Below the pieces are notes generated by a model, which saw nothing but the letters and a program-made list of their open reading frames with translations, searched no databases and had not been told where the DNA came from. A stretch of DNA of 64,000 nt from Rheinheimera sp. D18 (GTDB lineage Bacteria; Pseudomonadota; Gammaproteobacteria; Enterobacterales; Alteromonadaceae): contig NZ_CP037745.1 in NCBI RefSeq assembly GCF_004345025.1, forward strand, positions 2,108,001 through 2,172,000. The letters are read 5' to 3'. A program made the position numbers and the translations under genes. Position 1 is the stretch's first letter, and each line of letters opens with the position of its first letter. Shown here in pieces: positions 1 to 64,000 of the stretch.

Positions 1-942
1 GGGCTTGGCACCGCCTGCCATGTTCAGCAGGTCCAGTAGTGAATCATCTGCAGCCACTTCGTACAGCGCAGGCCGGTGTACTTCGCCTGCTACTTCTGCA
101 ATAGCACTGACTGGGGCGATAAAAATCACATCGCCGTCTTTTAAATGCAGGTTGTTTCTGGCATCGCCTTTTAACAGCAATGCATACAAGTCAAAGGTTG
201 CAACACTTTTACCGGCGCGCTGTACCGAAATCTGCCGCAGACTACCAATATCACTTACCCCACCGGCGGCGTAAAGCGCTTGTGTCACTGAGCTAAGTGC
301 GGGCAAATTATAAGAACCAGGGTATTTGGCTTCACCCGCTATTAATACGTTGATGGTCCGCAGTGTTCCCATGCTGACGGCTACATCAGTGCCGAGCAAC
401 TGCTGCCGTACCCGTTCAATAATCAGCTGTTTCGCTTCGGCGTAACGTAAACCTGATACCTGTACAGCGCCCATCTCGGCAATACTTACTGCGCCATCGC
501 GGTTTACTTCAGCCTGTACATCGCGGTTTAGTTTGCCAAACAGTTGCAGTAACAGTTTGTCACCCGGCCCTAAAATATAATTGTCCGGCACCGGCAAATT
601 TTTTGCCGGTGCAAATACTGAACTGGCTTCATCAAACATATTCATACCAAAGCGTTTAGGCTTAGTATCATCGTCTTTTTTCTTTTGTTCGAACTGTTGC
701 TGTTTCCTACGCTGTTGTCGATCTTGTGTTTCAGTGTCGGCGGGCGTGCTGTCTGATACCGCGCTACCCGCTAAGCCAAGATCATTTAAATTTATGCCAT
801 ACTGCTTAGCCAACTGCTCTTGTTGGGCTTTAGGTAATTGTTTAAATTGCTCTAGCATTGCCGGAGTAACCGTTTGCGCTATAGCAAATAAAGGTATGGT
901 AAATAACCCAAAAAATGCTAACAATCTAACAAATTTAACCAC
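1..942 (-). CDS. Polysaccharide export protein, SLBB/Wza-like (partial, 3' end outside window)
   Basis: The reading frame is open from a GTG at 942 to the window edge (314 codons, C-terminus missing). A GGAG ribosome site sits six bases before the GTG. Residues 1 to about 23 form a signal peptide ending in an AIAQ-type site with no lipobox cysteine, unlike E. coli Wza, which is a lipoprotein. A Q/K/R-rich linker follows, then a polysaccharide export domain from about residue 95 (motif ILGPGDKLLLQLFG) and SLBB-type segments (VLIAGEAKYPGSYNLP and VAGEVHRPALYEV). Family role: outer-membrane or periplasmic channel for capsule or exopolysaccharide export. It lies 134 bases after the tviB-like gene on the same strand, so it opens the export part of the same locus. 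Confidence 0.85.
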   Translation of the reverse strand, partial: MVKFVRLLAFFGLFTIPLFAIAQTVTPAMLEQFKQLPKAQQEQLAKQYGINLNDLGLAGSAVSDSTPADTETQDRQQRRKQQQFEQKKKDDDTKPKRFGMNMFDEASSVFAPAKNLPVPDNYILGPGDKLLLQLFGKLNRDVQAEVNRDGAVSIAEMGAVQVSGLRYAEAKQLIIERVRQQLLGTDVAVSMGTLRTINVLIAGEAKYPGSYNLPALSSVTQALYAAGGVSDIGSLRQISVQRAGKSVATFDLYALLLKGDARNNLHLKDGDVIFIAPVSAIAEVAGEVHRPALYEVAADDSLLDLLNMAGGAKP

Positions 943-1076
943 TCGTCACTCCGAATTTATATGTCAACTACCTTGCTACACATTACAACAATGTATGTAT
1001 TTCATTGCAGCCGCTTTTACTGAAATATAACAACGTCAAGCCAATAACTATGGCTTTGCCTAACAAAAAGCAGCGA

Positions 1077-2354
1077 TTATAACCGTAAATCGCTTTCTGT
1101 GGTATTTAATATATATTTTAGATCATATAGTACGCTGTTAGTTTTTGTTAATGCACGAATGCCGGCTGCGCCTAAGTCTCTAAATTGCTTATGGCCTACT
1201 GCCAAAACAACACCATCATAGCTATTCGCTTGCGGTGCGCTGACTAGCTTAATACCGTATTCATGCTCAGCCGCTGCGCTATCAACCCAGGGGTCGTATA
1301 CGTCAGCTTGTACGCCGTACTCTTTTAATTCGGTAAGAATATCAACAACCTTAGTATTACGAATGTCGGGGCAGTTTTCTTTAAAGGTAAGGCCCATAAC
1401 TAATACCTTGGCGCCATTAACTTGAATACTGCGTTTGATCATGGCTTTAACCAGTTCGCTTACCACATAGCGGCCCATGCTATCGTTAATGCGTCGGCCG
1501 GCTAAGATAACCTCAGGGTTATAGCCTATAGTTTGCGCTTTATGCGTTAAATAATATGGGTCTACACCAATACAGTGGCCGCCAACTAAGCCTGGGCGAA
1601 ACGGCAAGAAGTTCCACTTAGTACCAGCCGCTAACAATACTTCTTCGGTATCGATACCGAGTTTATTAAAAATAACGGCTAGCTCGTTAATTAAGGCGAT
1701 ATTGAGATCGCGCTGGGTGTTTTCTATAACTTTAGCCGCTTCAGCGACACGGATAGAACTGGCTTTATAGGTACCAGCAGTAATTATACTGCCGTATAAA
1801 GCATCGACAAAATCGGCAACCTGTGGCGTTGAGCCTGAGGTGACTTTTTTAATGGTGGTTACGCGGTGTTCTTTATCACCTGGGTTAATTCGCTCTGGGC
1901 TATAACCGGCAAAAAAGTCGACATTATATTTAAGGCCGGATATACGCTCGATAACGGGAATGCAGTCTTCCTCGGTCGCGCCTGGATATACCGTTGATTC
2001 ATAAATAACAATATCACCGGCTTTAATAACTTTACCCAGGGTTTCTGAGGCTTTAATTAATGGTGTTAAATCGGGCTGACGGTGCTTATCTATTGGTGTG
2101 GGCACAGTAACAATAAATACCGTGGCTTGGCGTAAGTCATTCAGTTCACAGCTATAGCTAAGTTTATCAGCTTGTTTTAGCTCTTCGCTCGATACTTCTA
2201 GGGTATGATCTTCACCGCTTTTTAGCTCGGCAATGCGGGCTTTATTAACATCAAAGCCTATTGTTGGGTAATGTTTACCAAATTCTACTGCCAACGGCAG
2301 ACCTACGTAACCTAAACCAATAATAGCAATGCGACTGTCGGCGATATGTTTCAT
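1077..2354 (-). CDS. tviB: UDP-N-acetyl-hexosamine 6-dehydrogenase, TviB/WbpA-like
   Basis: 425 residues, the usual size for the UDP-glucose/GDP-mannose dehydrogenase family. The N-terminal Rossmann motif is GLGYVGLP (residues 13-20), the catalytic cysteine lies in [12 protein letters not shown], and the C-terminal UDP-binding domain has [15 protein letters not shown]. Family role: two-step NAD oxidation of C6 of UDP-GlcNAc or UDP-GalNAc to the uronic acid. The overall sequence resembles TviB of Vi-antigen synthesis. The ATG has an AGGA site seven bases upstream. It follows the epimerase gene by about 50 bases, as in tviB/tviC pairs, suggesting the product is UDP-GalNAcA. A WecC-type role (UDP-ManNAcA) is an alternative, since wecB is in the same operon. 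Confidence 0.88.
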
Positions 2355-2404
2355 TCTGTGATCCTGTAAATCCGTTTACGTTGTTAAAATTTATGCACTA
2401 TTAA

Positions 2405-3409
2405 TTAATGCTGCTGAATATACCATGGCATAGCTAACTTAATACCGTCGTTAATCCGGTACTCTGGAGCGTAACCAAGTTGTTGTTTGGCTTTGCTAAT
2501 ATCCGCTTGTGAATGGCGTACATCACCCGCGCGAAAATCAGCATAGGTGGGTTGTTGCGTATAATGGATATTATTGTCAGCCAAACTTTGTGCTATGGCA
2601 CTAAATAATTCGTTAAGGGTTGTACGATCCCCTAAAGCTACGTTAAATACGTCGCTGTGCTCAATGTTAGCTAATGCGGCGCGAATATTGGCTTGCACGG
2701 CATTAGCGACAAAGCAAAAGTCGCGGCTGGTTTCGCCATCGCCGTTTATGACTACAGTTTGCTTAGCAATCATCGCCGCGGTCCATTTTGGAATGACTGC
2801 GGCATAAGCGCCGTTAGGGTCTTGTCTTGGGCCAAACACATTAAAATAGCGCAGACCAATGCTATGAAAACCATAGCTGCGTGAAAATACATCAGCATAC
2901 AGCTCATTAACAAACTTAGTAATGGCATAAGGCGATAACGGCTTACCAATGACGTCTTCCACTTTTGGCAACGCCGGATGATCGCCATAAGTCGAGCTAG
3001 AAGCCGCATAAACAAAGCGCTGAACCTTGGCATCGCGAGCGGCGACCAACATATTTAAAAAACCATTTATATTGGTTTGATTAGTAGCGATAGGGTCGGC
3101 AATAGAACGTGGCACTGAACCGAGCGCCGCTTGATGCAATACAAAATCGACACCAGCACACGCTTGCTGACAGTCAGTTAAATTGCGAATGTCGCCATTG
3201 ATAAACTGAAAGTTAGCCCACTGCTCGGGGCTAACTAACTGCTGCACTTCATCTAAATTACGTTGATGGCCAGTGGCAAAATTATCTAAACCTACTACCT
3301 GCTGGTTAGCCTTTAACAAGGTTTCAATTAAATTAGAGCCGATAAAGCCAGCACAACCTGTTACCAACCAGCGCTTTGGGGCCGACTGAAGTTGTTGCAA
3401 AACATCCAT
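2405..3409 (-). CDS. tviC: UDP-N-acetylglucosamine 4-epimerase, TviC/WbpP-like SDR
   Basis: An extended short-chain dehydrogenase of about 334 residues. It has the NAD motif GCAGFIGS near the start, the serine-rich segment SSSTYGDHP, and the active-site YAITK. The N-terminal APKRWLVTG-type opening resembles TviC/WbpP, which interconvert UDP-GlcNAc and UDP-GalNAc (or their uronic acids). The frame extends seven codons further upstream to a GTG at 3430 with no ribosome site; I chose the ATG at 3409, which has a GAGTG-type site. It sits between wecB and the dehydrogenase on the same strand, a common trio at the start of capsule and O-antigen loci. Exact substrate cannot be read from sequence. 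Confidence 0.85.
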
Positions 3410-3441
3410 ATTTTTCACTCTACTTTTCACTCTATTAATGA

Positions 3442-4575
3442 CTAACTGCCACTGACGTGCGTTCTAATGACATCGACAATGCGCTGACACGCTTTACCAT
3501 CGCCATAGGGGTTATGGGCGAAGCTCATACTATCGTAATAGGCTTTGTCAGTCAGTAATTTATTAACTTCTTTAACGATAATTTCTGTATTAGCACCAAC
3601 TAACTTTACCGTACCCGCGGTTACCGCTTCAGGGCGCTCAGTAGTATCGCGCATAACTAATACCGGCTTACCCAGCGATGGCGCTTCCTCTTGAATACCG
3701 CCCGAGTCGGTTAATACTAGAGTACTGCGGCTCATTAAATACACAAAGGGTAAGTAATCTTGCGGTGCAATTAAATGCACATTTTTTGCATCTGACAATA
3801 AGCGATACACCGGTTCACGTACATTGGGGTTTAAATGTACAGGATAAACGATATCGCAATCTGGAAATTGCAATGCAATTTGCTTTAATGCCGCACAAAT
3901 ATGCTCAAAGCCACTACCAAAACTTTCACGACGATGCCCAGTAACCAACACTAAACGCCGACCATTTTGGCCATACGGAAACTGCTTACTAAAATCTGCT
4001 GTTAGCTCGCTATTGGCTTCTATTTTCTCGACCACTTGTAACAACGCATCAATCACCGTGTTGCCGGTAACAAAAATATCCGCTGGGTTAACCTGCTCTT
4101 GCACTAGGTTATGTTCTGAGTTAGTCGTTGGCGCAAAGTGCAAGCGTGTAATAGCGCTAGTGAGCTTACGATTAGCCTCTTCCGGCCAAGGGCTATAAAT
4201 ATTACCGGTACGCAGCCCAGCTTCAATATGGCCTACCGCTGTTTTTTCGTAATAACAGGCTAAAGCGGCAGCGAAGGTGGTACTGGTATCGCCATGCACT
4301 AAGACAATATCGGGCTTAAAATCACGCAGTACGGGCTTAATGTTAAGCAGAATATTGGTGGTAACGTCGTATAAGTCTTGGCCGGCTTTCATAATCGCCA
4401 AGTCATATTCGGGTTTTATATCAAATAACTGCAGCACTTGATCTAACATTTCGCGATGTTGGCCAGTAACACAGACTCGGCTATCAATATCAGGCTGTTG
4501 TTTTAGCAAGTTTACCAAAGGCGCCATTTTTATGGCTTCTGGCCGAGTGCCAAATACACTAAGAACTTTAATCAT
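3442..4575 (-). CDS. wecB: Non-hydrolysing UDP-N-acetylglucosamine 2-epimerase
   Basis: 377 residues, full length for WecB. It opens with [14 protein letters not shown] and carries GHRRESFG, the [10 protein letters not shown] stretch and the [10 protein letters not shown] loop that binds UDP in this family. Reaction: UDP-GlcNAc to UDP-ManNAc in the cytoplasm. It is the first gene of the minus-strand polysaccharide locus, with an AAGG site seven bases before the ATG, and it diverges from a small plus-strand gene at 4686, so the promoter must lie in 4576-4685; I see no convincing -35/-10 pair there. No wecC-type gene is visible except the tviB-like dehydrogenase downstream. Confidence 0.93.
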
Positions 4576-4685
4576 TACATTACCTTTTATCGCGCGAAAG
4601 GCGTAAAGCTTACCAAAAGCCCTTTAAAAGCGATAGAGTGAAAAGGTAAACTACACACAGAAGCTATGGCTAAATAGGATTTTAG

Positions 4686-4988
4686 ATGATTTATTTTAAC
4701 AGTAAAAATATTCCCGAACTGGCTGGTTTAAATTTTGCTCAGCGTATGGATGTGGTGCGCCAAGCAGCAAATTTATTGCCCGTACCAACTAAAATTACGC
4801 TGAACATTATTAAGCTATTAATTTTAACTCCGCTTTTTTTGCTAATGGCAAGAAGCTCTGGCTGGTATATTCTGGGCTACGCGGTGTTACTTGTTGTATT
4901 GTACCCAGCCATTACCCGACCTTTAACCTTTGCCTTATGCCGTAAGCATTTTGCTAAAATACGTCAGCAATTAGTGCCTAACCCGTAA
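4686..4988 (+). CDS. Small two-segment membrane protein, DUF6170-like
   Basis: 100 residues. A basic amphipathic N-terminus (NIPELAGLNFAQRMDVV) is followed by hydrophobic segments at about residues 42-58 and 60-78, then a basic tail. From memory it resembles the DUF6170 family of Alteromonadales; no function is known for that family. The ATG has an AGGA site six bases upstream. It stands alone, divergent from wecB and 148 bases before the peptide transporter, so it is probably monocistronic. Family assignment is moderate; the gene itself looks real because of the ribosome site and the typical codon use. Confidence 0.65.
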   Translation: MIYFNSKNIPELAGLNFAQRMDVVRQAANLLPVPTKITLNIIKLLILTPLFLLMARSSGWYILGYAVLLVVLYPAITRPLTFALCRKHFAKIRQQLVPNP

Positions 4989-5049
4989 AGTTTTGTCATT
5001 ACTATCGCACTTTTCTCGTAGTTTTTATCGCTTTGCCGCGTCCCTAAGG

Positions 5050-5078
5050 GTGACAACCGGCTATTTGATCTGCATAAT
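5050..5078 (+). promoter_or_regulatory. Candidate sigma-70 promoter of the POT transporter gene
   Basis: A -35 hexamer GTGACA (5050-5055) and a -10 hexamer CATAAT (5073-5078) are separated by exactly 17 bases; each matches consensus at five of six positions. Predicted transcription start is near 5085, about 52 bases before the ATG at 5137. No experimental support is available here. Confidence 0.55.
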
Positions 5079-5086
5079 CGGCGCGC

Positions 5087-5107
5087 CCTAGTGCAAAGTA
5101 CACTAGG
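5087..5107. promoter_or_regulatory. Perfect 7-bp inverted repeat at the predicted start of the POT transcript
   Basis: CCTAGTG (5087-5093) and CACTAGG (5101-5107) are perfect inverted arms around a 7-base spacer. They begin at the predicted +1 of the transporter promoter. The position suits a repressor operator or a 5' untranslated hairpin. I do not recognise the regulator. Confidence 0.4.
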
Positions 5108-5136
5108 TTAATAATTCTAATAAAACTGGGGTTTTC

Positions 5137-6693
5137 ATGACTGAATCAAGCACTATTGCGGCAGCACCTGCTAACCAACCGCAATTTCTCGGCCATCCGG
5201 TCGGGCTATATGTGTGCTTTCTCACTGAGATGTGGGAGCGCTTTTCGTTTTACGGTATGAAATATTTGCTGTTGTTATATCTAACTAAGTATCACTTGTT
5301 TAGTGATGCCGGTGGCCTAGACGTATTAGGTAGCTACGCCGGTTTAGTTTACGCGATGCCCGTTATCGGCGGCATGTTAGCCGACCGCTATTTAGGTATG
5401 CGCAAAGCGGTAACCTTTGGCGCTATTTTACTGTGCTTGGGCCATTTAGGCTTAGCTTATGAGGGCTTTCAGGCTTACATGGAAAATGGTGCTGTGGTTC
5501 GCGACAATCAGGCGATACAAGTATTTTATTTCTCATTAGCCTTAATCATTATTGGCGTTGGCTTTTTAAAACCGAACATTTCAACCATTGTTGGCCAACT
5601 GTATGGTAAAGAAGATTCGCGGCGCGACTCTGGTTTTACCATTTTTTATATGGGTATTAATCTAGGCTCTTTTATTGCCACGTTATTAGTTACTTACCTA
5701 GGTGAAACCTATGGCTGGGGCTACGGCTTTGGCTTAGCCGGTATCGGTATGGTATTGGGCTTAATTGTATTTTTAACTGGGCAAAAATACTTATTCGGTT
5801 ATGCCGAGCCAGCTAATCCTAAGCTATTAAAAGAAAAGGTATTTGCCGGCATTAATAAAGAATGGTTAATTTATCTAGCCACATTGCCGGCATTAGTAGT
5901 AATTTGGCAGCTGGTGCAATTTAACCCAGTAGTACACAGCACCTTAATTGGCCTGTCGTTTATTGTGTTGGTCGGCATTATTTGGTTTATTGTTACCCAG
6001 TGTAATAAAGAAGAGCGCGACCGGATGATTGTACTTATCATCTTAACCATGTCTACGGTGGTATTTTGGGCGTTGTTTGAACAATCGGCATCGTCGATGA
6101 CACTTTATGCCGACCGTGTACTAGACCGCAATATCTTTGGTTATCAAGCCACTGCAGGGCAATTTGGTGCACTAAATGCGTTCTTCATTATTACCCTAGC
6201 CCCGTTATTTGCTTGGCTATGGTTTGCATTGGGTAAACGTAAACTAGAACCTAGTACGCCGGTTAAATTTGCTTTAGGTATTATCCAAGCAGGTTTAGGC
6301 TTTGGTGCTTTAGTTTATGGCGCCACGCACCCGAACGATGCCGGATACGTTGCAGCTTGGTGGCTAGTGTTAGCCTATGCACTGCATACTATGGGTGAGT
6401 TATGCTTGTCGCCGGTAGGTTTGTCGGCAGTAACTAAGTTAGCCGTGCCGAAAGTAGTTGGTGTAATGATGGGTAGCTGGTTCTTAGCCACCGCCTACTC
6501 TGAACTGCTAGCAACACAATTGGCAAAACTGGCGGCTATTGATACTAACGCTGGCGAAGTAGCTGACGTAGGTGAAGCACTCGCGGCGTACACTGAATTG
6601 TTTAGCTTCTTATTTTATGTTGGTATAGCCGTTGGTGTGTTTATGCTAGTTATTAGCCCTTGGCTGAAAAAACGGATGCATGGTATATCTTAA
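5137..6693 (+). CDS. Proton-dependent oligopeptide transporter, POT/PTR2 family
   Basis: 518 residues with about 14 hydrophobic segments, typical of bacterial POT carriers. The ExxERF motif is EMWERFSFYGM near residue 31, and the PTR2 signature is FTIFYMGINLGS near residue 168. A conserved GELCLSPVGLS motif lies near residue 417. Family role: proton-coupled uptake of di- and tripeptides across the inner membrane (DtpA/DtpB/YdgR type). It is probably transcribed alone from the promoter at 5050-5078 and ends at the perfect stem-loop at 6711-6747. The exact paralogue (DtpA, B, C or D) cannot be decided. Confidence 0.92.
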   Translation: MTESSTIAAAPANQPQFLGHPVGLYVCFLTEMWERFSFYGMKYLLLLYLTKYHLFSDAGGLDVLGSYAGLVYAMPVIGGMLADRYLGMRKAVTFGAILLCLGHLGLAYEGFQAYMENGAVVRDNQAIQVFYFSLALIIIGVGFLKPNISTIVGQLYGKEDSRRDSGFTIFYMGINLGSFIATLLVTYLGETYGWGYGFGLAGIGMVLGLIVFLTGQKYLFGYAEPANPKLLKEKVFAGINKEWLIYLATLPALVVIWQLVQFNPVVHSTLIGLSFIVLVGIIWFIVTQCNKEERDRMIVLIILTMSTVVFWALFEQSASSMTLYADRVLDRNIFGYQATAGQFGALNAFFIITLAPLFAWLWFALGKRKLEPSTPVKFALGIIQAGLGFGALVYGATHPNDAGYVAAWWLVLAYALHTMGELCLSPVGLSAVTKLAVPKVVGVMMGSWFLATAYSELLATQLAKLAAIDTNAGEVADVGEALAAYTELFSFLFYVGIAVGVFMLVISPWLKKRMHGIS

Positions 6694-6710
6694 CTAACTT
6701 TGTAACTTTG

Positions 6711-6747
6711 GGGGTCAGATCCATTTGTTAATTCTGGATCTGACCCC
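6711..6747. repeat. Perfect 13-bp inverted repeat, GGGGTCAGATCCA type
   Basis: Arms 6711-6723 and 6735-6747 are perfect complements around an 11-base loop, between the convergent POT and yciU genes. There is no U-run on either side, so it is not a classic intrinsic terminator, though the stem is strong enough to stall or protect both transcripts. The GGGGTCAGATCC core resembles dispersed intergenic palindromes known from gammaproteobacteria (memory, not searched). Confidence 0.6.
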
Positions 6748-6758
6748 GACAGTGGGTT

Positions 6759-7082
6759 TTATTGGCCTCGCCACTGGGCGTGGCATAAAGATTCATATTT
6801 CTCTCGGCTAAGCAGTATCCGCGCTAAAACGATATCAGCTTCGCCCGCCTCACCCGTTAAACCAATTTGCGCTTCGTAATGCAGCTCTGGCTCTAAATCT
6901 TGCATCATCATATCGGCCCAGTCACCGTTAGGAATAACCAAGTCAACATAGCCTCGGTTTTCATAATGTTGCTGGTACTGGCCATAATCTTCAGCCGACA
7001 GGTTTTCGCTGGCCAACTCTTCAAAAATATCGAAGGCATGGTCACATAATTCGTCCAACGTCCACAATTCTAAATCTTGCAT
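6759..7082 (-). CDS. yciU: YciU/HI1450-family putative double-stranded DNA mimic protein (DUF440)
   Basis: 107 residues and very acidic. Residues along the whole length match the pattern I remember for E. coli YciU and Haemophilus HI1450: AFDIFEELASENL near the start, ENRG in the middle, DWADMMMQDLEP, then LARILLSREK and a final CHAQW. The family is a small acidic fold proposed to mimic DNA and to bind HU-type proteins. The frame runs 14 codons further upstream, but only the ATG at 7082 has a ribosome site (GGAG five bases away). It converges on the POT gene and diverges from rlmA. Confidence 0.8.
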   Translation of the reverse strand: MQDLELWTLDELCDHAFDIFEELASENLSAEDYGQYQQHYENRGYVDLVIPNGDWADMMMQDLEPELHYEAQIGLTGEAGEADIVLARILLSREKYESLCHAQWRGQ

Positions 7083-7207
7083 TGCTGCTCCGGTTATATT
7101 GTACTTAGGCCACTGGTCTTGCATTAGGGTAAATGCAATTACCCAAGCTGGTTATTGGCGCGCAGTATAGCAAGGCTTTGGCGAAAACACTGCTGTGCTG
7201 CTACACT
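7078..7207 (+). promoter_or_regulatory. yciU-rlmA intergenic region with a weak sigma-70 candidate
   Basis: The divergent gap between yciU and rlmA holds a possible plus-strand promoter: TTGGCG at 7178-7183 and TACACT at 7202-7207 with an 18-base spacer. Each box matches four of six consensus positions. I see no clear box for yciU. Confidence 0.3.
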
Positions 7208-7236
7208 AGCGGCCTTTTTTCTAAGCAGATTTTATT

Positions 7237-8046
7237 ATGTACCTGTGCCCGCTTTGCCAAACGCCATTATTACTTAATCTTAAACAGTATCAATGCACTA
7301 ACAATCACAGCTTTGATATTGCTAAAGAGGGTTATGTTAACCTATTGCCGGTACAGCAAAAAAACTCTAAAGATCCCGGTGACAATAAGGACATGATGCA
7401 AGCTCGGCGCACGTTTTTACAAGCCGGTTGGTACGAACCTTTGGCCAAAGCTGTAGCCGATATATTAGCCGGTATTAATCCACGTTTATTGCTTGATTTA
7501 GGCTGCGGCGAAGGTTACTACACTGGACAAATAGAAACGGCGTTAACAAAAAGCCAAGTTTATGGCGTCGACATTTCTAAAACGGCTGTTAAATGGGCGG
7601 CTAAAGCCTACCCGAATATTAACTTTAGTGTCGCCAGCGCGTATCAACTGCCGTTTGCAGAGCAGAGCTTTGATGCCGTAGTACGTATTTATGCACCATC
7701 AAAAGCCGAAGAGTTAGCTCGTGTGATAAAGCCTGAGGGCCATTTATTAACAGTGGTGCCCGGGCCAAGGCATTTAATTGAGATGAAACAAGCTGTTTAT
7801 GCGAACGTGCAATTACATAGCGATGCGATAGCACCAATTACTGGCTTTACGCATTTAAAACGAGAACGCTTGCAATTTCAGCTGCAGTTTAAACACGCTG
7901 ATGACGTATTAGCCTTGATACAAATGGTGCCTTTGGCATGGAAGTTTACCGCTGAACAAAAGCAGCAGTTTGCCGATACGGTACCGCTGATCAGCGTCGA
8001 TTTTCTGATCGATGTATATCAAAAGACAACTCAGTTATCTTTGTAA
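7237..8046 (+). CDS. rlmA: 23S rRNA (guanine-N1)-methyltransferase RlmA
   Basis: 269 residues, the normal RlmA length. The N-terminal zinc module uses cysteines in CPLC (residues 4-7) and the later CTNNHSFDIAKEGYVNLL stretch, which is diagnostic. A class I methyltransferase domain follows with the SAM motif LLDLGCGEGYY (about residues 85-95) and VVRIYAPSKAEEL as motif IV. Known reaction in Gram-negatives: SAM-dependent N1-methylation of G745 in helix 35 of 23S rRNA. It is probably monocistronic and converges on the serine hydrolase across the structured repeat at 8071-8172. Confidence 0.93.
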   Translation: MYLCPLCQTPLLLNLKQYQCTNNHSFDIAKEGYVNLLPVQQKNSKDPGDNKDMMQARRTFLQAGWYEPLAKAVADILAGINPRLLLDLGCGEGYYTGQIETALTKSQVYGVDISKTAVKWAAKAYPNINFSVASAYQLPFAEQSFDAVVRIYAPSKAEELARVIKPEGHLLTVVPGPRHLIEMKQAVYANVQLHSDAIAPITGFTHLKRERLQFQLQFKHADDVLALIQMVPLAWKFTAEQKQQFADTVPLISVDFLIDVYQKTTQLSL

Positions 8047-8070
8047 AGCCAACTTACCCAGTGCCAATAA

Positions 8071-8172
8071 GCGAGAACCGACTTGCTCTAAGCCAACCGT
8101 TGAAGGCATGGATGCCTGAAACGAGCCCCCATGGATGGGTTTACGGCGTGTTGGCGTGAGCAACTCGGTTCG
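8071..8172. repeat. Structured ~100-bp intergenic element with nested inverted repeats
   Basis: An outer imperfect inverted repeat pairs 8071-8097 with 8150-8172 (shared core GTTGGC and GAGCAA plus CGGTT). Inside are two small palindromic units with the same core: GGCATGGATGCC at 8105-8116 and CCCATGGATGGG at 8128-8139. It fills the gap between the convergent rlmA and serine hydrolase genes. The architecture is that of a REP/BIME- or MITE-like dispersed element. Copy number cannot be judged from one window. Confidence 0.6.
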
Positions 8173-8181
8173 TTAACCTAA

Positions 8182-9378
8182 CTAGTCAGCATTAGCCTTT
8201 AACTGGTCTTTTTTGTCTTGCTGCTGTTGATGAATGGCTGTTAATACACCTGACCAAAAGTACGTACCTAGCTCGTTAATTAAATTAGATTCGGCATTCA
8301 TTAGCATGACCAAACCGAGCTGATGCTCGCGCGAATACGCTATTTCCGCCCGAAAGCCTTGCACCCAGCCACCGTGGTAAATTAATTCGTCTTGGCCAAA
8401 CTGATATACCCGCCAACCTAAAGCATAATGGGCATCAGTTAAATAACGTCGCCATTCTTTACGACGCAAATCACGACGGGTTTTCACCCGTTTTTTAGTA
8501 ATAGTTTTTAATAATTCTTCAGATAATACCTTAGGGTTATGGCCTAACTGGGCGATTAACCAATAGCCAAGATCAATAGCGCTGGCGTTAACACCTGCCG
8601 CTGGACTGAAATGATAATAACTCTCGGCAACCTTAGTTGGGTGCCATTTACCTCGGGCTCGCACATGCGGCATGGCACGATTTTCTGTACTAAAAAATCC
8701 ATCTAGCCCTACCGATGCCGTGGGTAACTGTAACGGCTTTATAATGCGTTCTTCTAATAATTGCGCGTACGTTTTTTTTGTGGTTTTTTGAATAACTTGA
8801 TCAATTAAGCTAAACAGTACATTTTGATAACCGTAGCACTGTCCGGGGTTACATAGCGGATCGATTTTACTAAATTGCGGTAAAATTTTATCAAGCGGCA
8901 CGTTAGCTTCTATTAGGTTATCGTAGGCATTGGCCATTACGCCGGTACTTTGCGATAACAAATGCTCAAGTGTAAGCTGGCTATTGTATTTCTTTGTTTT
9001 AAAAGAAAAATCAGGTAAGTATTTTACCAGCTTGTCGTCCCAGTTAAAGTTACCTTCGCTGGCCAAAATACTGGTTAAGCCACCAGCAAAAGTTTTTGAT
9101 ACTGAAGCAATACGAAACACGGTATTGGCGTCAACCAATTCAGGTAGGCCTTTTTCCCTTACACCAAAACCGGCAGTAGCAATAATTTTATTACCTTGCA
9201 CAATGGCATAAGCTCCGCCAGGAATATCTTGCTCGCTAAGTTTACCGGCATAGTATTGATCAAAGTCGGCGATTAGCGCAGCAAGTTCATTTTCCCCCTG
9301 CGCTATAGCGTCATCATCGCTGGCCTGAGCAAAGCCATTAAATGCCAAAGCTAGCACTATAAAAAAAAGCGGTTTCAT
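8182..9378 (-). CDS. Periplasmic serine hydrolase, beta-lactamase/class C penicillin-binding family (S12)
   Basis: 398 residues. A signal peptide covers residues 1-19 (cleavage after GFAQA). The catalytic triad motifs of the family are present: SVSK (SxxK, about residue 93), YQN (YxN, about residue 184) and HGG (the KTG equivalent, about residue 334). Similar enzymes are esterases, D-amino-acid amidases or carboxypeptidases; the substrate here is unknown. The C-terminus is rich in Q and K. It starts 22 bases after the mlaA stop on the same strand, so it may be the tail gene of the ccm-mlaA operon. Confidence 0.85.
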   Translation of the reverse strand: MKPLFFIVLALAFNGFAQASDDDAIAQGENELAALIADFDQYYAGKLSEQDIPGGAYAIVQGNKIIATAGFGVREKGLPELVDANTVFRIASVSKTFAGGLTSILASEGNFNWDDKLVKYLPDFSFKTKKYNSQLTLEHLLSQSTGVMANAYDNLIEANVPLDKILPQFSKIDPLCNPGQCYGYQNVLFSLIDQVIQKTTKKTYAQLLEERIIKPLQLPTASVGLDGFFSTENRAMPHVRARGKWHPTKVAESYYHFSPAAGVNASAIDLGYWLIAQLGHNPKVLSEELLKTITKKRVKTRRDLRRKEWRRYLTDAHYALGWRVYQFGQDELIYHGGWVQGFRAEIAYSREHQLGLVMLMNAESNLINELGTYFWSGVLTAIHQQQQDKKDQLKANAD

Positions 9379-9400
9379 GTTGACCTTGCTTCTGTTGGCA

Positions 9401-10189
9401 TTAATCTAAGTCGTCCAGTAAATCATCAAATACGTCTTCGTCAATATCAGGCTCTGGCGGTTGTGGTGGGTTGCCGTCAAACACTTTAAATTGTTGATAC
9501 TGAAAATATGACTCTTTAATAAAGGCATAAGGGTCTAGCGATTCATCTAACATATTTTCCATCGACATTAACTTTTCACGACCATCAAGTGCCGCGATAG
9601 CACCGCGCGCTATCGTCAGCGGCGCATTTAACAATGCTAATGGAAAATACAAATTATCGACTACTTTACCTGTGGTATCGCGCACTGTGGTAGGGCCAAG
9701 TGCAGGTAACATGAGGTAAGGCCCATTACCTGCGCCCCATACGGCGAGTGTTTGGCCAAAATCTTCGTCTTGTTCGACTAAGCCTATTTTTGTCGCCACA
9801 TCAAATAAGCCAAATATACCCAAGGTGCTATTAACCAAAAACCGCCCCGCGCTAATGGCGGCACTTTGCGGTTTAGCTTGCAGGGCGCCGTTTAAAAAAC
9901 TGGCTGGTTCGTTCAAATTGCTGGCCACATTCACTAAGCTTTTGCGCGCAGGTTTAGGCACCACAGCCATATAGCCGACGGTTACTGGCCGCAAAAAATA
10001 TCGGTCTAAAATATCATAGTTGAAATCCCAGAACGGCCGGTTAATGGTTTCTAGTGGATCACGGTTATCAACGTAACGCTGCTGGGGTGCATTGTTAGCC
10101 TCTTGCGCAGGTTGTGCCGGTTTGCTGGCACAACCAACTAATACTGAGACAATTAAAACTAGGGCTAATTTAAATAGTGAAAGCCGCAT
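9401..10189 (-). CDS. mlaA: MlaA (VacJ) outer-membrane lipoprotein of the phospholipid retrograde pathway
   Basis: 262 residues. A lipoprotein signal ends in LVGC, with the cysteine at residue 20. The mature part carries the family signatures DPLETINRPFWDFNYDILDR, VTVGYMAVVPKPARKSLVN and FGQTLAVWGAGNGPYLMLPALGP. Role: with porins it removes mislocalised phospholipid from the outer leaflet and hands it to MlaC. A long acidic tail (PDIDEDVFDDLLDDLD) is an extra. The ATG is one base after the ccmI stop codon, so translation is probably coupled to ccmI, and the gene is here a passenger of the cytochrome c maturation operon. The rest of the mla system is not in the window. Confidence 0.95.
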   Translation of the reverse strand: MRLSLFKLALVLIVSVLVGCASKPAQPAQEANNAPQQRYVDNRDPLETINRPFWDFNYDILDRYFLRPVTVGYMAVVPKPARKSLVNVASNLNEPASFLNGALQAKPQSAAISAGRFLVNSTLGIFGLFDVATKIGLVEQDEDFGQTLAVWGAGNGPYLMLPALGPTTVRDTTGKVVDNLYFPLALLNAPLTIARGAIAALDGREKLMSMENMLDESLDPYAFIKESYFQYQQFKVFDGNPPQPPEPDIDEDVFDDLLDDLD

Positions 10190-10190
10190 A

Positions 10191-11387
10191 TTAGGGTTCC
10201 AAGGTTAAAGAAATAGTAAGGCTTTGCTGAGTAAACTGTAAAGTATCGGACACGGTTTGAATATCGCCAGGACGCTGTTCAACAGTGCCTGACAATGACA
10301 TACGTGCTACAACCTGAACCTGATCAGAATTGGCTAAGCTCCACCCGGCTTGCATGGCCATTTGCTCTGTAAGTTGCAGTTCTACCTTGCCTTCAGGTAA
10401 GGGAATACGCTGCACGGCTAGCGGCAAGGCCGCGCCATCTACCGCTCGGGCGAATAAAAACAAACTGGCGTCTGGGTTAGCTTGCTTTAGCTCAGGTGCA
10501 ACGTTTAAACGTACGTTAATAATACGCCCAGCCACTTCAACTTTTACGCCGAGTTCTTTTAAGCGCTGCTGCACCGCACTGTAGCGCGGATCGTCTTGGG
10601 GTAATTGCGTTAATAACAACTGCCATGCACTCGTTGCTTCGGCGAGATCGCCTTTTTCATAGGCGATCAACGCCATTAACGATAACGCATCGCTATTTTT
10701 TGGCTCTTTAGTTAGTATTTTCGCTACTGCTCGTCCAGCTCTAGCCAAGCTAGCGTCATCGGCCAGCAAAATGAGTGCCTGCGCATAGCTAAGCAATAAC
10801 GGCGTACGTTCTGGAGTTAAACGCAGCGCGCGCTCAAAGGCAGCAACCGCTTGCTCTACCGCGCCCTGTGATAAGCGAATACGGCCAAGTAACATCCATG
10901 CTACCGCATCATCGCCCTCTTTTGCTAAACGCGTGCGAAGCGCTAGTGCAAACCATTCAATTTCTTGCTCAGATAATGGCTCGCCTTGGTTTGATAGCGC
11001 CCGCTCACCATACTGCTTTAGGTTTTGCTGTGCTTGTTGCCAGTCAGCTAGCTGTTGGTAATGCCCGCTGAGGCTATAAATTGCACCAACCAGCACTGCA
11101 ACAATAACCAGCAACACGGCCGGCAATTGCCAGCTTGGTTTGGCTGACAAAACTGCGGCTGACTGTGTTTTCTGCAAAAACTGGCTTTTTAACTCTTGGG
11201 CTGCACTATCAAAATCTTGCTCGGCTAGCTCACCGCTATCTCTTGCTAAGGCTAATAGTTGTAACCGCTCTTCAAATAATTGGCTTGGTGTTTGCTGGGG
11301 TAAATTAGCCGCACGTCTAGGCCAAAATAAACATAGCGCAGTGAACAACAACATGCATAAAGCGGCAATTAAAACAGGCCAAATCAT
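10191..11387 (-). CDS. ccmI: Cytochrome c biogenesis protein CcmI (TPR domain)
   Basis: 398 residues. A membrane segment lies at residues 1-20, then a cytoplasmic stretch with the FEERLQLLALARDSGEL motif seen in CcmI/CycH. A second membrane segment is at about residues 86-108, followed by TPR repeats (WMLLGRIRLSQGAVEQAVAAFERAL, about residues 164-190) and a beta-rich periplasmic C-terminus. Role: holds apocytochrome c for heme ligation together with CcmF and CcmH. The start overlaps the ccmH stop by four bases. A conventional family member. Confidence 0.92.
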   Translation of the reverse strand: MIWPVLIAALCMLLFTALCLFWPRRAANLPQQTPSQLFEERLQLLALARDSGELAEQDFDSAAQELKSQFLQKTQSAAVLSAKPSWQLPAVLLVIVAVLVGAIYSLSGHYQQLADWQQAQQNLKQYGERALSNQGEPLSEQEIEWFALALRTRLAKEGDDAVAWMLLGRIRLSQGAVEQAVAAFERALRLTPERTPLLLSYAQALILLADDASLARAGRAVAKILTKEPKNSDALSLMALIAYEKGDLAEATSAWQLLLTQLPQDDPRYSAVQQRLKELGVKVEVAGRIINVRLNVAPELKQANPDASLFLFARAVDGAALPLAVQRIPLPEGKVELQLTEQMAMQAGWSLANSDQVQVVARMSLSGTVEQRPGDIQTVSDTLQFTQQSLTISLTLEP

Positions 11388-11857
11388 GGTTTTTTACTCC
11401 GGTAACGGGCGATAAGCTGATCAAGCTCGGCCTCTGACGTAGGTTGTACTGCAGCATCTGAACCAATAGTTTGACGAGAGCGACGCACAATACCCGTAAC
11501 CAATAATGCCAATAAAACCAGTAACGGCAGCAACCATAACCACAAGGTGTAGCGATTAACCGGTGGAATGTAATGCACAAAATCGCCATAGCGATTAATC
11601 ATATAATCGAGTATTTGTTGCCGACTTTTACCTTCGCGAATTAACTGATAGGTTTTGCCTCGCATATCAACAGACACCACGGCGTGCGAGTCGGCAATAT
11701 TTTGGTTTTGGCACTGCGGACAGCGTAACTCTGCAGTAAGTTGCTGATACAATTGGCGTTGCTGTTCGTTATCAAACTGCAATACTTCTTGGCTATAGGC
11801 ATTAACACTGCTAAACAACACCCAGCAGAATAACGCGAATAAACTGAGTAAGCGCAT
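11384..11857 (-). CDS. ccmH: CcmH, apocytochrome thiol reductase subunit
   Basis: 157 residues from the ATG at 11857, which overlaps the ccmG stop as TAATG and has a GGAG site nine bases upstream. A start five codons earlier is possible but would move the signal peptide inward. There is a cleavable signal (to about residue 20), the redox motif RCPQCQNQNIADS (CxxC), and a single membrane helix at about residues 95-115. Role: reduces the CxxCH cysteines of apocytochrome c before heme attachment. This is the short CcmH form; the TPR part is the separate ccmI. Confidence 0.93.
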   Translation of the reverse strand: MRLLSLFALFCWVLFSSVNAYSQEVLQFDNEQQRQLYQQLTAELRCPQCQNQNIADSHAVVSVDMRGKTYQLIREGKSRQQILDYMINRYGDFVHYIPPVNRYTLWLWLLPLLVLLALLVTGIVRRSRQTIGSDAAVQPTSEAELDQLIARYRSKKP

Positions 11858-12429
11858 TATGGCGTTCTCCACTGCTGATATAACGGCGCCAGTTTACTGC
11901 GCCACACCACAGGATTAATATCGCCAATATGATGCGCTCGCACTATGCCGTTAGCGTCAATAATAAAGGTTTCTGGTGCGCCACTAACGCCAAGATCGAG
12001 CGACAAGCTGCGCTTAATATCGAGCATATTAAATTGGTAAGGATCGCCTTGTTGCGTTAATTTTTGCTGTACGTCTTGCTGTAATACCGCAAGATTAAAC
12101 GGTGCATCAAAGGTGGGGTCACGCGGCAGTTCATAATACAGCCCAACAATTTTTACGCCCTGCTTACGCAATTCGGCTAGATAACCCAGCTCAGCGTTAC
12201 AGGTAGGACACCAAGTGCCCCAGACGTTTAATAAATAGGTTTCGCCTTTTAGTTTTTCTGGCGTCCAGATTTTTTTTGGCTGCATTAAATCAGCCAAGGC
12301 AAAATCAGGTAAGGCTTTGTTTAAACTGGCTGACTCGCGCTCACGCGGATCAGAAAACAGTCCACTAAGTAAAAATAGCGTTAACGCCAAAAATGCAACT
12401 AAGGGTACATAAAACAGCACTTTACGCAT
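11857..12429 (-). CDS. ccmG: CcmG/DsbE membrane-anchored thioredoxin
   Basis: 190 residues. An N-terminal anchor occupies residues 7-24, and the thioredoxin fold has the active site WCPTC (around residue 72) in the TlpA/DsbE context NVWGTWCPTC. A cis-proline region SGAPETFII follows near residue 148. Role: passes electrons from CcdA/DsbD to CcmH and apocytochrome in the periplasm. The start overlaps the ccmF stop by eight bases. Confidence 0.94.
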   Translation of the reverse strand: MRKVLFYVPLVAFLALTLFLLSGLFSDPRERESASLNKALPDFALADLMQPKKIWTPEKLKGETYLLNVWGTWCPTCNAELGYLAELRKQGVKIVGLYYELPRDPTFDAPFNLAVLQQDVQQKLTQQGDPYQFNMLDIKRSLSLDLGVSGAPETFIIDANGIVRAHHIGDINPVVWRSKLAPLYQQWRTP

Positions 12430-14395
12430 CAGCTACTCCCGCTACTGTTGCATCAGTCGTTGTCGTTTTTCGCCGATAACGTTTATCGGCCAAAGCTAAT
12501 AGTGCACCTAGCGCCATTAACAGACCGCCGAGCCAGATCCAACGCACAAAGGGTTTTACTTGAATACGCAGTGCCCAAGCACCACCGGGTAACTCTTCAG
12601 CTAGCGATACATAAAGATCACGGCTTAAACGCGCATGTACCGCAGATTCGGTCATTACCGTACGTTGAATACGATAAAAGCGTTTTTCGGCGTGTAAATG
12701 GGTAACAAATTGGCCATTTTGCCGTACATCTAGCTCAGCAGCTTGCCCGCCATAGTTAGCACCATTTAAATCGTACACATCGGTTAGTGTAAACTCATAG
12801 CCGGCCACTGTGGCGGTATCACCTTCTAGCATGCGAACATCGCGCTCGGTGGTATAGGTTTTGGTCATAGCAACACCGATTACCAGTACCGCAAAACCGA
12901 TATGCGCCAAGGTCATACCATAGTGGCTCGCATTAAGTTTAGTGATGCCTTTACCAATAGAACCAAATTGACGCAAGCGCAGCACCACCTCGGCTAAGGC
13001 GGAAATACCCACCCAAGCACCTAACAACATGCCAAGTAAGGCCAAGTTTGCTTGCACGCTTTGCATGCTAGATAACACGCCCAGAGCAATAGCTAATGCG
13101 GCTATTGCCACTAAGCTAAGCGGACGCATTAATGGCATAACCTGCTGTTGTTTCCAACGTACCCAAGGGCCTAAGCCGAGTAAGAGCGCAAAGGGGATCG
13201 AAAGATAATAAAACATTTGATTAAAAAATGGTTCACCAATAGAAATAGAACCTAAGCCCAACTCTTTATGAAATAGCGGAAACAAGGTGCCTAAAAACAC
13301 GATTAAACAGGCAGTAAGCAAAAATATATTATTGCCCCACAGCAGCATTTCACGAGAGAACAACTGATACCTAGCTTGGCTACGCACTGAATTCATCCGA
13401 CGGCCATAGAGCAGCAATGAGCCACCCACTACCAGCAATAAAAACACTAGCAAATACAAACCGCGACCAGGATCGGTAGCAAATGAATGCACCGATACCA
13501 GCACACCGGAACGCACTAAAAATGCACCGACTAAACTTAAGGCAAATGCCGCTAACGCCAATAATACGGTCCAGCTTTTAAAGGTGCCGCGCTTTTCAGT
13601 TACCGCTAAACTATGAATTAACGCCGTACCAACTAACCAAGGCATAAAAGAGGCGTTTTCAACCGGATCCCAAAACCACCAACCGCCCCAACCCAATTCG
13701 TTATAAGCCCACCAGCTACCTAGCATAATGCCAAGGGTTAAAAACAACCACGCAGCCAGCGCCCAAGGCCGAACCCAACGCGCCCACACACTGTCGAAAC
13801 GGCCGCTCATCAGCGCCGCGATAGCAAAGGCAAACGCCACAGCAAAACCGACGTAGCCCATATACAACATGGGCGGGTGCATAATCATGCCGAAATCTTG
13901 CAATAATGGGTTAAGGTCGCGCCCTTCTACCGGAAAGAACGGTAAACTGCGCAAGAATGGGTTAGACATAAACAAGGAAAAGGCAACAAAACCCGCACTG
14001 ATTAAACCCAAGATACCCAGTATGCGCCCCTGTAATAACAAGGGTAATGCTTTAGAAAACTGCGCTACCAACGCTGTCCAAAACGCCAACATTAATACCC
14101 ATAGCAACATTGAGCCTTCGTGAGAGCCAAAACTTGCGGTAACTTGGTAATACCAAGGCAAAGTAGAGCTGGAGTTTTGTGCCACGTTAATAACGGTAAA
14201 GTCGTTATTACAAAATGCATACACTAATGCGGCCATTGCCACTAAAGCAAAAGCAAACTGACCAAACGCCAACGGTTTAGCCAACAGCAGCAAACGCTGA
14301 TTAGCTGTAAAGCTGCCCAGCAGTGGCACTACTGCCAGCAGTAACGATAAGGCAAAAACAAAGGTAAGCGCCAGCTGTCCGGCTTCAACTATCAT
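12422..14395 (-). CDS. ccmF: CcmF, heme-cytochrome c ligase subunit
   Basis: 657 residues with about 15 membrane segments, the standard CcmF size. The tryptophan-rich periplasmic WWD loop is present as GWGGWWFWDPVENASFMPWL (about residues 228-247), and conserved heme-ligand histidines lie near MHPPMLYMGYV and HSLAVTEKRG. Role: accepts heme from holo-CcmE and attaches it to the CxxCH of apocytochrome c with CcmH and CcmI. The start abuts the ccmE stop directly (14395/14396). Confidence 0.96.
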   Translation of the reverse strand: MIVEAGQLALTFVFALSLLLAVVPLLGSFTANQRLLLLAKPLAFGQFAFALVAMAALVYAFCNNDFTVINVAQNSSSTLPWYYQVTASFGSHEGSMLLWVLMLAFWTALVAQFSKALPLLLQGRILGILGLISAGFVAFSLFMSNPFLRSLPFFPVEGRDLNPLLQDFGMIMHPPMLYMGYVGFAVAFAFAIAALMSGRFDSVWARWVRPWALAAWLFLTLGIMLGSWWAYNELGWGGWWFWDPVENASFMPWLVGTALIHSLAVTEKRGTFKSWTVLLALAAFALSLVGAFLVRSGVLVSVHSFATDPGRGLYLLVFLLLVVGGSLLLYGRRMNSVRSQARYQLFSREMLLWGNNIFLLTACLIVFLGTLFPLFHKELGLGSISIGEPFFNQMFYYLSIPFALLLGLGPWVRWKQQQVMPLMRPLSLVAIAALAIALGVLSSMQSVQANLALLGMLLGAWVGISALAEVVLRLRQFGSIGKGITKLNASHYGMTLAHIGFAVLVIGVAMTKTYTTERDVRMLEGDTATVAGYEFTLTDVYDLNGANYGGQAAELDVRQNGQFVTHLHAEKRFYRIQRTVMTESAVHARLSRDLYVSLAEELPGGAWALRIQVKPFVRWIWLGGLLMALGALLALADKRYRRKTTTTDATVAGVADA

Positions 14396-14896
14396 TTAGT
14401 ATGATCCTTGCGTCGGTTTATTTGTGCTGGCATCAAGCTGTGACGGCGGCACATGTTTAATTCCTTTCATCGCCTCAGCAACTTCTGGTGGCATATATTC
14501 TTCGTCGTGCTTGGCTAATACTTCGTTGGCTTCGATGGTAGTGGCGTCAACTAGTGTACCCTGCGCTACTATGCCTTGGCCCTCACGAAACAGATCAGGC
14601 AAAATACCTTTATAAGTAACATGCACTAACGGCCCAGTGTCGACTAAATCAAAGCTCACTTGTAACGAATTAGGATCACGCTTTACTGAGCCGACAACTA
14701 CCATGCCGCCAATACGCAAGCGCTGGCCGATTTGCGGTTTAACCTTGTCATTGCCCAATCCATCGATTAATTGCGATGGCGTATAAAACAAATCAATATT
14801 TTGCTGTAATGCGTATAACATTGCACCAACGGCACCGGTTAACAGGGCAATGACCACGAGGATAGCGAGTAAACGTTTCTGACGTCTTGGCTGCAT
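14396..14896 (-). CDS. ccmE: CcmE heme chaperone
   Basis: 166 residues. A short cytoplasmic basic tip (PRRQKR) is followed by a membrane anchor at residues 8-29 and an OB-fold periplasmic domain. The heme-binding histidine is in [13 protein letters not shown] (about residue 129) and includes the conserved YxPxE tyrosine. Role: covalently carries heme from CcmABCD to CcmF. It overlaps ccmD by one base. Confidence 0.96.
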
Positions 14897-15096
14897 TATT
14901 TTGTTTGCTCCTGATATTGCTTCACACGTTGCTCGCGCGCCAACCTTGATTGCAGTTGACGTTTAAATTGTTTTTGTTGGTAATGGCTATAACCCGTTAA
15001 CGCTACTAATAACAAATAAGTAATGCCAAACGACAACCAAACAAATAACGCATAGCCACCCATATGCCAAAAATCGGCCATTGACTGAAAATACAT
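14896..15096 (-). CDS. ccmD: CcmD, small membrane protein of the heme export complex
   Basis: 66 residues, the usual tiny CcmD. The sequence has the signature [19 protein letters not shown] followed by a basic, Q-rich cytoplasmic tail. The ATG at 15096 has a GGAGG ribosome site eight bases upstream that overlaps the end of ccmC, so the full 66 residues are preferred over an internal methionine. Role: needed for release of holo-CcmE from the CcmABCD complex. Confidence 0.9.
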
Positions 15097-15834
15097 CTAT
15101 TGTGCCTCCACAAGGTTTTTTACCCAGGGTCGGTGTTGCTCATTTAACAAAATGGCGGTGCGTAAACGCAAGCACACCAACGCTAGCATAATGACTTTGA
15201 ATGCCAATATGCTAATAAGCAACGGCCATAACATACTGGGGTCAATTGACGGCTTGGCAAACTTGGTAAGAGACGCGCCCTGGTGCAAGGTGTTCCACCA
15301 TTCTACCGAGAAATGAATAATAGGCAGATTAATAACGCCAACAATAGCCAGTAAAGATGCTGCCTTAGCGCCCGTTTGCCGGTCTGAAAACGCGCCACTT
15401 AATGCAATGACCCCGAGATACAAAAATAATAAAACTAGCTCTGATGTTAAACGTGCGTCCCATACCCACCAAGTACCCCACATGGGTTTACCCCAGGCCA
15501 TACCGGTAATTAATGCAATGGCGGTATATATTGCACCAACAGGAGCAATCGCTAGTACTGACCACTGCGCCACCTTTATTTGCCAAACCAAGGCAATAAA
15601 AGCAGCAATAGCCATAGCCGAATAGGTGCCCATCGACATAATGGCTGCAGGTACATGAATATGAATGATGCGATAGCTGTCACCCTGCTGATAATCAGCG
15701 GGTGTAAAGGCCAAGCCCCAGATATTACCCACTAGCAATAACACGACGCCAAGGGCGATTAACCAAGGATAAAAGCGACCGCATAGCTGGTATACGGTTT
15801 CTGGCTTAGCATAAGGGTGCAACCATTTAAACAT
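15097..15834 (-). CDS. ccmC: CcmC heme-handling protein
   Basis: 245 residues with six membrane helices. The WWD motif is WGTWWVWDARLTSEL (about residues 121-135), and flanking conserved histidines occur in IHIHVPAA and in IHFSVEWWNTLHQG. Role: presents heme to CcmE on the periplasmic side. Stop codon TAG is followed directly by the ccmD ATG. Confidence 0.96.
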   Translation of the reverse strand: MFKWLHPYAKPETVYQLCGRFYPWLIALGVVLLLVGNIWGLAFTPADYQQGDSYRIIHIHVPAAIMSMGTYSAMAIAAFIALVWQIKVAQWSVLAIAPVGAIYTAIALITGMAWGKPMWGTWWVWDARLTSELVLLFLYLGVIALSGAFSDRQTGAKAASLLAIVGVINLPIIHFSVEWWNTLHQGASLTKFAKPSIDPSMLWPLLISILAFKVIMLALVCLRLRTAILLNEQHRPWVKNLVEAQ

Positions 15835-15835
15835 A

Positions 15836-16501
15836 TCAGCTCACATTCAATTTTAATGCGCCAATCACCGCTAGCGGGATCAGTGCCAAAGCAAATAACA
15901 ACATCGCTAACATAATTGCTAGCTGTCCATGATACGACATACCCGTTGTGGCTGCTTCCATTGCTGCACTAGCAAAAATAAGTAGCGGAATATACAGCGG
16001 CAAAATAAGCAGTGCCAGTAAAATGCCGCCTTTATCGGCGGATACCGTAAGCGCTGCGCCCATAACCCCAAGCAGGCTAAGTAATGGCGTACCTAGCAAT
16101 AAGGTAAAGAGCAACGCAACAAAACCGGCAGCATCGATATTAAGTAACAAGGCAACTACCGGTGACAACAACACCAAAGGCAAACCGGTGCTTAGCCAAT
16201 TAGTAAACAGTTTAGCCAGCACAAAACTCAATAACGGCTGGCGCGCCGCAACGAGTTGTTCAATAACCCCATTTCGATAATCATCTTTAAATAAGCGCTC
16301 GGCTGCTAACAGCACGCTGAGTAAGGCGGCAATCCAAACGATACCGGGTGCCATTATACGCAGTAAATTAGGCGATGGGCCAACGCCCAACGGAAACAAA
16401 CAGAGCACGATAACAAAAAATAACAACGGATTTAGCCAGTCTGCTTTTTGTCGGGCTAATAGCCTGAGCTCACGTTTAATAAACTGCCCTAGCATTACCA
16501 T
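15836..16501 (-). CDS. ccmB: CcmB, ABC-transporter-like membrane subunit
   Basis: 221 residues with six hydrophobic helices and the family opening IKRELRLLARQKADWLNPLLFF. Role: membrane partner of the CcmA ATPase in release of heme-loaded CcmE. Two possible starts (16501 and 16495) overlap or touch the ccmA stop; neither has a strong ribosome site, which fits translational coupling to ccmA. Confidence 0.94.
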   Translation of the reverse strand: MVMLGQFIKRELRLLARQKADWLNPLLFFVIVLCLFPLGVGPSPNLLRIMAPGIVWIAALLSVLLAAERLFKDDYRNGVIEQLVAARQPLLSFVLAKLFTNWLSTGLPLVLLSPVVALLLNIDAAGFVALLFTLLLGTPLLSLLGVMGAALTVSADKGGILLALLILPLYIPLLIFASAAMEAATTGMSYHGQLAIMLAMLLFALALIPLAVIGALKLNVS

Positions 16502-17154
16502 CGATATGCCAACTCTAATTTGCTTTGATGCACAAAGGCCACGCTTAAACTTTGGTGTGTGGTAAGAATAATAGCGCCACCTTGTTGCAAGTGTGCGAAA
16601 AAGTGTTGTTGCAACATCACGATAGCGACTTGGTCTAGTGCCGTAAAGGGTTCATCTAAAATCCATAATTGGCAGTTAGTAAACCATAATCGCGCCAAAG
16701 ATACGCGCCGCTGCTGGCCTGCTGACAACATACGACAAGGCACATCTTCTAAACCTGCTAAACCCAAGGTTGCCAACAACGCAAAGTCATCTGCTGGGGC
16801 AATACCGGAGGCCGCGCGCCAAAAGCTAATATTTTCTAAAGCCGTTAATTGTTCATGAATACCACTATGGTGGCCGATATAACATAAGTTAGCGGCGTAA
16901 TCAGCGTACACTTTGGCTATAGGTTGTTGTAGATAATATAAACTGCCATCGTCGGCTTGAGCTAGCCCAGCTAAAATGCGCAATAATGAGCTTTTACCCG
17001 CGCCATTTTTACCGGCAATCTGTAATAGTTCACCGCTACGCACGCTAACATCAAGCTGTTCAAACAGCACACGATCTTGGCGAATACAGGACAAAGCAGT
17101 ACCCTGCAATATAATTTGGCCAGCGCTAACAGCAAACGTTTGTGGTTTAATCAC
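16495..17154 (-). CDS. ccmA: CcmA, ATPase of the cytochrome c maturation complex
   Basis: 219 residues. Walker A is GKNGAGKSSLL (about residues 49-59), the signature is LSAGQQRR, and Walker B is LWILDEP. Role: ATP hydrolysis that drives release of holo-CcmE by CcmB/CcmC/CcmD. It is the first gene of ccmABCDEFGHI. The start used is a GTG at 17154 with only a weak AGAG upstream; compared with other CcmA proteins the N-terminus is about 15 residues long, so an internal alternative start near ALSCIRQDRVLF cannot be excluded. Confidence 0.92.
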   Translation of the reverse strand: MIKPQTFAVSAGQIILQGTALSCIRQDRVLFEQLDVSVRSGELLQIAGKNGAGKSSLLRILAGLAQADDGSLYYLQQPIAKVYADYAANLCYIGHHSGIHEQLTALENISFWRAASGIAPADDFALLATLGLAGLEDVPCRMLSAGQQRRVSLARLWFTNCQLWILDEPFTALDQVAIVMLQQHFFAHLQQGGAIILTTHQSLSVAFVHQSKLELAYRW

Positions 17155-17259
17155 TAAGCTCTAACTATCGACAACAGTAAAAATTGGCCGCATATTACCA
17201 TATAGACGACATAATACGAACGTGGTTATGTGATAAAGTAACAAAAAACGAGCAAAAAT

Positions 17260-19089
17260 ATGAACCAGATTAATCTGGATAAACTACTACAACTGGCGCC
17301 AAGCGGCAAAGCAGATACCGCTACATTGAAATTAGTGGTTGCTCAGGTCTATCAGGGACAGATTCAACAACTTAGTGGTGGCGGTTTTGGTCTACAGGTG
17401 CCTTCTGCGCAAGGCGCGCTGCAAATTACTTTACCTGCGTCGGCTAACATTACATTGCAGCAATTAGTACAACAAGCCAGCCCTGAGGCGATAAAAACCG
17501 GGCAGTTAGCCGCACTGCAAACTAACTTACCGCCTCGCTTGCCGGTGCAGGTACAGTTTCAGCCGCTAGCTAATGGCAATATTGAGCTGAATATTCAAAC
17601 GGTTGCCAAAGCTATTACGCTCAATATACCGCCCGAGCAGTTGCGTCAGTTATTACTGGCGGCTTATAGCGCAAAAACCGCAACGACACCAATGCGCAGT
17701 GCAGATAGCAGTATTAGCGCGCTATTAGTTACCGCAAAAATACCCCTAACGGCAAATAACACGTTAATTCAGTTGCCTGCATTAGCGCCATTAGCCTTAT
17801 CGGGCAAAGCTCAGGCTAATTTAGCGCAGTGGTTAGGCGTGAGCCAATCAAGCCAATTTACTGTTGCCTTACAACTTAAAACCAGCGACAAAGGGGTTGA
17901 GCCTAACGTGTTACAGCCGACAAGCCAAGGCCAACAACCTGGCACCGCAATGCTTGATAAACCGCAGCAACAAGCCTTGCTACAGCAATTAATTAAGGTA
18001 TTTAACCAACAGCCGGTAAATACCGCCGGCAGTAACCATCCTATTCTTAATGCGGTAAAACAGCTGGGCATTGCTCCGCCTGGTGCCTATCAATTACAGT
18101 TGCAAGCTAACAGCTCAGGTAGTCTTGCTCAGTTGCAATTGCTGCCACAAAAAGACCAATTGCAGTTAGCCGTATTACCTGAAGACAGTAATCGGCCCCT
18201 GCAGTTTATTAGCCGAACAGCGCAAAATACGCCAACCACAACAGCAGGTGCAGCTAGTGGTTTTTTATCTGCCGCGACAGTACAACAAGCGTGGCGACAT
18301 TTGTTACCCTTATTGCCACAAAAAGGCGATCTGCTCACGGCATTACCAGAGTTGCCCGAGCAGGTACAACAGATATTACAACTCGTTCGCCAAAGCCAAC
18401 CCGATGGCAGTAAAGTGCTAACGTTAAACCAACTCGCACCACAACTGCAAAGCCTACTGCAATTTCAGCCGCTGCAAAACAATGCCAATGTTCAAACCAG
18501 TGGTGGCACATTAGCCGTCGCAATACAGCTATTGTTGGGGCATTTATTGCAAAAACCGCTTAGCGCAGCACAGCAACCTGCAAACCAAAAGCTACTGCAA
18601 TTAGTAAACTCATTAGAGCCGAGCCAAACAAGTAGCTTATTGCGGCAGTTAGCGGGCCATAGCGGCGCATTACAACAAAGCCAATTAGCAACCTTAGACA
18701 GTAATCAGAGCGCACAGCAGAATTTACTGTTACAACTGCCACTGCAGCAAGGCGAGCATTCGGTTTTTAGTCAAATACAATTAGAGCAACGTGAAGCGGA
18801 CGGCAAAGAAACAGGGGAAAAGCAAACCCAGTGGCAATTAACCATGCGCTTTGACTTACAGCAGCTAGGGCCGTTATTGGTTGTCGCAAAACTACAGCAA
18901 CAACAATTGCAACTGCAGTTTTATACCGAACAAACCGCAACGAAGCAGTTAGCGGATAAGTTTTTACCCTTACTGAAAGAGCGCTGTAATATGCAAGGTT
19001 TAATAGTAAGTGAAGCTGACTGTGTGTTGGGTAAAATTCCCGAAACCCTGCTGCCGCGCGCCAACAGCTTACTTGCGGTTAAAGTATAG
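17260..19089 (+). CDS. FliK-like flagellar hook-length control domain protein
   Basis: 609 residues, strongly rich in glutamine and leucine and low in charge. The N-terminal 500 residues are low complexity. The C-terminal part (about 510-600) has the Flg_hook layout found in FliK: LTMRFDLQQLGPLLVVAKLQQQQLQLQFYTEQTATKQL divided by short gaps, then a proline/leucine helix. A genuine fliK lies in the flagellar block at 38914, so this is a second FliK-type protein. It is followed after nine bases by an FlhB C-terminal homologue; that pairing (substrate-switch ruler plus switch domain) supports a flagellar export role. It diverges from ccmA. Confidence 0.7.
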   Translation: MNQINLDKLLQLAPSGKADTATLKLVVAQVYQGQIQQLSGGGFGLQVPSAQGALQITLPASANITLQQLVQQASPEAIKTGQLAALQTNLPPRLPVQVQFQPLANGNIELNIQTVAKAITLNIPPEQLRQLLLAAYSAKTATTPMRSADSSISALLVTAKIPLTANNTLIQLPALAPLALSGKAQANLAQWLGVSQSSQFTVALQLKTSDKGVEPNVLQPTSQGQQPGTAMLDKPQQQALLQQLIKVFNQQPVNTAGSNHPILNAVKQLGIAPPGAYQLQLQANSSGSLAQLQLLPQKDQLQLAVLPEDSNRPLQFISRTAQNTPTTTAGAASGFLSAATVQQAWRHLLPLLPQKGDLLTALPELPEQVQQILQLVRQSQPDGSKVLTLNQLAPQLQSLLQFQPLQNNANVQTSGGTLAVAIQLLLGHLLQKPLSAAQQPANQKLLQLVNSLEPSQTSSLLRQLAGHSGALQQSQLATLDSNQSAQQNLLLQLPLQQGEHSVFSQIQLEQREADGKETGEKQTQWQLTMRFDLQQLGPLLVVAKLQQQQLQLQFYTEQTATKQLADKFLPLLKERCNMQGLIVSEADCVLGKIPETLLPRANSLLAVKV

Positions 19090-19098
19090 GGATCAGCT

Positions 19099-19407
19099 AT
19101 GACAGAAAATAAGCAGCAAAAAACCGCCACTGCACTGCAGTACCAAGGTAAACAAGCTCCAACGATAACGGCAAAAGGCCACGGTGAGCTGGCAGACGAT
19201 ATTGTGGCCCTCGCCCGTGAGCATGGTATTTTGGTACATCAAGATGATGAGCTTAGCAAATTGCTTAGCCAACTAGAACTGGGCGAGCAAATACCCAAAG
19301 AATTATATATTGTGATTGCCGAGCTAATTGCATTTTCTTATGTGTTACAGGGTAAGTTTCCGGAAAACTGGCACAATATTCATCAGCGTATTGATTTTAA
19401 AACGTAA
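19099..19407 (+). CDS. Stand-alone FlhB C-terminal (EscU/YscU/HrcU-type) domain protein
   Basis: 102 residues. Residues 11-90 align by eye with the part of FlhB that follows the NPTH autocleavage site: ALQYQGKQAPTITAKG here against ALKYDQGKFRAPVVVAKG in the full FlhB at 33378-34505, and GEQIPKELYIVIAELIAFSY against HPIPEQLFAAVAQVLAYVY. The NPTH tetrapeptide and all membrane helices are absent. Homologues are called FlhB2 or FlhX and can partly replace FlhB C-terminal function. The ATG has GGGA six bases upstream. It ends eight bases from the convergent DUF2802 gene. Confidence 0.85.
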   Translation: MTENKQQKTATALQYQGKQAPTITAKGHGELADDIVALAREHGILVHQDDELSKLLSQLELGEQIPKELYIVIAELIAFSYVLQGKFPENWHNIHQRIDFKT

Positions 19408-19415
19408 AATAGCGC

Positions 19416-19856
19416 TTATAACTGCTTTTGCTGGTGCAGGTTAAACAACAGTTCCGCTTCAGCCCGCGGCAATTCACATTCACGCATTATTTCTTCTAGA
19501 TCTGCGCCTAACTGCACCATCTTCATCGCTCGGCTATAAATTTTTGATTCAGGATCAGTAAGCTCTAACGCTTGCTGCTTATCGGCAAGCTGTTGCATAT
19601 CGGCACTTAGCTGACTATTAAGCTGAGCTAAGCCGGCATCTAGTTGCAATACGCGCTGGCCAACACCAATAACACCCGCCCGTAGCTCTTCAAGCTCATG
19701 TTTACCATGTTCTTGTTGCTGCGCGCTAAATTCAAGCCGCTGTTCTAACGCGGCTAATTGTGCCACAACATTTTTGCGTAGCTTGGCGAACCACAGATAT
19801 ATAACTAGCATAAATGCCAGTAATAATACTGCCTGAATTATTACACCAAGCCACAT
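19416..19856 (-). CDS. DUF2802 membrane-anchored coiled-coil protein
   Basis: 146 residues from the ATG at 19856, chosen because AGGA lies six bases upstream; longer forms start inside cheW. One N-terminal membrane helix (residues 2-23) is followed by a long coiled coil (about 25-95) and a compact C-terminal segment with SRAMKMVQLGADLEEIMRECELPRAEAELL, which looks like a helix-turn-helix-type DUF2802 signature. It is the last gene of the flagellar-chemotaxis unit and regularly follows cheW in Vibrio, Shewanella and Pseudomonas (memory). Function unknown; a link to the polar chemotaxis array is inferred from position only. Confidence 0.75.
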   Translation of the reverse strand: MWLGVIIQAVLLLAFMLVIYLWFAKLRKNVVAQLAALEQRLEFSAQQQEHGKHELEELRAGVIGVGQRVLQLDAGLAQLNSQLSADMQQLADKQQALELTDPESKIYSRAMKMVQLGADLEEIMRECELPRAEAELLFNLHQQKQL

Positions 19857-19864
19857 AGTCATTC

Positions 19865-20359
19865 CTAGAGCGACGTTACTTCGTCCCACTCTTCATCATT
19901 GAGGAGTTTATTTAGATCAACCAGAATTAACAGTTCGCCTTCACGGTTAGATACCCCTTGAATAAAGCGCGCACTTTCTTCTGTGCCTACATTTGGCGCG
20001 GTATCAATTTCTGACGATTTTAAGTACACCACTTCGGCAACGCTATCTACCAAAATACCGATAACTTGTTTTTCTGCTTCAATAATAACAATACGCGTAT
20101 TATCCGTTACATCGGCTGGCTCTAAACCAAAACGTGAACGGGTATCAATAACCGTAACCACGTTACCGCGTAAATTAATAATACCTAATACATAATCAGG
20201 TGAACCTGGCACGGGTGCAATTTCGGTATAGCGCAGTACTTCTTGCACCTGCATTACGTTAATGCCGTAGGTTTCATCTTGCAATTTAAAAGTAACCCAC
20301 TGCAACACGATGTCTGCGGCGTCATTCTTTTTAACTGACTGCTTGGTTAAATTACTCAT
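19865..20359 (-). CDS. cheW: CheW chemotaxis coupling protein
   Basis: 164 residues. The SH3-like CheW fold is recognisable from WVTFKLQDETYGINVMQVQEVLRY, YVLGIINLRGNVVTVIDTR, and ILVDSVAEVVYLKSSEI. It links receptors to CheA in the array. It is the last CheW-fold protein after parP in the order cheA-cheB-motC-motD-parC-parP-cheW, which is the order of the polar F6-type system of Vibrio and Pseudomonas. Confidence 0.95.
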   Translation of the reverse strand: MSNLTKQSVKKNDAADIVLQWVTFKLQDETYGINVMQVQEVLRYTEIAPVPGSPDYVLGIINLRGNVVTVIDTRSRFGLEPADVTDNTRIVIIEAEKQVIGILVDSVAEVVYLKSSEIDTAPNVGTEESARFIQGVSNREGELLILVDLNKLLNDEEWDEVTSL

Positions 20360-20389
20360 GCACAGCTCCTGTATAAATACCTTTTCCGC

Positions 20390-21181
20390 TTAAGCACTGA
20401 TATCCAGACCGCGGTTTAATAAATCTATCATAGCGTCAACATCAACTAATACACACATATGTTTTTTGATTAAGCCCGCCATCCAAGGTCTTTTACCCTC
20501 AGCTTCGCGCCACTTTACATCGTCTTGTTCTAAAACATAGGTATTAATTAATGTTTCGCAGCATAAACCCCAGTTACTGCTACCCAGCATAATAACATAC
20601 TGATAGTTTAGCTTTTGCTGTAAGGTTTCGTCATATTTTTCTGGCATAACCCAACGAGCGGTATCCACCGTGTTTATTTTCTGTTCGCGGTACAGCATTA
20701 CGCCTTTAAACCATTCCGGTTTACCAATCAGGCTATTCACTTTACCTAATTGATGAATACCACCGAGTTCCTTTAAAGGTACTGCTATTTTTAACCCAGC
20801 AACGTCAAAAAATAAGGCTTGAAATTTGCCTTGTCGATAGTCTTTTTGCTCAGTTGCAACAGATACTGTTGGTACTTCTGCCGCCGCAATGCGTTGGGTT
20901 ACAGGCACATCTCGTTGCTGTAAGTGCTGTGCTTGTTCTACTTGTACAAATTTCGCTTTAAGTGTAGCTAACGCCGCGGCATCGGCAGCCACTTCAGTTT
21001 TAGCTTCAATTTTTTGTGCGGCTATTGGTTCAGCTGGCACTATGGTCGCTTGGGCTAACAACTCATTAAGTTGCTGCTTTTTTTCTTCTTCCAGCATTAA
21101 CGTTTCACTGGGATCTTCGTCAACCAACAAAGCGGATAAATAATGCTGCATCACTTTTTGACTGGCGATTAAATTACTCAT
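20390..21181 (-). CDS. parP: ParP-type CheW-domain protein
   Basis: 263 residues. The N-terminal 120 residues are acidic, Q- and A-rich and probably flexible; a CheW-like domain occupies about residues 125-255 (FQALFFDVAGLKIAVPLKELGGIHQL and NWGLCCETLINTYVL). In Vibrio, ParP sits between parC and cheW and couples ParC to CheA and receptors at the pole. Position and domain layout here agree. The start overlaps the parC stop by four bases (ATGA). Confidence 0.85.
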   Translation of the reverse strand: MSNLIASQKVMQHYLSALLVDEDPSETLMLEEEKKQQLNELLAQATIVPAEPIAAQKIEAKTEVAADAAALATLKAKFVQVEQAQHLQQRDVPVTQRIAAAEVPTVSVATEQKDYRQGKFQALFFDVAGLKIAVPLKELGGIHQLGKVNSLIGKPEWFKGVMLYREQKINTVDTARWVMPEKYDETLQQKLNYQYVIMLGSSNWGLCCETLINTYVLEQDDVKWREAEGKRPWMAGLIKKHMCVLVDVDAMIDLLNRGLDISA

Positions 21182-21960
21182 GCCGACTCCGGCGCCTGTT
21201 GCAGTAAATAGGTCAGTAAGGTGTTGTAGGCAAATACACCGCGTGAGGCCGAGGCAAATTCACTCGGCGGCGTTTGTGCTAAACTTGCGTCGCGAAACTT
21301 AGTGTCGACCGGAATTACCGCAGACCAAACTTTATCTTGATACTTTGCTTTTAACTCTTTGTAGGCTTCTAATGAGGCTTTAGTTCTCTTGTCATACATA
21401 GTTGGAATAATAGTGTAGGCATAGTCTCTTTTTTGCGACGTGCGCATTAATGCTAAGGTCGCAATCATTCGTTCTAAGCCCTTTAATGCCAGAAACTCGG
21501 TTTGCACAGGAATAAGCAAACGATCACAAGCCGCAATAGCATTGACCATTAACACCCCCATTACTGGAGGGCAGTCAATGACGACATAATCGTACTCTTT
21601 TTCGATTTTAAGTAAGGCCTTTTTCAGCATTAAACCCATGCCACCCTTATTACCTAGCGAGCGATCGAGTGTGGCTAAGGCCATTGATGAAGGCAAAATG
21701 TCTAAATTGTCCATGCCACTTGGGCATAATGACTGCAAAATCTGTTCGCTGGTAATATCTTTACCACGAATAAAAATGTCGTAAACGCTAACTTCTAACT
21801 CTTCAGCGTCAATGCCAAAATAATAGGTTAGCGATGCGTGCGGATCGGTGTCTACCAACAAAACCTTGTAGCCGCGTTGGGCTAATAAGCCACCAAGCGT
21901 AACGGTAGTAGTCGTTTTACCCACACCACCTTTCTGATTTGCTACTGTCCAAATAACCAC
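21178..21960 (-). CDS. parC: ParC, ParA-like ATPase for polar placement of chemotaxis arrays
   Basis: 260 residues. The deviant Walker A motif is NQKGGVGKTTT (residues 8-18), with DTDPHASLTYY and VIDCPPVMG as the second and third ATPase motifs. It belongs to the ParA/MinD group. Next to parP, cheW, motCD and cheAB it matches the ParC/PpfA-like proteins that form a polar gradient and position the array. A chromosome-partition ParA is unlikely because there is no parB. Confidence 0.9.
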   Translation of the reverse strand: MVIWTVANQKGGVGKTTTTVTLGGLLAQRGYKVLLVDTDPHASLTYYFGIDAEELEVSVYDIFIRGKDITSEQILQSLCPSGMDNLDILPSSMALATLDRSLGNKGGMGLMLKKALLKIEKEYDYVVIDCPPVMGVLMVNAIAACDRLLIPVQTEFLALKGLERMIATLALMRTSQKRDYAYTIIPTMYDKRTKASLEAYKELKAKYQDKVWSAVIPVDTKFRDASLAQTPPSEFASASRGVFAYNTLLTYLLQQAPESA

Positions 21961-21961
21961 T

Positions 21962-22948
21962 TCAAGGTTCCTGTTGTTCTGGAGACTTTATGTCAGTATT
22001 GTCTTCTCGTGTGGTGATACGAATACCGCCACCGGGCAAAGCAATAACTTTTATACTGCCATCTTTTTGCGATACTTGCTCTAATTGTCGCTGTAATGCC
22101 GCGTTTTCAGTCGAACTATCTATCTTAGGTTCGTTACTAGCTTGGTTAGCGAAATAACCAAAACGCGATATCGCAATCACCACTTTACGATTAGCCGCTC
22201 TACCTTGAATACTGTCGTTTGCGTTAAACGGATAATACTGACCATAACCTTCTATTGCTAAACGCTGAGGAGTGGTGCCTTGCCGCTCCAGTAACCTAAG
22301 TACAGAGGTAGCACGGCTTACCGAGAGCTCCCAATTTGAGGAGAATAATTCATTATTAATGGGCTGATCATCGGTATAGCCGCGAACACGAATAAAATTG
22401 GTAATGGGGTTAATAACCTTGGTAATTTCCGCCAATAATGTTTGCGCCGATTGCGTAGCAGTAGCACTGCCGCTAGCAAATAATAAACCACTGCTTAATT
22501 CGATAGTTAGCCAATTTTCGTCCTGCTGCAGCTTAACTAAACCTTGTTCTAGTAGATTTGCCAGCGCCTTAGTTAATTGTTGCTCTACAGACTGCAATGG
22601 GCTGCCAAGCTTATGTTGGGTAACATCCGACAATTGCGTTGCGTCGGCCAATAGCGTTGGCCCTTTTGCTGGTTCTAAAGACGTGCCGTACAGATCGAGC
22701 TCACTTTGTGGTACTGGTGTTGTTAGTACGGATAGCCCTTGTTTGCCAGTACCAGAATGCTCAGGCGTTTCAAATATTTTCGTTAAACTATCCGCTAACA
22801 CACTGTACTTTTCTTCTTTAACAATGGACATGGCGTATAACACTACAAATAGCGCAAACATTAAGGTCATATAATCGGCATAAGAAACCAACCAGCGATC
22901 TAGCTGTTCTGGCTCTACATGCGAATGTTTTTGCTTATGGCGGTACAT
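21962..22948 (-). CDS. motD: MotD, MotB-family flagellar stator protein
   Basis: 328 residues. A basic N-terminus and a single helix with the essential aspartate (SYADYMTLMFALFVVLYAMS, about residues 23-42) are followed by a plug/linker and a C-terminal OmpA-like peptidoglycan-binding domain with VRGYTDDQPI and NWELSVSRATSVLRLL. Role: peptidoglycan-anchored half of the MotCD stator, which in Pseudomonas supports swarming and high load. A 30-residue charged tail is present. Six bases separate it from motC. Confidence 0.93.
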   Translation of the reverse strand: MYRHKQKHSHVEPEQLDRWLVSYADYMTLMFALFVVLYAMSIVKEEKYSVLADSLTKIFETPEHSGTGKQGLSVLTTPVPQSELDLYGTSLEPAKGPTLLADATQLSDVTQHKLGSPLQSVEQQLTKALANLLEQGLVKLQQDENWLTIELSSGLLFASGSATATQSAQTLLAEITKVINPITNFIRVRGYTDDQPINNELFSSNWELSVSRATSVLRLLERQGTTPQRLAIEGYGQYYPFNANDSIQGRAANRKVVIAISRFGYFANQASNEPKIDSSTENAALQRQLEQVSQKDGSIKVIALPGGGIRITTREDNTDIKSPEQQEP

Positions 22949-22953
22949 GTGTT

Positions 22954-23697
22954 TTACCCCGGATGATAAGCCGAAAGCTTACGCTCTATATTGCGTGGGT
23001 TTTCGCCATAGGCAATAGACACCAACCCTTCAACAATAAGCTCGTGATACAACGTACGCTGATGCACTAAATTCTTTAATTTGTTACCAACAGGTATAAA
23101 TACTAAGTTAGCAAAACCCACACCATAAATGGTGGCAACAAAGGCGGTGCCAATACCTAACCCTAATAGTTCAGGGTCTGAAATGTTCGACATAGCTTGA
23201 ATTAAACCCAATACCGCGCCAACGATACCAATAGTGGGGCTATAACCACCCATAGCATCAAAAATACGTGCTCCGCGTAATAACCGTTCGCGCTCAAGTG
23301 TTAACTCCGCATCCAGTGTATCTTGCAACGCTTTTGGCTCTACCCCGTCGACTAACAAATTTAAACCACGATGTAAAAATGGATCCCGCTCGGCCAAGGC
23401 ATCGTTTTCTAAGGCTAAAAAACCATTACCTCGCGCGGCACCGCCCCAATGCACAATGCGTTCAGCAGTATGTTGCAGTGGTAAATGATCGGCGCGTATT
23501 ACCCATGGCAGCATTTTTAGGCCAAGTTTAAATTGTGCTGAAGGTGTTTGCAGCATTACCGCACCCACGGTGCCGCCGACAACGATTAAAAACGCAGGAA
23601 AGTGCAACAACGTGGCAAGGCTACCGCCCTCAATAACAAAGCCACCGGCGACAGCCAATATAGCCAGTAAAAAACCACTAATTGCCAGCTTATCCAT
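22954..23697 (-). CDS. motC: MotC, MotA-family proton channel subunit
   Basis: 247 residues with four hydrophobic helices (about 5-22, 30-47, 148-168 and 182-202). The cytoplasmic loop has [18 protein letters not shown], and the MotA/TolQ signature [23 protein letters not shown] is intact. It pairs with motD as stator. The start overlaps the cheB stop by eight bases. Whether it is proton- or sodium-driven cannot be read safely from sequence. Confidence 0.93.
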
Positions 23698-24835
23698 GCG
23701 TTACTTCCGTTATCAAACGTCCGGCGACGTCATTAAGACTTACCTCAACATCCATTAACCCTGCAGCGGCAATAGCTTGAGGCATGCCATATACAACACA
23801 GCTGGCTTCATCTTGGGCCCAAACTTTTGCCCCCACTTGTTTTAGTAATCTAGCACCTTCGCGTCCGTCTGCGCCCATACCCGTTAATACAATGGCTAGG
23901 ACTTGATCGCTAAATACTTTTGCAGCGGTAGCAAAGGTAATATCAACACTGGGTTTAAAGGTAATGCGTGGTGAGTCGTCTTCTTTAATGCGCAGTCTTG
24001 CCTCACGCTCGCTGCCTTCAATTAGCATTTGTTTACCACCGGGCGCTAAGTAAGCCACGCCAGGTCGAAGTACATCATTATCTTTTGCTTCACACACTTC
24101 AATTTTAGCTAACGTATTTAAACGTTGGGCAAAAGCACCGGTAAATGCAGCAGGCATATGCTGAATAAGGACAATCGGCAAAGGGAAGTTTTCTGGCAAT
24201 GCTGTAATAATACGCTGCAACGCAACAGGGCCACCGGTTGAGGTACCAATAGCCACTAATTTGTACTGTTTACCACTGGCCTGAAATCGTGTCGAGCTGG
24301 TGCTGGTTACTCGCTCACTCAATTTAGGTCGCTCAAAGCTAGTACGGGTTAACGCTGGACGTTCGGCTAAACGCGCAGCGCTGCTGCTGTCAGGCCTTGG
24401 TGCAACAGTGCTGCTAAACGTTGCCCTACCAAGCTGACGCTTACGAGCTACCGCTTTTACTCTATCACGCAGTAATTGCCCCGCCTCATCTTTATCACGG
24501 GCAATATCTTCAAATTTTTTCGGCAGAAAATCTACTGCCCCAGCTTCTAACGCATCAAGGGTCGCCTTTGCGCCTTCATGGGTTAGTGAAGAAAACATTA
24601 AAATAGGAATACGTTGTTGCTGCATAATTTCACGGACTGCTGAAATGCCATCTAAAACCGGCATTTCAATGTCCATGGTAATTACATCAGGTTTAAGCGC
24701 TAAGGCTTTTTCAACCCCTTCACGGCCGTTATTGGCGGTGTCTACAACTTCTATATCGCCATCTTTAGTCAGAATTTCTGTTAGGCGGCGGCGAAAAAAG
24801 CTTGAATCATCAACCACTAACACCTTAATCGACAT
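23690..24835 (-). CDS. cheB: CheB protein-glutamate methylesterase
   Basis: 381 residues. A receiver domain has the phospho-acceptor D55 in [13 protein letters not shown] and acidic D9/D10. A linker of about 60 residues follows, then the methylesterase domain with the catalytic motif IGTSTGGP (serine near 195), a histidine in [10 protein letters not shown] and an aspartate in [11 protein letters not shown]. Role: removes methyl groups from chemoreceptors when phosphorylated by CheA. Only twelve bases follow the cheA stop. Confidence 0.96.
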
Positions 24836-24847
24836 AGCGTTCTCTCT

Positions 24848-27001
24848 TTAGGCGTTGGCTTTATTGAAGCGGTCAAATTTAATTTTTGACTTCTTCGCGT
24901 AGTGTTTTAACAAGTTGGGTACGTCAAGAATTAGTGCTATACCACCATCTGAAGTAATGGTTGCGCCGGCCATACCTGGCGTGCCTTGCAGCAGTGCGTC
25001 AAGCGGCTTTATGACCACTTCTTCTTGACCAATTAGCGAGTCGACAACAAACCCGACTTGTTGGGTGCCAATTTGCACAATTACTACGTGGCCTTGCTCA
25101 CGCCGACGTTTTTTATCTGAACCTTTAACTAGCCAATGCTCAAGGAAAAACAGTGGGATAGCTTTATTTCGCACGACAACGGTAAGTTGGCCATCTACCA
25201 CGTTAGTTTTGTTTAAATCGAGATGGAAAATTTCACTTACACCAGCCAGTGGTAAAGCAAAAGTTTGTTTTCCTACCACGACCATTAAGGTTGGCAGTAT
25301 AGCTAAGGTTAGTGGAACTTTAATTTCCAGCGAGGTGCCTTCACCCAATTTAGAGTGAATATGCACGGTACCGTTAAGCTGATTAATCTTGGTCTTTACT
25401 ACGTCCATACCGACGCCACGACCTGAGATATCTGAAATTTGTTCTTTAGTTGAAAACCCTGGTGCAAAAATTAGATTAAACGCTTCGGTATCGGACATGC
25501 GTGCAGCAGCATCAACGTCAAGAATACCGCGTTTAATAGCGATACCTTTCAGCTTTTCTGGATCCATACCTGCACCATCATCTTGTATGGTTAACAAAAT
25601 ATGGTCGCCGGCCTGCTCTGCGGCGAGCCGCACTGTTCCTACCCGGGTTTTACCTGATTTTTGCCGCACATCTGGCATTTCTATGCCATGATCGACAGAG
25701 TTGCGCACTAAGTGCACTAGCGGATCGGCTAGGGCCTCAACTAAGTTTTTATCTAAATCGGTTTCTTCACCTTCGAGTACTAACTCTATGTCTTTTTGTA
25801 AAGCTCGTGCCAAATCTCGTACTACTCGTGGGAAGCGGCCAAATACTTTTTTAATCGGTTGCATACGCGTTTTCATTACCGCGCCTTGAATATCAGCGGT
25901 AACAACATCTAAGTTCGAAATGGCTTTGCTCATTTCTTCACTTTGTACGGTAGTCGACAAACTTACCAAGCGATTACGCACTAATACCAGCTCGCCAACC
26001 ATATTCATAATTTGGTCAAGCCGCTTGGTATCTACCCGCACAGTAGTTTCTGCTTGGGCTGATTGCTGCGCCGCTGCCGCTTTGTCAGCTACTGGCGCAA
26101 CGGGTGCTTTACTTTCTACCGGTTCGATTACCGCAGGTGCTCTGCTCGGTGCAGCAGGCTTAGTTTCCGCGGGTGTTGCCGCCGTAGCCTTAACTACGGG
26201 TGCATTGCCTTTACCGTGCAATTGATCGAGCAGCGCTTCGAACTCGGCATCATCAATTTCGTCGTTAGTTTTGCTATTATTTGTTACCGGAGCTTTAGGT
26301 GGTGTAACCGTTTTTTTCTGCTCAGCAGATTCCGGTATAAACGCCCCTTTGCCATGCAATTGATCTAGCATGGCTTCAAATTCATCATCGGTAATATCAT
26401 CATTGCCGGCCGATGCAGCGGGTGTTACTGGTGAAGAAACGACAGGAGCTGCAGCTTTTTTACCATGCAGTTCATCCATCATTTTTTCAAATTCTTCTTC
26501 AGTAATTTCATCGATATTGCTGCTAGATGCCGGCGATGCTGATACCGGTGCAGCAACTTTAGCGGCTACAGGCTCAGCCGCTGCTGCCACAACGGGAGGC
26601 GCTCCAGCAGCTTCCGGATTACTGTAATAATGTAATGCATCTAACACCGCTGCCGAAGCAGGTGTTAATGGCTGACGGTTTTGTACTTCAACAAACATCG
26701 CATTAATGCTATCGAGCGACTGTAAAATAACGTCCATCAGCTCAGCGGTAACACGGCGCTTACCGGTACGAAGAATATCAAACACGTTTTCGGCGCCATG
26801 GCAGGCATCAACTAACTCGGTTAGTGATAAAAAGCCAGCGCCACCTTTTACAGTATGGAAGCCGCGAAAAATAGCGTTAAGTAAATTAGCATCGTCTGGA
26901 TTATTTTCCAGTTCGACCAGCTGCTCTTGCAGTAATTCGAGGATTTCACCGGCTTCAACCAGGAAGTCCTGCAGTATATCCTCATCCATATCAAAGCTCA
27001 T
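24848..27001 (-). CDS. cheA: CheA chemotaxis histidine kinase with triple linker repeat
   Basis: 717 residues. P1 has the phospho-histidine H49 in FRGFHTVKGG. The P3 dimerisation domain starts near 318, P4 kinase boxes include LVRNSVDHGIEMP and DISGRGVGMDVVK, and the C-terminal P5 is CheW-like. Between P1 and P3 there is no obvious CheY-binding P2; instead three copies of a 19-residue acidic motif (core DEFEALLDQLHGKG) lie at about residues 162-181, 200-218 and 246-264, separated by A/P/T-rich linkers. In Vibrio the equivalent region (LID) binds ParP/ParC, so these are candidate docking peptides. Role: autophosphorylates and signals to CheY and CheB. Confidence 0.96.
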   Translation of the reverse strand: MSFDMDEDILQDFLVEAGEILELLQEQLVELENNPDDANLLNAIFRGFHTVKGGAGFLSLTELVDACHGAENVFDILRTGKRRVTAELMDVILQSLDSINAMFVEVQNRQPLTPASAAVLDALHYYSNPEAAGAPPVVAAAAEPVAAKVAAPVSASPASSSNIDEITEEEFEKMMDELHGKKAAAPVVSSPVTPAASAGNDDITDDEFEAMLDQLHGKGAFIPESAEQKKTVTPPKAPVTNNSKTNDEIDDAEFEALLDQLHGKGNAPVVKATAATPAETKPAAPSRAPAVIEPVESKAPVAPVADKAAAAQQSAQAETTVRVDTKRLDQIMNMVGELVLVRNRLVSLSTTVQSEEMSKAISNLDVVTADIQGAVMKTRMQPIKKVFGRFPRVVRDLARALQKDIELVLEGEETDLDKNLVEALADPLVHLVRNSVDHGIEMPDVRQKSGKTRVGTVRLAAEQAGDHILLTIQDDGAGMDPEKLKGIAIKRGILDVDAAARMSDTEAFNLIFAPGFSTKEQISDISGRGVGMDVVKTKINQLNGTVHIHSKLGEGTSLEIKVPLTLAILPTLMVVVGKQTFALPLAGVSEIFHLDLNKTNVVDGQLTVVVRNKAIPLFFLEHWLVKGSDKKRRREQGHVVIVQIGTQQVGFVVDSLIGQEEVVIKPLDALLQGTPGMAGATITSDGGIALILDVPNLLKHYAKKSKIKFDRFNKANA

Positions 27002-27016
27002 GCAAAAACACCTCTG

Positions 27017-27769
27017 TTAGAAACCTAAGCTGGATAACAAATCATCAACGTCATCCTGACCGCTGACGACATCATCACGCTCTGCTGCATCAATGATAGG
27101 CCCTTCGGCTTCATGCGCTTTGGGTTTACTTTTCACTGGTTTAGCGTCTGGTAATGCCGTAAGACTAGACTGACCAAATGCGGTTAATAGGCCGATTAAG
27201 CTTTCTTCAACTTCCCGTACTAACTCGATAACACGGCGCAAAATTTGTCCGGTGAGATCTTGGTAGTCTTGTGCCATTAACACGTCAGTAAGTAGCGAGT
27301 TAAGGGTACTAGAATTGCCACTCGCTTGGGTAAAAAAACTATCTAATGTATGACATAGCCCTTTAAACTCACCTAACTGCATTTGTCGTTGCATTAATTT
27401 TTGCCACTGCGGTTCAATTTTACCTAACTGCTGGCTTAATTCATCAGCAATAGGTAAACACGACTCAACAGCGTCCATAGTGCGATTAGCCGCTTGTTCC
27501 GTCATATCGATAACGTGAATTAGCCGCTTTTTCGCATCGGGGATATCTTCTTCGAGTAAATTACTTAACGATGGGTCAATTTGGAAATTTTTTAACGAAT
27601 CGTGTAACTGACGGGTTAGCTTTCCTACTTCGGCAAATAGCTCTGAAGATCCAGGTACAGCAAGTTGCTGTACCATCTGGTTAGCGGTTTCGTGCTCACC
27701 CATTTCAAGCAGTTGCACTAATTCTTTAGCTTGCTCAAGAGAAATTAAAGGCGCCGTAATTGCGGACAT
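27017..27769 (-). CDS. cheZ: CheZ, CheY-P phosphatase
   Basis: 250 residues, mainly long helices. The catalytic helix is MAQDYQDLTGQILRRVIELV with the active glutamine, and the C-terminal CheY-binding peptide is the acidic VDDLLSSLGF. Role: dephosphorylates CheY-P. It is placed between cheY and cheA as in polar flagellates. Confidence 0.95.
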   Translation of the reverse strand: MSAITAPLISLEQAKELVQLLEMGEHETANQMVQQLAVPGSSELFAEVGKLTRQLHDSLKNFQIDPSLSNLLEEDIPDAKKRLIHVIDMTEQAANRTMDAVESCLPIADELSQQLGKIEPQWQKLMQRQMQLGEFKGLCHTLDSFFTQASGNSSTLNSLLTDVLMAQDYQDLTGQILRRVIELVREVEESLIGLLTAFGQSSLTALPDAKPVKSKPKAHEAEGPIIDAAERDDVVSGQDDVDDLLSSLGF

Positions 27770-27794
27770 GGCTACGCTCCTATGTCAGTTACGA

Positions 27795-28178
27795 TTAGCC
27801 AATCCGTTCAAATACTTTAGCCAACTTCTCTTGCAAAGTTGCTGCCGTAAAAGGCTTTACAATATAACCATTCACTCCAGCTTGGGCCGCAGCAATAATT
27901 TGTTCTTTCTTTGCTTCTGCCGTTACCATAAGTACTGGAATTTGTTTTAGCTTTGCATCGGCTCGAATGGCACGTAGCAAGTCGATACCTTGCATACCTG
28001 GCATATTCCAGTCGGTTACGACAAAATCAAAATCACCATTTTGCAGCATAGGCAACGCTGTGCTGCCATCATCTGCTTCAGACACGTTTGTAAAGCCCAG
28101 ATCGCGTAACAGATTTTTTATTATCCGTCTCATAGTTGAAAAGTCATCAACTACAAGAATTTTCATGTTTTTATCCAA
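27795..28178 (-). CDS. cheY: CheY response regulator
   Basis: 127 residues, a single receiver domain. Acidic pair D11/D12, phospho-acceptor D56 in [11 protein letters not shown]86 and K108 (IVKPF) are all present. The start is unusual: the codon is TTG, preceded five bases away by GGAGG, whereas the in-frame ATG four codons later lies too far from that site; Vibrio CheY also begins with the extra MxKN, which supports TTG. Role: phosphorylated form binds FliM to reverse the motor. Confidence 0.95.
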
Positions 28179-28218
28179 AATCCCCTCCGGCGAGATATTA
28201 CTGTTATCTCAGAATAGG

Positions 28219-28938
28219 TTACAACCAATCCTGCATTCTGGCTTTTAATCTGACCAATGCCTGACTATGGATTTGACTGATCCGAGACTCGCTGACATTC
28301 AGCACGGCCCCGATCTCCTTCAAGTTTAGTTCGTCATTATAATACAGCGAAAGCACTAATGCTTCACGCTCGGGTAAACTACTAATTGTTTTTGCTAAAT
28401 CATGATGAAAACTCTCATGAGCTTGGTTTTCATACAAATGATCGCTATCAGAATCACCCGCTGTTACTAGAACATCTTCAGGTATACCAAGATCTTCTAT
28501 GCCGATTATTCTACCACTACTAATATCACTTAACATATGATGGTATTCATCCAAAGATATATCAAGTTTTTCAGCAACTTCACTGTCTTTTATATCTCTG
28601 CTGTACAGTGCTTCAAGCTCAGCTATTGTTTCTGCTATTAACCGCGCATTACGATGTACCGAACGAGGTGTCCAATCACCACGGCGCATCTCATCGAGCA
28701 TAGCACCGCGAATACGAATACCAGCAAAGGTTTCAAAGCTTGCGCCCTTGCTGCCATCAAAATTCTTTGCGGCTTCAATTAAGCCTATCATCCCTGACTG
28801 AATAAGATCATCAACCAACACACTGGCTGGCAAACGAGCCAACAGATGATAGGCTATTCGCTTAACTAAAGGCGCATGACGCTCGACCAGTTGCTGCATA
28901 TAGTCAACACCGCCATAAGCTGCAATTTTTCTGCTCAC
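28219..28938 (-). CDS. fliA: FliA, flagellar sigma factor 28
   Basis: 239 residues. Region 2 shows VKRIAYHLLARLPASVLVDDLIQ and GMIGLIEAAKNFD; region 4 shows LPEREALVLSLYYNDELNLKEIG and a helix-turn-helix SESRISQIHSQAL. The start is a GTG at 28938 that overlaps the flhG stop (GTGA) with a G-rich ribosome site inside flhG. Role: transcribes late genes (flagellin, motor, chemotaxis). It is held in check by FlgM, which is not in the window. Confidence 0.96.
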   Translation of the reverse strand: MSRKIAAYGGVDYMQQLVERHAPLVKRIAYHLLARLPASVLVDDLIQSGMIGLIEAAKNFDGSKGASFETFAGIRIRGAMLDEMRRGDWTPRSVHRNARLIAETIAELEALYSRDIKDSEVAEKLDISLDEYHHMLSDISSGRIIGIEDLGIPEDVLVTAGDSDSDHLYENQAHESFHHDLAKTISSLPEREALVLSLYYNDELNLKEIGAVLNVSESRISQIHSQALVRLKARMQDWL

Positions 28939-29822
28939 ACTCCCCCCCGATCAGCTTTAGGTTGTAACAACTGCTCCAGAAAAAACTCTAAATGCCCAGA
29001 CGCTACTACTGGCAATGGCCATTTTACTGCCTTTAACGCTAAACCTTTAATTGCCATACTTGCTGGCGTTTTAGGAAACAGTTCGATAAACGCTTTTTGT
29101 TTCCGTGCCGCTTTACGTACGTTTTCATCATACGGAATGGTTGCAACCAGCTCTAAACTTACATCTAAAAAACGATCCGTAACTCGAGTGAGTTTGGCAA
29201 ATAACTCTTGGCCTTCTTTTAAGCTGCGCACCATATTAGCGACGATCTTAAATTTCTCTACGCCGTGATCTCGGCTTAGAATCTTCATTAATGCATAAGC
29301 ATCGGTGATAGATGAAGGCTCATCACAAACTACTACCATCACATCTTGTGAAGCTCGAGAAAAACTCAACACCATGTCAGATATACCTGCAGCGGTATCA
29401 ACCAACAACACATCAACTGGCGTTTTTAATTCACTAAAGGCGCGAATAAGGCCAGCATGTTCGGCAGGTGCTAGCTCGGTCATACTTTGTGAACCAGAAG
29501 TGGCAGGTATAATTTTAATACCAAAAGGGCCGTCTATTATTACTTCGTCAAGTTCAGCCTCTCCGGCCAAAACATGAGATAAATTCTTTTCTACTCTAAG
29601 GCCGAGCATAACATCGCAATTTGCTAAGCCAAGGTCAGCATCTAGTACTAACACTCTTTTACCAAGCTGAGCCATCGACATGGCAAGGTTAAGGCTGACG
29701 TTGGTTTTACCCACACCGCCTTTACCTCCAGTAATTGATATTACTTTTACCATCTGCTTATTCATTTTTCTCAAGCCGCTGGCTTGATCATCAGTATTAA
29801 CATGACTATGCATAGGTTCCAT
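28935..29822 (-). CDS. flhG: FlhG (FleN/YlxH), MinD-like flagellar number regulator
   Basis: 295 residues. An N-terminal stretch with DQASGLRKM precedes the deviant Walker A GGKGGVGKTNVSLNLA (about residues 32-47); LVLDADLGLANCDVMLGL and LLVDTAAGISDMVL follow, and a C-terminal amphipathic helix ends the protein. The DQAxxLR segment is the motif by which FlhG stimulates FlhF GTPase activity. In polar flagellates FlhG also antagonises FlrA/FleQ to limit flagellar number. It overlaps flhF by 17 bases. Confidence 0.95.
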   Translation of the reverse strand: MEPMHSHVNTDDQASGLRKMNKQMVKVISITGGKGGVGKTNVSLNLAMSMAQLGKRVLVLDADLGLANCDVMLGLRVEKNLSHVLAGEAELDEVIIDGPFGIKIIPATSGSQSMTELAPAEHAGLIRAFSELKTPVDVLLVDTAAGISDMVLSFSRASQDVMVVVCDEPSSITDAYALMKILSRDHGVEKFKIVANMVRSLKEGQELFAKLTRVTDRFLDVSLELVATIPYDENVRKAARKQKAFIELFPKTPASMAIKGLALKAVKWPLPVVASGHLEFFLEQLLQPKADRGGV

Positions 29823-31179
29823 CCGCGCGGTTCACCTCGTTGTTATACCACTGATGAGCCGTGCCTGTTTGTGCAATTCGTAATTGTTCTGCGTGTTGCA
29901 CCAGTTTTGGTGCATCAGCAACCGCTATATCTTCCGGTACTCGCTGGCCATTGGTTAAATAACTTACTGGCAGTGCGTTCGCAATAGCGACGTTAATAAC
30001 TTCGCCCAAGCTCAAGCACTCATCAAGTTTGGTGAAAATACAACCAGACAAAGGAATACGTTTGAAATGTGTCACACTTTCTTGCATTACTCTTGCTTGT
30101 GCTGTGGCAGACAATACCAGATAACTTTTTATTTTAACACGACTATTGTGCATCAGGCTGGCAAGTTTCTCTGCTAAACGTACATCGCGCTGGCTCATGC
30201 CCGCGGTATCTATCAATATTAGTTTGCGTTGTTGTAACTGATTGATTAACAGCGACAGTTCATCGCTGTCTTTGGCCATTTTAACTGGACAACCAATAAT
30301 ACGTCCAAAGGTAGCTAATTGCTCATACGCGCCAATGCGATAGCTGTCGGTAGTAATTAACGCAACCTGATCGGCACCATGGCGTTTAGCAAACTCTGCA
30401 GCCAGTTTAGCGACAGTTGTAGTTTTGCCTACACCCGTTGGACCAACCAGTGCAACCACGCCACCGCGACGTAGTATATCATCATTAGTGGTACTTAGCT
30501 GGCCAGCCAGTAATTCTAGTGCGGCATCCCAAGCATCTGTGCTGTTTAGCTCTTCCGGCATAAAGCACGCTAACTGGTCAGCAACCTGTTCTGATAAGCC
30601 TAACTGTTGCAAGTTTTCAATAATTAGCGCGCGGATTGGTTCACGACGTGCTAGATCTTGCCACATTAAGCCAGACACTTGATGTTGTAATAATTGACGC
30701 ATAGACAACATTTCATTGCGCATGGCGTCCATTTGTAGCTGTACTAATTTTGCTTGCTGATCTTGCTGTTTCGTTATTTCGCTAAGTTGCATTGAGCTAA
30801 CATTAGCATTTGTGCCAGAATTTTGACGTTCAAACGCTGCAGCGCGCTGCGGCTCTTTTATCGGTGCAACCTTGGGTGTTGCCTGTTGCGAGCTAACCTG
30901 CTGTTTGATCATCTGGCGAGCCAATAACGCCTTTAGTGAATCCGCTGGGGCGTCGGCTTCATCATCAGCAACGGTTGCGGTAAAACGAGGTTCCGCCCTT
31001 GGTGCAGGCACAGGCGCGCTTTTAATGGCGGCTATCGGTTCATTATCTATAGCCGCAACAATTTCTACGCCTTCAGGCACTTTTTTATTTGACAGAATAA
31101 TGGCGTCAGGGCCAAGAAACTCTTTCACCTCAGTTAAGGCGGTACGCATATCTTTTGCTACAAAGCGTTTAATTTTCAT
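29806..31179 (-). CDS. flhF: FlhF, SRP-type GTPase for polar flagellar placement
   Basis: 457 residues from the ATG at 31179 (AGGAG seven bases upstream); a start nine codons earlier lies inside flhA and has no site. The N-terminus is MKIKRFVAKDMRTAL, followed by a low-complexity B domain, and the NG GTPase domain has GPTGVGKTTTVAKLA (around residue 240), a DSYRIGAYEQL motif and DTAGMSQRD. Role: marks the pole and recruits FliF. The gene overlaps the end of flhG, giving an flhA-flhF-flhG-fliA transcript. Confidence 0.95.
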   Translation of the reverse strand: MKIKRFVAKDMRTALTEVKEFLGPDAIILSNKKVPEGVEIVAAIDNEPIAAIKSAPVPAPRAEPRFTATVADDEADAPADSLKALLARQMIKQQVSSQQATPKVAPIKEPQRAAAFERQNSGTNANVSSMQLSEITKQQDQQAKLVQLQMDAMRNEMLSMRQLLQHQVSGLMWQDLARREPIRALIIENLQQLGLSEQVADQLACFMPEELNSTDAWDAALELLAGQLSTTNDDILRRGGVVALVGPTGVGKTTTVAKLAAEFAKRHGADQVALITTDSYRIGAYEQLATFGRIIGCPVKMAKDSDELSLLINQLQQRKLILIDTAGMSQRDVRLAEKLASLMHNSRVKIKSYLVLSATAQARVMQESVTHFKRIPLSGCIFTKLDECLSLGEVINVAIANALPVSYLTNGQRVPEDIAVADAPKLVQHAEQLRIAQTGTAHQWYNNEVNRADGTYA

Positions 31180-31189
31180 GAGTTTACTC

Positions 31190-33292
31190 CTAACTTGCCT
31201 GGCCAATTACGCTGACAATACGAATCTGTTTATCGTCGGGTATCTCTTGATAAGACAATACCCTAAGTCCTGGTATGGTGTACTTCACGAATCGTGCCAT
31301 TACTGAGCGTAAAATTCCTGACGTGAGTAATACTGCACTATCGCCGCTTAATTCTTGGCTTTGGTGAGCCTCTTGTAACGACTGCTGAATGCGGTCGGCC
31401 AGCCCAGGTTCTATGCCTGCGCCATCATTCCCTGCAGCTTGCATTGATTGGTGCAGCATTTGTTCAAGTTCTGGCGCAAAGGTAATAACCGGTATTTCTA
31501 CTTTGCTACCACCCACCTCTTGTACGATTAAGCGACGCAGCGCAATACGACAGGCCGCGGTGAGTACATCCACGTCTTGGCTTTTTGCACCGTATTCAAC
31601 AAGGGTTTGTACTATGGTGCGCATATCGCGAATTGGCACCCCTTCATTTAGCAGATTCTGTAATACTTTAACCACAGTAGTTAGCGCCAAAGTGTCTGGC
31701 ACTAAGCCTTCAACGAGTTTAGGTGAATGCTTAGCTAGCATATCAAGCAGGTTTTGTACTTCTTCATGTCCCAACAAGCTGGCAGCATTATTGGTTAAAA
31801 TTTGGCTTAAATGAGTTGCCACGACCGTTGCGGCATCAACCACGGTATAGCCTAAGGTTTGCGCATGCTCGCGCTGGTCTTTGCTGATCCATACTGCATC
31901 TAGCCCAAACGCCGGGTCCTTAGTTGGTACCCCTTTTACTGTACCAAACACTTGGCCAGGGTTTATTGCCAGCTCATTATCATGGCGTAACTCACTTTCA
32001 CCACTGGTTACACCCATTAACGTCATGCGGTAGCTATTAGGTTCTAAATCTAGGTTGTCGCGAATATGTACCGCTGGAATAAGAAAGCCTAGCTCTTGCG
32101 ATAATTTTTTCCTTACGCCTTTAATCCGATTTAGTAACTCACCGCCTTGGGTTTTATCAACCAAAGGTATTAAACGGTAACCTACTTCAAGGCCAATAGT
32201 ATCAACGCCTTGTACATCGTCCCAGCCAATTTCTTTTACCACATTGCTTTCAATTGGTGCCAAATCGGTACTATTACGGTTAAGTAGTTCGGCTTTAGCT
32301 TCGCCTTTGCGCTTATGCATCAAGTAGGCAGCACCACCAACTAGCGCGGCTAATGACAAAAACGAAAAATGCGGCATACCAGGCACTATGCCCATCATCA
32401 CTAGTACGCCAGAAGACACGGCAAGCACTTGCACGTTACCCAGCTGAGCCGTCATCTGCTGGCCCATATCACCTGATTTATTCTGCCGTGTTACGATAAT
32501 GGCAGTACCAATAGATAACAGCAGCGAGGGAATTTGTGCTACTAAGCCATCACCAATGGTAAGTAGTGTGTATATTTCCATGGCGTTGCTAAATGACAAA
32601 CCATGCTGGATCATGCCGATAAATAAGCCGCCAACTAAGTTGATAACCAAAATAACAATACCGGCAATCGCATCGCCTTTTACAAACTTACTGGCACCGT
32701 CCATTGAACCGTAGAAGTCAGCTTCGCTAGTAACTTCTTCACGGCGCACGCGCGCGTCTTCTTGGGTGATTAAACCTGAGTTTAAATCAGCATCAATCGC
32801 CATTTGCTTACCCGGCATAGCGTCAAGGGTAAAACGCGCCGACACTTCAGCAATACGGCCAGCACCTTTGGTAACTACGACAAAGTTAATGATGATTAAA
32901 ATTAAGAACACCACTATACCAACGGCGTAGTTACCACCAATAACCACCGAGCCAAAGGCTTCAATAACCTTACCGGCCGCATCACCACCGTTGTGGCCCT
33001 CTAATAACACCACGCGAGTACTGGCCACGTTAAGGGCTAAACGCATAATGGTTGCTACCAGCAAAATGGCCGGAAACGCACCAAAATCGAGCGGGCGCAT
33101 GGTGTAAATGGTCACGAGTAAGACAATTAACGCTAAAGCAATATTGAATGAAAACAAGATATCGAGCAGCATTGGCGGCAGTGGCAGCACCACCATGGCT
33201 AGCGCGGCAAGAATAAATATCGGCGTGCCAAGACCTTTAGCAAAGGCCAGCTTTGAGCGATCGAAATTGGTTAAAAAACTGGGTAACTGCAT
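31190..33292 (-). CDS. flhA: FlhA, flagellar type III export gate protein
   Basis: 700 residues. Eight membrane helices occupy about residues 20-330, with the FHIPEP-type loop (DAMPGKQMAIDADLNSGL) after helix 4; a large cytoplasmic domain follows to the end. Role: nonameric export gate that couples proton flow to secretion and docks chaperone-substrate complexes. A sigma-54 promoter is visible just upstream at 33330-33346, so flhA opens a separate transcription unit that runs through flhF, flhG, fliA and probably the che genes. Confidence 0.97.
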   Translation of the reverse strand: MQLPSFLTNFDRSKLAFAKGLGTPIFILAALAMVVLPLPPMLLDILFSFNIALALIVLLVTIYTMRPLDFGAFPAILLVATIMRLALNVASTRVVLLEGHNGGDAAGKVIEAFGSVVIGGNYAVGIVVFLILIIINFVVVTKGAGRIAEVSARFTLDAMPGKQMAIDADLNSGLITQEDARVRREEVTSEADFYGSMDGASKFVKGDAIAGIVILVINLVGGLFIGMIQHGLSFSNAMEIYTLLTIGDGLVAQIPSLLLSIGTAIIVTRQNKSGDMGQQMTAQLGNVQVLAVSSGVLVMMGIVPGMPHFSFLSLAALVGGAAYLMHKRKGEAKAELLNRNSTDLAPIESNVVKEIGWDDVQGVDTIGLEVGYRLIPLVDKTQGGELLNRIKGVRKKLSQELGFLIPAVHIRDNLDLEPNSYRMTLMGVTSGESELRHDNELAINPGQVFGTVKGVPTKDPAFGLDAVWISKDQREHAQTLGYTVVDAATVVATHLSQILTNNAASLLGHEEVQNLLDMLAKHSPKLVEGLVPDTLALTTVVKVLQNLLNEGVPIRDMRTIVQTLVEYGAKSQDVDVLTAACRIALRRLIVQEVGGSKVEIPVITFAPELEQMLHQSMQAAGNDGAGIEPGLADRIQQSLQEAHQSQELSGDSAVLLTSGILRSVMARFVKYTIPGLRVLSYQEIPDDKQIRIVSVIGQAS

Positions 33293-33329
33293 GACAACCC
33301 TGACAGTTAATTGGCACTATACAGGGTCA

Positions 33330-33346
33330 AAGCAAGAAGTGTTCCA
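33330..33346 (-). promoter_or_regulatory. Sigma-54 promoter of flhA
   Basis: On the minus strand the sequence reads TGGAACACTTCTTGCTT: a -24 element TGGAAC (GG invariant) and a -12 element TTGCTT (GC invariant), spaced by five bases, close to consensus TGGCAC-N5-TTGCA. It lies 38 bases before the flhA ATG. In Vibrio the flhA operon is RpoN/FlrC dependent, which fits. Confidence 0.75.
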
Positions 33347-33377
33347 AGAAAACCACCGGCGAATTGGCAAACTCAGA

Positions 33378-34505
33378 TTAGTGCCGATAACCTTCTGGGA
33401 TCGGTAAGTTTTTCGCCAACGATTTCGGCCGACTACTCTTACCTTTTTTGTACATTTTAAGCTGATATACATAAGCCAGTACCTGAGCTACGGCGGCGAA
33501 TAGCTGCTCTGGTATTGGATGATCTAGCTTAGTGGTATGGAAAATAGAACGGGCTAAGGCCGGCGATTCAATTACCGGCACCTTGTGTTCATTGCCAATT
33601 TTACGAATATGCATCGCCACTTCATCTACGCCCTTCGCTACCACGACTGGAGCGCGGAATTTACCTTGGTCATATTTTAGGGCAATAGCGTAGTGTGTTG
33701 GGTTGGTAACAATAACGTCGGCATTGGGCACTTCTTGCATCATGCGTTTCATTGACATTTGCATTTGCGTGCGACGAATCCGTGCCTTTATTTGTGGATC
33801 GCCCTCGCTACTTTTGTATTCATCTTTAATTTCCTGCAACGACATTTTAAGTTGTTTAATATGGTTCCACTTTTGGTAGGGCGCATCGACCAGCGCTATT
33901 ATTGACACACTGGAACATAAACCAAAAAATAACCAAGCCAGAAAATGCAAAGCTGATTCAATATTATTAGGCTCACTCATTAGTGACAGCGCCATAATGT
34001 CGAAGAAAAACATTTTCAGTAGAAAATAAGCAAAACCAACAACAACCAGCACCTTAAGAAAACTTTTCAGTAGCTCGACTAAGGCTTGTAAGCCAAACAT
34101 ACGTTTCAAACCCTTCATCGGGCTCATTTTACTGGCTTTAAAGCCCGCAGCTTGCCAACTAAAGTTAAAACCACCTAAAAAGGTGTTACCAATAAAGGCG
34201 GCAATAACGATGATAAAGAAAATGCCCGCCATAGGAGGAACAAGGTGTTGTGCCACATCTCCCCAAGCGGTAAACATCGAGTTAGTTTCAAAGATATCTT
34301 TCGGGTTTAGCCGCAACATGCGCTGGCCAATATCCAGTATTGCCGCCGCTAACATTTTGCCAAATACCAAAATAGCCGTTGCGCTACCAATTAAGACAAA
34401 TGCGGTGCCCATATCTTTAGACCGGGCAATCTGGCCTTTTTCCGCTGCGTCTTGCAGCTTCTTGGACGTGGGCTGTTCGGTTTTTTCCGCACCATCATCT
34501 GCCAT
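33378..34505 (-). CDS. flhB: FlhB, export switch protein
   Basis: 375 residues. The opening EKTEQPTSKKLQDAAEKGQIARSKD is typical; four membrane helices lie between residues 30 and 210, and the autocleavage motif NPTH is in DVIVTNPTHYAIALKY (about residue 268). The C-terminal domain is complete and has a basic tail. Role: switches secretion from rod/hook to filament proteins with FliK. A second, free copy of the C-terminal domain is at 19099-19407. Confidence 0.97.
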   Translation of the reverse strand: MADDGAEKTEQPTSKKLQDAAEKGQIARSKDMGTAFVLIGSATAILVFGKMLAAAILDIGQRMLRLNPKDIFETNSMFTAWGDVAQHLVPPMAGIFFIIVIAAFIGNTFLGGFNFSWQAAGFKASKMSPMKGLKRMFGLQALVELLKSFLKVLVVVGFAYFLLKMFFFDIMALSLMSEPNNIESALHFLAWLFFGLCSSVSIIALVDAPYQKWNHIKQLKMSLQEIKDEYKSSEGDPQIKARIRRTQMQMSMKRMMQEVPNADVIVTNPTHYAIALKYDQGKFRAPVVVAKGVDEVAMHIRKIGNEHKVPVIESPALARSIFHTTKLDHPIPEQLFAAVAQVLAYVYQLKMYKKGKSSRPKSLAKNLPIPEGYRH

Positions 34506-34519
34506 TGCTGTCTCCTAGC

Positions 34520-35293
34520 TTAGCAGCCAATCAGACGGCAGCTAAAATCAACGCTATGCTGCCACTGTTTGTCAAAGTGAAATAAAAACGTATCTAAGGT
34601 TAACCACAAAATGACTAAGCCCGATAGCATGGTAATAGGAAAACCGATAGAAAAAATATTCAGCTGCGGCGCTGCGCGCGTCATTATACCGAACGATAAA
34701 TTTACCGTTAGCATCGAGACTATGGGCGCTAGCGCTATGGCCAATGACGTGGCGAACATCCAGCCGCCAAACTCGATAACGGTCCAGTAACTGGTGATCT
34801 CCCACCATTCACCATTGATCGGTAAGGTGTCGAAGCTAAACACCAGCATTTGGATCATAACTAAATGGCCATCAAACAACCAAAATAACAAGGTGGCTAA
34901 AATTAAGTAAAATTGGCCTATGGCTGCTACGTTTACGCCGCTTGCAGGGTCGACCATTGAAGCAAAACCCAGCCCCGTTTGCGTCGCTAACAACTGCCCA
35001 GCCAACACAAAAGTGGTAATAAACATTAACGATATAAAACCTAACGCGAAGCCGATAAGTAACTGAAAGAGTACTTCGATAAACATTTGTCCCGACATTA
35101 AATCCGGCGTAGCAACAGGAGGTAAGGTTGGCATAATAATTAAGGTAATTAACACCACTAAACCGGTTTTTATTCGCATAGGTATATTACGTACACCTAT
35201 ACCGGCCATAATTAAAAACATACCAGTTACGCGGCATAATGGCAGTAAGTAATCAGCAATAGTTTGCATTAAAATACTTAACGGAAACTCCAT
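34520..35293 (-). CDS. fliR: FliR, flagellar export apparatus membrane protein
   Basis: 257 residues with six to seven hydrophobic helices. Family features include the N-terminal PLCRVTGMFLIMAGIGVRNIPMRIK and the MVDPASGVNVAAIGQF loop. Role: part of the FliPQR core through which substrates pass. It sits between fliQ and flhB with 6- and 14-base gaps. Confidence 0.95.
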   Translation of the reverse strand: MEFPLSILMQTIADYLLPLCRVTGMFLIMAGIGVRNIPMRIKTGLVVLITLIIMPTLPPVATPDLMSGQMFIEVLFQLLIGFALGFISLMFITTFVLAGQLLATQTGLGFASMVDPASGVNVAAIGQFYLILATLLFWLFDGHLVMIQMLVFSFDTLPINGEWWEITSYWTVIEFGGWMFATSLAIALAPIVSMLTVNLSFGIMTRAAPQLNIFSIGFPITMLSGLVILWLTLDTFLFHFDKQWQHSVDFSCRLIGC

Positions 35294-35299
35294 TGCTGC

Positions 35300-35569
35300 T
35301 TAACCCACTACCGTCGGAATACTTAAGATCAGCTCTTGGGTAAATTCCATAATAACCCGAGTTAACCAATGCCCACCAAACGACAGTGCCAACAAGGTAA
35401 CAATTAAGCGCGGTAAGAAGCTTAACGTTTGTTCGTTAATTGAGGTCGCTGCCTGAAATATGGCTACCGCAAGGCCGACAAACAAGGACGGCAAAATAAT
35501 GGCACTAACCAGTAAAATAACCAAAAATAGCGCATCGCGTAGTATATCGACAAAGACTTCTGGGTTCAT
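35300..35569 (-). CDS. fliQ: FliQ, flagellar export apparatus membrane protein
   Basis: 89 residues, exactly the usual FliQ size, from the ATG at 35569 that overlaps the fliP stop as ATGA. It contains two hydrophobic helices (about 13-38 and 52-75) and the family segment [21 protein letters not shown] start 16 codons earlier would lie inside fliP and is not needed. Confidence 0.96.
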
Positions 35570-36312
35570 GTGCCCACCCCGTAACTGGTCGCCAAGGTGC
35601 CCATTACCAACATCCAACCGTCTACTAACACAAACATCATCAGTTTAAACGGCAAGGAAATAATCATAGGCGATAACATCATCATACCCATGGCCATTAG
35701 TACGCTGGCCACAACAAGGTCAATAATAAGAAACGGGATAAAGAGCATAAAGCCAATTTGAAAAGCCGTTTTTAGCTCACTGGTAACAAAGGCAGGGATC
35801 ACTACCGTTATTGGATAATCTTGTGGGTTTTCCGCTACTTCTAGCCCAGCTATTTGTGCAAAGGTATCTAAATCTTTAGTGCGGGTTTGGTGCAACATAA
35901 AGGCTTTTATTGGCACAATGGCGGCATCAAGCGCCTGCACTGGAGTAATTTCTTCGGTTAAGTAAGGCTGAATAGCGCTTTCATTAATGTTTTTAAACAC
36001 CGGCGCCATAATAAAGAACGTTAAAAACAGCGTAATACCAATTAACACTTGGTTTGATGGTGACTGCTGTAAACCCATAGCTTGGCGCAGTATAGCTAGT
36101 ACCACAATGATGCGGGTAAAGCTGGTCATCATAATAACCATGGCGGGAATAAAGCTTAGCGCAGTCATTAGCGCCAGCACTTGCAGCGTTACGCTGTATT
36201 GCTGGCTGCCATCGGCACCGGTAGTTACAGTAACCGCAGATAACACAGAATTATCGGCTAAAACACTGGGGCTAAACAGTATTACAAGTACCACACACAA
36301 CAGTCGCAACAT
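35566..36312 (-). CDS. fliP: FliP, flagellar export apparatus membrane protein
   Basis: 248 residues. A cleavable signal peptide (residues 1-19) is followed by four helices; motifs include [38 protein letters not shown] split by short turns and [25 protein letters not shown]. Role: core pore subunit with FliQ and FliR. Confidence 0.97.
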
Positions 36313-36320
36313 AGTTCACA

Positions 36321-36815
36321 CTATTTTTTTAGCAAAGATTGTAACTGTGTATGAAAGTCTGATGCCAACTTTTCTTCGGGGAGTGAATTTTCTAGTTCAA
36401 ACAGTAAATTAATACTATGCGCAGTAACACCCAAAACCCGTTGTTTCCCTTGTATTTCAATAACTAACAGCTTTTCTTTTGGCCCAAGTGGCATAGTAGA
36501 AATAATTTTAATATGACGACTACCTGGCAAGCGTAGCGTCAATTTTTTGAACAGCCAGCCTAGTGTAATAACAATAGCTACTACGATACTTAACGACAGC
36601 GCCATTTTACCCAGACCAAGCCCAGCAGTTGGTCGCTCAGTATTACCCTCGGCCTTTGCTAGGGTTTTGGCCGGCAATGCTACAGTAGTGGTTTCCTGCT
36701 TTATTTCATCTGGTTCAACTAACATAGTTTGTGCTGCGGCACTATCGTTAGCTTGCGCTGCCAACGTTATCGGTAACAACAAAAAACCGCATAAAAGAAT
36801 AGGTAGTAACCGCAT
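36321..36815 (-). CDS. fliO: FliO, FliP assembly protein
   Basis: 164 residues. A signal peptide (to about residue 22) and a Thr/Ala-rich periplasmic stretch precede one membrane helix (about 71-89) and a small cytoplasmic domain (IKIISTMPLGPKEKLLVIEIQGKQRVLGVT across two strands) that is diagnostic of FliO. The start touches the fliN stop at 36815. FliO is poorly conserved, but position between fliN and fliP removes doubt. Confidence 0.92.
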   Translation of the reverse strand: MRLLPILLCGFLLLPITLAAQANDSAAAQTMLVEPDEIKQETTTVALPAKTLAKAEGNTERPTAGLGLGKMALSLSIVVAIVITLGWLFKKLTLRLPGSRHIKIISTMPLGPKEKLLVIEIQGKQRVLGVTAHSINLLFELENSLPEEKLASDFHTQLQSLLKK

Positions 36816-37195
36816 TAACGTAATTTCTTAATACGTTCAATTTGGCTAATAACGTCGGTTAAGCGGATACCAAACTTGTCGTTTACTACCACCACTTCGC
36901 CATGCGCAATTAAGGTACCGTTTACCAATACATCAAGCGGCTCGCCCGCGAGGCGCTCTAACTCAATCACCGAACCTTGGTTTAGTTGTAGTAAATTACG
37001 AATACTAATTTTTGCCCGGCCCACTTCCATTGAAATAGTTACCGGTATATCTAAAATGGTATCAAGCTTACGCTTTTCATCTACGGTAATATCAGCTTTT
37101 TCATCACGTAATTCTTCTAACTCTACCGCTTCAGCATCGCCAGACTCGGCCATTGCCGCGGCCCATTCGTCCATGGTGTCTTTATCGTCAGCCAT
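36815..37195 (-). CDS. fliN: FliN, C-ring switch protein
   Basis: 126 residues. An acidic N-terminal tail (MADDKDTMDEWAAAM) carries the FliH-binding EWAxAM-type motif, and a SpoA fold covers about residues 45-120 (ILDIPVTISMEVGRAKISIRNLL, then GTLIAHGEVVVVNDKFGIRL). Role: C-ring base, docks FliH-FliI and CheY-P. Five bases after fliM. Confidence 0.97.
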   Translation of the reverse strand: MADDKDTMDEWAAAMAESGDAEAVELEELRDEKADITVDEKRKLDTILDIPVTISMEVGRAKISIRNLLQLNQGSVIELERLAGEPLDVLVNGTLIAHGEVVVVNDKFGIRLTDVISQIERIKKLR

Positions 37196-37200
37196 CGTTG

Positions 37201-38289
37201 TTACCTTCTATCTCGATCTGACAAATTCAGATCAGCTTCTAATTCAGAAATATCGGCATCGCTATCTAAGCGACGCCCACCTTTTGTAAATACATGCATT
37301 TCCGACTTAACCGAGTCAGGCCGCTTAATTTTTTCCGTAATTTTAAGCGCAACGTTTTCACGTGAACGGCCAAGCTTTGCGCGGTAAGTTGGTAACTCTT
37401 CGATAAGTACCGTGATATGTTCCGGCATTTCTATCGGAATAACATCACCGGCTTTTAGCTCCATAATGTCGCGCAACGTTAACTCTACATCCATCATCTT
37501 GGTGCTTAAATCAACCTTAACATCCATAATTTCATCACGAAGCGCTTTACTCCAGCGTAAATCGGTGTCTTCTTTATCGCTTTGCACACCAGCATCAAGT
37601 AAATCGCGAATCGGTTCCAACATTGAATAAGGTAAGGCCACGTGAAAATCACCACCGCCGCCATCTAGTTCTATATGAAATGAGCTAATAACTACCACTT
37701 CAGTTGGACTAACAATATTAGCCATAGCCGGATTGACCTCAGAATCGAGGTATTCAAACGACACGTCCATTACTGGCGCCCACGCTTCTTTGTAATCTTC
37801 AAAAATCAACTTTAACAACATTTGAATAATACGCCGCTCGGTTGGCGTAAATTCACGGCCTTCAATTTTGGCGTGATAACGACCGTCACCACCGAAAAAG
37901 TTATCGACCAAAATAAACACTAAACGTGCTTCCATGGTAATAAGGCCGGTACCTTTAAGTGGTCTAAAGCGCACCATATTTAAACTAGTAGGCACAAATA
38001 GCGTATGCACGTATTCGCCAAATTTAATCATTTGCACGCCATTTATCGACACTTCCGCGGTGCGACGCATCATATTAAATAAACTAATGCGCATATGTCG
38101 GGCAAAACGCTCGTTAACCATTTCCAGTGTTGGCATACGGCCACGGACTATACGATCCTGCGACGAGAAATCGTATTCCATGGTAGAACGGCCCCGGCCA
38201 TCGCCAGAGTCGTCTACATCTTCTTCTTCAACGTCGTCGACACCGTGTAATAGCGCATCAATTTCGTCTTGTGACAGTAAATCGGTCAC
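37201..38289 (-). CDS. fliM: FliM, flagellar motor switch protein
   Basis: 362 residues. The N-terminal CheY-binding peptide LSQDEIDALLHG is intact (residues 4-15), the middle CheC-like domain includes FGGDGRYHAKIEGREFTPTE, and a SpoA domain closes the protein. Role: torque switch that receives CheY-P. It begins 12 bases after fliL. Confidence 0.97.
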   Translation of the reverse strand: MTDLLSQDEIDALLHGVDDVEEEDVDDSGDGRGRSTMEYDFSSQDRIVRGRMPTLEMVNERFARHMRISLFNMMRRTAEVSINGVQMIKFGEYVHTLFVPTSLNMVRFRPLKGTGLITMEARLVFILVDNFFGGDGRYHAKIEGREFTPTERRIIQMLLKLIFEDYKEAWAPVMDVSFEYLDSEVNPAMANIVSPTEVVVISSFHIELDGGGGDFHVALPYSMLEPIRDLLDAGVQSDKEDTDLRWSKALRDEIMDVKVDLSTKMMDVELTLRDIMELKAGDVIPIEMPEHITVLIEELPTYRAKLGRSRENVALKITEKIKRPDSVKSEMHVFTKGGRRLDSDADISELEADLNLSDRDRR

Positions 38290-38301
38290 GGCTGCTCACT
38301 C

Positions 38302-38820
38302 TTATTGCATAACAAAACCGGTGAAAAGGACTTCATCGACCACCACCGAACCAACGACTTCTATCATTGCCTGCTGCAAATCACTTAGCGCTTTATTTTT
38401 TAGCGCGTCACGCCCTGCAACGGTTACTAATTCATCTGCGTTACCCGAACTAAAAGTACTAAGCAAACTCCCCTCAATTAGCGGGATATGCCGCATCGCT
38501 AGGGTCTCATTATTTTTGCCACGCACTAATAGCTGTACCTTAATTTGCACCATCCGATCTCGTGCGGCGCCAGGCACGTTAAAAACAAACGGCCGAGGCA
38601 ATGGCACATAAAGCGCCGTGCCTTTAGCTTCAGTGCTTCCGTCAGCGCTAGCTTTGGCTCCATCTGCACCAGCGGATTGTCCAGTTTGCCCAGAGCCACC
38701 TGACAGCATAAAAAACGCCACTATGGCGATTACAACTAACAGCCCAGCACCGCCAGCGATTAACAGTAATTTTTTCTTGCCGCCGCCTTCGGTAATAACT
38801 AAATCTTTCTCTGCTGCCAT
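38302..38820 (-). CDS. fliL: FliL, flagellar basal-body-associated protein
   Basis: 172 residues from the ATG at 38820, which has AAGG about nine bases upstream; an upstream ATG at 38874 lacks a site. One membrane helix lies at about residues 17-37 after a short cytoplasmic K-rich tip, then a Gly/Ser/Ala linker and the periplasmic FliL domain (YVPLPRPFVFNVPG). Role: ring around the stator that supports torque. Confidence 0.94.
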   Translation of the reverse strand: MAAEKDLVITEGGGKKKLLLIAGGAGLLVVIAIVAFFMLSGGSGQTGQSAGADGAKASADGSTEAKGTALYVPLPRPFVFNVPGAARDRMVQIKVQLLVRGKNNETLAMRHIPLIEGSLLSTFSSGNADELVTVAGRDALKNKALSDLQQAMIEVVGSVVVDEVLFTGFVMQ

Positions 38821-38913
38821 AACTGAATCACCTTCTATTAATCTGGCTTTATTATGCTCATCTGTCAGTGGCAATGTAAATCATCGCGGCTTAAATTCCA
38901 CGCTTGATGTACT

Positions 38914-40629
38914 TTATGCGTAATAATCAACCAATCTATCACTAATACTGGTTGCAACCTGCACCACAGCATCAGGCTGGTTAATATCGCCCGCGCTATC
39001 ATCACCATGTTGATTAGTCGTACTATTGTTATCACGCTGCTCAAATTGTCGTTCTTGTTGCTGCTGAGTTTGTTGTTGCACATTGCTATCATTTAACGCA
39101 ATACCTTGCTGCTGCAGCATTTCGCGTAAACGTGGCATATGTTGTTCTAATGCTTCCTTGGCTTGCGACTGCTGTACTACAAATTGCACCGACGCTTGGT
39201 CTTGTTGCATATCTATTTTTATTTGCATTTTGCCAAGGCCTGCTGGATCAAGCCGAATTTCTGCAATTTGAATATTTTGTCGCAGCATCAGATTAACCCG
39301 TTCTCGCAATTGCTCTGGAGCATCTTGATGCAGCATATTTAAACTTTGTTTTATTTGTTCAGCTACGCTTGGCGCTGCCGCTTTATCAACGCCAGCGTGT
39401 CGGTGCTGTTCGGCTGCTAATAACGTACTGCTAAACGCACTTTCGCTGCGACCAGCGCTAACATCGGCATTAACTCTAGCGCTCTGATTAAGCATACCAT
39501 CTGCTAACGGCTGCTGTTGATTTTGCCCTGATGTTTGCTCTTGATTCTGGCGCAGGCTTGGCTGCTGAGTGGCTGCGTCAGTTTTTCCAGTTAGGCTTAG
39601 CTCGCCCTTTTCAGACAACACTTTTGTTGACGTTTTTTTATCATTAGCTGAATTATTACTTGCGTTGTTTTCTACTACACCAGCTTGTTGCTTATCTAGC
39701 GTCGGTAGTTCAGCCTGTTTGCGTATCATTACCTCGGAGTCTAATTCAACGGGTGTTTTTGCATCAGACTGCTTCAGGTTTTGCTCAGTTTTCAATAGTT
39801 CAGCTTTAGCAACGTATTTATCAATTGTCGCTTTATCTACAAGTTCGGTAGACACTTCAAGGCCAGCGTCTGTAGCTACGAGCGCTATTTTTGCCTCTGG
39901 TGGCACTGGAGTGGCTGAATCAACTTTAGTGCCCGCTATGAGCGTTGCTATGCCGTCTTTAGCTATACCAGTGCTTTTGTAGCGCACAGCGCTAGCATGG
40001 TCTGCTTTTACCCCTGACGCTTCTGCCTCTACTTTAACTTCTAACTCCGCTTTAATCGCAGCATTATCGCTTTGCGCTGTAATGGGTAATTTGGCTGCAT
40101 TTTGTGTACTCGCATCAGTGGCGGTATTTTCGCTGCTATTTGCCAGTGCGGCATTAGCTAATGGGTTAACATCCTTTGTTTGAGCATCAGCTACGGTTAA
40201 CGCTTCACTAGTTACTTCATCTGCGGCCGCATTAGTCGTATTTTTGCCGTTATTCGGTGGTGGTTGAATATCATCTTTAGACGCGGCAGCTTTAATCGTG
40301 CCGTCTTTTAACGCAATTTGCTCTAAGATGCTTGCCGCAAGCAATGTGTTGTCGTCAGTTGGGTTATTTTCGCTTGCTTCGTCATTAATATCGGTGTTTG
40401 TGACTAATAATAAAGCCTGACTAATTACCGATAGCTCACTCACATCGGCAGGCAATAACCTTAGCTTTGCTTCAGTAGGGCTATTTTTTGCCGGTTGCGT
40501 AAACTCACTAAGCATTTGGCCAAACATAATGCCTTGGCCTTGCGCCGCGTCATCTGACAAAGCAGCATCTGGCGCCAGCGCGATATCGGATCCTGTCATC
40601 AGCAATGATAGCTGTAAGCCTTGCGTCAT
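38914..40629 (-). CDS. fliK: FliK, flagellar hook-length control protein
   Basis: 571 residues from the ATG at 40629 (GGAG six bases upstream). The N-terminal 400 residues are low-complexity, rich in A, T, D, N and K, with poor conservation; the C-terminal Flg_hook domain at about residues 430-520 has AEIRLDPAGLGKMQIKI and VQQSQAKEALEQHMPRLREML. The tail is Gln-rich. Role: secreted ruler that triggers the FlhB switch. It begins after a 109-base gap behind fliJ in which I find no good promoter. Confidence 0.92.
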   Translation of the reverse strand: MTQGLQLSLLMTGSDIALAPDAALSDDAAQGQGIMFGQMLSEFTQPAKNSPTEAKLRLLPADVSELSVISQALLLVTNTDINDEASENNPTDDNTLLAASILEQIALKDGTIKAAASKDDIQPPPNNGKNTTNAAADEVTSEALTVADAQTKDVNPLANAALANSSENTATDASTQNAAKLPITAQSDNAAIKAELEVKVEAEASGVKADHASAVRYKSTGIAKDGIATLIAGTKVDSATPVPPEAKIALVATDAGLEVSTELVDKATIDKYVAKAELLKTEQNLKQSDAKTPVELDSEVMIRKQAELPTLDKQQAGVVENNASNNSANDKKTSTKVLSEKGELSLTGKTDAATQQPSLRQNQEQTSGQNQQQPLADGMLNQSARVNADVSAGRSESAFSSTLLAAEQHRHAGVDKAAAPSVAEQIKQSLNMLHQDAPEQLRERVNLMLRQNIQIAEIRLDPAGLGKMQIKIDMQQDQASVQFVVQQSQAKEALEQHMPRLREMLQQQGIALNDSNVQQQTQQQQERQFEQRDNNSTTNQHGDDSAGDINQPDAVVQVATSISDRLVDYYA

Positions 40630-40738
40630 GGGTCTCTCCCGTAAACGGTCTTTATGCAATGCAACCAGTTCGGTTTTGCTAATTAAGCTAATACGTTACT
40701 TAGCCCGTTACTATAATCATTCAATTTTCAGGCCAGCT

Positions 40739-41191
40739 TTATTCTAAGCTTTGCGCTCTTAGGCGCATAAATTGCTGGCTGGCGTATTCGTCGGCATTTT
40801 TTTGTTCTTGTTTTAGCTGCTTTTGCAGTTCAGCAAAGTTATTACGCTCAACCAGTAGCTCTAACGCCTTACGTTTTTTTTGCATAGCTAACCAGGTTTG
40901 CTTACGCTGCTCTGCAGCATTTTTAGCCTGCTGTACTGCTCGCCCCTGTTGTTGTATTGCCTGATCTAACTTGCCAATGAAATTAACAAACTGGTTATAT
41001 TGGCGGCTTTGTATACCTAGGCTACCTTGCTGCTGGCTTTGTTGAATATATTCAGTACGGTAGTTAGCCAAACCTTGATATTTTTGCTCTTGTTGCTGAT
41101 AAAACTGCTGGGCCGACACAAACTGTGCTTGTAGCCGTTCTTCACGTTCTTGCTGAATTTTAATCAACATATTAAAACGTTGGTTTATCAC
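40739..41191 (-). CDS. fliJ: FliJ, flagellar export chaperone/stalk
   Basis: 150 residues, almost entirely a two-stranded coiled coil rich in Q, K, E and A, the normal FliJ size. Role: stalk of the FliI ATPase ring, resembling the gamma subunit of F1. It overlaps the fliI stop by four bases. Confidence 0.92.
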
Positions 41192-42534
41192 AATGCATTA
41201 CTCCTTGGCGCAGGAACTAGCAGATTTAGAGCTTGTAGGCTGTCTTCATAGGTCACGACATCATGCATGCCTTGTTGTAAAAACCGATTGATATTTGGCA
41301 TCATGCCAATGGCTTTATCCAGTTGGGGATCACTGCCTCGCACGTAAGCGCCTATGGCAATTAAATCTTTGCTTTGCTGGTAACTGGAGTACAGCTGTTT
41401 TACAGCGCGGGCCATGTTCTGATGCTCTGCACTGGTAACAGCAGGCATAACACGGCTAATGGATTTTTCAATGTCTACCGCAGGAAAATGCCCGCTATCG
41501 GCGAGCACGCGCGATAAAACAATATGACCATCTAAAATAGCCCGCGATGCGTCGGCAATGGGGTCTTGTAAGTCATCACCTTCAGATAACACGGTATAAA
41601 ACGCGGTAATTGATCCTTGGCTACCACTACCATTACCGGCACGTTCAACTAACGCCGGTAATTTGGCAAATACCGATGGCGGATAACCTTTAGTTGCTGG
41701 AGGTTCACCAACTGCTAACGCGATTTCGCGCTGAGCTTGGGCATAACGAGTAATAGAGTCGATTAATAGCAACACATCCAAACCCTGATCACGAAAGTAT
41801 TCTGCTACCTGTACTGCTGTTTCACAGCCTTTTAAGCGCATTAAGGGTGACACATCGGCCGGTGCAGCGATGACTACCGAGCGAGCTTTACCTTCGTCAC
41901 CTAAAATTTCGTCGATAAACTCTTTAACTTCTCGCCCACGTTCGCCCACTAAACCAACCACAATAACGTCGGCCGATGTGCCTCGTGTCATCATTCCCAA
42001 TAGCACGCTCTTACCGACGCCAGAACCGGCGAACAGGCCCATACGTTGGCCTTTACCCACTGTAAGAATACTATTAATTGAGCGCACGCCAACATCGAGT
42101 GGCTGCTTAATGGGTCGACGGTGTAGCGGATTTATCGGTTTGCCTTTAGCGCCACCATAATGCTCTGCAGCGATAGGCCCTTTGCCATCAAGCGGTGCGC
42201 CAACACCGTCGATCACTCGGCCTAACAAGTTCATACTTAGCGGTACGCCTTTAAAATTGAGCAGTGGCGTAACACGCGCTCCCGGCACTACGCCTGATAC
42301 ATCATCTTTAGGCATTAAAAAAATGCGATCGTTAGCAAAGCCAACGACCTCGGCCATAATATCGCCACGCGCCGTTTCTACCGAACAAGGCTGGCCAATG
42401 GCTGCGCTACAACCGGTAGCTTCTAATGTTAAACCAACAACACGCACCAAATGTCCAGAAACTGCTGGTTTAGAGCGATGCACATAACTTTGCTGTTGTT
42501 GTAAAAATTGGCTTAAAACATCACTGCCGGCCAT
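41188..42534 (-). CDS. fliI: FliI, flagellum-specific ATPase
   Basis: 448 residues. Walker A is [12 protein letters not shown] (about residue 170), the F1-beta-like signature is [15 protein letters not shown], and Walker B is [22 protein letters not shown]. Role: hexameric ATPase that feeds export substrates to FlhA/FlhB. Adjacent to fliH (2 bases) and overlapping fliJ. Confidence 0.97.
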
Positions 42535-42536
42535 AG

Positions 42537-43364
42537 TTACTCCGTCACATCAGGTGAGGAATTAGCATGCTGCTGTAATTGTAAAAAGTGTTCTAAACTG
42601 CTTTGTACCCGCTGCGATAAAGAACGATCAACGCTAGAACGGCTGGTTTCTACTAAACAGCCACCTTGCTCAACAGCCGGCTCGGCCCTTAATTGCCAGC
42701 CGCGTTCAGTTAATATGTCTTTACTATAAGCTTGTTCAATAATAGCGATATCGGCTGGATTTAATTTAATCAAGAGCTGCGTTGCATCTAAGGGTAATGA
42801 GCTAATGGCCTCTGATAATGCTTGCAGAATAACCTGTTCATTGGTTTTAACTTCAACGCCAATAACAGCTTGCGCCATAGCCAAGCTTAGTTGTAGTAAC
42901 TGTTGCTTTACCTGCGTATCAACATTAGCCAATGGTTGCTGCAATTGATCTAACATTAGGCTTAATTGTGCTAAGCGCTCTGTTAATTCACTTTCCCCAT
43001 CAGCAAGCCCCTGTTTTTTACCCTCAGCTTGGCCTTGCGTAAAACCGTCAGTTTGCCCTTGCTCACGCCCTTCAGCGTAGCCTTTACTAAAGCCGTCTTC
43101 TTTGCCTTCGGTAAAACCTTCATCGTAGGCAGCCTGATGCATTTGCTCAATATCGCTGGCTGTCAAAGGTTTGACAGTAAGCTCTTCGTTTAAAGGTTGC
43201 TGCTGGGCTTTAGCTACAGCTTGCGTTTTATTTAACGCATTAGTTCGGGTATTGTCGCGCAGCCGCTCTGACGTTAGATCCGGAGTTTGCCAATGTTGCA
43301 GCTGCTCTTCGGTATCATCGTCAGGTGAAAATGGCTTTTTATACTTAAATGCATCAACAGTCAT
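42537..43364 (-). CDS. fliH: FliH, negative regulator/stator of FliI
   Basis: 275 residues. The centre (about 78-125) shows a long run of G-spaced repeats: [18 protein letters not shown] followed by [20 protein letters not shown], the glycine-repeat helix known in FliH, here about eleven units. A C-terminal V/FliH domain resembles the F1 delta subunit. Role: tethers FliI to FliN and FlhA. Longer than E. coli FliH because of the N-terminal and repeat parts. Confidence 0.94.
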
Positions 43365-43381
43365 AGCCAGTCTCGTTTAGC

Positions 43382-44416
43382 TTACACGAAGTCATCGCCG
43401 CCGCCGCTGCCTAGCATAATTTCGCCAGCATCAGACAAACGGCGTGCCGTAGATAATATTTCTTTTTGTGCGGTTTCCACATCGCTTACCCGCACTGGAC
43501 CCATAGCTTCTAAATCGTCCTGCAGCAATTCGGCCGCACGTTTGGACATATTTTTGAAGATCTTCTCTTTTAAGTTTTCGTCTGTGCCTTTTAAGGCTTT
43601 CATTAGTACGTCTTGCTGAATTTCACGCAGTAATACCTGAATGCCTCGGTCGTCTACATCTATTAGGTTTTCAAATACAAACATTAGATCTTGAATTTGC
43701 TGCGCCATCTCTTCGTCATGTTCGCGAATAGAGTCCATCAGCTGGCCTTCAAGATTGGTATCCATATAGTTAAGAATATCGGCCGCGGCTTTTAAGCCAC
43801 CCATCTTCGCAGTTTGCGTGCCTGCTTGACCGGCAAATTGTTTTTCCATAATTTCGTTTAACTCTTGCAGCGCAGCCGGTTGAACTTCTTCTAAGTTGGC
43901 AATACGCATGGTTAAATCTAACCGCACTTTTTCTGGGAACTGCGACAAAATCTCTGCCGACTGCTCAGGCTCTAAATACGACAAAACAATAGTTTGAATT
44001 TGCGGGTGTTCGTTGCGGATGATGTTGGCTACCTGCTTAGAGTCCATCCACTTCAATGAATCTAAACCTTTAGCGCCACCACCCATTACAATTTGGTCAA
44101 TTAGGTTGGCGGCTTTTTCTTCACCCAGTGCAGCAGTTAATGCGCGCTTGATAAATTCTTCACTTTGAAAACCAATAGTACTAAAGTTTTGAATTTGCTC
44201 AATAAACAAACGATGCACCGCACTGATTTTGGCTTGGTTCAAATCGGTCATCTGCGCCATGGCCAAACCCACTTTTTGCACCTGTTTGGGTTCTAAGTGT
44301 TTTAAAATTTGCGCGGCATCTTCTTCTGACAGACTCAGCAGTAAGATAGCGGCTTTTTCAACACCGTCCAGTTTGCCTACATCAAAACTAGGCTTTATCG
44401 CTTCTATGCTACTCAT
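43382..44416 (-). CDS. fliG: FliG, rotor-stator switch protein
   Basis: 344 residues. N-terminal domain (GVEKAAILLLSLSEEDAAQIL), ARM-like middle domain with EHPQIQTIVLSYLEPEQ, and a C-terminal torque helix with FENLIDVDDRGIQVLLREIQ. Role: C-ring upper layer that touches the stators. It overlaps the fliF stop by eight bases. Confidence 0.97.
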   Translation of the reverse strand: MSSIEAIKPSFDVGKLDGVEKAAILLLSLSEEDAAQILKHLEPKQVQKVGLAMAQMTDLNQAKISAVHRLFIEQIQNFSTIGFQSEEFIKRALTAALGEEKAANLIDQIVMGGGAKGLDSLKWMDSKQVANIIRNEHPQIQTIVLSYLEPEQSAEILSQFPEKVRLDLTMRIANLEEVQPAALQELNEIMEKQFAGQAGTQTAKMGGLKAAADILNYMDTNLEGQLMDSIREHDEEMAQQIQDLMFVFENLIDVDDRGIQVLLREIQQDVLMKALKGTDENLKEKIFKNMSKRAAELLQDDLEAMGPVRVSDVETAQKEILSTARRLSDAGEIMLGSGGGDDFV

Positions 44417-46097
44417 CTTCAGCCAACCAGTTCTTAACTACCAGAGAGGATAATTCAGGCTCATTTGCAACCAGTGCCCGAACCGCGCGTAATAAATCTT
44501 CATCACCGTGTAAGTCTGGCAGCATTAAGGTGCCGTCTGGTGCAAAGCCTACTGAACTCTCATCAAAACTAGAGTTTAGCATGTCAATAGTGTCATCCCC
44601 TAAGTCTAGACCGCTACTAAGCGCATTGTCGTCATAGGCTTCTTTAGTATCTTCAGGGTAAATTAGTTTTCTTAACATTGGCCGAACTACCGCTAAAATA
44701 AGTACGATAATAATCAGCCCACCAATGGCTAGGCGCATAACTCGCACAAACCACTCTTCTTCATAAAAGGCTGGCGCGACTACCGGTACCACTTCATCTT
44801 TCATAAAGGGTACAGAAATAACTTCAATCATATCGCCACGCTGCACATCAAAGCCGATACCACCTTGTAATAAACGGCGAATATTATTTAGCTCGGCTTG
44901 TGCTCTTGGTTGTGGCGCACCGTTCTCACCGGCAACATAATCTATGGCCACTGACACACTTAAACGGCGGATCACGCCACTTTGCTGCGAAATATGACTG
45001 ATAGTCGTGTCCAGTTCGTAATTGCGCGTCGCTTCTTTATGGTTGCGACCGGGCACTACCGGTTTAGCCGTGCCGCCGGTGGCTTGTTCCGGTATATTCG
45101 AGTTTAAAGGCGGCTGATTAGACAACGCACCAGGAATGCCTGAACTTAAACCGCCGACACTGTTTTCTTCTATTGTCATCTCACTGCGAACTGCAGGTAA
45201 ATCTGGGTTAAAGCGTTTTTGCGTTTGCTCAGTCGCGGTAAAGTCCATATGCAAATCTACCTGAGCGGTATAGTTACCATAGCCCAGTACTGGCATTAAA
45301 ATAGAATCAACTTTCTGCCGATATTCTTCTTCTCGGGTACGTTGTAGCTCGTATTCTTTACGGGTACGCGCCGAGCTGGCATCTTGTGAACCACTATTTA
45401 GTAAGCGACCGTTTTGATCGGTTACCGTAACCCGTGATGGTGATAAACCTTGTACTGCAGAAGCGACAATATCCACGATAGCGTCAACTTCGCTATCGCG
45501 TATTACCGTACCGCCACGCGCGGTTACTAATACCGTAGCAGAAGGCAATTTTTCTACCCGCGCAAAGACGTTTTCTTTAGGAATAGCTAATAGCACCCGC
45601 GCACGAGCAACACTTTGTAATTCTTCAATAGTACGAGATAACTGCTGTTCGCGGCTATGCTTTAAACGTTCCATTTCTAAACGCTGGCTCACACCAAAGC
45701 CGCTGTCTTGTAATAAAAATTCGGTACCATCCGAAGGTGATTTGGTTAAACCAGCACGTGATAAAGATAATTTGATTGCCTGAAATTTATCTTCAGGTAC
45801 ATAAATGGTGTTGCCCTCTAACGAGTAGCCAATTTTCTGGCTATCTAGATGATCGAGGGTTTGAATTAATTCTGCAGTTTGGAACGCACCTAATGGTCGC
45901 ATTTCTGGCTGCCGCGCCCAAAGAATAATTAAAATAGCGATGGCTAAACAAATAGTTAATGCCACAATCATGGTGATCTGGCGCACCAAATCGGTACCGC
46001 CTAACGAGCCCATAAAACCGGGTTTTTGTTCCTGCTGTTCACCACTGCTGTAATCATTATCAGTTAGTGTCAGCTCGGTGGATTGATTTTCAGCCAC
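44409..46097 (-). CDS. fliF: FliF, MS-ring protein
   Basis: 562 residues. Two membrane helices (about 38-60 and 446-468) flank the large periplasmic ring-building domain, including the YscJ-like part (LSRTIEELQSVARARVLLAIP). The C-terminal acidic FliG-binding end (ALVANEPELSSLVVKNWL) is intact. Role: first ring assembled, recruited to the pole by FlhF. Confidence 0.97.
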   Translation of the reverse strand: MAENQSTELTLTDNDYSSGEQQEQKPGFMGSLGGTDLVRQITMIVALTICLAIAILIILWARQPEMRPLGAFQTAELIQTLDHLDSQKIGYSLEGNTIYVPEDKFQAIKLSLSRAGLTKSPSDGTEFLLQDSGFGVSQRLEMERLKHSREQQLSRTIEELQSVARARVLLAIPKENVFARVEKLPSATVLVTARGGTVIRDSEVDAIVDIVASAVQGLSPSRVTVTDQNGRLLNSGSQDASSARTRKEYELQRTREEEYRQKVDSILMPVLGYGNYTAQVDLHMDFTATEQTQKRFNPDLPAVRSEMTIEENSVGGLSSGIPGALSNQPPLNSNIPEQATGGTAKPVVPGRNHKEATRNYELDTTISHISQQSGVIRRLSVSVAIDYVAGENGAPQPRAQAELNNIRRLLQGGIGFDVQRGDMIEVISVPFMKDEVVPVVAPAFYEEEWFVRVMRLAIGGLIIIVLILAVVRPMLRKLIYPEDTKEAYDDNALSSGLDLGDDTIDMLNSSFDESSVGFAPDGTLMLPDLHGDEDLLRAVRALVANEPELSSLVVKNWLAEDE

Positions 46098-46111
46098 AAC
46101 TTACTCCTTCA

Positions 46112-46447
46112 TTACACCGGCATTGACATGATTTCTTTATAAGCTTCAACCAGCTTATTACGTACTTGCACTGTTGCTTCAAAGGCCAGTGACGATTTCT
46201 GGCTAGCAATCATTACCTGCGCTAAAGACACATTAGGATCGCCCATTTCAACGGCAGTGCGCATAGTGCTTGTTTCCTGCGCTAAGTTATTTACTTGGCT
46301 TAGAGCGTTAGTCAGCATTGAGCTAAAATCACTTTGACTTGGGTTTACCTGCTCAATATTTCTTAATTTAAGCTCAGTACCTACCGCTCTAGCTTGACCG
46401 GCCATGGTCTGCATTTCTGCATAAAGAGCCTGACCTTTAATATTCAT
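46112..46447 (-). CDS. fliE: FliE, hook-basal body junction protein
   Basis: 111 residues from the ATG at 46447 with AGG seven bases upstream; an upstream in-frame TTG exists but is unnecessary. C-terminal family pattern MGDPNVSLAQVMIASQKSSLAFEATVQVRNKLVEAYKEIM in separated helices is intact. Role: links MS ring and rod. It is the first gene of the fliEFGHIJ unit and has its own sigma-54 promoter. Confidence 0.96.
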   Translation of the reverse strand: MNIKGQALYAEMQTMAGQARAVGTELKLRNIEQVNPSQSDFSSMLTNALSQVNNLAQETSTMRTAVEMGDPNVSLAQVMIASQKSSLAFEATVQVRNKLVEAYKEIMSMPV

Positions 46448-46493
46448 AGCGTTACCTGTCAAAAAAATGCTGCGATCTATATTACCTTTAATA

Positions 46494-46510
46494 AAGCAGG
46501 AGTCGTGCCA
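46494..46510 (-). promoter_or_regulatory. Sigma-54 promoter of fliE
   Basis: On the minus strand TGGCACGACTCCTGCTT: a perfect -24 TGGCAC and a -12 CTGCTT with the invariant GC, spaced by five bases. It is 47 bases before the fliE ATG and just after the flrC terminator. It would be activated by FlrC. Confidence 0.8.
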
Positions 46511-46533
46511 AGTATTAAACTTATAATTTATAT

Positions 46534-46556
46534 AGAAAAAACCCTCTTAAAGAGGG
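46534..46556 (-). terminator. Rho-independent terminator after flrC
   Basis: On the minus strand an AGCCCTCTTTAAGAGGG hairpin (arms 46550-46556 and 46542-46548, six to seven pairs) is followed by a run of T (46535-46541). It starts 13 bases after the flrC stop and would end the flrBC transcript before the fliE promoter. Confidence 0.75.
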
Positions 46557-46568
46557 CTATTAACTAGT

Positions 46569-47978
46569 TTATGCAGGTAGTTCTATACCGGAATCTCGCA
46601 TTCGAGCTAGCTTGTAACGCAAGGTGCGATCACTGATCCCGAGCTTTTGGGCAACATCTTTGCGGCGGTTATTATAGGCTTTCATGGTAGCTAAAATAAT
46701 GCGGTGCTCCTGCTCGTACACGCTGTGCTTAAAGCTGCCCTGCTCGTCATTTGCCGTATCATTTAATTCAGGCAGCGATGCGGATATTTCAGCTGGCAAT
46801 AATGGTTCAGAATACGAGGCTTCATGGTTGGTAACCCTATTCGGTTCATTTATATCCATTTGCTCTAACATAATGTCATCAGCGGTAATACTATCGCCAT
46901 GAGCAATGATTAAAGCACGCTGGATAACATTATCTAATTCGCGCACGTTGCCGGGCCAATTGTATTGCACCAAGCGCTGACGAGCTTCTTTACTTAAGCT
47001 CATTTGACTGCGCCCGCTTATCTGGCAATGCCGCTGTAATAAGTGTTCAGCCAGCGGGATAACGTCTTCAATGCGTTCGCTCAATGCAGGCCACGCTAGC
47101 GGAAACACGTTTAGCCGATAAAACAAGTCTTCACGAAACTCGCCCTGCGCTACTGCCTGTTTTAAATTACGGTTACTGGTGGCTAGCACACGCACGTCTA
47201 ACTTGATCGTTTTTCGCCCACCTAAGCGCTCTACTTCACGCTCTTGCAATACCCGCAGTAACTTTACCTGCAGGTTCAAATCCATTTCGGTAATTTCATC
47301 AAGTAAAATAGTGCCTTGCTGCGCTTGCTCAAATTTACCAGGGCAGGCATTAATGGCGCCGGTAAAAGCGCCTTTTTCATAACCAAATAAGGTAGACTCC
47401 AGCATGTTTTCTGGAATAGCGGCACAATTAATGGCGATAAAGGGGCCATTACTGCGCTCTGATAACTGATGAATATAACGCGCTAATACCTCTTTACCCG
47501 AGCCACTTGGCCCGCTAATCATCACGCTTGCATCAGTACGTGCTACCTTGGCACACAACGCCAATAACTGTTTACTGCCAGCTGCAGCGACAATGGGCTC
47601 AATACTATTTTGCGGCTCAGTGCTCACATAGCGGCTTACCGTATTAAGTAGCACTTCGGGTGAAAAGGGCTTAGCTAAATAATCAATAGCGCCAAGCTGT
47701 ATGGCTTCTACCGCGGCCTGTACCGTGGCATAAGCCGTCATCATTAATACCGGCAACTGTGGGTAATGTTCACGTAAAGTTTTTAATAAAACCAGCCCAG
47801 ATACGCCTTGCATTTGCACGTCGCTAATGACTAATTGCACTTTATGTTGTTTTAATAGCAATAGCGCCTGCTCTGCGCTATCAGCAGCAAGCACCTGATA
47901 CTGCGCCAGCATTAAGGTATCCTGCAAGGCTTCGCGCAAACCTGCATCATCTTCTACCAGCAATATACGTTGGCTCAT
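46569..47978 (-). CDS. flrC: FlrC (FleR), sigma-54-dependent response regulator
   Basis: 469 residues. The receiver domain has the acceptor aspartate in LVISDVQMQGVSG (about residue 53); the AAA+ domain has Walker A SGPSGSGKEV, the sigma-54 contact GAFTGA and Walker B GTILLDEI. A Fis-type helix-turn-helix RRKDVAQKLGISDRTLRYKL ends the protein. Role: phosphorylated by FlrB, activates fliE, flhA and other class III promoters. It overlaps flrB by four bases. Confidence 0.95.
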   Translation of the reverse strand: MSQRILLVEDDAGLREALQDTLMLAQYQVLAADSAEQALLLLKQHKVQLVISDVQMQGVSGLVLLKTLREHYPQLPVLMMTAYATVQAAVEAIQLGAIDYLAKPFSPEVLLNTVSRYVSTEPQNSIEPIVAAAGSKQLLALCAKVARTDASVMISGPSGSGKEVLARYIHQLSERSNGPFIAINCAAIPENMLESTLFGYEKGAFTGAINACPGKFEQAQQGTILLDEITEMDLNLQVKLLRVLQEREVERLGGRKTIKLDVRVLATSNRNLKQAVAQGEFREDLFYRLNVFPLAWPALSERIEDVIPLAEHLLQRHCQISGRSQMSLSKEARQRLVQYNWPGNVRELDNVIQRALIIAHGDSITADDIMLEQMDINEPNRVTNHEASYSEPLLPAEISASLPELNDTANDEQGSFKHSVYEQEHRIILATMKAYNNRRKDVAQKLGISDRTLRYKLARMRDSGIELPA

Positions 47979-49093
47979 TGGCTGTACTCCTTTGTGCTCA
48001 ATTGCTGTAACGGCAACAACATTTCAAAACATGCGCCCTGCGCAGTTGGCAAATAATGCACACTACCATGATGCGAATGCGCCACTGCCTGAACTACGGC
48101 TAAGCCAAGGCCGGTGCCCTGTGCACGCGAAGTAACAAAGGGTTCAAATAAGCTATCGCGCAGCTCTTGGCTAATGCCGGGGCCGTTATCGGTAAGTTTA
48201 ATTGATAACATCGCACTATCTGTTTGGCTCACGGCAAATTGCAGTGTAATGCTTGCATCAGCAGCAGTGGCTTGAATACTATTTTGTATCAGATTTTGTA
48301 TTGCACCGGACAACGCATTTTTATTGCCAAGCAAACGTAGTGAATCATCCGCGCATTGCAAAGTTAAACTGGCGTTATGTTGCTGCAATAATGCCTCAGT
48401 ACCGGCATTTAACTGTTCAGTTAGCTCAGCTAACGTAAAAACGGTAACTTGCTGCGCACTACCGCTGCGCGCAAACAGCAGCATGTCATTAACTTGCTGC
48501 TCTAAATCCTGCAGGCGAGAGAATAATTTTTGTTGAAATTGCTGCTGCATCTGCAAGGTTGTTCGAGGGTTAGCTAAATTTTGGGTATATAACAAAGCCG
48601 CTGACAGCGGTGTGCGAATTTGATGCGCCAAGGTTGCCATCATTTTACCCAGCGTTGATAAACGCTGCATATGGCCTAAACGACTTTGCAACTGTCGCGT
48701 TTCGGTTAAATCCGTCAACATAATTAGCTGACCCGGCTGGGTATATTCAGAATGCGTAAGTAAGGCACTAATTTGTAATTTAACTCGGCGTCCATCTTTT
48801 AACGACACCTCTAAACCATCGTCCTTACGCGGGCTAAAGCAGCGATTAATAACGGTAAACCACGCTTGGTCAATTAACGGTTCGCCCAACATGGCAACTG
48901 CCGCCGGGTTAGCTTGATAAACCACACCACGTTGGTCTAGTAAAATAACGGCAGCGGGTAAGGCTTGTAATACCGGATCCAGTGGCGGGGCTGAAAACAA
49001 TGCCAATGGCTGACGCGCATCGCTAATAGCATCCGGTACATTGTGATGTTTACGGTTAAGCGGCGAAAAATGCAATGCAGCTGCTAAAGTCAT
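47975..49093 (-). CDS. flrB: FlrB (FleS), soluble sensor histidine kinase
   Basis: 372 residues. No membrane helix is visible. A PAS domain lies at about residues 45-140 (AVILLDQRGVVYQANPAAVAML), the H-box is MATLAHQIRTPLSAALLYTQNL (about residue 158), and the ATPase N-, G-boxes NLIQNSIQATA, DNGPGI and GTGLGLAVVQAV are intact. Role: phosphorylates FlrC. A sigma-54 promoter and a FleQ-like box lie just upstream. Confidence 0.95.
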   Translation of the reverse strand: MTLAAALHFSPLNRKHHNVPDAISDARQPLALFSAPPLDPVLQALPAAVILLDQRGVVYQANPAAVAMLGEPLIDQAWFTVINRCFSPRKDDGLEVSLKDGRRVKLQISALLTHSEYTQPGQLIMLTDLTETRQLQSRLGHMQRLSTLGKMMATLAHQIRTPLSAALLYTQNLANPRTTLQMQQQFQQKLFSRLQDLEQQVNDMLLFARSGSAQQVTVFTLAELTEQLNAGTEALLQQHNASLTLQCADDSLRLLGNKNALSGAIQNLIQNSIQATAADASITLQFAVSQTDSAMLSIKLTDNGPGISQELRDSLFEPFVTSRAQGTGLGLAVVQAVAHSHHGSVHYLPTAQGACFEMLLPLQQLSTKEYSQ

Positions 49094-49127
49094 ACGTCCC
49101 CCTGAAACACTAATCTCAGAGGGTATG

Positions 49128-49144
49128 ATGCAGGCTCTGTGCCA
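49128..49144 (-). promoter_or_regulatory. Sigma-54 promoter of flrBC
   Basis: On the minus strand TGGCACAGAGCCTGCAT: perfect -24 TGGCAC, five-base spacer, -12 CTGCAT. It is 34 bases before the flrB ATG. In Vibrio and Pseudomonas flrBC/fleSR is the class II operon driven by FlrA/FleQ and RpoN. Confidence 0.82.
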
Positions 49145-49178
49145 TAAATTTTCAGTTACATCTTATAGACTTAGCTGT

Positions 49179-49192
49179 GTCAACTTCCTGAC
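49179..49192 (-). promoter_or_regulatory. FleQ/FlrA-like binding box upstream of flrB
   Basis: On the minus strand GTCAGGAAGTTGAC. The FleQ consensus I recall is GTCaNTAAAtTGAC; both half-sites GTCA and TGAC and their 14-base frame agree, with two mismatches in the AT-rich centre. It is centred about 40 bases upstream of the -24 box, inside flrA-flrB intergenic DNA. Confidence 0.55.
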
Positions 49193-49200
49193 AGCGCTAT

Positions 49201-50646
49201 TTACTCGTCTTTACCAAGATTATATTTTCGCATCTTTTCTACTAAGGTAGTGCGACGTAAACCTAATACTTCAGCTGCACGCGCCACGACAAACTCATGT
49301 CGTTCTAGTGCCTGTGATATAAAACGAATTTCTAATTCGGCTAAGTATTCTTTTAAATCTATGCCCTGCTCCGGTAATGCTTCAAAACCATCTAATTCAA
49401 AATCAGTAACCGTTGTTTCACTATCGTCGTCATTGTCCGATTGAAACAGCTCGTTAATTAAATCTCGCTCTTGTAAGCTTTCTGGATATTGCGGTACATA
49501 ACTTTCAACGTCTAAGTGTCGATATTTATGAGGTAACTCAGCAACATCAACTACTTGATCTGGATACATTATTACCATGCGTTCCAGCAGATTAGCCAGC
49601 TCTCGTACGTTGCCTGGCCAGCTGTGCAGCTGTAAACTTTGCATCGCATATTCGGTAAATTTAACTCGAGTTTGGCTGTACTTTTCTTGGCGTTTTAGTA
49701 GCTCACTAATTAATAACGGTATGTCGTCAACCCGTTCACTTAACGCTGGCGTATCAATAGGAAATACGTTTAATCGATAGTATAAATCTTCACGAAAACT
49801 GCCCTCAGCAATCATCTGCTCTAAATCACGATGCGTAGCTGCTACTATTCGCACATCGGCCTTAATCGCCTGAGTCCCGCCCACTCGCTCGTAAGTGCGT
49901 TCCTGTAACACGCGCAGTAATTTAACTTGCATCGGTAAGGGCATATCACCAATTTCATCTAAAAACAGGGTGCCTCCCTGCGCCAGCTCAAAACGGCCTT
50001 TTCGGGTAGATATTGCGCCGGTAAAAGCGCCTTTTTCATGGCCAAACAACTCACTCTCTAGTAACTCAGCAGGAATAGCACCGCAGTTAATAGGTACAAA
50101 AGGCCCATCTGAGCGATGCGATAACAGATGAATATTACGTGCTACAACCTCTTTACCCGTACCTGAGGGGCCAAGGATCAGAACGTTAGCATCGGTTTTA
50201 GCAACTTGTTGAATAAGAAAGCGAACTTGCTGCATGCTGTTTGATGTGCCCACCATGCCGTCAAACTTAACTGAACTGTCATGCTGACGCTGCAGAGGCA
50301 ACAACCGATGATACTGCTGACTGTCTCTTAACAGCTGAGTTAAAGTAGCGTAAGAAAATGGCTCACTGAGCAGCCCCACCGCATTAGCATTGCAAAGCAA
50401 AGGCTGTAGTGTTTCACCAAGTAATAAAAATGCGGTGGCCGGAAAGCGTTGTAATAACTCTGCATGCTGCTGGCTTTCCAGTGCACCCAGCAATACTACC
50501 GCCGGCGTATTAGTTGCTAGCCGCTGCTGTAAATTGGCTAATGTCAGTAGCTGATGCGATTCATGAATAAAGCTCAGCACAGTACTTAGCCTGCTGCTAC
50601 GGGGGCTTTGTTCATCAACAATATACAGTAAAGGTGTGTTTGACAT
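49201..50646 (-). CDS. flrA: FlrA (FleQ), master sigma-54-dependent flagellar activator
   Basis: 481 residues. A degenerate receiver-like N-domain ([15 protein letters not shown]) has no clear phospho-acceptor aspartate, as in FleQ. The AAA+ domain has Walker [10 protein letters not shown] (about residue 163), GAFTGA, and Walker [11 protein letters not shown]; a Fis-type helix-turn-helix ([23 protein letters not shown]) ends the protein. Role: top of the flagellar cascade, counteracted by FlhG and, in FleQ relatives, by cyclic di-GMP. Transcribed alone from a sigma-70-type promoter. Confidence 0.95.
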
Positions 50647-50675
50647 GCGACTGCTTTTATTATGCTTTTAATTTC

Positions 50676-50703
50676 ATTGTACTTCGCATAATACAGCTTG
50701 CAA
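50676..50703 (-). promoter_or_regulatory. Candidate sigma-70 promoter of flrA
   Basis: On the minus strand TTGCAA (50698-50703) and TACAAT (50676-50681) are spaced by 16 bases, with four and five consensus matches. It fits a class I, sigma-70-driven master regulator and leaves about 25 bases of leader. Confidence 0.5.
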
Positions 50704-50709
50704 GGTAAT

Positions 50710-50746
50710 ACGCTATTTTTTTGACGCCGTGTCAAAAAAATAGCGT
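50710..50746. promoter_or_regulatory. 16-bp perfect palindrome between the flagellin stop and the flrA promoter
   Basis: Arms 50710-50725 (ACGCTATTTTTTTGAC) and 50731-50746 are perfect complements around a 5-base centre GCCGT. The right edge ends seven bases before the flrA -35 box, and the left edge is 12 bases after the flagellin-like stop. The core is TTGAC-N5-GTCAA. It is not a normal intrinsic terminator because the A and T runs lie inside the stem and no U-tail follows. Operator at flrA or a 3' hairpin of the flagellin mRNA are both possible. Confidence 0.6.
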
Positions 50747-50758
50747 TAGATAATAGTT

Positions 50759-51553
50759 TTAGCTTAACAAGTCCAAGGCTTGTTGATGTTGTACTCTAGC
50801 TTGTAACGCCACACTAGTTGATGTTTTGCCTAATATATCAGCGGCTACTTTATCGCTAGTAGCTCGGGCAAAATCTAAATCTTCAATTCGGCTGCGTGCT
50901 GCTGACGTAGCTATTTGCTGGCCATTTAAACTACTCGCGGCAGAACTAAAGCTATTAATGGATGCGCCAGCTTCGGCTTGTAAGCCCGAAACGTAATCTA
51001 AAGAGGTTTTAATATTCTCAAGCGACAAGGCAGCGGCACTCGCCGAGCTTAAATTAATACTAAACGCATTTTGTGCAGTTAAGCCCGCTTCTACATCGGC
51101 GGTATTAAAGCTCATATTGCCTGAGCCAGTACCAAAATTTAACGAGCCGTCTTGACCAAACAGTTTTTTACCACCAAATTCAGTGGTATCAATAGTTTGT
51201 TTAATATTAGCGGTATATTGATCAGCCTCTGCTTGCAAAGCTGCTCGCTCTTGTGCGCCATAAATACCATTACCCGCGGCAACGGCTAAGCGGTTAAGTT
51301 CGCCTAAATTATCATTAATACCTTGCAAGCCTTGTTCATACACCCTAGCTAACGACATGCCGTCGTATAAATTACGCTCTCCCTGCGCACTAGCATTAAT
51401 ACTGCTGCTTAGCTGATTGGCAATCTGCAAGCCTGCCGCATCATCAGCTGCGCTATTAATACGTTTTGCCGTCGCCAATTTTTTCAGCAAATTATCTTGC
51501 TGCAATTGCATCTGATTTAAGGTATTTAAACTACCAGGAGTATTCAGTTTCAT
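50759..51553 (-). CDS. Short divergent flagellin
   Basis: 264 residues. The N-terminal D0/D1 helix pattern is clear: LQQDNLLKKLATAKRINSAADDAAGLQIANQL in two pieces, then NLYDGMSLARVYEQGLQGINDNLGELNRLAVAAGNG. The C-terminal helix has SRIEDLDFARATSDKVAADIL and ends ALQARVQHQQALDLLS. The variable middle is very short (about residues 130-185). The extreme N-terminus (MKLNTPGSLN) departs from the usual flagellin start. Probably a minor filament or specialised flagellin; the main flagellin is likely elsewhere. I see no convincing sigma-28 promoter and only a poor ribosome site. Confidence 0.8.
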   Translation of the reverse strand: MKLNTPGSLNTLNQMQLQQDNLLKKLATAKRINSAADDAAGLQIANQLSSSINASAQGERNLYDGMSLARVYEQGLQGINDNLGELNRLAVAAGNGIYGAQERAALQAEADQYTANIKQTIDTTEFGGKKLFGQDGSLNFGTGSGNMSFNTADVEAGLTAQNAFSINLSSASAAALSLENIKTSLDYVSGLQAEAGASINSFSSAASSLNGQQIATSAARSRIEDLDFARATSDKVAADILGKTSTSVALQARVQHQQALDLLS

Positions 51554-51569
51554 TATGGCACCACGCTAT

Positions 51570-51593
51570 GGTTAAACTGGTTATAGTTTAGCC
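51570..51593. promoter_or_regulatory. Imperfect inverted repeat upstream of the flagellin-like gene
   Basis: GGTTAAAC (51570-51577) and GTTTAGCC (51586-51593) pair at seven of eight positions around eight bases. It lies 17-40 bases upstream of the flagellin-like start codon in the divergent gap to pseB. Possible operator; weak. Confidence 0.25.
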
Positions 51594-51710
51594 AACATGG
51601 CTTCTAACCGCCAGAAAATAATATTTTCCTAAATAATACGTCATATACTACTATTAAAGCGTTTAAACTGAATACGTTAGCTGTTTAGGCATCATTTATG
51701 CTAGTGTTGA

Positions 51711-53899
<2,189 letters not shown>

Positions 53900-53903
53900 A
53901 ACT

Positions 53904-54287
53904 ATGATTAGTCAAGAAAAACTGGCAGCCTTGCAAAGTGCCTTTCCTTCATTATCACTTTTGGTTTTAATTGGCAGCCGGGCCAATGACACCGCCAGAG
54001 CAGATAGCGACTGGGATTTTGTGTTTGATTTCTCAGAACCGGATTACTTCACCCGGCTGCAATATACTGAACAGTTAAGAGCTGAATTAGCAAAATTAGC
54101 CGGCTGCACATCAAATGCAGATATTGACCTGATTGATTTTCAACATACTAATCTGGCCATGAAAGCGGCTATAGCCAACGAGGGCAAGCCTCTTATTATT
54201 ACTGACCACCGACAGTGGCATAGCTTTTTAACGGTAACCTGGCAACAACTGGAGTACTGGTATTGGGAGCGTGAGCATGCAGCTTGA
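53904..54287 (+). CDS. mntA: MntA-type nucleotidyltransferase antitoxin (MNT domain)
   Basis: 127 residues. The minimal nucleotidyltransferase motif GSxxxxxxxxxxDxD is intact: GSRANDTARADSDWD at residues 24-38 with D36 and D38 as the metal pair, and a third acidic residue in DIDLIDF (near 78). Family role: type VII antitoxin that AMPylates the partner HepT toxin. It follows pseC after four bases and overlaps hepT by 11 bases, so it is inside the pse operon. A sugar nucleotidyltransferase role is unlikely; the size and the HEPN partner are typical of MNT/HEPN pairs. Confidence 0.85.
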   Translation: MISQEKLAALQSAFPSLSLLVLIGSRANDTARADSDWDFVFDFSEPDYFTRLQYTEQLRAELAKLAGCTSNADIDLIDFQHTNLAMKAAIANEGKPLIITDHRQWHSFLTVTWQQLEYWYWEREHAA

Positions 54288-54687
54288 ACTTTATCTGGCG
54301 GAAACTGCCAGCCTGGCAGCTGATTACAAACAATTGTTAGATACAGCAGCGCTGGATATTCAACAAGGCAAACCGCTATCAAAGCTTGAACAAAACGGTA
54401 TTTTGCACTGCCTGCAGGTTTTAGCAGAAAACGCCATAGGCAAAGCCAGGCATCTGCTTAAAGCTGCAGGCCAACCTGTTCCTATATCAGCTTATGATGC
54501 GATGCAAAAACTTGCCCAATTACAAAATTGGCCAGCGACGCAGGTACAACAATGGAACGCTATTATTGGCATGCGAAACCGTATAGTGCACGAGTACATG
54601 AATATCAACATCGATCTGGTAATGCAATTGGTGGCCCAGCAAAAGTATTTGCTCATTACTGACTTTTTAATGTCCGACACCTTATGA
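54277..54687 (+). CDS. hepT: HepT-type HEPN-domain toxin (DUF86-like)
   Basis: 136 residues from the ATG at 54277 with GGGAG seven bases upstream (a GTG two codons earlier is less likely). It is all-helical with the HEPN active motif RxxxxHxY intact as RNRIVHEY (R100, H105, Y107); the tyrosine is the residue AMPylated by MntA in the characterised Shewanella pair. Family role: RNase toxin that cuts tRNA or mRNA ends. It overlaps pseF by four bases, so translation of pseF is coupled to the toxin gene, an unusual arrangement. Confidence 0.85.
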   Translation: MQLELYLAETASLAADYKQLLDTAALDIQQGKPLSKLEQNGILHCLQVLAENAIGKARHLLKAAGQPVPISAYDAMQKLAQLQNWPATQVQQWNAIIGMRNRIVHEYMNINIDLVMQLVAQQKYLLITDFLMSDTL

Positions 54688-55382
54688 ACATCGCTATAAT
54701 CCCAGCCCGAGGCGGCAGTAAACGCATCCCGCGCAAAAATATTAAAGATTTTTGCGGCCAGCCTATGCTGGCCTATCCAATTAAAGCCGCATTGCAAAGC
54801 GGTGTTATCGACAAGGTGGTGGTGTCGACCGATGATGACGAGATTGCCGCCGTAGCTCGTCACTATGGTGCTGAAGTGCCTTTTCTGCGCCGAGCGGAAC
54901 TGGCCGATGACTACAGCGGCACCAGCGCGGTAGTTCGCGATGCCATTATACAGCTTCAAGCGCTTGGTTGGCCGCTGGATTACTGCGCCTGTATATACGC
55001 AACTACGCCATTATTAACGGCCAGCATTATCCGTGACTGCCTGCAGCAGCTTACACAAAGCGACGCAGATTACGTGTTTACCAGCGCCCGCTTTTCCTTT
55101 CCTATTCAGCGCGCTCTGGTGATGACAGACAGCGGCGGCGTCGCGCCGTTTGACCCGGCCAGCATAGGTAAACGATCGCAGGATTTACCCCCAGCGTATC
55201 ATGATGCCGGTCAGCTTTACTGGGCTAAAGCATCGACCTGGCTTGATCTGCAAAAAAGTGTGTTTAGCACTAACTCACAACTTTACGAACTGCCATCGCA
55301 TCGGGTTCAGGATATCGACACACCAGATGACTGGCGGCGGGCTGAACTATTGTATCAACTGCTGCAACAAGAAGCGCCATAA
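54684..55382 (+). CDS. pseF: PseF, CMP-pseudaminic acid cytidylyltransferase
   Basis: 232 residues. The CTP-binding loop IIPARGGSKRIPRKNIKDF is at residues 4-22; STDDDEIA and the RVQDIDTPDDW C-terminal motif are typical of the CMP-sialate synthetase family. Reaction: activates pseudaminic acid with CTP, last step before transfer. It overlaps hepT by four bases (ATGA). Confidence 0.94.
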   Translation: MNIAIIPARGGSKRIPRKNIKDFCGQPMLAYPIKAALQSGVIDKVVVSTDDDEIAAVARHYGAEVPFLRRAELADDYSGTSAVVRDAIIQLQALGWPLDYCACIYATTPLLTASIIRDCLQQLTQSDADYVFTSARFSFPIQRALVMTDSGGVAPFDPASIGKRSQDLPPAYHDAGQLYWAKASTWLDLQKSVFSTNSQLYELPSHRVQDIDTPDDWRRAELLYQLLQQEAP

Positions 55383-55383
55383 C

Positions 55384-56424
55384 ATGAAGATCCTGTTTCG
55401 TGCTGATGCTTCAGTCAGGCTAGGCTCTGGCCATGTGATGCGCTGTCTAACGTTGGCTCAGGAGCTAACAGCGCTTGGCGGCGAATGTCATTTTGTCTGT
55501 CGTCAGACCGATGGCAACCTGAACGATGTTATCAGCCAGCTAGGATATCCACTTTATACTCTGACGGGCGCAGCTGACGAGCAACAGGACGCAGCTCAAA
55601 CCCTGCAGCAACTTACGCAACGCTATCAGTTGCTGATCGTCGATCACTACGCACTGGCGCAGCAATACTGCTCAGCACTGCGCCAGCGCTGCGAATATAT
55701 TATGGTTATTGACGATCTGGCTAACCGGCTGCATGACTGCGATATGCTGCTTGATCAAAACCTGCTGCCACAGGCTGAACAACGTTATGCTGAATTAGTG
55801 CCGGTACATTGCGAAAAATTGCTTGGTCCGCGCTTTGCCTTGCTTCGGCAGGAGTTTTATCAACCGGTAAAACATCCTCTGCCTAATCACATTCTGATTG
55901 GCTTTGGTGGCAGCGACGAGCAAAACTTAACCACTATGGCAATTAAAGCGCTAAAACAATTAAAGTCCGGGCTGTTTACGGCCGATATAGTAATAGGGGC
56001 AAATAATCCGTGGCGCGCTGATATAACACAGCAGTTAGCGTGCCTGCCCAATGTGCAGTTGCATGTGCAATGTAACTACATGGCAACCCTGATGTACCGG
56101 GCACGACTCATGCTTGGTGCGGGTGGAGCCAGCCATTGGGAGAGGTGTATTTGCGGCCTGCCGGGTCTGGTTGTTACCGTTGCCGAAAATCAGCAGGCGG
56201 CAACGGCTTATCTCGACCACCTTGGCGCTTGTGTCTGGTTGGGCCAGGCTGCTGAAATGTCAGCAGAGTTCTTTGCAGAGCAACTATGCTATTACCTGTC
56301 CCAACCGGCACTGTTAGACGATATTGGCCAGAGTGCCGCAGGCATAGTGCCGGCGGACGCTGGTACACCACTGGTAGCTAAGCAGATTTATGCAATGATT
56401 CGAGGGTTAAATGGCAGTAATTAA
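55384..56424 (+). CDS. pseG: PseG, UDP-sugar hydrolase
   Basis: 346 residues from the ATG at 55384, one base after the pseF stop. The opening RADASVRLGSGHVMRCLTLA is diagnostic; it is a GT-B fold with the motif GFGGSDEQNLT and the late GAGGASHWERC. Reaction: removes UDP from the 2,4-diacetamido-trideoxy-altrose intermediate. A weak ribosome site and the tight spacing suggest coupling to pseF. It overlaps pseI by 14 bases. Confidence 0.94.
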   Translation: MKILFRADASVRLGSGHVMRCLTLAQELTALGGECHFVCRQTDGNLNDVISQLGYPLYTLTGAADEQQDAAQTLQQLTQRYQLLIVDHYALAQQYCSALRQRCEYIMVIDDLANRLHDCDMLLDQNLLPQAEQRYAELVPVHCEKLLGPRFALLRQEFYQPVKHPLPNHILIGFGGSDEQNLTTMAIKALKQLKSGLFTADIVIGANNPWRADITQQLACLPNVQLHVQCNYMATLMYRARLMLGAGGASHWERCICGLPGLVVTVAENQQAATAYLDHLGACVWLGQAAEMSAEFFAEQLCYYLSQPALLDDIGQSAAGIVPADAGTPLVAKQIYAMIRGLNGSN

Positions 56425-57460
56425 ACTGGGCCAACGCGCGATAGGACCGGGAGAAGCGCCATTTATTATCGCAGAGCTGTCGGGTAACCATGATCAGTCA
56501 TTAGACAAAGCGCTGGCGATGGTAGATGCCGCTGCAGCTTGCGGCGCTGACGCCATTAAAATACAAACTTATACCGCAGACAGCATGACGCTGAATATTC
56601 AACACGGCGATTTTGTTATTCAGGACCAGGGTAATCTGTGGCAGGGACAATCACTTTATCAGCTATATCAGCTGGCCATGACCCCCTGGGACTGGCATCA
56701 GGCTATTTTTGCTCGGGCAACACAACACGGTATGCTGGCATTTAGTACGCCCTTCGACCAGACAGCAGTCGATTTTCTCGAACAGTTAAATGTACCCTGC
56801 TACAAAATTGCCTCATTTGAAAACAGCGATCACGCATTACTCACTGCAGTAGCTAGAACCGGCAAACCGGTTATTATGTCTACCGGTATGGCAACACAAA
56901 CCGAGCTGGCTGAATCGGTAGAGGTACTGCGTAAACACGGTTGCAATCAGCTTATCCTGCTGAAGTGCACCAGCCACTACCCGGCCGATCCGGTTGATGC
57001 CAATCTGGCGACAATTCCGCATTTAGCCCAACTGTTTAACTGTCAGGTTGGTTTATCTGACCATACTGCCGGCATCGGTGTAGCCGTTGCCAGTGTGGTG
57101 CTGGGCGCAACAGTCATTGAGAAACACTTTGTGCTCGACAGAAGCGAAGGCGGCGTTGACGCAGAGTTTTCCCTTGAGCCAGATGAATTTTCCGCGCTGG
57201 TGCAGGAATGCAAACGCGCTGCAGTAGCGCTGGGTAAAGTCACTTACGGCGGCACAGACAAAGAGCAGACGTCGCGTAAATACCGTCGCTCGTTATATAT
57301 TGCCGAAGATATGCAACTGGGTGATATTTTCACCCCGGCTAACCTGCGCTCAGTGCGGCCCGGCTTTGGCCTGGAGCCGAAATACCTGCCAATGTTGCTG
57401 GGTAAACCAATTAAAAAGGCGGCGGCCAAAGGCACCGCGATGAGCTGGGAGTATCTGTAG
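56411..57460 (+). CDS. pseI: PseI, pseudaminic acid synthase (NeuB family)
   Basis: 349 residues. TIM-barrel NeuB domain with IIAELSGNHDQSLDKAL (residues 16-32) and MSTGMAT, and a C-terminal SAF/antifreeze-like domain (RSLYIAEDMQLGDIFT and LRSVRPGFGLEPKYLPMLLG). Reaction: condenses the altrose derivative with phosphoenolpyruvate. It is read from a CTG-rich codon set, unlike pseB. Confidence 0.95.
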   Translation: MAVIKLGQRAIGPGEAPFIIAELSGNHDQSLDKALAMVDAAAACGADAIKIQTYTADSMTLNIQHGDFVIQDQGNLWQGQSLYQLYQLAMTPWDWHQAIFARATQHGMLAFSTPFDQTAVDFLEQLNVPCYKIASFENSDHALLTAVARTGKPVIMSTGMATQTELAESVEVLRKHGCNQLILLKCTSHYPADPVDANLATIPHLAQLFNCQVGLSDHTAGIGVAVASVVLGATVIEKHFVLDRSEGGVDAEFSLEPDEFSALVQECKRAAVALGKVTYGGTDKEQTSRKYRRSLYIAEDMQLGDIFTPANLRSVRPGFGLEPKYLPMLLGKPIKKAAAKGTAMSWEYL

Positions 57461-57464
57461 CACT

Positions 57465-58052
57465 ATGGTGGCAGCAAAGCAGTATCCCGTCAGTCAGTTT
57501 CGCCCTCTAACTAAGGCCGACCTGGAGCTGATATGGCAGTGGCGTAACCAACCGGATATCCGGCGCAATATGCACAACAACACGCCTATTAGCTGGCATG
57601 AGCACCTGGCCTGGTATGAAAAGCTGCAGTGTGATTTAAGCCGTAACGTCTTTGTGTTTTATCAGAATGAACGGCCAATAGGCGTGCTCAACTTTAACCA
57701 GCACAGCAGCGGTGTGCTGGAATGGGGCTGTTATCTGGGAGAAACCAATGTCTGGCCTGGTTCTGGCTTATTGCTGGAGATAGCGGCGCTTGATTATGCT
57801 GCTATGCAAAACGATCAGCATACATTGTATGCTGAGGTTTTATCTTTTAACCACAGCGTGCTGAAAATGCACCAGTTGTTTGGCTATCACCCGCAACCCG
57901 ACTTGCCCGGCAAGCTGAGGGATAACGCAACCTATCAGGTTAAGGTGTTTCATTATCCGTTAGCCGCCTGGCGTGCCAACCGCGACGCCGTATTAGCGCG
58001 TTTGCCAAAGCAAATTGCTGCAGCGGCCAGTTTTATTCAATTTACTCAGTAG
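57465..58052 (+). CDS. pseH: PseH-type GNAT N-acetyltransferase
   Basis: 195 residues. GNAT features are FRPLTKADLELIWQWRNQPDIRRNM at the start, IGVLNFNQ in the middle, and ETNVWPGSGLLLEIAALDYA for the acyl-CoA site. In the pathway it acetylates C4 of the aminosugar. Position after pseI is unusual for the step order but is normal in gene clusters. With the ACP cassette right behind it, a longer acyl donor is conceivable. Confidence 0.88.
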   Translation: MVAAKQYPVSQFRPLTKADLELIWQWRNQPDIRRNMHNNTPISWHEHLAWYEKLQCDLSRNVFVFYQNERPIGVLNFNQHSSGVLEWGCYLGETNVWPGSGLLLEIAALDYAAMQNDQHTLYAEVLSFNHSVLKMHQLFGYHPQPDLPGKLRDNATYQVKVFHYPLAAWRANRDAVLARLPKQIAAAASFIQFTQ

Positions 58053-58063
58053 CAGGTTTTAAC

Positions 58064-58321
58064 GTGGAACTGGAACATACTATTCGCCAAACGCTGGATC
58101 AGGTTGCCGTCATCGCAAACTGTCAATTGATTGATAACATTACCGATGACACGGTACTGCTGCAAAGCGGGCTCGACTCGCTGGGCTTCGCGATGCTGGT
58201 CGCGCAACTGGAAGAAGATTTAGGCATAGATCCGTTCAGCCAGATGCAAATAGCCGTTTATCCGCGCACTTTTGCCGAATTTGTCGGCGTTTATCGCCAG
58301 GCACTGGCAAACGGCAACTAA
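58064..58321 (+). CDS. Acyl carrier protein
   Basis: 85 residues, GTG start at 58064. The 4'-phosphopantetheine site is S39 in QSGLDSLGFAMLV; the protein is acidic. It differs from housekeeping AcpP (no DSLD(T/S)VE-type context), so it is a dedicated carrier. It is followed after five bases by an adenylate-forming ligase and then by a reductase, which together look like a loading, carrying and reducing set. Confidence 0.88.
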   Translation: MELEHTIRQTLDQVAVIANCQLIDNITDDTVLLQSGLDSLGFAMLVAQLEEDLGIDPFSQMQIAVYPRTFAEFVGVYRQALANGN

Positions 58322-58326
58322 AACCA

Positions 58327-59610
58327 ATGAATCTGCTGCAGCGGCTGCAACAAGCGCACTATAACAGCACGGCCATCAGCGCCGGTGCTGATATCAGCTA
58401 TGCGCAGTTAATAACGCAAGCGGTGCAACTCAGGCAGCAATATCCGGCGCTGCAACATCAGGCTATCGCCCTAAGCTACACCGACCTGAGCACTTTTACC
58501 TGTGCCCTGTTGGCGTTTGACGGCTGGTGCCGGGCACTTTATCTGTTACCGGATAACACTCTTCAACTGCCTGAGCACGTTATCCGCTGGCCTGAAAATA
58601 CCCCAGCCGGAACTGCAACGCCCACAGCAGAACCTACCCACTGGTATCTGGCAACATCAGGCACTACCGGTACGCCTAAATGGATAGCGCATTCATTTAC
58701 CAGCTTAAGCCGCGCCGCTAAAGCCTCAGTACAAAATGCAACATTGCACTGGGCATTATGTTATCAGCCAAGCCGTTTTGCCGGCCTGCAGGTGCTGTTG
58801 CAAAGCCTGTTATCAGGTGCAGTAATAACCGACTGCAGTAGCGGTGATTCGCAGCAGCGCTATAGCCTGATGCAGCAACACAGTGTCAATGCAGTATCGG
58901 CCACGCCCTCTTTGTGGCGGCAGTTACTGATGACAGCGCAATTAAGCGCACTGCCATTGCAACAAATAACGCTGGGCGGTGAAATTGCCGACCAGCCCTT
59001 ACTTGATACACTGGCAGCGTTATTCCCAGCCGCCCGTCTGCTACATATTTACGCCTCTACCGAAGCCGGTGTGGGTTTTGCCGTTGCCGATAAGCGTGCT
59101 GGCTTTCCAGCCAGTTGGCTAAATCAATGTCACAGCAACCTGTTGCTTAAAATCGATGCCAAGCAACATTTATGGTTAAAGCCGCCACAGCTGCCTGATA
59201 CCCGCCTAGCGTCTGCTGTTGATAGCGATGGCTATCTGGACAGCGGCGATTTAGTCACTATTGTACAAGACAGAGTTGTCTTTCTGGGCCGTGCCAGCGG
59301 TGTTATTAATGTTGGCGGTAATAAAGTTCATCCCGAGCAGGTAGAACAGGTATTGTTACAGTACCCTGCCGTGCGCCAGGCAAAGGCGTATGCCAAAGCC
59401 AGTAGCGTCCTAGGCCAGTTAGTTATCGCAGATATTGTTGTCGACACCGGTATTGACAGTAAAGCACTGCAAGCTCAGTTGGTGCGGCACTGCCAGCAAC
59501 AACTGGAGCGCTATCAAATGCCAGCCCGGTTTAATATAGTCAGCAGCTTAGTAACCAATGCGACCGGTAAGTTAAGCCGTAAGGCCGACGTAAAGGAGCC
59601 TCATGAGTAA
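58327..59610 (+). CDS. Adenylate-forming acyl ligase (AMP-binding)
   Basis: 427 residues, short for the family because the N-terminal part is reduced. Core motifs are present: A3 ATSGTTGTPKW (about residue 110), A5 YASTEAG (about 240), A7 DSGDLV, A8 FLGRASGVINVGGNKV and A10 NATGKLSRKA with the catalytic lysine. Family role: activates a carboxylic acid with ATP and loads it on CoA or on an ACP. The adjacent ACP is the likely acceptor. Substrate unknown. Confidence 0.85.
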   Translation: MNLLQRLQQAHYNSTAISAGADISYAQLITQAVQLRQQYPALQHQAIALSYTDLSTFTCALLAFDGWCRALYLLPDNTLQLPEHVIRWPENTPAGTATPTAEPTHWYLATSGTTGTPKWIAHSFTSLSRAAKASVQNATLHWALCYQPSRFAGLQVLLQSLLSGAVITDCSSGDSQQRYSLMQQHSVNAVSATPSLWRQLLMTAQLSALPLQQITLGGEIADQPLLDTLAALFPAARLLHIYASTEAGVGFAVADKRAGFPASWLNQCHSNLLLKIDAKQHLWLKPPQLPDTRLASAVDSDGYLDSGDLVTIVQDRVVFLGRASGVINVGGNKVHPEQVEQVLLQYPAVRQAKAYAKASSVLGQLVIADIVVDTGIDSKALQAQLVRHCQQQLERYQMPARFNIVSSLVTNATGKLSRKADVKEPHE

Positions 59611-60319
59611 ATTAGTGATTGTTACCGGTGCCAGCCGGGGTTTGGGCTTAGCGATATGCCGCCAATTACTGCAGGCCGGTTATAGTGTGCTGGCATTGGC
59701 AAGAACGCAAAGCGAAGAGCTAACGCAGTTACAACAGCAAGGCTTACACTTTTGCGCAGCTGATTTATCTGCACTGGATAACATTCCGGCCCTTTGTAGC
59801 GAACTAACTAAGCAATATGGCCGGCCTTATGCGCTGATTAACAACGCAGCTGTTGGTTATGATGGTGTACTGGCAACGATGCACAACACTGAGATAAACA
59901 GCTTACTTAACCTGAACATTCAGGCGCCTATCTTGCTTAGCAAGTACTTGCTAAGGCCAATGTTGTTAAACCAAAGCGGCCGTATCGTCAATATTTCGTC
60001 GATTATCGCCCGCACTGGTTTTAATGGACTAAGTGTGTACGCCGCCAGTAAAGCCGCGCTGGAAGGTTTCAGCAAATCGCTGGCGCGGGAAGTTGGCAAA
60101 GCAGGTATTACCGTGAATTGCGTTGCACCCGGCTATATGCAAACTGACATGACCAATAGCCTGCAAGGCGATAAGCTGGAAAGCGTCAAACGCCGCAGCC
60201 CGCTGGGCCGACTGGCTACACCGGATGATGCTGCGGCTGCAGTGTTATATCTACTCAGCGAGCAAGCCGCCGCTATCACAGGTACTGTGATTACTGTGGA
60301 TGCTGGTAGTACGGCCTGA
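59603..60319 (+). CDS. SDR oxidoreductase, 3-oxoacyl-ACP reductase (FabG)-like
   Basis: 238 residues, classical SDR. NADP motif TGASRGLG (residues 8-15), NNAA, serine in SSIIARTG, catalytic YAASK, and the C-terminal LGRLATPDDAAAAVLYLLSE are FabG-like. With an ACP and a ligase in front it could reduce a 3-oxoacyl-ACP to a 3-hydroxyacyl-ACP. It overlaps the ligase by eight bases. A sugar reductase is the alternative. Confidence 0.85.
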   Translation: MSKLVIVTGASRGLGLAICRQLLQAGYSVLALARTQSEELTQLQQQGLHFCAADLSALDNIPALCSELTKQYGRPYALINNAAVGYDGVLATMHNTEINSLLNLNIQAPILLSKYLLRPMLLNQSGRIVNISSIIARTGFNGLSVYAASKAALEGFSKSLAREVGKAGITVNCVAPGYMQTDMTNSLQGDKLESVKRRSPLGRLATPDDAAAAVLYLLSEQAAAITGTVITVDAGSTA

Positions 60320-60420
60320 ATACTCAATAAGTATAAAGATAGATATCAACGCGGACATTAATCTTTGTTTACAGTGCCCATAAAGCCTGAAAAAGGCTTC
60401 AAAATCCAAAAGGAGCAACG

Positions 60421-61404
60421 ATGGACAAAATATATATCTACGGCACCGGCAGTGGTGCTCGCAAATATTACAACAACAACCATCAATATGAGGTCCTAGG
60501 TTTTGTTGACTCAAATGCAAGAGTTAATAGCGCCCCCTTTTGCAATTTGCCGGTAATTGCTCCAACAGAATTAGTGCAGAGCGAATATGACTATGTCGTC
60601 TTAGCAAACGAGTACGCAGCTACATTTTATGTGTTACGAGATTTATCCATTCCTTTACAAAAAATTAAGTTTATTTATCACAAATCCTTACTGGAAGTGA
60701 TGAGCAAAGAATCTCAACTCTACTTTGGGCAATATGAAAATCCAGAGCTACCGCTTGCAGCCTACTATTCTCTGGCAATGTCGTATCAGGATGCGGCTAA
60801 CCAAGAGGCCATATATAGCTCTGAATATGATTATGTTCGGTTCAAATTACTTGAGCTACTGACAGAACAAATCCAGCAGCAAAATATCAGCGGCAACCTG
60901 GCTGAAGTAGGAGTATTCAGAGGTAACTTTGCCAGAGTTATCAACACGCTGTTTGCCAACAGAACTTTATACCTGTTCGATACTTTTGCCGGTTTTGATC
61001 CCACAGAAAGGGAAACCGATATTCAAAACGGCTATTCCGCCCCTGAATTTTTTACTCGTAATAATAATTTTGTCGATACTAGTGTTGAACTGGTTATGCA
61101 ACGAATGCCACATCCTGAACGTTGCATTCCCAAGGTAGGCTTCTTCCCTGAGTCACTGCAAGGACTGGAAGATAAGTTTGCCTTAGTGTCCATTGATGTG
61201 GACCTGTATACACCGATGTATAACGCCATCGAATACTTTTATCCCCGTCTGTCCGCCGGTGGTTATCTGCTACTGCATGATTACAACCATTCTGAATTCC
61301 GAGGAGTCAAACAAGCTGTGGCCGATTACGAGACCAAACACGGTAGACTGGCTAAGGTACCGGTGCCAGACCAGGGCGGTACTATCGTCATTACCAAGTT
61401 GTGA
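60421..61404 (+). CDS. TylF/MycF-type O-methyltransferase with N-terminal nucleotide-binding-like domain
   Basis: 327 residues with a strong AGGAG ribosome site. Residues 1-110 look like the small Rossmann-like domain of PglD/CoA-binding proteins (YIYGTGSGARKYY, then VLGFVDSNARV and VIAPTEL). Residues 135-327 are a TylF-like methyltransferase: AEVGVFRGNFARVI, LYLFDTFAGFD, SIDVDLYTPMY and LLLHDYNHSEFRGVK (metal-binding aspartates). Likely role: SAM-dependent O-methylation of a sugar. It lies 101 bases after the SDR gene; leucine codon use is mixed and AT-richer than its neighbours. Confidence 0.8.
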   Translation: MDKIYIYGTGSGARKYYNNNHQYEVLGFVDSNARVNSAPFCNLPVIAPTELVQSEYDYVVLANEYAATFYVLRDLSIPLQKIKFIYHKSLLEVMSKESQLYFGQYENPELPLAAYYSLAMSYQDAANQEAIYSSEYDYVRFKLLELLTEQIQQQNISGNLAEVGVFRGNFARVINTLFANRTLYLFDTFAGFDPTERETDIQNGYSAPEFFTRNNNFVDTSVELVMQRMPHPERCIPKVGFFPESLQGLEDKFALVSIDVDLYTPMYNAIEYFYPRLSAGGYLLLHDYNHSEFRGVKQAVADYETKHGRLAKVPVPDQGGTIVITKL

Positions 61405-61821
61405 TGAGAAAACATACCTGACTTTCATCAGCGTTCAAGCCAGCGGTCCGTCCGCTGGCATACCGTTTTTCAAGGCCCCCTGATAAAGGGTATGTTGGCC
61501 AGCAAAGCCCAGCTCTCGGCTTGTTTGTTGCCACAGGTAGTATCCAACATCCTCTCTCCCCCTTCATTCTGTTCGTTCAATCAGTTTTACACAATTGTCA
61601 GGTTTACAAACAACACTGTCATGGCCGGAGTCTGCGCCCTTCAAAACATGACAAAACCCTGCCATCGTCATTGAGAAAAATTACAGATAAAGTTTTCGGA
61701 ACACCGCAGCAAACAAAAGATGATAGTGTTCAAATTAGAGTTTGAATCATGCAAAAGCGTAGCAGCTCCTGATGGCAGCCAAATGTCTTAGCTCTTTGCT
61801 GTCTACTGATAACATTCAGTT
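61405..61821. other. 417-base non-coding gap between convergent genes
   Basis: No convincing gene. It contains a stem-loop with a T-rich tail (61439-61470), a TAAAGTTTTCGG stretch at 61688-61699 that resembles the -35 part of a sigma-28 promoter, and a TTCAAA/TTTGAA short hairpin near 61729-61746. Short open frames inside it have no ribosome site or family resemblance. Confidence 0.5.
61439..61470 (+). terminator. Probable intrinsic terminator of the pse operon end
   Basis: GCCAGCGG (61439-61446) and CCGCTGGC (61452-61459) form an 8-bp GC-rich stem with a 5-base loop, followed six bases later by TTTTT (61466-61470). It lies about 35 bases after the methyltransferase stop. The offset U-tail makes it imperfect. 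Confidence 0.5.
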
Positions 61822-62598
61822 CTACAGGCGCTTCAGGAAACCACCTGCAGCCACTGTAATTAAAAGTTTCGAGTCAATATCAGCGTCAACAACAAATTCA
61901 GAATGCTGCTGCAAATAAGCACTGATCGCAGTTTTTGGGCTGTTTCCAGGGTGCCATGGCCGGTCAGTAAACAGCCCTGCTGGCATATCTTCTATAAGAG
62001 TGTCGAATACGATGCAATAACTGCCTTTACTCACCAACGGTCCGTAGGCTTCCAATTCTGCCAGCACATGTTCATGGGTATGGTTAGAGTCAAGACAAAC
62101 CAGAATCCGCTGATAACCGGTCGCTGCAGCTTTCACTTGAGCAATAATTTCAGGAGCAATACTGGAGCCTTCGATCATCTCTATCTTGTGTGATAACGGA
62201 TGTTGCTCGATCGCGTCTCTGTTATGCTGACGAATATCAATGTCGATTCCAATGACTTTACGTCGGCTGCTTTTTGGATCTAATACTTGTCCGGAATTAA
62301 CCGCGTCAGTGTAATCTAATAAAGCCAGCAATGACGCGCTTATCATCAGAGAGCCGCCATGTGCAATACCGGTTTCAATAATTAGATCTGGTTTTATCTT
62401 CCAGACAAGCTCCTGTAATGCCCAAGCATCATTTGGAAACTGAATAGCTGGCCGGCCTAACCAACTAAAATTATAGGCCCACTTGTGCGGGGTTACCTCT
62501 CGAATCCAGATTCTGGACAACGCCTGCAAATCGCTATCGGATTTCAGACTTTCAATGTTGTTACGAACTTCCTGCTCAAACTTTTCAACTTCATTCAT
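61822..62598 (-). CDS. CmcI-family (cephalosporin hydroxylase-like) methyltransferase-fold protein
   Basis: 258 residues. The family run is NFSWLGRPAIQFPNDAWALQELVW then IIETGIAHGGSLMISASLLAL (SAM site), VIGIDIDIRQHNRDAI and LVCLDSNHTHEHVLAEL (metal site). Homologues are common in surface-sugar loci, probably as sugar methyltransferases despite the hydroxylase name. It overlaps the WbqC gene by eight bases and has a GGAGGG site. Substrate unknown. Confidence 0.82.
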   Translation of the reverse strand: MNEVEKFEQEVRNNIESLKSDSDLQALSRIWIREVTPHKWAYNFSWLGRPAIQFPNDAWALQELVWKIKPDLIIETGIAHGGSLMISASLLALLDYTDAVNSGQVLDPKSSRRKVIGIDIDIRQHNRDAIEQHPLSHKIEMIEGSSIAPEIIAQVKAAATGYQRILVCLDSNHTHEHVLAELEAYGPLVSKGSYCIVFDTLIEDMPAGLFTDRPWHPGNSPKTAISAYLQQHSEFVVDADIDSKLLITVAAGGFLKRL

Positions 62599-63325
62599 TT
62601 AAAAAATCCCTCCAGCATTTTGTTTTTGAGCAAATAAACCTCCGACCTTCCGCTCCCACATTCGCAACAAGATCTAAGCTTGTTACATAAGGAGTAAAAG
62701 CACCATACAACTGTGGATATGGCTCGCACATATAATTCATGTATCTCACCTGAATCCCCTCGTTTTCAAAGGCATGGTGGTTAAGGTAATTCGAAGCGCC
62801 ATGTCCGGTAATATAATTATCTGCTCCAAGTTTCTTAACAATGTCCAGCACTCTTTCGCTGCCGCTCCCACTGATATCCAGCGCATCAATGTCAATAAAT
62901 TTTTTACCTTCTGAGAGCCCAAAATATTCAATAACACTCAGCATAGATTTTTTTGCAATGTCACTAATAGTCATCAATTGAGTATCATTGCATACATTTT
63001 CTATCAAGCTGAGCGCATGTTCAAAATGAAGGCTTGTTCCAAGACTTTCGGTTATCAGTATTTTATGATGTTCTCTCCAATCCATATGACTACTTGGCTC
63101 AACCATATTGATTGGAGTTCCCAGTTTAAATTTTTTCAGGGGGACAGTCAGCCACTGAGGTGTATCCGACATCTTTAATTGCACTCGGTTGACAAAACTA
63201 CCTTTTGAAAATTGAACGTCATCATAAAAGACAACGATATCTGCTAGTTTAATTTGCTCTAATAGTCCGACCCAGGGGAACAACATTGGTTGAGTAATGA
63301 CTACACTTTTTGTTGAACCTGCCAT
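62591..63325 (-). CDS. WbqC-family protein
   Basis: 244 residues. The family start VVITQPMLFPWVGLLEQIKLADIVVFYDDVQFSKGSFVNRV (in overlapping pieces) and the YLNHHAF and YPQLYGAFTPYVTSLDL segments are typical of WbqC-like proteins of O-antigen and flagellar glycan loci. Their biochemical activity is not established, though a role in aminosugar acylation or chain assembly has been suggested. It overlaps the formyltransferase gene by 25 bases. Confidence 0.85.
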   Translation of the reverse strand: MAGSTKSVVITQPMLFPWVGLLEQIKLADIVVFYDDVQFSKGSFVNRVQLKMSDTPQWLTVPLKKFKLGTPINMVEPSSHMDWREHHKILITESLGTSLHFEHALSLIENVCNDTQLMTISDIAKKSMLSVIEYFGLSEGKKFIDIDALDISGSGSERVLDIVKKLGADNYITGHGASNYLNHHAFENEGIQVRYMNYMCEPYPQLYGAFTPYVTSLDLVANVGAEGRRFICSKTKCWRDFLNE

Positions 63326-63939
63326 TCAATCGCCTCAGACATAACAAAACAAGAAAACAAGCGCTCCAACTCAACAGAAAGTTGTGGTACTTCATTAGCG
63401 CAATAGCCCAAAGTCATTTCAAACCAAAGTAAAGTGAGATAGACCTTTTGGGAAAACGATACTCTCAACCAGTCATCCAATCCGATGGAATGATTCATTG
63501 GATGCCCCAGTTGAGCTACAATTTCGCCCCCATCCATCGTTTCATCAACTTTATGCAGCGTTGCGCCAAGCCTACCGTGCTTTGCTGAATACGCTCTTTC
63601 GACAGCCTTAAATCCAGGATACTCAGGCAATAGCGAAGGATGAATATTAAACACTTGCATTTTTCCAAAGAGATCAGCGGTAACCATACGGCTGAATAAC
63701 AATAAACACGCCCCTATATTCTCATCATTACACATTTGATAAGCACGCTTTGAGAATGCAGTGGCGTCTTTCTCTGCGATTCTTTCATGCCTGAGACTGA
63801 GCTCAGCAGCAACATCTTCCGCTTGGCATTTCCGATCGGTGATCATCATTAAATCCAAAGGCCTGCCCGCTTGTTGCCAAACTCTGACTGCATATTGAAC
63901 CGTCGCACCACCACCAGAACATATAACTGATAGTTTCAC
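63301..63939 (-). CDS. PurN-like formyltransferase
   Basis: 212 residues from a GTG at 63939 preceded by a purine-rich AAGGGGGG site; an ATG 13 codons upstream has none. The folate-dependent formyltransferase triad is present: N and H in FNIHPSLLPEYPG and D in DETMDGGEIVAQ. The N-terminal CSGGGATVQYAV corresponds to the Rossmann loop of PurN. In a sugar locus it probably N-formylates an amino sugar on a nucleotide carrier. It opens a three-gene minus-strand unit that faces the pse operon. The 61 bases to the window end show no gene. Confidence 0.82.
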   Translation of the reverse strand: MKLSVICSGGGATVQYAVRVWQQAGRPLDLMMITDRKCQAEDVAAELSLRHERIAEKDATAFSKRAYQMCNDENIGACLLLFSRMVTADLFGKMQVFNIHPSLLPEYPGFKAVERAYSAKHGRLGATLHKVDETMDGGEIVAQLGHPMNHSIGLDDWLRVSFSQKVYLTLLWFEMTLGYCANEVPQLSVELERLFSCFVMSEAIEWQVQQKV

Positions 63940-64000
63940 ATTCCCCCCTTGCAGAATTGTCTGAGATATCCAGTTCAACCACTAATCAAAGAAGAACAGA

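Follow-up and report, generated by a model that had tools for sequence, protein, structure and literature searches.

A portable ACP, ligase and ketoreductase cassette beside a distinct PseH in a Rheinheimera flagellin-glycosylation island, with a predicted role in non-acetyl N-acylation of pseudaminic acid

The pseudaminic acid (Pse) operon of Rheinheimera sp. D18 carries, directly behind pseH, a trio of genes for a dedicated acyl carrier protein (ACP), an adenylate-forming ligase and a ketoreductase. This trio is a stable, portable cassette, and judged from sequence comparison its most likely role is to provide acyl-ACP as the donor in the N-acylation of an amino sugar. The best reading of the locus is a predicted Pse5Ac7-acyl product bearing a short hydroxyacyl group, and the flagellum is likely to carry a tag other than the usual acetyl. 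Flagellin sugars are surface-exposed and often needed for filament assembly, and if the cassette does make a defined non-acetyl acyl group, an unusual sugar could be predicted for many species at once simply from the presence of the trio in their genomes.

The trio and its island

Within the window (the whole stretch of 64,000 nucleotides that was analyzed), the pse operon is divergent from a flagellin gene and encodes, in this order, PseB, PseC, an MNT/HEPN pair, PseF, PseG, PseI, PseH, the ACP, the AMP-ligase and the ketoreductase; the pse and trio genes located below are all on the + strand. PseB, the inverting UDP-GlcNAc 4,6-dehydratase (51723..52757), scores 544.6 bits with TIGR03589 (cut-off 407.75), the pseudaminic acid synthase PseI (56411..57460) 497.3 bits with TIGR03586 (cut-off 340.25), and the PseH-type GNAT N-acyltransferase (57465..58052) 129.6 bits with TIGR03585 (cut-off 93.1). 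Because these three exceed NCBIfam equivalog cut-offs, the neighbours of the trio are real pse genes. The aminotransferase PseC (52754..53899) was assigned by its operon position and by BLAST matches to its counterpart in relatives, and the CMP-Pse synthetase PseF (54684..55382) and UDP-sugar hydrolase PseG (55381..56424, an approximate start, the mechanical ORF beginning further upstream) by position and conserved synteny. The same island runs on past the end of the window with sugar and methyltransferase genes and two terminal ORFs, which we read as putative Maf-type flagellin transferases, a label of our own based on their sequences. Since pse genes, flagellin and putative Maf-type ORFs occur together, we regard the region as a flagellin-glycosylation island.

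Two further gene groups were seen in the window. A nucleotidyltransferase (MNT) and HepT/HEPN pair at 53904-54687, likely a toxin-antitoxin system, interrupts the pse operon, where it touches PseC on one side and PseF on the other; in relatives PseF directly follows PseC, and ORFs resembling the pair lie just 3′ of the trio in two Paraglaciecola loci (L076 and L092). On the minus strand at 61822-63978, mutually overlapping genes for a CmcI-type methyltransferase, a WbqC-like protein and a formyltransferase-like protein are convergent to the pse operon.

The initial annotation described three overlapping or near-touching genes for carrier, loader and reducer, and the ORFs, Pfam matches and conserved catalytic residues all confirm it. 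The genes stand in tandem, with 11 nt between the end of pseH (58052) and the ACP gene, 5 nt between ACP and ligase, and an overlap of 8 nt between ligase and ketoreductase. The ACP (58064..58321, 85 aa, GTG start) was identified by PF00550 (PP-binding, 26.9 bits, cut-off 20.8) and by alignment of relatives; its phosphopantetheine attachment site Ser39 (codon 58178..58180) is invariant in 20 relatives and lies in a GLDSLG block that is invariant across the 19-20 relatives aligned. The second gene (58327..59610) encodes a short adenylate-forming (ANL) acyl-ACP ligase of 427 aa, a length also seen in some MenE-type enzymes, which matches both AMP-binding (PF00501) and AMP-binding_C (PF13193) and has EntE and MenE as its best PDB matches at low similarity. 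Residues S111-T113 of its P-loop TSGTTGTPK (58654..58680), the acidic A5/A7 residues E246 and D308, the A8 hinge R322 and the catalytic A10 Lys415 (codon 59569..59571) are invariant in 20 relatives, and the P-loop as a whole and a GGNK motif are likewise conserved in the alignment. The third gene (59603..60319, 238 aa) encodes a FabG/PhaB-type SDR ketoreductase (PF00106/PF13561, adh_short and adh_short_C2), whose best NCBIfam match, TIGR01830, remains under its cut-off; the catalytic set N105, S133, Y146 and K150 is invariant in 19 relatives, the Y146-x3-K150 active-site motif being encoded at 60038..60052.

The description of the ACP as dedicated also holds: a separate FAS AcpP is encoded elsewhere in the genome, placed between FabF and FabG with FabD alongside and FabH nearby, and an unrelated cluster contains another two ACPs. 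That the trio might simply be housekeeping fatty-acid genes was rejected, the FAS genes being located elsewhere. It had also been claimed that no ketosynthase is present, which is true of the island; the nearest one in the genome lies at a distance of ~215 kb, and the cluster with FAS FabH and FabF at ~445 kb. The existence of FabH and FabF elsewhere leaves room for a scheme in which a starter acid, loaded by the ligase onto the dedicated ACP, undergoes a single round of extension by a housekeeping ketosynthase, and the ketoreductase then yields a 3-hydroxy or 3,5-dihydroxy acyl group. Such a scheme would explain why both a ligase and a ketoreductase are present, and 3,5-dihydroxyhexanamido sugars are known (PMC3210612); however, besides the island itself, no protein was recognized as a ketosynthase among the trio neighbours scanned in other genomes, and the housekeeping ketosynthases would need to accept a divergent ACP. 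We consider the scheme quite improbable.

Conservation and acyltransferase partners of the cassette

When 84,980 species genomes were scanned, 254 relatives emerged, and 79 loci were kept; these were chosen by two ligase peptide patterns and represent this ligase subfamily rather than all ligases. An ACP gene lies just 5′ of the ligase in every one of the 79 loci, and a ketoreductase gene just 3′ in all 76 whose contig extends past the ligase, so that chance adjacency of the three genes can be rejected. The cassette loci come from Pseudomonadota, Chlorobi, Planctomycetes, Campylobacterota and other groups. In the genus of the window, a strong ligase relative was found in 10 out of 31 genomes, with the order PseH, ACP, ligase, ketoreductase in nearly all of the regions read. 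A class-wide ACP search of a wider sample, 369 gammaproteobacterial genomes, looked for versions in which a ketosynthase had been swapped in, and matched the trio ACP in two genomes only, the Rheinheimera genome itself and one other.

The neighbour of the trio is mostly PseH, but the acyltransferase changes from locus to locus. Two loci (L054, L055) hold a dTDP-Fuc3N/Qui3N-type set, RmlB-RmlA-FdtA-ACP-ligase-ketoreductase-hexapeptide transferase-FdtB, with no PseH in between, and a third (L113) has the same arrangement up to the point where its contig stops. The hexapeptide transferase of L113 scores best with LpxA and LpxD, below cut-off; LpxA and LpxD transfer 3-hydroxyacyl groups from ACP. 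Other loci place AAC(3)-like or GNAT proteins near the trio, and hexapeptide repeats were detected in 14 of 32 flanking proteins, taken mostly from loci without PseH. Because the trio stays whole while its acyltransferase partner is exchanged, we interpret the cassette as an acyl-donor supply, and are confident that it would serve a sugar N-acyltransferase of one kind or another.

Two other features of these loci are worth recording. A related ORF of ~486 aa, a putative CDP-glycerol glycerophosphotransferase, directly follows the ketoreductase in many pse loci (L065, L070, L072, L074, L084, L090, L096, L097 and L104) and is missing from the window. In a Zixiibacteriota contig (L101, 4112-4852), the ORF before the trio appears to be a fusion of a methylmalonyl-CoA-epimerase-like and an ACP-like domain.

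A separate PseH clade and the predicted route to N7

The trio-linked PseH proteins form a clade of 44 rows with support of 96/94, and in the only row scored as lacking the trio (L085) the contig breaks off within the ligase. Trio-linked PseH also exists outside this clade, thus the trio and PseH must have joined more than once. Trio-linked PseH was set against 10 PseH whose pse loci lack the trio, using contacts taken from the H. pylori enzyme (PMC4363471). Residues of the UDP-sugar site (R27, M36, W50 and Y90) are common to both groups and keep the equivalents of the H. pylori acceptor residues Arg30, Met39, Phe52 and Tyr94. In contrast, strand β4 and the P-loop differ in the trio-linked proteins by F89 to C, A92 to G, P93 to E and an inserted W97, and position 98, often Lys or Arg without the trio, is always Pro with it. 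Position 89 corresponds to Ile93 of H. pylori, which bonds the thioester carbonyl (PMC4363471). These changes around the acetyl-CoA site fit an altered donor, although such differences could reflect ancestry rather than function. The distinct clade, with changes around the acetyl-CoA site and the same UDP-sugar residues, points to PseH as the likely transferase. The initial annotation had named PseH or an unlisted transferase for handing the acyl group to an aminosugar, and this suggestion and its expectation of a non-acetyl N-acyl Pse are supported as predictions.

The predicted route would thus begin with the ligase, which would adenylate a small carboxylic acid and attach it to the dedicated ACP through its phosphopantetheine, where the ketoreductase would set a 3-hydroxyl on the bound acyl group or finish a 3-oxo group. 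The adjacent variant PseH, our proposed user of acyl-ACP on the strength of its clade and donor-site changes, would then take the acyl group over from ACP and acylate the 4-amine of UDP-4-amino-4,6-dideoxy-β-L-AltNAc. The amine on which PseH works ends up as N7 of Pse, therefore the predicted product is Pse5Ac7-acyl: PseG, PseI and PseF would lead to a CMP-Pse with N-acetyl at C5 and a non-acetyl acyl group at C7, which the Maf-type transferases would place on flagellin. We infer acyl-ACP as the donor, the order of these steps and the N7 position; that PseH passes on the ACP-bound acyl group to give an N7-acylated Pse seems probable to us.

A different assignment leaves PseH with acetyl-CoA, making Pse5Ac7Ac, and lets the trio serve either a second amino group or the acylation of a hydroxyl (O-acylation), for instance on a further aminosugar encoded downstream in the island, where genes look from their sequences like putative CDP-sugar genes and a DegT-type aminotransferase. 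Vibrio sp. CK2-1 (L112) fits such an arrangement, since its PseH groups with a PseH from a locus without the trio, and the trio sits instead by an AAC(3)-like protein. Yet both in this genome and in relatives pseH and the cassette are immediate neighbours within one operon, the downstream glycan genes differ between genomes, and trio-linked PseH is a separate clade with changes around the donor site, all of which makes the assignment unlikely in our view. For PseH as the user of acyl-ACP, a broader evolutionary picture may be drawn, in which the separate PseH clade gave up acetyl-CoA in favour of an acyl group carried by a dedicated ACP and was co-inherited with a mobile cassette that makes one short hydroxyacyl group and has been plugged into unrelated GNAT, LpxA/LpxD-like hexapeptide and AAC(3)-like acyltransferases in several phyla. 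We offer this picture as a serious but still tentative possibility. Provided that the cassette does make a defined non-acetyl acyl group, trio-linked PseH would offer a convenient test case of how a GNAT moved from CoA to carrier-protein donors.

The acyl group and comparison with known systems

The presence of a reductase in the window suggests, by analogy with Pseudomonas syringae, a 3-hydroxyacyl group, with the ligase in the place of a ketosynthase. In P. syringae, an ACP, the reductase VioR, the ketosynthase VioS and the transferase VioB go with N-3-hydroxybutyryl viosamine (Qui4N) on flagellin, and a vioR mutant loses the modified sugar (PMC3927599). Compared by description, both islands combine a dedicated ACP, a FabG-type reductase and an acyltransferase for a flagellin aminosugar, but the acyl chain of P. 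syringae comes from ketosynthase III (VioS) instead of a ligase and its sugar is Qui4N; no such ketosynthase occurs in the Rheinheimera island. The parallels to Shewanella and Pseudomonas drawn in the initial annotation hold in part: P. syringae does join ACP and reductase to a 3-hydroxybutyryl product, but with ketosynthase III and no ligase, and the sfm operon of S. oneidensis has a reductase and neither ACP nor ligase (PMC3765264). Closer parallels are found in Aeromonas group II, in enterobacterial islands and in the RfbK/RfbL system of Vibrio cholerae O1 (PMC7874193, PMC4875605, PMC12208996).

On this analogy 3-hydroxybutyryl, with a predicted Pse residue of 360.153 Da, is a plausible first guess that is not strongly favoured over other short hydroxy acids, and as a specific assignment it is one we make only hesitantly. 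The initial annotation had proposed reduction of acetoacetyl to 3-hydroxybutyryl, and this point could not be established. Pse5Ac7(R3Hb) of Acinetobacter baumannii (psaABCGHF) and Shigella boydii O7 is also a Pse with a non-acetyl group at N7, the product type predicted here, although it belongs to a capsule or O antigen and not to flagellin. Its published loci work with six pse-type genes, with no dedicated ACP, ligase or reductase listed, so 3-hydroxybutyryl needs no cassette (PMC9676051, PMC3726653). Furthermore, the genes near the trio include none that would provide a free 3-oxo acid, which counts against our best explanation, and in Aeromonas AH-3, a group II strain whose island has an analogous trio, the Pse derivative has a mass of 376.14 Da (PMC7874193), which matches Pse5Ac7Ac + C2H4O2 and not 3-hydroxybutyryl.

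The same cassette may therefore carry another acid. The ligase could load a ready-made polar short acid such as dihydroxybutyrate or 3-hydroxy-3-methylbutyrate, and the ketoreductase would trim it or set its hydroxyl, giving a Pse residue of ~374-376 Da rather than 360. Our calculated mass for Pse5Ac7(dihydroxybutyryl), the same as for Pse5Ac7Ac + C2H4O2, is 376.148, close to the AH-3 value, and Qui4N in a Shewanella polysaccharide bears 3-hydroxy-3-methylbutyrate or 3-hydroxybutyrate (PMC3210612). There is also a precedent in V. cholerae O1, where the ACP-ligase pair RfbL/RfbK is reported for 2,4-dihydroxybutanoate (PMC12208996). Compared by description, this tetronate system (PMC12208996, PMC3441752) likewise relies on a carrier and an adenylating ligase to provide the acyl part of an aminosugar amide, and here too a carrier protein and an adenylating ligase lie beside sugar genes; it differs in acting on a perosamine O antigen and in that no FabG-type reductase is noted in the text consulted. 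That said, a FabG-type reductase would be superfluous for a ready-made hydroxy acid, and the presumed Aeromonas trio behind the mass match is non-orthologous in ligase and ACP and has extra LuxE/LuxC absent here. We regard a ready-made polar acid as possible but doubtful.

Trios of this kind have already been listed in Aeromonas and enterobacterial flagellin islands (PMC7874193, PMC4875605); our literature search found neither assays of such acyl-loading genes nor a paper describing the cassette in Rheinheimera or Alishewanella. The Enterobacteriaceae islands, compared by description, hold the same three functional types (Acp, CaiC, FabG) but also LuxE and LuxC, and a liposugar was proposed by the authors (PMC4875605). 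Three genomes in our set (G608, G164 and G703) match the published Aeromonas group II layout, the genus being inferred from published gene order, with a PseH-like gene, ACP, reductase, an ORF of 447-452 aa that reads by its motifs, judged by eye, as a putative adenylate-forming ligase, LuxE, and an ORF of 420-424 aa taken for a putative LuxC. As in Rheinheimera, group II has ACP, reductase and AMP-ligase (orf1-3) in a pse flagellin island, directly after the PseH-like gene in G608 and G164, but the order is ACP-ketoreductase-ligase rather than ACP-ligase-ketoreductase, with LuxE/LuxC adjacent. Profile scores of the Aeromonas-type parts against the families of the window were 19.6 bits for the ligase, 3.1 bits for the ACP and 143.8 bits for the reductase, the last matching only as a general FabG-type enzyme. 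Orthology was rejected on these ligase and ACP scores; the two trios thus follow the same logic with parts that are not orthologous.

A third, distant version, ACP-ketoreductase-ligase before PseH, is found in Alteromonadaceae (L062, L178-L180); in L062 the ligase is ~30% identical and a short ORF was read as the ACP. With several versions at hand, similar trios either came together on more than one occasion or are separated by very deep divergence, and the Rheinheimera trio is a distinct variant of an already known type of system. Lastly, formyltransferase-like and PIG-L deacetylase-like genes stand beside PseH in L044 (7764-9142) and also in L071, L072, L075, L086 and L099, which suggests further acyl variants of Pse.
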